From Fimbriimonadales bacterium (GTDB lineage Bacteria; Armatimonadota; Fimbriimonadia; Fimbriimonadales; Fimbriimonadaceae), in assembly GCA_026392145.1 (NCBI GenBank), contig JAPLCS010000190.1:1-8948 (forward strand): a stretch of DNA of 8,948 nt, written 5' to 3'. This document shows positions 1-8,948 of the stretch, one piece after another (position 1 is the stretch's first letter; each line of letters starts with the position of its first letter). A model generated the notes under the pieces. It did not search any database, had not been told where the DNA came from, and was given only the letters and a program-made list of their open reading frames with translations. Position numbers and translations under genes: made by a program.

Positions 1-1551
1 AAATTGAATGGTTTGATTCCTTCGGATGTCCAACGTGTTGTTGGTGACTTCGCTTAGGAGCCATCTATCGTGACTGATCAAAATGAGAGTGCCTGCGTAC
101 TCGTTTAAGACGCCGGCAAGTGCTTCACGAGAAGCCATATCCAAATGGTTAGTTGGCTCATCGAGAACCAAAAGGTTAGGGTTGAGGTTGGTAAGACGGG
201 CGAGACTGAGCTTATTTTTCTCACCTCCACTCAGGGTTCGAATGGGGCGATACACATCATCACCCGTTAGGAGGAATCGACCTAATAAGGTTCTCGCCTC
301 AGGTGGAGACATACCATCTTCCATGGTCAATATCTCAATAGGTGAGAGTTCAGGGTCGAGGTCGCTAGCGTCTTGAGTGAAGTAACCAGCAACTACTCCC
401 GATCCAAGGCGTGTTTTCCCTGCCAATGCTTCATGCTGAAGCATGCAAGTCTTAATAAGAGTGGATTTTCCAGCCCCATTTTCTCCGATGACACCCCATC
501 GTTCTCCTAATCGTACGGTCCAATTAAGGTCTTTGATTAAAGTTGAACCTGGAAAACCTACCTCAAGTTTGGTTGTTTCTACGACTAAGTCTCCGGACCT
601 AGAAGTTTTACCAAATCCACCTGCCATTTGTTTTTCGTTTTTGGGAGCGTCTACTTTGGATTCAATGAGCCGATTCATGAGCTTTTGGCGGCCCCTTGCT
701 TGGGCTGTTCGTTGACTGTTCATGAATCTTCGAACGAATTCGTCGAGTTTGGCAATGTCATGGGCTTGCCGCTTAGCCACTTCAGCCTGACGTTCTAGGT
801 CTTCTGCTTTAAGCTGCAGAAATTTACCAAAGGGACCTGGATACGCTTTGACTGTGCCGTCTGCCATATCTAGTACGCGTTCGGCAGTTGCTTCTAAGAA
901 TGTTCTGTCGTGTGAAACAAGAAGAACGGCACCGTGATAGGCACGAATCCAACCTTCAAGCCATTCGGTTGCTTGGAGGTCCAGGTGGTTTGTAGGTTCG
1001 TCAAGAATGAGTAGATCTGGTTCTTCAAGAAGAAGCTTGGCTATGGCAAGTCTTGTTTTCTCGCCTCCGCTCAGCGATTCAGTTTTCTTCGTAAACTCTT
1101 CTTCTTCAAATCCCATGCGAAGTAGCACAGTACGAACATCTCGCTCAGCAGAATATCCTTCGGATTCTAGGAAATGTTCATGCACAAGAACATATTCTTC
1201 TAAGTCATCAGTAGATGCTGAATCAGATTCTATAAGCGCTTCGAGTTCACGGAGTCTGGTTTGGAGTGCTAGACGCTCTTCGGTAGCAGATTGAGCTTCT
1301 TCTAACACTGTTCTGCCAGCGGTAACAGGCTGTTCTTGCTTGAGGTAGCCAACTTTAGCTCCTCGGCTTAAAGTCACTGAACCTGAGTCAGGTTCATATT
1401 GGTGGGTAAGGATCTTGAGGAGTGTAGACTTACCAGCTCCGTTTCTCCCCACTAGGGCCACTCGTTCTTTGGGGTCCAGACGAAAAGAAACTCCCGTGAG
1501 GATCTCATCGGGTCCGAACGCCTTTTTGACATTTGAAACCGAAAGAAGCAC
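1..1551 (-). CDS. ABC-F family ATPase, two ABC domains (3' end cut by window edge)
   Basis: Soluble ABC-F protein: two ATP-binding cassettes on one chain and no membrane domain. Family members bind the ribosome and modulate translation or antibiotic resistance. The visible 517 residues show Walker A GRNGAGKST (about 35-43), signature LSGGEKTRLA (about 160-169), Walker B LLILDEPTNHLD (about 180-191) and SHDR (213-216). A charged linker rich in Lys, Arg and Glu follows (about 240-325). The second cassette has GENGAGKST (356-364), LSGGEKNKLS (440-449), LLVLDEPTNHLD (460-471) and ISHDRW (492-497). The start is GTG at 1549-1551, because an in-frame TAA lies three codons upstream and no later start precedes Walker A. 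It begins 23 bases after the ndk stop, so cotranscription with ndk is likely. No Shine-Dalgarno motif is visible. The C-terminal end lies outside the window. Family certain; subfamily (EttA, Uup, YfmR and so on) not resolved. Confidence 0.95.
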   Translation of the reverse strand, partial: MLLSVSNVKKAFGPDEILTGVSFRLDPKERVALVGRNGAGKSTLLKILTHQYEPDSGSVTLSRGAKVGYLKQEQPVTAGRTVLEEAQSATEERLALQTRLRELEALIESDSASTDDLEEYVLVHEHFLESEGYSAERDVRTVLLRMGFEEEEFTKKTESLSGGEKTRLAIAKLLLEEPDLLILDEPTNHLDLQATEWLEGWIRAYHGAVLLVSHDRTFLEATAERVLDMADGTVKAYPGPFGKFLQLKAEDLERQAEVAKRQAHDIAKLDEFVRRFMNSQRTAQARGRQKLMNRLIESKVDAPKNEKQMAGGFGKTSRSGDLVVETTKLEVGFPGSTLIKDLNWTVRLGERWGVIGENGAGKSTLIKTCMLQHEALAGKTRLGSGVVAGYFTQDASDLDPELSPIEILTMEDGMSPPEARTLLGRFLLTGDDVYRPIRTLSGGEKNKLSLARLTNLNPNLLVLDEPTNHLDMASREALAGVLNEYAGTLILISHDRWLLSEVTNNTLDIRRNQTIQF

Positions 1552-1574
1552 GGGAGTTTATTGGGGGAGGTTTC

Positions 1575-1985
1575 TTACAGAGTTCCTTCGGGGAACCAAA
1601 GTTGTAGTTCACGAGCCGCCGCTTCTGGGTCGCTGCTACTGTGAGTAAGGTTGTCGTCGATAGTAAGCGCAAAGTCACCTCTCACTGTTCCAGGAGTTGC
1701 TTCAACGGGATTGGTGGCACCCATCATCGCTCTAATCGCCTTGACTGCGTTGGTACCTTCTACTGCAATCGCAACGATTGGTCCGCTGGTCAAATAGTCG
1801 CAAACATCTTTGAAAAATGGTCGCTCGGCGTGCTCAGCGTAGTGAGCCTCTACAGTTGTTCGGTCTGCGTTGATGAGTTTTAGCCCAACTACTTTTAGGC
1901 TTCGCGCTTCGATGCGTCGAGTAATTTCTCCAATCAAGTTTCGCGAGACGCCGCCCGGCTTGATAAGTACCAATGTGGTTTCCAT
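1575..1985 (-). CDS. ndk: Nucleoside diphosphate kinase
   Basis: Transfers the gamma phosphate of ATP to NDPs through a phospho-histidine intermediate, balancing NTP and dNTP pools in the cytoplasm. At 136 residues it is the normal family length. Visible active-site residues are K9 in LIKPGGVSRN, R102 in VRGDFA, N112, the nucleophile H115 in NLTHSSSDPEAA, and S117 and E126, which match the Ser and Glu that position the histidine. Two small departures from the usual pattern are KPGG for KPDG or KPDA, and HSSSD for HGSDS. The catalytic residues are kept, so it should be active. The ATG start is at 1983-1985. No Shine-Dalgarno motif is seen; TAAACT lies 9 bases upstream. It sits 37 bases after the unknown gene and 23 bases before the ABC-F gene. 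Confidence 0.96.
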   Translation of the reverse strand: METTLVLIKPGGVSRNLIGEITRRIEARSLKVVGLKLINADRTTVEAHYAEHAERPFFKDVCDYLTSGPIVAIAVEGTNAVKAIRAMMGATNPVEATPGTVRGDFALTIDDNLTHSSSDPEAAARELQLWFPEGTL

Positions 1986-1994
1986 CTTTGAACC

Positions 1995-2000
1995 AGTTTA
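1995..2000 (-). promoter_or_regulatory. Possible -10 hexamer TAAACT before ndk
   Basis: On the minus strand TAAACT ends 9 bases before the ndk ATG. It matches the hexamers before the GNAT and thioredoxin genes. If used, it would give an ndk transcript with a leader of only a few bases. No -35 element is evident. It lies between two closely spaced same-strand genes, so ndk may instead be read from upstream. Confidence 0.3.
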
Positions 2001-2022
2001 CCTAGCTTGAGGGACTGTCGAT

Positions 2023-2766
2023 TTACTGTAAGTACGCTGTGCGCGCGATTTGAAGGCGCTCTGTCCATACGCGTATCTTTCGGTCAGCTGCTTCCTTAGC
2101 GAGTTGATCTTCGTAAATTCGAATGAAGCCTACAAGCCGAGATGCATCGGCAGACATCACAAAGTTGGGAATTCGTGCACCTGTACCGATTAGCCGATTT
2201 GATTCTGGATCGTAGACAAGGGATTCAATAGTTTCGATCATTGTGTCAGGTTGGGCAGAATTGAACCAGAACACGGGAAGGTGATTGAGTTCTGAGGTTA
2301 GGCTGTTCCAAGACCACACATAGAATTTGTTTCCTATTCGATACGGCTGGGCTATGATAGCTGGGAGTTGAGTTGCAATTGATTTCAGCTTTGCTACGTT
2401 GAGTACCAGGTTGAGACGAAACTGCGAAAGATTTTTCATATCTTGTGTGTCCATGAGTTGGTTCACATCAACAAGAAAGATCGTTGGAGAAGGGCAGTTG
2501 AACTGTGTGAAGCAAAGGCTATTTGTATTTGAATGAACCAACGTGGTGTACCTTGGAATTTCAAGTACTCGTTTGAGATCACTGAGTCGGACTAGGTATG
2601 TGGTTTCTTTGCGAGCAATTGTTTCAGTGAACCACTTGAAACCGTCTGGAACTGACCACTCTTTCACTCCGTGGTGGGAGTACTTTGGTGAAGACGCCAA
2701 CAACCCTAGCAGCCGCCTTTCGGTTGCCTCATCAAAGGGGGTTAGGTGTGTGGCGACTTCGGACAC
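2023..2766 (-). CDS. Unrecognised 247-residue protein
   Basis: I do not recognise this family. The 247-residue product has no signal peptide, no membrane segment and no nucleotide-binding or metal-binding motif that I can see, so it is probably a cytoplasmic globular protein. It is rich in aromatics (for example KFYVWSWNSL and PVFWFNS near the middle). The region about 75-145 alternates hydrophobic strands and helices, and the C-terminal 35 residues look like a charged helix. The GTG start at 2764-2766 has GGAA 4 bases upstream, a weak Shine-Dalgarno, and CATAAT 8 bases upstream. Genuine coding is supported by its length, by its fit between same-strand genes (117 bases after the GNAT gene, 37 before ndk), and by an ordinary amino-acid composition. 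Confidence 0.8.
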   Translation of the reverse strand: MSEVATHLTPFDEATERRLLGLLASSPKYSHHGVKEWSVPDGFKWFTETIARKETTYLVRLSDLKRVLEIPRYTTLVHSNTNSLCFTQFNCPSPTIFLVDVNQLMDTQDMKNLSQFRLNLVLNVAKLKSIATQLPAIIAQPYRIGNKFYVWSWNSLTSELNHLPVFWFNSAQPDTMIETIESLVYDPESNRLIGTGARIPNFVMSADASRLVGFIRIYEDQLAKEAADRKIRVWTERLQIARTAYLQ

Positions 2767-2774
2767 TACGTTCC

Positions 2775-2780
2775 ATTATG
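2775..2780 (-). promoter_or_regulatory. Possible -10 hexamer CATAAT before the unknown gene
   Basis: On the minus strand CATAAT ends 8 bases before the GTG start. It is identical to the hexamer of the tRNA-Lys promoter and to the one before the GT-C-like gene. No convincing -35 element lies at 16-19 bases. A promoter here would make the unknown gene, ndk and the ABC-F gene a unit separate from the GNAT gene. Confidence 0.3.
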
Positions 2781-2883
2781 GTGTTACTTTTGGCCCAATC
2801 TGTGTAACTTGCGGGCGAACTCTGGCACAAATACTGGTGATATTTTTTTGGCTTGATGGAAAGGGCAGGACTTCTTTTTCTGA

Positions 2884-3402
2884 TCAGATATCAAATGCCA
2901 TTCCCCATTCTGGACTTTGACTTGGGTCGTGACAGAGTCTGTCACCCATTCGTGTTGCCCCTTTGTTCTCATACATGGCATGAGCCTCGTGAAGCAGTTT
3001 GTCGCTCCATATCTCCATTCTCATGCATCCCTTAGCTTTGGCTCGATCAATGGTTTTTTGCCATAGTGCGATTCCGATTCCTTGTCTACGCGCACTTGGC
3101 AGGACATAAAGTCGTTCGAGTGAACAGTCGGAGCCGCAGATGCGAACAAATCCGTCTACTTGTACCGTTCCCACTTCTCCTGGAATTTTAGGGAAAAAGT
3201 CAACGGCCGCAGTCCCAACGATTTCACCGTTTTGCTCGGCTACATAGAATTCATTTCCTTTCTCGTGATAGTGAAAGTCGATTTCGTAAAGATCTTTGTG
3301 ATAGTCATCTGGAAACCATCCCCAGTCGAGCAACTCGTAGCAGGTGCGGATAACGTTTTGGATGCCTGGCTCATCAGCTCTTGTTGCTCGTCGAATAATC
3401 AC
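2884..3402 (-). CDS. GNAT family N-acetyltransferase
   Basis: Acetyl-CoA-dependent acetyltransferase of the GNAT superfamily. The substrate cannot be deduced; small amines, antibiotics or protein N-termini are all possible. The 172 residues cover one complete domain. It opens with IIRRATRADEPGIQNVI, the usual first strand and helix. The beta strands EFYVAEQNGEIVGTAAV lie at about 51-67. Acetyl-CoA motif A is LYVLPSARRQGIGIAL (98-113) with the R/Q-x-x-G-x-G/A loop at 105-112. Motif B is HAMYENKGATRMG (141-153). The start is GTG at 3400-3402: an in-frame TAA lies at 3412-3414 and no other start comes between. There is no usable Shine-Dalgarno, since AAGG abuts the GTG. TAAACT lies 6 bases upstream. 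It is the first gene of the minus-strand cluster and diverges from tRNA-Lys. Confidence 0.92.
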   Translation of the reverse strand: MIIRRATRADEPGIQNVIRTCYELLDWGWFPDDYHKDLYEIDFHYHEKGNEFYVAEQNGEIVGTAAVDFFPKIPGEVGTVQVDGFVRICGSDCSLERLYVLPSARRQGIGIALWQKTIDRAKAKGCMRMEIWSDKLLHEAHAMYENKGATRMGDRLCHDPSQSPEWGMAFDI

Positions 3403-3408
3403 CCTTCG

Positions 3409-3414
3409 AGTTTA
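3409..3414 (-). promoter_or_regulatory. Possible -10 hexamer TAAACT before the GNAT gene
   Basis: TAAACT on the minus strand ends exactly 6 bases before the GTG start, the same sequence and spacing as before the thioredoxin gene at 7663. Transcription would begin at or next to the start codon, giving a leaderless mRNA. No clear -35 element is visible 17 bases upstream. The overlap with the in-frame TAA stop shows that the gene cannot start further upstream. Confidence 0.4.
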
Positions 3415-3458
3415 CCGATGCAAGGTGTTTGCATGCGTTTTGTGATTGGATTGACAGG

Positions 3459-3488
3459 TTGCAAATCAATTGCAGAGCGTGACATAAT
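3459..3488 (+). promoter_or_regulatory. Likely sigma-70-type promoter of tRNA-Lys
   Basis: A -35-like TTGCAA (3459-3464) and a -10 CATAAT (3483-3488) are separated by 18 bases. The -10 box ends 12 bases before the tRNA 5' end, so transcription would start about 5 bases ahead of the mature tRNA. A perfect TTGACA lies just upstream at 3451-3456 but is 26 bases from the -10, too far to pair with it. Confidence 0.5.
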
Positions 3489-3500
3489 GTACTTTCCAAC

Positions 3501-3576
3501 GGATCGATAGCTCAGTTGGTAGAGCAAGTGACTCTTAATCACTTGGTCCTGGGTTCGAGTCCCAGTCGGTCCACCA
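3501..3576 (+). tRNA. tRNA-Lys (anticodon CTT)
   Basis: A complete 76-base tRNA with encoded CCA. The acceptor stem GGATCGA pairs with TCGGTCC (one G-T pair), followed by discriminator A and CCA. The D stem is GCTC/GAGC with loop AGTTGGTA. The anticodon stem is AGTGA/TCACT with loop CTCTTAA, which gives anticodon CTT at positions 34-36 and so reads AAG (Lys). The variable loop is TGGTC. The T stem is CTGGG/CCCAG with loop TTCGAGT. It is a single-tRNA unit with its own promoter and terminator, flanked by a divergent GNAT gene. Confidence 0.97.
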
Positions 3577-3580
3577 ATTT

Positions 3581-3604
3581 GCCCCCAAGATGGGGGCCTT
3601 TTTT
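3581..3604 (+). terminator. Rho-independent terminator of tRNA-Lys
   Basis: The stem GCCCCC (3581-3586) pairs perfectly with GGGGGC (3592-3597) around an AAGAT loop. It is followed by one C and six T (3599-3604). It begins 4 bases after the tRNA CCA end. Confidence 0.9.
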
Positions 3605-3696
3605 ATCTCAGTTACCTCTGAAATAACTTATCTCCCTTCAATAACCGTTGCTACGAATTTGAGCAAATTGGATTTCTTCAACTTTCGAGGGTGTCG

Positions 3697-3702
3697 TAAA
3701 AT
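3697..3702 (+). promoter_or_regulatory. Possible -10 hexamer TAAAAT before the MGMT-like gene
   Basis: TAAAAT ends 6 bases before the ATG at 3709, the same spacing as the hexamers before the GNAT, GT-C-like and thioredoxin genes. A weak TTCTTC lies near the -35 position (3674-3679). The rest of the stretch between the tRNA terminator and this gene shows no other structure. GAGGGTG about 15 bases upstream is too far to be a good ribosome binding site. Confidence 0.35.
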
Positions 3703-3708
3703 AAAATC

Positions 3709-4125
3709 ATGCCAAAGCTAACCCTTGAACAAAAAATGCACCGACCTGTTCACGCAGAGTTAAAGGTTTTGGATCGTGCATTTGGAGGAATAGAAGCTGG
3801 TCAGTTAATGTTGATTTCAACTCCACGGGATATTGAGGCCGCGATTCAGTTGATTCCGGAAAAATCGTTTATATCTGTATCCCAGTTAAGAAGACAACTG
3901 TCAATTGCAAAAGGTGCAGATGGTACTTGTCCGCTTACTACGGGGATTTTTTTGAGAATCGTGGCGGAGTATGCCTTTGAGTGTTATTTGAATGGCAAAG
4001 AAGTTCGAGACTTACCCCCGGTATGGAGAGTTATTGACTTAACAAGTCCGCTTGCCAAGAAGTTGCCTTTGGGATTGCTGGTACTGATAAGAAAGCAGCA
4101 ATCGCGAGAGGGTCTTCACGTTTAG
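3709..4125 (+). CDS. Small MGMT-like (alkyltransferase-fold) protein lacking the active-site cysteine
   Basis: A 138-residue protein that I match from memory to a small conserved family annotated as MGMT-like. The likely pieces are a stretch resembling the MGMT strand-helix IPxGxxVSYGQLA (here IPEKSFISVSQLRRQL, about 49-64), a family-specific block GADGTCPLTTGIFLRIVAE (about 69-87), and PPVWRVID (103-110). The last sits where O6-alkylguanine transferases have the active-site PCHRV, with Val-Trp replacing Cys-His. If the alignment holds, the protein cannot transfer alkyl groups by the classical mechanism, though it might bind DNA or nucleotides as alkyltransferase-like (ATL) proteins do. C74 is the cysteine in the conserved-looking block. 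The ATG start is at 3709. The gene lies upstream of pheT with a 179-base gap to the preferred pheT start. Family call moderate; function unknown. Confidence 0.6.
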   Translation: MPKLTLEQKMHRPVHAELKVLDRAFGGIEAGQLMLISTPRDIEAAIQLIPEKSFISVSQLRRQLSIAKGADGTCPLTTGIFLRIVAEYAFECYLNGKEVRDLPPVWRVIDLTSPLAKKLPLGLLVLIRKQQSREGLHV

Positions 4126-4177
4126 TGAACACATTGAACTGCGACCGGGTCAAGCGATTGCCTTGGTTTGATTATTT

Positions 4178-4232
4178 ATGAATTTCTTCTAACCCTTTCT
4201 TCAAACGCTATCTGCAAACCCTATGTAGGGTT
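4178..4232 (+). promoter_or_regulatory. pheT leader: MNFF mini-ORF and duplicated AACCCT facing AGGGTT
   Basis: The 179 bases before the preferred pheT start contain a four-codon frame, ATG AAT TTC TTC TAA (4178-4192), reading Met-Asn-Phe-Phe. A copy of AACCCT (4191-4196) overlaps its stop. A second copy, AACCCTA (4217-4223), forms a palindrome with TAGGGTT (4226-4232) around a central TG. Both copies can pair with AGGGTT, so two mutually exclusive hairpins are possible. A Phe-rich leader before a PheRS gene recalls attenuation in enteric pheST, but there is no clear terminator U-run, so this is speculative. The palindrome could equally be a repressor site. No T-box sequence is seen. Confidence 0.25.
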
Positions 4233-4288
4233 GATTCAATTTGCATGCCTTCTTTGATGGTTATGGGTTGGAGGCGGAACTCAGGAAG

Positions 4289-4294
4289 TAAAAT
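4289..4294 (+). promoter_or_regulatory. Possible -10 hexamer TAAAAT before pheT
   Basis: TAAAAT ends 10 bases before the preferred pheT ATG at 4305. If real, it would produce a very short leader and would exclude the earlier start at 4245. AGGAAG overlaps its 5' side but is about 17 bases from the ATG, too far for a normal Shine-Dalgarno. Confidence 0.25.
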
Positions 4295-4304
4295 AGCGTT
4301 TCGC

Positions 4305-6260
4305 ATGAAATTTCCTCTTTCGATGCTTCGTGATTATGTTGAAACTCATTTAGATGCCCGAGGAGATGGATTATCGGTATTCGGCTTGTCTAGAGAAATT
4401 TTGGCGAAGGATTTAGAATCCAAACCGACAGAGCTTTATCAGCGTGCGAGTCATCGATTTGAGTCAACTACTGTATTTGAGAGTTTGGTAATTGAGGATA
4501 CGATTGCGACAATTGCCAGCGAATTTTGCCGACGTTTTTCAGTGCGTAAATTCGAAGGTGTTGACGCTTCAGCGAGTGCACCTGAATGGATTCAGGTTAG
4601 ACTTGAATCATGTGGAATGCGACCGATTAGTCTACTGGTGGATTTGACGAACTATGTCATGTTGGAACTAGGCCAGCCACTCCATGCATTTGATTTTGAT
4701 AAGTTGGCGGGCGGAAAATTAATCGTTCGTCATGCAATAGAGGGCGAGAAGCTAACCACCTTGAATGAAGTGGAGCATGAGCTTAGCGGTCAAATGATGA
4801 TTTGTGATGGCGCCTCTGCTGTTGGTGTACCTGGCATCATGGGTGGCCTTGCGACTGAGGTAACCGGTACTACAACCTCTGTTTTGCTTGAGAGTGCAAA
4901 CTTTGTGAACAACAATGTTCGAAAGACACGGAAGCAATTAGGATTAAATACTGAGGCTTCTTATCGTTTTGAACGAAGCGTTGACCCAGATGGAGTAACG
5001 GCGGCAACACGGCGATTTACTGAGTTGTTGCTGAGTGTTCAGCCGAATGTTAAAGTTTCTAACATTGTTGATCTTTATCCTGGTAAGTCATCGTTCCCAA
5101 GTGTCCGAGTACGACCCGTAAAGGCTTCAACCCTCTTGGGTATGGAAATAACTCTGGCTGAGGCTAAGAATTACCTTGAGAGGCTGGGGATGGATGTGAG
5201 GGAATCTGAGGGAGACTTATTGGTGGTTCCGCCCAGTTGGAGGCCGGATATCGTTCGAGAGGAGGACCTCATTGAGGAACTTGGTCGAGTGCATGGTTAT
5301 GAGCGTATTCCTGAGGCGTTGCCTTCGGGAAGTACACCGCTTGGTGGTCCGCAGGGCACTGAGTTGATGAAAGATAAGTTGAGAGAGTCGCTTCTGCGAT
5401 CTGGTTACATGCAGATGATTTCTCACTCATTGCGATCCGAACATGTTTTGGATGAACCTTGCGAACGTGTGGAACCTCGGAATCCCGCCTCGCCTGATCA
5501 TGACATTTTGAGATCAAGTTTATTGCCTGGATTGGCCGAGGCTGCAAGAAGAAACGGTTCGAAGCACCTGCATATTTTTGAAATGGGAAAGGTGTTCTAT
5601 CGGTGGCAAGGAGAATATGATGAGTCAACCTATGTGGCCTTGTTGTCACAGGGACATTTGATTCCTCAGAATAGACAGAATGAAGCTGTTCCCTCGGCAG
5701 ATTTCTTCACTCTCAAGGCGACTTTACAAGATGCTTTTTTATCATTGGGAATTAAAAAGGATGTCACTTGGGTTGCAATGGACGAGATTGACTCAAGATT
5801 CCATCCCTCTCGAGCAGCCAAATTGGTAAGTGCTAGTGGTGAGCAGGTTGGAATTGTGGGTCAAATTCATCCTCAGGTCGCTGTAGAAATTGGTTTGGAA
5901 CCTGATACGGTGATGGCAGAAGTCGCTTGGGATAAGCTCGTATCCGTTTCACACCCAGAACTCAGAATAAAGGGCATCAGTCGGAATCCTGCGGCCAGAC
6001 GAGACATTGCGATTTTGGTGAGTAAGGCTGTTTCATACGAGCAGATTGAGTCTGTGATTGCCGATACTGCGGGTGAACTTTTGGAGAAGCAGTGGCTTTT
6101 CGATGTTTTTGAAGGAAAAGGAGTTCCAGAGGGCAGCCATTCACTCGGTATTGGCATGCAGTTTCGGAAAATGGGCTCGAACTTTACAGATGTGGAAGCG
6201 AACCAGGTGCGCGATGAGATCGTTGAGGCGCTTGGAAAGATTGGGGCGTCACTGCGATAA
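4305..6260 (+). CDS. pheT: Phenylalanine-tRNA ligase beta subunit, lacking the N-terminal tRNA-binding (B2) domain
   Basis: Beta subunit of the alpha2-beta2 PheRS that charges tRNA-Phe; the beta chain carries editing and tRNA-binding domains. The start at 4305 gives the canonical opening MKFPLSMLRDYV; an ATG at 4245 would add 20 unmatched residues. After LDA (residue 17) the chain jumps to RGDGLSVFGLSREI, which corresponds to the NRPDxLSvlGxARE segment usually near residue 150. The EMAP/OB-fold B2 domain is therefore absent and the length is 651 rather than about 790-800. The rest is well conserved: the B3/B4 editing region with GQPLHAFD (about 122-129), GIMGG (177-181) and TEASYRFERSVDP (about 216-228); B5 (about 268-340, SWRPDIVREEDLIEELGRVHGYERIP); the B6/B7 pseudo-catalytic core (about 345-550); and FDX-ACB (about 559-651, NPAARRDIAIL and FDVFEGKGVPEG). 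No pheS lies directly upstream. Its 3' end overlaps the converging membrane gene. Confidence 0.93.
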   Translation: MKFPLSMLRDYVETHLDARGDGLSVFGLSREILAKDLESKPTELYQRASHRFESTTVFESLVIEDTIATIASEFCRRFSVRKFEGVDASASAPEWIQVRLESCGMRPISLLVDLTNYVMLELGQPLHAFDFDKLAGGKLIVRHAIEGEKLTTLNEVEHELSGQMMICDGASAVGVPGIMGGLATEVTGTTTSVLLESANFVNNNVRKTRKQLGLNTEASYRFERSVDPDGVTAATRRFTELLLSVQPNVKVSNIVDLYPGKSSFPSVRVRPVKASTLLGMEITLAEAKNYLERLGMDVRESEGDLLVVPPSWRPDIVREEDLIEELGRVHGYERIPEALPSGSTPLGGPQGTELMKDKLRESLLRSGYMQMISHSLRSEHVLDEPCERVEPRNPASPDHDILRSSLLPGLAEAARRNGSKHLHIFEMGKVFYRWQGEYDESTYVALLSQGHLIPQNRQNEAVPSADFFTLKATLQDAFLSLGIKKDVTWVAMDEIDSRFHPSRAAKLVSASGEQVGIVGQIHPQVAVEIGLEPDTVMAEVAWDKLVSVSHPELRIKGISRNPAARRDIAILVSKAVSYEQIESVIADTAGELLEKQWLFDVFEGKGVPEGSHSLGIGMQFRKMGSNFTDVEANQVRDEIVEALGKIGASLR

Positions 6261-7581
6261 GGAAAGTTTTCCAGAATGCTTTTGTCGCTTCGATTAGAGC
6301 TAGGACCATGAACCCGGCAGGGAAGTAATGATAGTGTCCGAATTCCTTGAGGAATGCCATAGGGAGAAAGGCAAGCATCGCCATGATTATCGCAAGCAGG
6401 GGTAGCTTGCAGTCTTTTTTGATAGAACTCCAGAACCCAACGTAGGAAGCGAACCTAAGTAAGACTGCCCAGATAGTGATATCCAACAGAATCATATAGT
6501 TTTCTGTAAAGTCTGTGAATACCGCTTTGAGATAATTGAAGGTGGGAAAGAGTGGCGGAATAATATAGGCAAGGAGGTCAATAACAACCCCGGGGCCTGA
6601 GCGGAATTGTTGTTGTTGGTAGCCACTAGGCCCGATGGGAACGAACTGCAAACGGGCGATGGTGTAGGCAAACAAGATCATCCAGAATGGGAATTGGAAC
6701 GAAAATCTAGTTTGGACTCCCGTTCTTCTGAGCCAAAATCCAGCCGCTATAATGACGAAAGGAACCATAACTGCTTGTTCGTAGCAACCTAATGCCAGTG
6801 CCATACTTGTGAGCGAGATTCCGTACCAGAACCAACCGATTGATGATGATGAAGATTTAGCTTGTGAGGAGGTGCGAGTTGCGGGGAGGTCTAGGGCAGT
6901 CGGAAGCGGTTCAGGAGTTCTTTCTCCGTTAAGTCGTTCAAATCGTAAATAAGCTGCGATGGAGCAAAAGGCAAAAATGGTCATGCTTGTTGCCGTTCTT
7001 CCTGGCAACCAGAAGAGAGTATCTCCCGCCAGTTTAGAGGAAACTGATGATGCTAAAGTGGGAAGGAAAAGTAACCCAAGACATGGGGTTATTGCTGATA
7101 CTAGGGGTTTCTTGAACTTGATTGTCGCAATTGCAACGACAATGGAAAGTGTTGGGGGCGCATAGAGTAGCAATGAGTCTATGTTGTGGCGGAATATCCA
7201 ACCGTTGGTGGACCATAGAGCAAAAATCCACGCAGCGACGATGCCTTGACCAAGTGATTTGGTAAATTCAGTGACGAGCCATGCGAGCGATAGAGTCGCA
7301 AGACAGCAAATCATTGCTTGAGTAAGTCCGAATCCTTCGCCAGAACTTTGGTGAAGTCGATGATCAAAGTCAAACATGATAGTGCTGATGGGGCGATAAA
7401 AGTGGTTACCCAGAGGCCAGTCGTGTGTGAACCAGTGCCATGGGTTGTTGACTTCGGTCAGTTTTTTGAGCAAGTAGGCTGTATCGGTGTCAAGTAGCAG
7501 GTTATTTGATCTAGGTCGTGCCAGCATTATTGGCAGGCAACTTGCAAGTAGTAACAACCAGTGCCCCCAATGTTTTTTCAC
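6184..7581 (-). CDS. Polytopic membrane protein, GT-C-type glycosyltransferase-like
   Basis: A 465-residue integral membrane protein with about 10-13 hydrophobic segments: a first one at about 7-22, a cluster at about 88-215, and more from about 250 to 440. A Ser/Thr/Pro-rich loop lies at about 220-247. The pattern resembles GT-C glycosyltransferases that use lipid-linked sugars. The first extracytoplasmic loop has acidic LLDTDTAY (D31, D33) and then NHFYRPIS (59-66), like the HFRP motif of that group. Later come LFWLPGRTATSM (about 189-200) and a GCYEQAVMVP segment near 270, which recall the W-x-S-GR and SKE-x-x-x-xLP patterns. Specific donor and acceptor cannot be told. The GTG start at 7579-7581 has CATAAT 6 bases upstream and no Shine-Dalgarno. 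The last 26 or so codons are antisense to the pheT 3' end, with the stop at 6184-6186. Confidence 0.8.
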   Translation of the reverse strand: MKKHWGHWLLLLASCLPIMLARPRSNNLLLDTDTAYLLKKLTEVNNPWHWFTHDWPLGNHFYRPISTIMFDFDHRLHQSSGEGFGLTQAMICCLATLSLAWLVTEFTKSLGQGIVAAWIFALWSTNGWIFRHNIDSLLLYAPPTLSIVVAIATIKFKKPLVSAITPCLGLLFLPTLASSVSSKLAGDTLFWLPGRTATSMTIFAFCSIAAYLRFERLNGERTPEPLPTALDLPATRTSSQAKSSSSSIGWFWYGISLTSMALALGCYEQAVMVPFVIIAAGFWLRRTGVQTRFSFQFPFWMILFAYTIARLQFVPIGPSGYQQQQFRSGPGVVIDLLAYIIPPLFPTFNYLKAVFTDFTENYMILLDITIWAVLLRFASYVGFWSSIKKDCKLPLLAIIMAMLAFLPMAFLKEFGHYHYFPAGFMVLALIEATKAFWKTFLIAVTPQSFQAPQRSHRAPGSLPHL

Positions 7582-7587
7582 AACGAA

Positions 7588-7593
7588 ATTATG
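7588..7593 (-). promoter_or_regulatory. Possible -10 hexamer CATAAT before the GT-C-like gene
   Basis: CATAAT on the minus strand ends exactly 6 bases before the GTG start. It is the same hexamer as the tRNA-Lys -10 box and has the same spacing as before the GNAT, MGMT-like and thioredoxin genes. No -35 element is apparent. The divergent thioredoxin hexamer lies about 58 bases to the right, so the 81-base gap would hold two back-to-back promoters. Confidence 0.4.
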
Positions 7594-7650
7594 GACGAGA
7601 ATCTCAGAAGGAATTTTGTTAATTCGGGAACCTTGGGCCTATCTGTGGCA

Positions 7651-7656
7651 TAAACT
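7651..7656 (+). promoter_or_regulatory. Possible -10 hexamer TAAACT before the thioredoxin gene
   Basis: TAAACT ends 6 bases before the ATG at 7663, which would place transcription start at or next to the start codon. The only purine-rich stretch, AAGAG, is too close to the ATG (1 base) to serve as a ribosome binding site. No clear -35 element is visible. Confidence 0.4.
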
Positions 7657-7662
7657 AAGAGT

Positions 7663-8169
7663 ATGAAGACATTCAAGTGGGTGACCTTGGTCGCTCTTGT
7701 TGGAGCTTCCTTTGCATTTGGGCAGGGCAGCGATGTTTCGAAATTGAAAGGTAAGCAGATTCCTGCATTTTTCATGACGACTTTTGATGGAAAGAAACTG
7801 ACCAGTGCATCACTCAAGGGTAAGCCAGTGGTTCTTGACTTTTGGGCAACTTGGTGCGGTCCATGTAAGGCTGCTTCACCAACTATGCAGGCTTTTCATG
7901 ATAAGTATGCAAGTAAAGGTTTAATGGTTATTGGTGTGAATATGGGCGAGGACAAGTCGACCATGAAGAAGGCAGCCAACTACGCCAAAGAGCATAAGTA
8001 CACCTACTGCTTTACTAAAGAAAACGACGCTTACGCTGGAAAGCTTGGTATTCAGGGAATCCCGTGTTTTATCTTTATTGATAAGAGTGGCAAGGTTGTG
8101 GCAGTCGAAACTGGATTTGGTCCCGAGGCTGTTCCTATTTTTGAAGCTCACATTAAAAAGATTCTCTGA
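7663..8169 (+). CDS. Secreted TlpA/ResA-like thioredoxin-fold protein
   Basis: Thiol-disulfide oxidoreductase of the TlpA/ResA type, acting outside the cytoplasmic membrane, where such proteins keep cysteines reduced (for example in cytochrome c maturation). Its partner here is unknown. The 168 residues begin with a signal peptide (K2, K5, hydrophobic 6-18, likely cleavage after about 18-21 near AFAFGQ-type residues). There is no lipobox cysteine, so it is probably soluble or periplasmic. The redox motif is WCGPC (64-68), preceded by VVLDFWAT. The cis-proline is P134 in GIPCFIFID, and DKSGKVV follows. Cysteines C116 and C135 are extra; C135 directly follows the cis-proline, where Thr or another residue is more usual. 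It stands alone, with no ccd or cytochrome gene beside it, and ends in the shared terminator with eno. Confidence 0.93.
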   Translation: MKTFKWVTLVALVGASFAFGQGSDVSKLKGKQIPAFFMTTFDGKKLTSASLKGKPVVLDFWATWCGPCKAASPTMQAFHDKYASKGLMVIGVNMGEDKSTMKKAANYAKEHKYTYCFTKENDAYAGKLGIQGIPCFIFIDKSGKVVAVETGFGPEAVPIFEAHIKKIL

Positions 8170-8267
8170 TCGGTTCGATCGTAATTGATTGTTTTTCGTC
8201 TGCTAATTTAGTCAGAAAAGAGGGACATCATGAGCGGGCAGCATACGATTCATGGAGTAGGCAGTAA

Positions 8268-8300
8268 AAAGGCGAGCTTTCTAGCTCGCCTTTCTTTTTT
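8268..8300. terminator. Bidirectional rho-independent terminator between the thioredoxin gene and eno
   Basis: AAAGGCGAGCT (8268-8278) pairs perfectly over 11 bases with AGCTCGCCTTT (8283-8293) around loop TTCT. The plus strand continues with C and six T (8295-8300). On the minus strand the hairpin is followed by the T run complementary to AAAAA at 8266-8270. It therefore serves both converging genes. It lies 25 bases beyond the eno stop and about 100 bases after the thioredoxin stop. Confidence 0.92.
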
Positions 8301-8317
8301 GTTGGTGAAACTCCTAT

Positions 8318-8948
<631 letters not shown>

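Follow-up and report, generated by a model that had tools for sequence, protein, structure and literature searches.

The pheT gene of the window (the whole 8,948-nucleotide stretch analysed here) most probably encodes a bacterial-type phenylalanyl-tRNA synthetase (PheRS) beta subunit that is without the EMAP/OB-fold domain B2, as is every related PheT read in its phylum, Armatimonadota, and that is predicted to charge and proofread without it. At the same place, 33 more codons are missing, which is likely due to faulty assembly or to a deletion in this strain.

The gene is a single open frame with its ATG at 4305 and its stop at 6258-6260, encoding 651 aa. It exceeds the curated NCBI cutoff of TIGR00472 (bacterial PheT; 402.65) with 472.7 bits, the alignment covering residues 19-651 from model position 169 onward. 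Pfam matches B3_4, B5, tRNA_synthFbeta (CLM) and FDX-ACB in the bacterial order, and no Pfam match to PF01588 (EMAP/OB-fold, tRNA_bind) is present in the protein. The frame and the Pfam matches uphold the initial annotation, which had described an open-framed, 651-residue PheT without the EMAP/OB-fold B2, with the editing domain, B5, the pseudo-catalytic core and FDX-ACB intact. The window is the whole of one contig from a 2.56-Mb genome (437 contigs, 89.9% complete) of the Fimbriimonas group, its nearest named matches being Fimbriimonas sp. and proteins of Armatimonadota or Fimbriimonas, and a second pheT, the presence of a full-length copy having been raised initially, was not found in that assembly. 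The features are as follows:

4305..6260, + strand: pheT, phenylalanyl-tRNA synthetase beta subunit, 651 aa, without B2
4305..4358, + strand: 18 codons remaining from the first half of B1, MKFPLSMLRDYVETHLDA (alignment with P0001 and relatives)
4358..4359, + strand: junction at which 33 codons of P0001 are absent and the B2 absent from the lineage would also sit
4527..5036, + strand: B3/B4 editing domain, residues 75-244 (PF03483, E = 5.8e-61)
4647..4892, + strand: stretch with six editing-site residues (alignment to 1b70_B, conservation, identity)
5103..5300, + strand: B5 domain, residues 267-332 (PF03484)
5307..5927, + strand: catalytic-like module B6-B7, residues 335-541 (PF17759)
5979..6257, + strand: FDX-ACB anticodon-binding domain, B8, residues 559-651 (PF03147)
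2023-2766, - strand: open frame, 247 aa, no NCBIfam match at E 0.001 and no Pfam match
3501-3576: tRNA-Lys(ctt)
3709-4125, + strand: open frame, 138 aa, no NCBIfam match at E 0.001 and no Pfam match
6184-7581, - strand: open frame, 465 aa, no NCBIfam match at E 0.001

The pheS gene of this genome lies on another contig (L109, C277) and does not adjoin pheT. It is likewise absent from the flanks of up to 1.5 kb around pheT in the closest relatives (L002-L007) and from 5 kb on each side in L032. Among the 29 loci L002-L030, pheS was detected within up to 1.5 kb of pheT in nine (L008, L009, L013, L018, L022, L024, L026, L029 and L030), and the pheST pair seems to be split in the window's part of the genus.

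B2 absence across Armatimonadota

On protein comparison, the homologue P0001 is identical to the window PheT at 647 of the 651 shared positions (4 differences) and, by that measure, is from the same species as the window. It aligns in two pieces both with E. coli PheT (3pco_B; 17-56 with 1-40, and 57-693 with 155-786) and with the Thermus thermophilus protein (1b70_B; 17-54 with 1-38, and 57-700 with 153-780), the N-terminal pieces scoring low on their own. P0001 is thus itself already without B2, by an exact excision of E. coli residues 41-154 or T. thermophilus residues 39-152. These alignments indicate that the lineage is without one block of about 114 residues, B2, and that the window contig is without 33 more from B1. 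The initial annotation had presented the gap as a clean absence of B2; this describes the block of about 114 residues but not the further 33, which come from B1.

A pheT match was found in all 61 genomes searched (the window's own and those of its genus, family and order), and TIGR00472 matched in 236 of the 237 genomes of the phylum, 223 of them above the cutoff; some of the weak matches may come from EMAP domains in other genes or from contigs that split the gene. Every alignment among the matches listed starts at model position 153 or later. We read the N-terminus at 71 loci from 69 genomes, representing 35 of the 44 family codes of the phylum (L032 and L033 are by sequence and length the same contigs as L004 and L006). 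At 70 loci, 0-17 residues replace E. coli residues 41-154, against 114-122 residues in 11 of 11 B2-bearing controls; the remaining locus, L043, was misaligned by the program and is B2-less when read by eye. The relatives join the two halves of B1 directly where E. coli and Thermus carry the B2 insert, as in L004, whose N-terminus, MKFPYSMLRDFVETSLDAHQIGDLLTMAGFELEGIEEVGDEFVLDIKVMSNRGDGLSVFGL, is a contiguous B1 with no B2. They retain the editing-site residues, along with the domains for editing and anticodon binding and the pseudo-catalytic module. No PF01588 match was detected in the PheT proteins of the listed homologues (best 120 of 7988) or in a scan of 47 relatives. The median length of those 120 homologues is 682 aa and not the 790-800 residues that had initially been taken as the norm; a length check would misjudge such normal genes as truncated.

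The absence extends to Fimbriimonas ginsengisoli, whose PheT (P0063; single contig of 5,231,762 bases) is without B2. Its genome is described as complete and derived from an isolate in the available text of PMC4072686, and a metagenome artefact is therefore no explanation for the B2 part of the gap. That all of the roughly 147 missing residues reflect one misassembly or deletion in this contig could be imagined for a fragmented assembly (437 contigs) with imperfect joins, yet B2 is missing in the 69 other genomes of the phylum that were read, single-contig ones among them, and in the F. ginsengisoli protein, and the idea is already refuted for B2; we give it virtually no credence. Judged by these comparisons, the absence of B2 is a real and old lineage trait. 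The initial annotation's proposal of a lineage-specific loss is to that extent supported, since no relative that was read has B2. In two genomes of family code f24 (G172 and G173; 97% and 96% complete), the best TIGR00472 match was only about 1e-31, far below that of other families; the gene may be broken up or missing from the assembly there, or the PheT may be of a different type.

As a contrast we used the 119 genomes of the phylum of a Syntrophomonadaceae record (L034), of which 105 have at least two PF01588 matches and 14 have one. TIGR00472 was checked in 10 genomes with a single MetRS-size match and in 10 others. Nine of the former have a B2-less PheT (G241, G243, G257, G274, G299, G310, G314, G336 and G347), that of G314 being split over two contigs, and the tenth, G345, gave no PheT; in the 10 others, the match began at model position 1 or 2 and ended at 791 or 798. 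Nine B2-less genomes of 119 is a lower bound, as G279, another with a single match, was left out and two PF01588 matches are no proof of B2.

An unrooted tree was built by a quick method from 66 rows covering the region that follows B1, and it has 21 open forks. A branch with SH-aLRT support of 100 separates the 45 rows of Armatimonadota from all others, and the remaining B2-less rows are interspersed with B2-bearing ones. On this tree the B2 label requires six changes, two of them forced by starred branches, and an AU test rejected holding all 54 B2-less rows together (p-AU 0.00136). By the tree and the AU test, B2 absence arose more than once, and repeated loss is the plain reading.

One alternative is that the phylum never had B2, keeping an older form of PheT, B2 having been inserted only afterwards and in other lineages. 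Because the root is unplaced, the tree alone cannot separate gain from loss, and 36 of 47 relatives match the Pfam B1 model (PhetRS_B1), if weakly and below its cutoff. To our knowledge, archaeal and eukaryotic PheT are also without B2, which counts in favor of this alternative. Against it, B2 is present in the E. coli, Thermus, Staphylococcus and Mycobacterium chains and in most of the contrast phylum, and the B2-less rows of that phylum are nested among B2-bearing ones, which shows that loss does happen. We judge that an original absence of B2 has a small chance of being correct.

B2 is regarded as a standard domain of bacterial PheRS, and here a phylum with a cultured member is without it. 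The entry seen in AARS Online lists the EMAP OB-fold under PheRS-B beta. Canonical PheT (E. coli 3PCO, T. thermophilus 1PYS/2IY5) has the same order of B1, B3/B4, B5, CLM and B8 and the same editing residues, but it has B2, absent here, and a complete B1, which is short by 33 residues in the window only. A B2-less bacterial PheT is a published kind: the available text of PMC5370408 reports many PheRS-beta sequences of CPR bacteria without B2 and names one example. By that description, the CPR proteins are likewise bacterial PheT without B2 and with the other domains kept; they differ in belonging to another phylum and, in the text seen, in being given as "many CPR" with no survey, whereas all 69 genomes read here are B2-less. 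The E. coli PheRS from which B2 was reportedly removed (Roy and Ibba 2006) shares the absence, but it was made in the laboratory, whereas the form described here occurs in nature and is old. Archaeal/eukaryotic PheRS beta (human 3L4G; Pfam PhetRS_B1) shares a weak match to the B1 model and a structural match over residues 14-596, but according to the portion of PMC3275996 consulted it is without B8, which is present here. No report of B2 loss in Armatimonadota was found among open-licence papers, and our finding extends the known B2-less PheT to a whole phylum.

The additional gap at 4358/4359

In the window, the codons for LDA end at 4358 and those for RGD begin directly at 4359, with the frame uninterrupted. 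Residues 35-67 of P0001, 33 residues forming the core of B1, have no counterpart in the window PheT. The stretch is kept, with the NRGD motif at residue 45 or later, in 119 of the 120 listed homologues (best 120 of 7988), and the remaining one, P0098, is a fragment without its N-terminus; in the window PheT, the motif is at residue 18. The 33 residues include 15 that do not vary across 47 sequences. A complete B1 is thus kept in relatives and broken only in the window protein.

The initial annotation had argued that an intact frame and conserved flanks favored a real loss. For the window-only part this argument fails, because the same species, as represented by P0001, retains those 33 codons. 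The option of a misassembly or deletion, also raised there, does not apply to B2, whose absence is lineage-wide, but it (or a strain deletion) is likely for the 33 codons. Extra bases at the junction had been named as evidence against a real loss; for the 33 codons nearly that was found, in the form of a protein and not of reads.

The source assembly is scaffolded, with four N runs (4, 4, 26 and 47 bases) in the 16 readable contigs (117,361 bases) of a set of 20. Two of the four are flanked on both sides by identical bases, 10 and 17 in number, whereas in a control adjacent 40-mers shared at least 10 bases in 7 of 4000 draws. One of these runs, of 4 bases (L031 149-152, the same as L129 1230-1233), lies within a MetRS-like gene with the same 17 bases on each side and resembles a scaffold join left unmerged; some of the N runs could instead represent withheld sequence. 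Since the assembly has such rough joins, the 33-codon gap, unique to the window copy, probably reflects faulty assembly or a deletion in this strain, and the shortened B1 is probably not biological. The pheT junction itself carries neither an N run nor a repeat, which makes the argument for an artefact circumstantial. A repeat was considered as the cause and rejected: the 60-base flanks share at most 7 bp in a row, and that stretch is not at the junction. A gap in a metagenome assembly on top of a true domain loss can mimic a single event.

A real strain deletion of the 33 codons is possible. In its functional form, the strain would rely on a PheT that has neither B2 nor the B1 core. The reading frame is unbroken, the remainder of the gene shares 99% identity with P0001, and the assembly holds no other pheT; when the missing piece was sought elsewhere in the assembly, the only match was the retained part of pheT. 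The clean junction, with neither repeat nor N run, is also consistent with a deletion, as is the AlphaFold2 model of the window protein, in which the later domains are still modelled confidently. Over the first 30 residues, by contrast, the block confidence is 76, 74 and 84, and the 74-76 of the first 20 compares with 95-97 in B1 of P0001. The near-universal retention of the stretch and its 15 invariant positions further weigh against a functional deletion. So does Mycoplasma pneumoniae PheT, which, as far as the text of PMC12494982 available to us goes, can be split between B1 and B3 with the B1-B2-B1 fragment still supplied. We hold a functional deletion to be unlikely, though not far-fetched. 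The fuller version, in which the phylum runs a proofreading PheRS without B2 and with nothing replacing it and the window strain has dispensed with the B1 core as well, would make this the most reduced heterotetramer-type bacterial PheT known; it is distinctly unlikely.

Editing site, B1 fold and predicted function

We return to the preferred reading, a B2-less enzyme shared by the phylum. Six editing-site residues are given for T. thermophilus in the part of PMC3275996 seen (T249, N250, H261, G315, E323 and E334). In the alignment to 1b70_B, the window counterparts T115, N116, H127, G177, E185 and E196 are identical at all six positions. Across 46 rows of the phylum (P0001 and the window included), the first position is T in 45 and S in one; N, H, G and the final E (E196) are found in all 46; and the position of E185 is E in 42, A in 3 and S in 1.

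An AlphaFold2 model of P0001 (with 46 relatives) has a pLDDT of 89-97 over residues 21-60 and 76 over residues 61-70, with a pTM of only 0.58. A turn of two residues, placed where B2 would be, connects strands 47-54 and 57-65, and B1 of P0001 is predicted to be folded without B2. Structure searches matched PheRS beta chains over residues 17-700 with a whole-chain rmsd near 20 A, which supports the domains and not their placement.

A pheS is present in the window's genome. The subunit would pair with PheS as in other bacteria, aminoacylation would take place at the PheS site, and Tyr-tRNA-Phe would be removed at B3/B4. Charging and post-transfer editing are inferred, from the conserved residues and the models, to continue without B2. 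Absent from the window and from 69 other genomes, B2 is predicted to be unnecessary in the phylum; the cost would be the extra tRNA grip of B2, and no other protein would be needed to replace it. In E. coli PheRS, B2 was reportedly described by Roy and Ibba in 2006 as dispensable and as contributing to editing. A B2-less phylum that keeps the editing site is a natural experiment on the purpose of B2, and its role (editing in trans versus tRNA affinity alone) is directly testable in F. ginsengisoli.

EMAP domains elsewhere in the genomes

A stand-alone tRNA-binding protein had initially been suggested to take over from B2. The single PF01588 match in the window's genome (89.9% complete) is the C-terminus of a MetRS-like frame, the name being a reading of its sequence, and a free-standing EMAP gene of the Trbp111/CsaA/YtpR type was not found there, which leaves the takeover unsupported. 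Phylum-wide, PF01588 is present in 233 of 237 genomes, mostly once, and the frames are mostly of MetRS size among the matches listed. As a check on sensitivity, the G242 match lies in an 820-aa frame, the size of the L035 PheT; B2 is therefore detectable by this search.

Replacement of B2 in trans, by such a free-standing protein or by the EMAP tail of MetRS, draws on two observations: a second, short EMAP frame (106-280 aa) occurs in 25 of the order's 61 genomes, and the MetRS-like tail is present in the window's genome. Twenty-four of the 25 are in one family, however, and one is under the curated cutoff; the other 36 genomes have one EMAP match or none, and the window's genome has no second frame. 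The short frame is thus not a general replacement, and the MetRS tail, found in B2-bearing genomes too, is no specific substitute. Replacement in trans is accordingly very improbable. A move of B2 to a different synthetase, as some CPR show, was also considered; it is probably not the case here, the matches listed lying mostly in MetRS-size or short frames. In G049, G112 and G129, the best EMAP match is in a short frame (117, 111 and 168 aa, respectively) and not in one of MetRS size; this could mean that MetRS is split, that the frame is cut or that the EMAP protein is free-standing.
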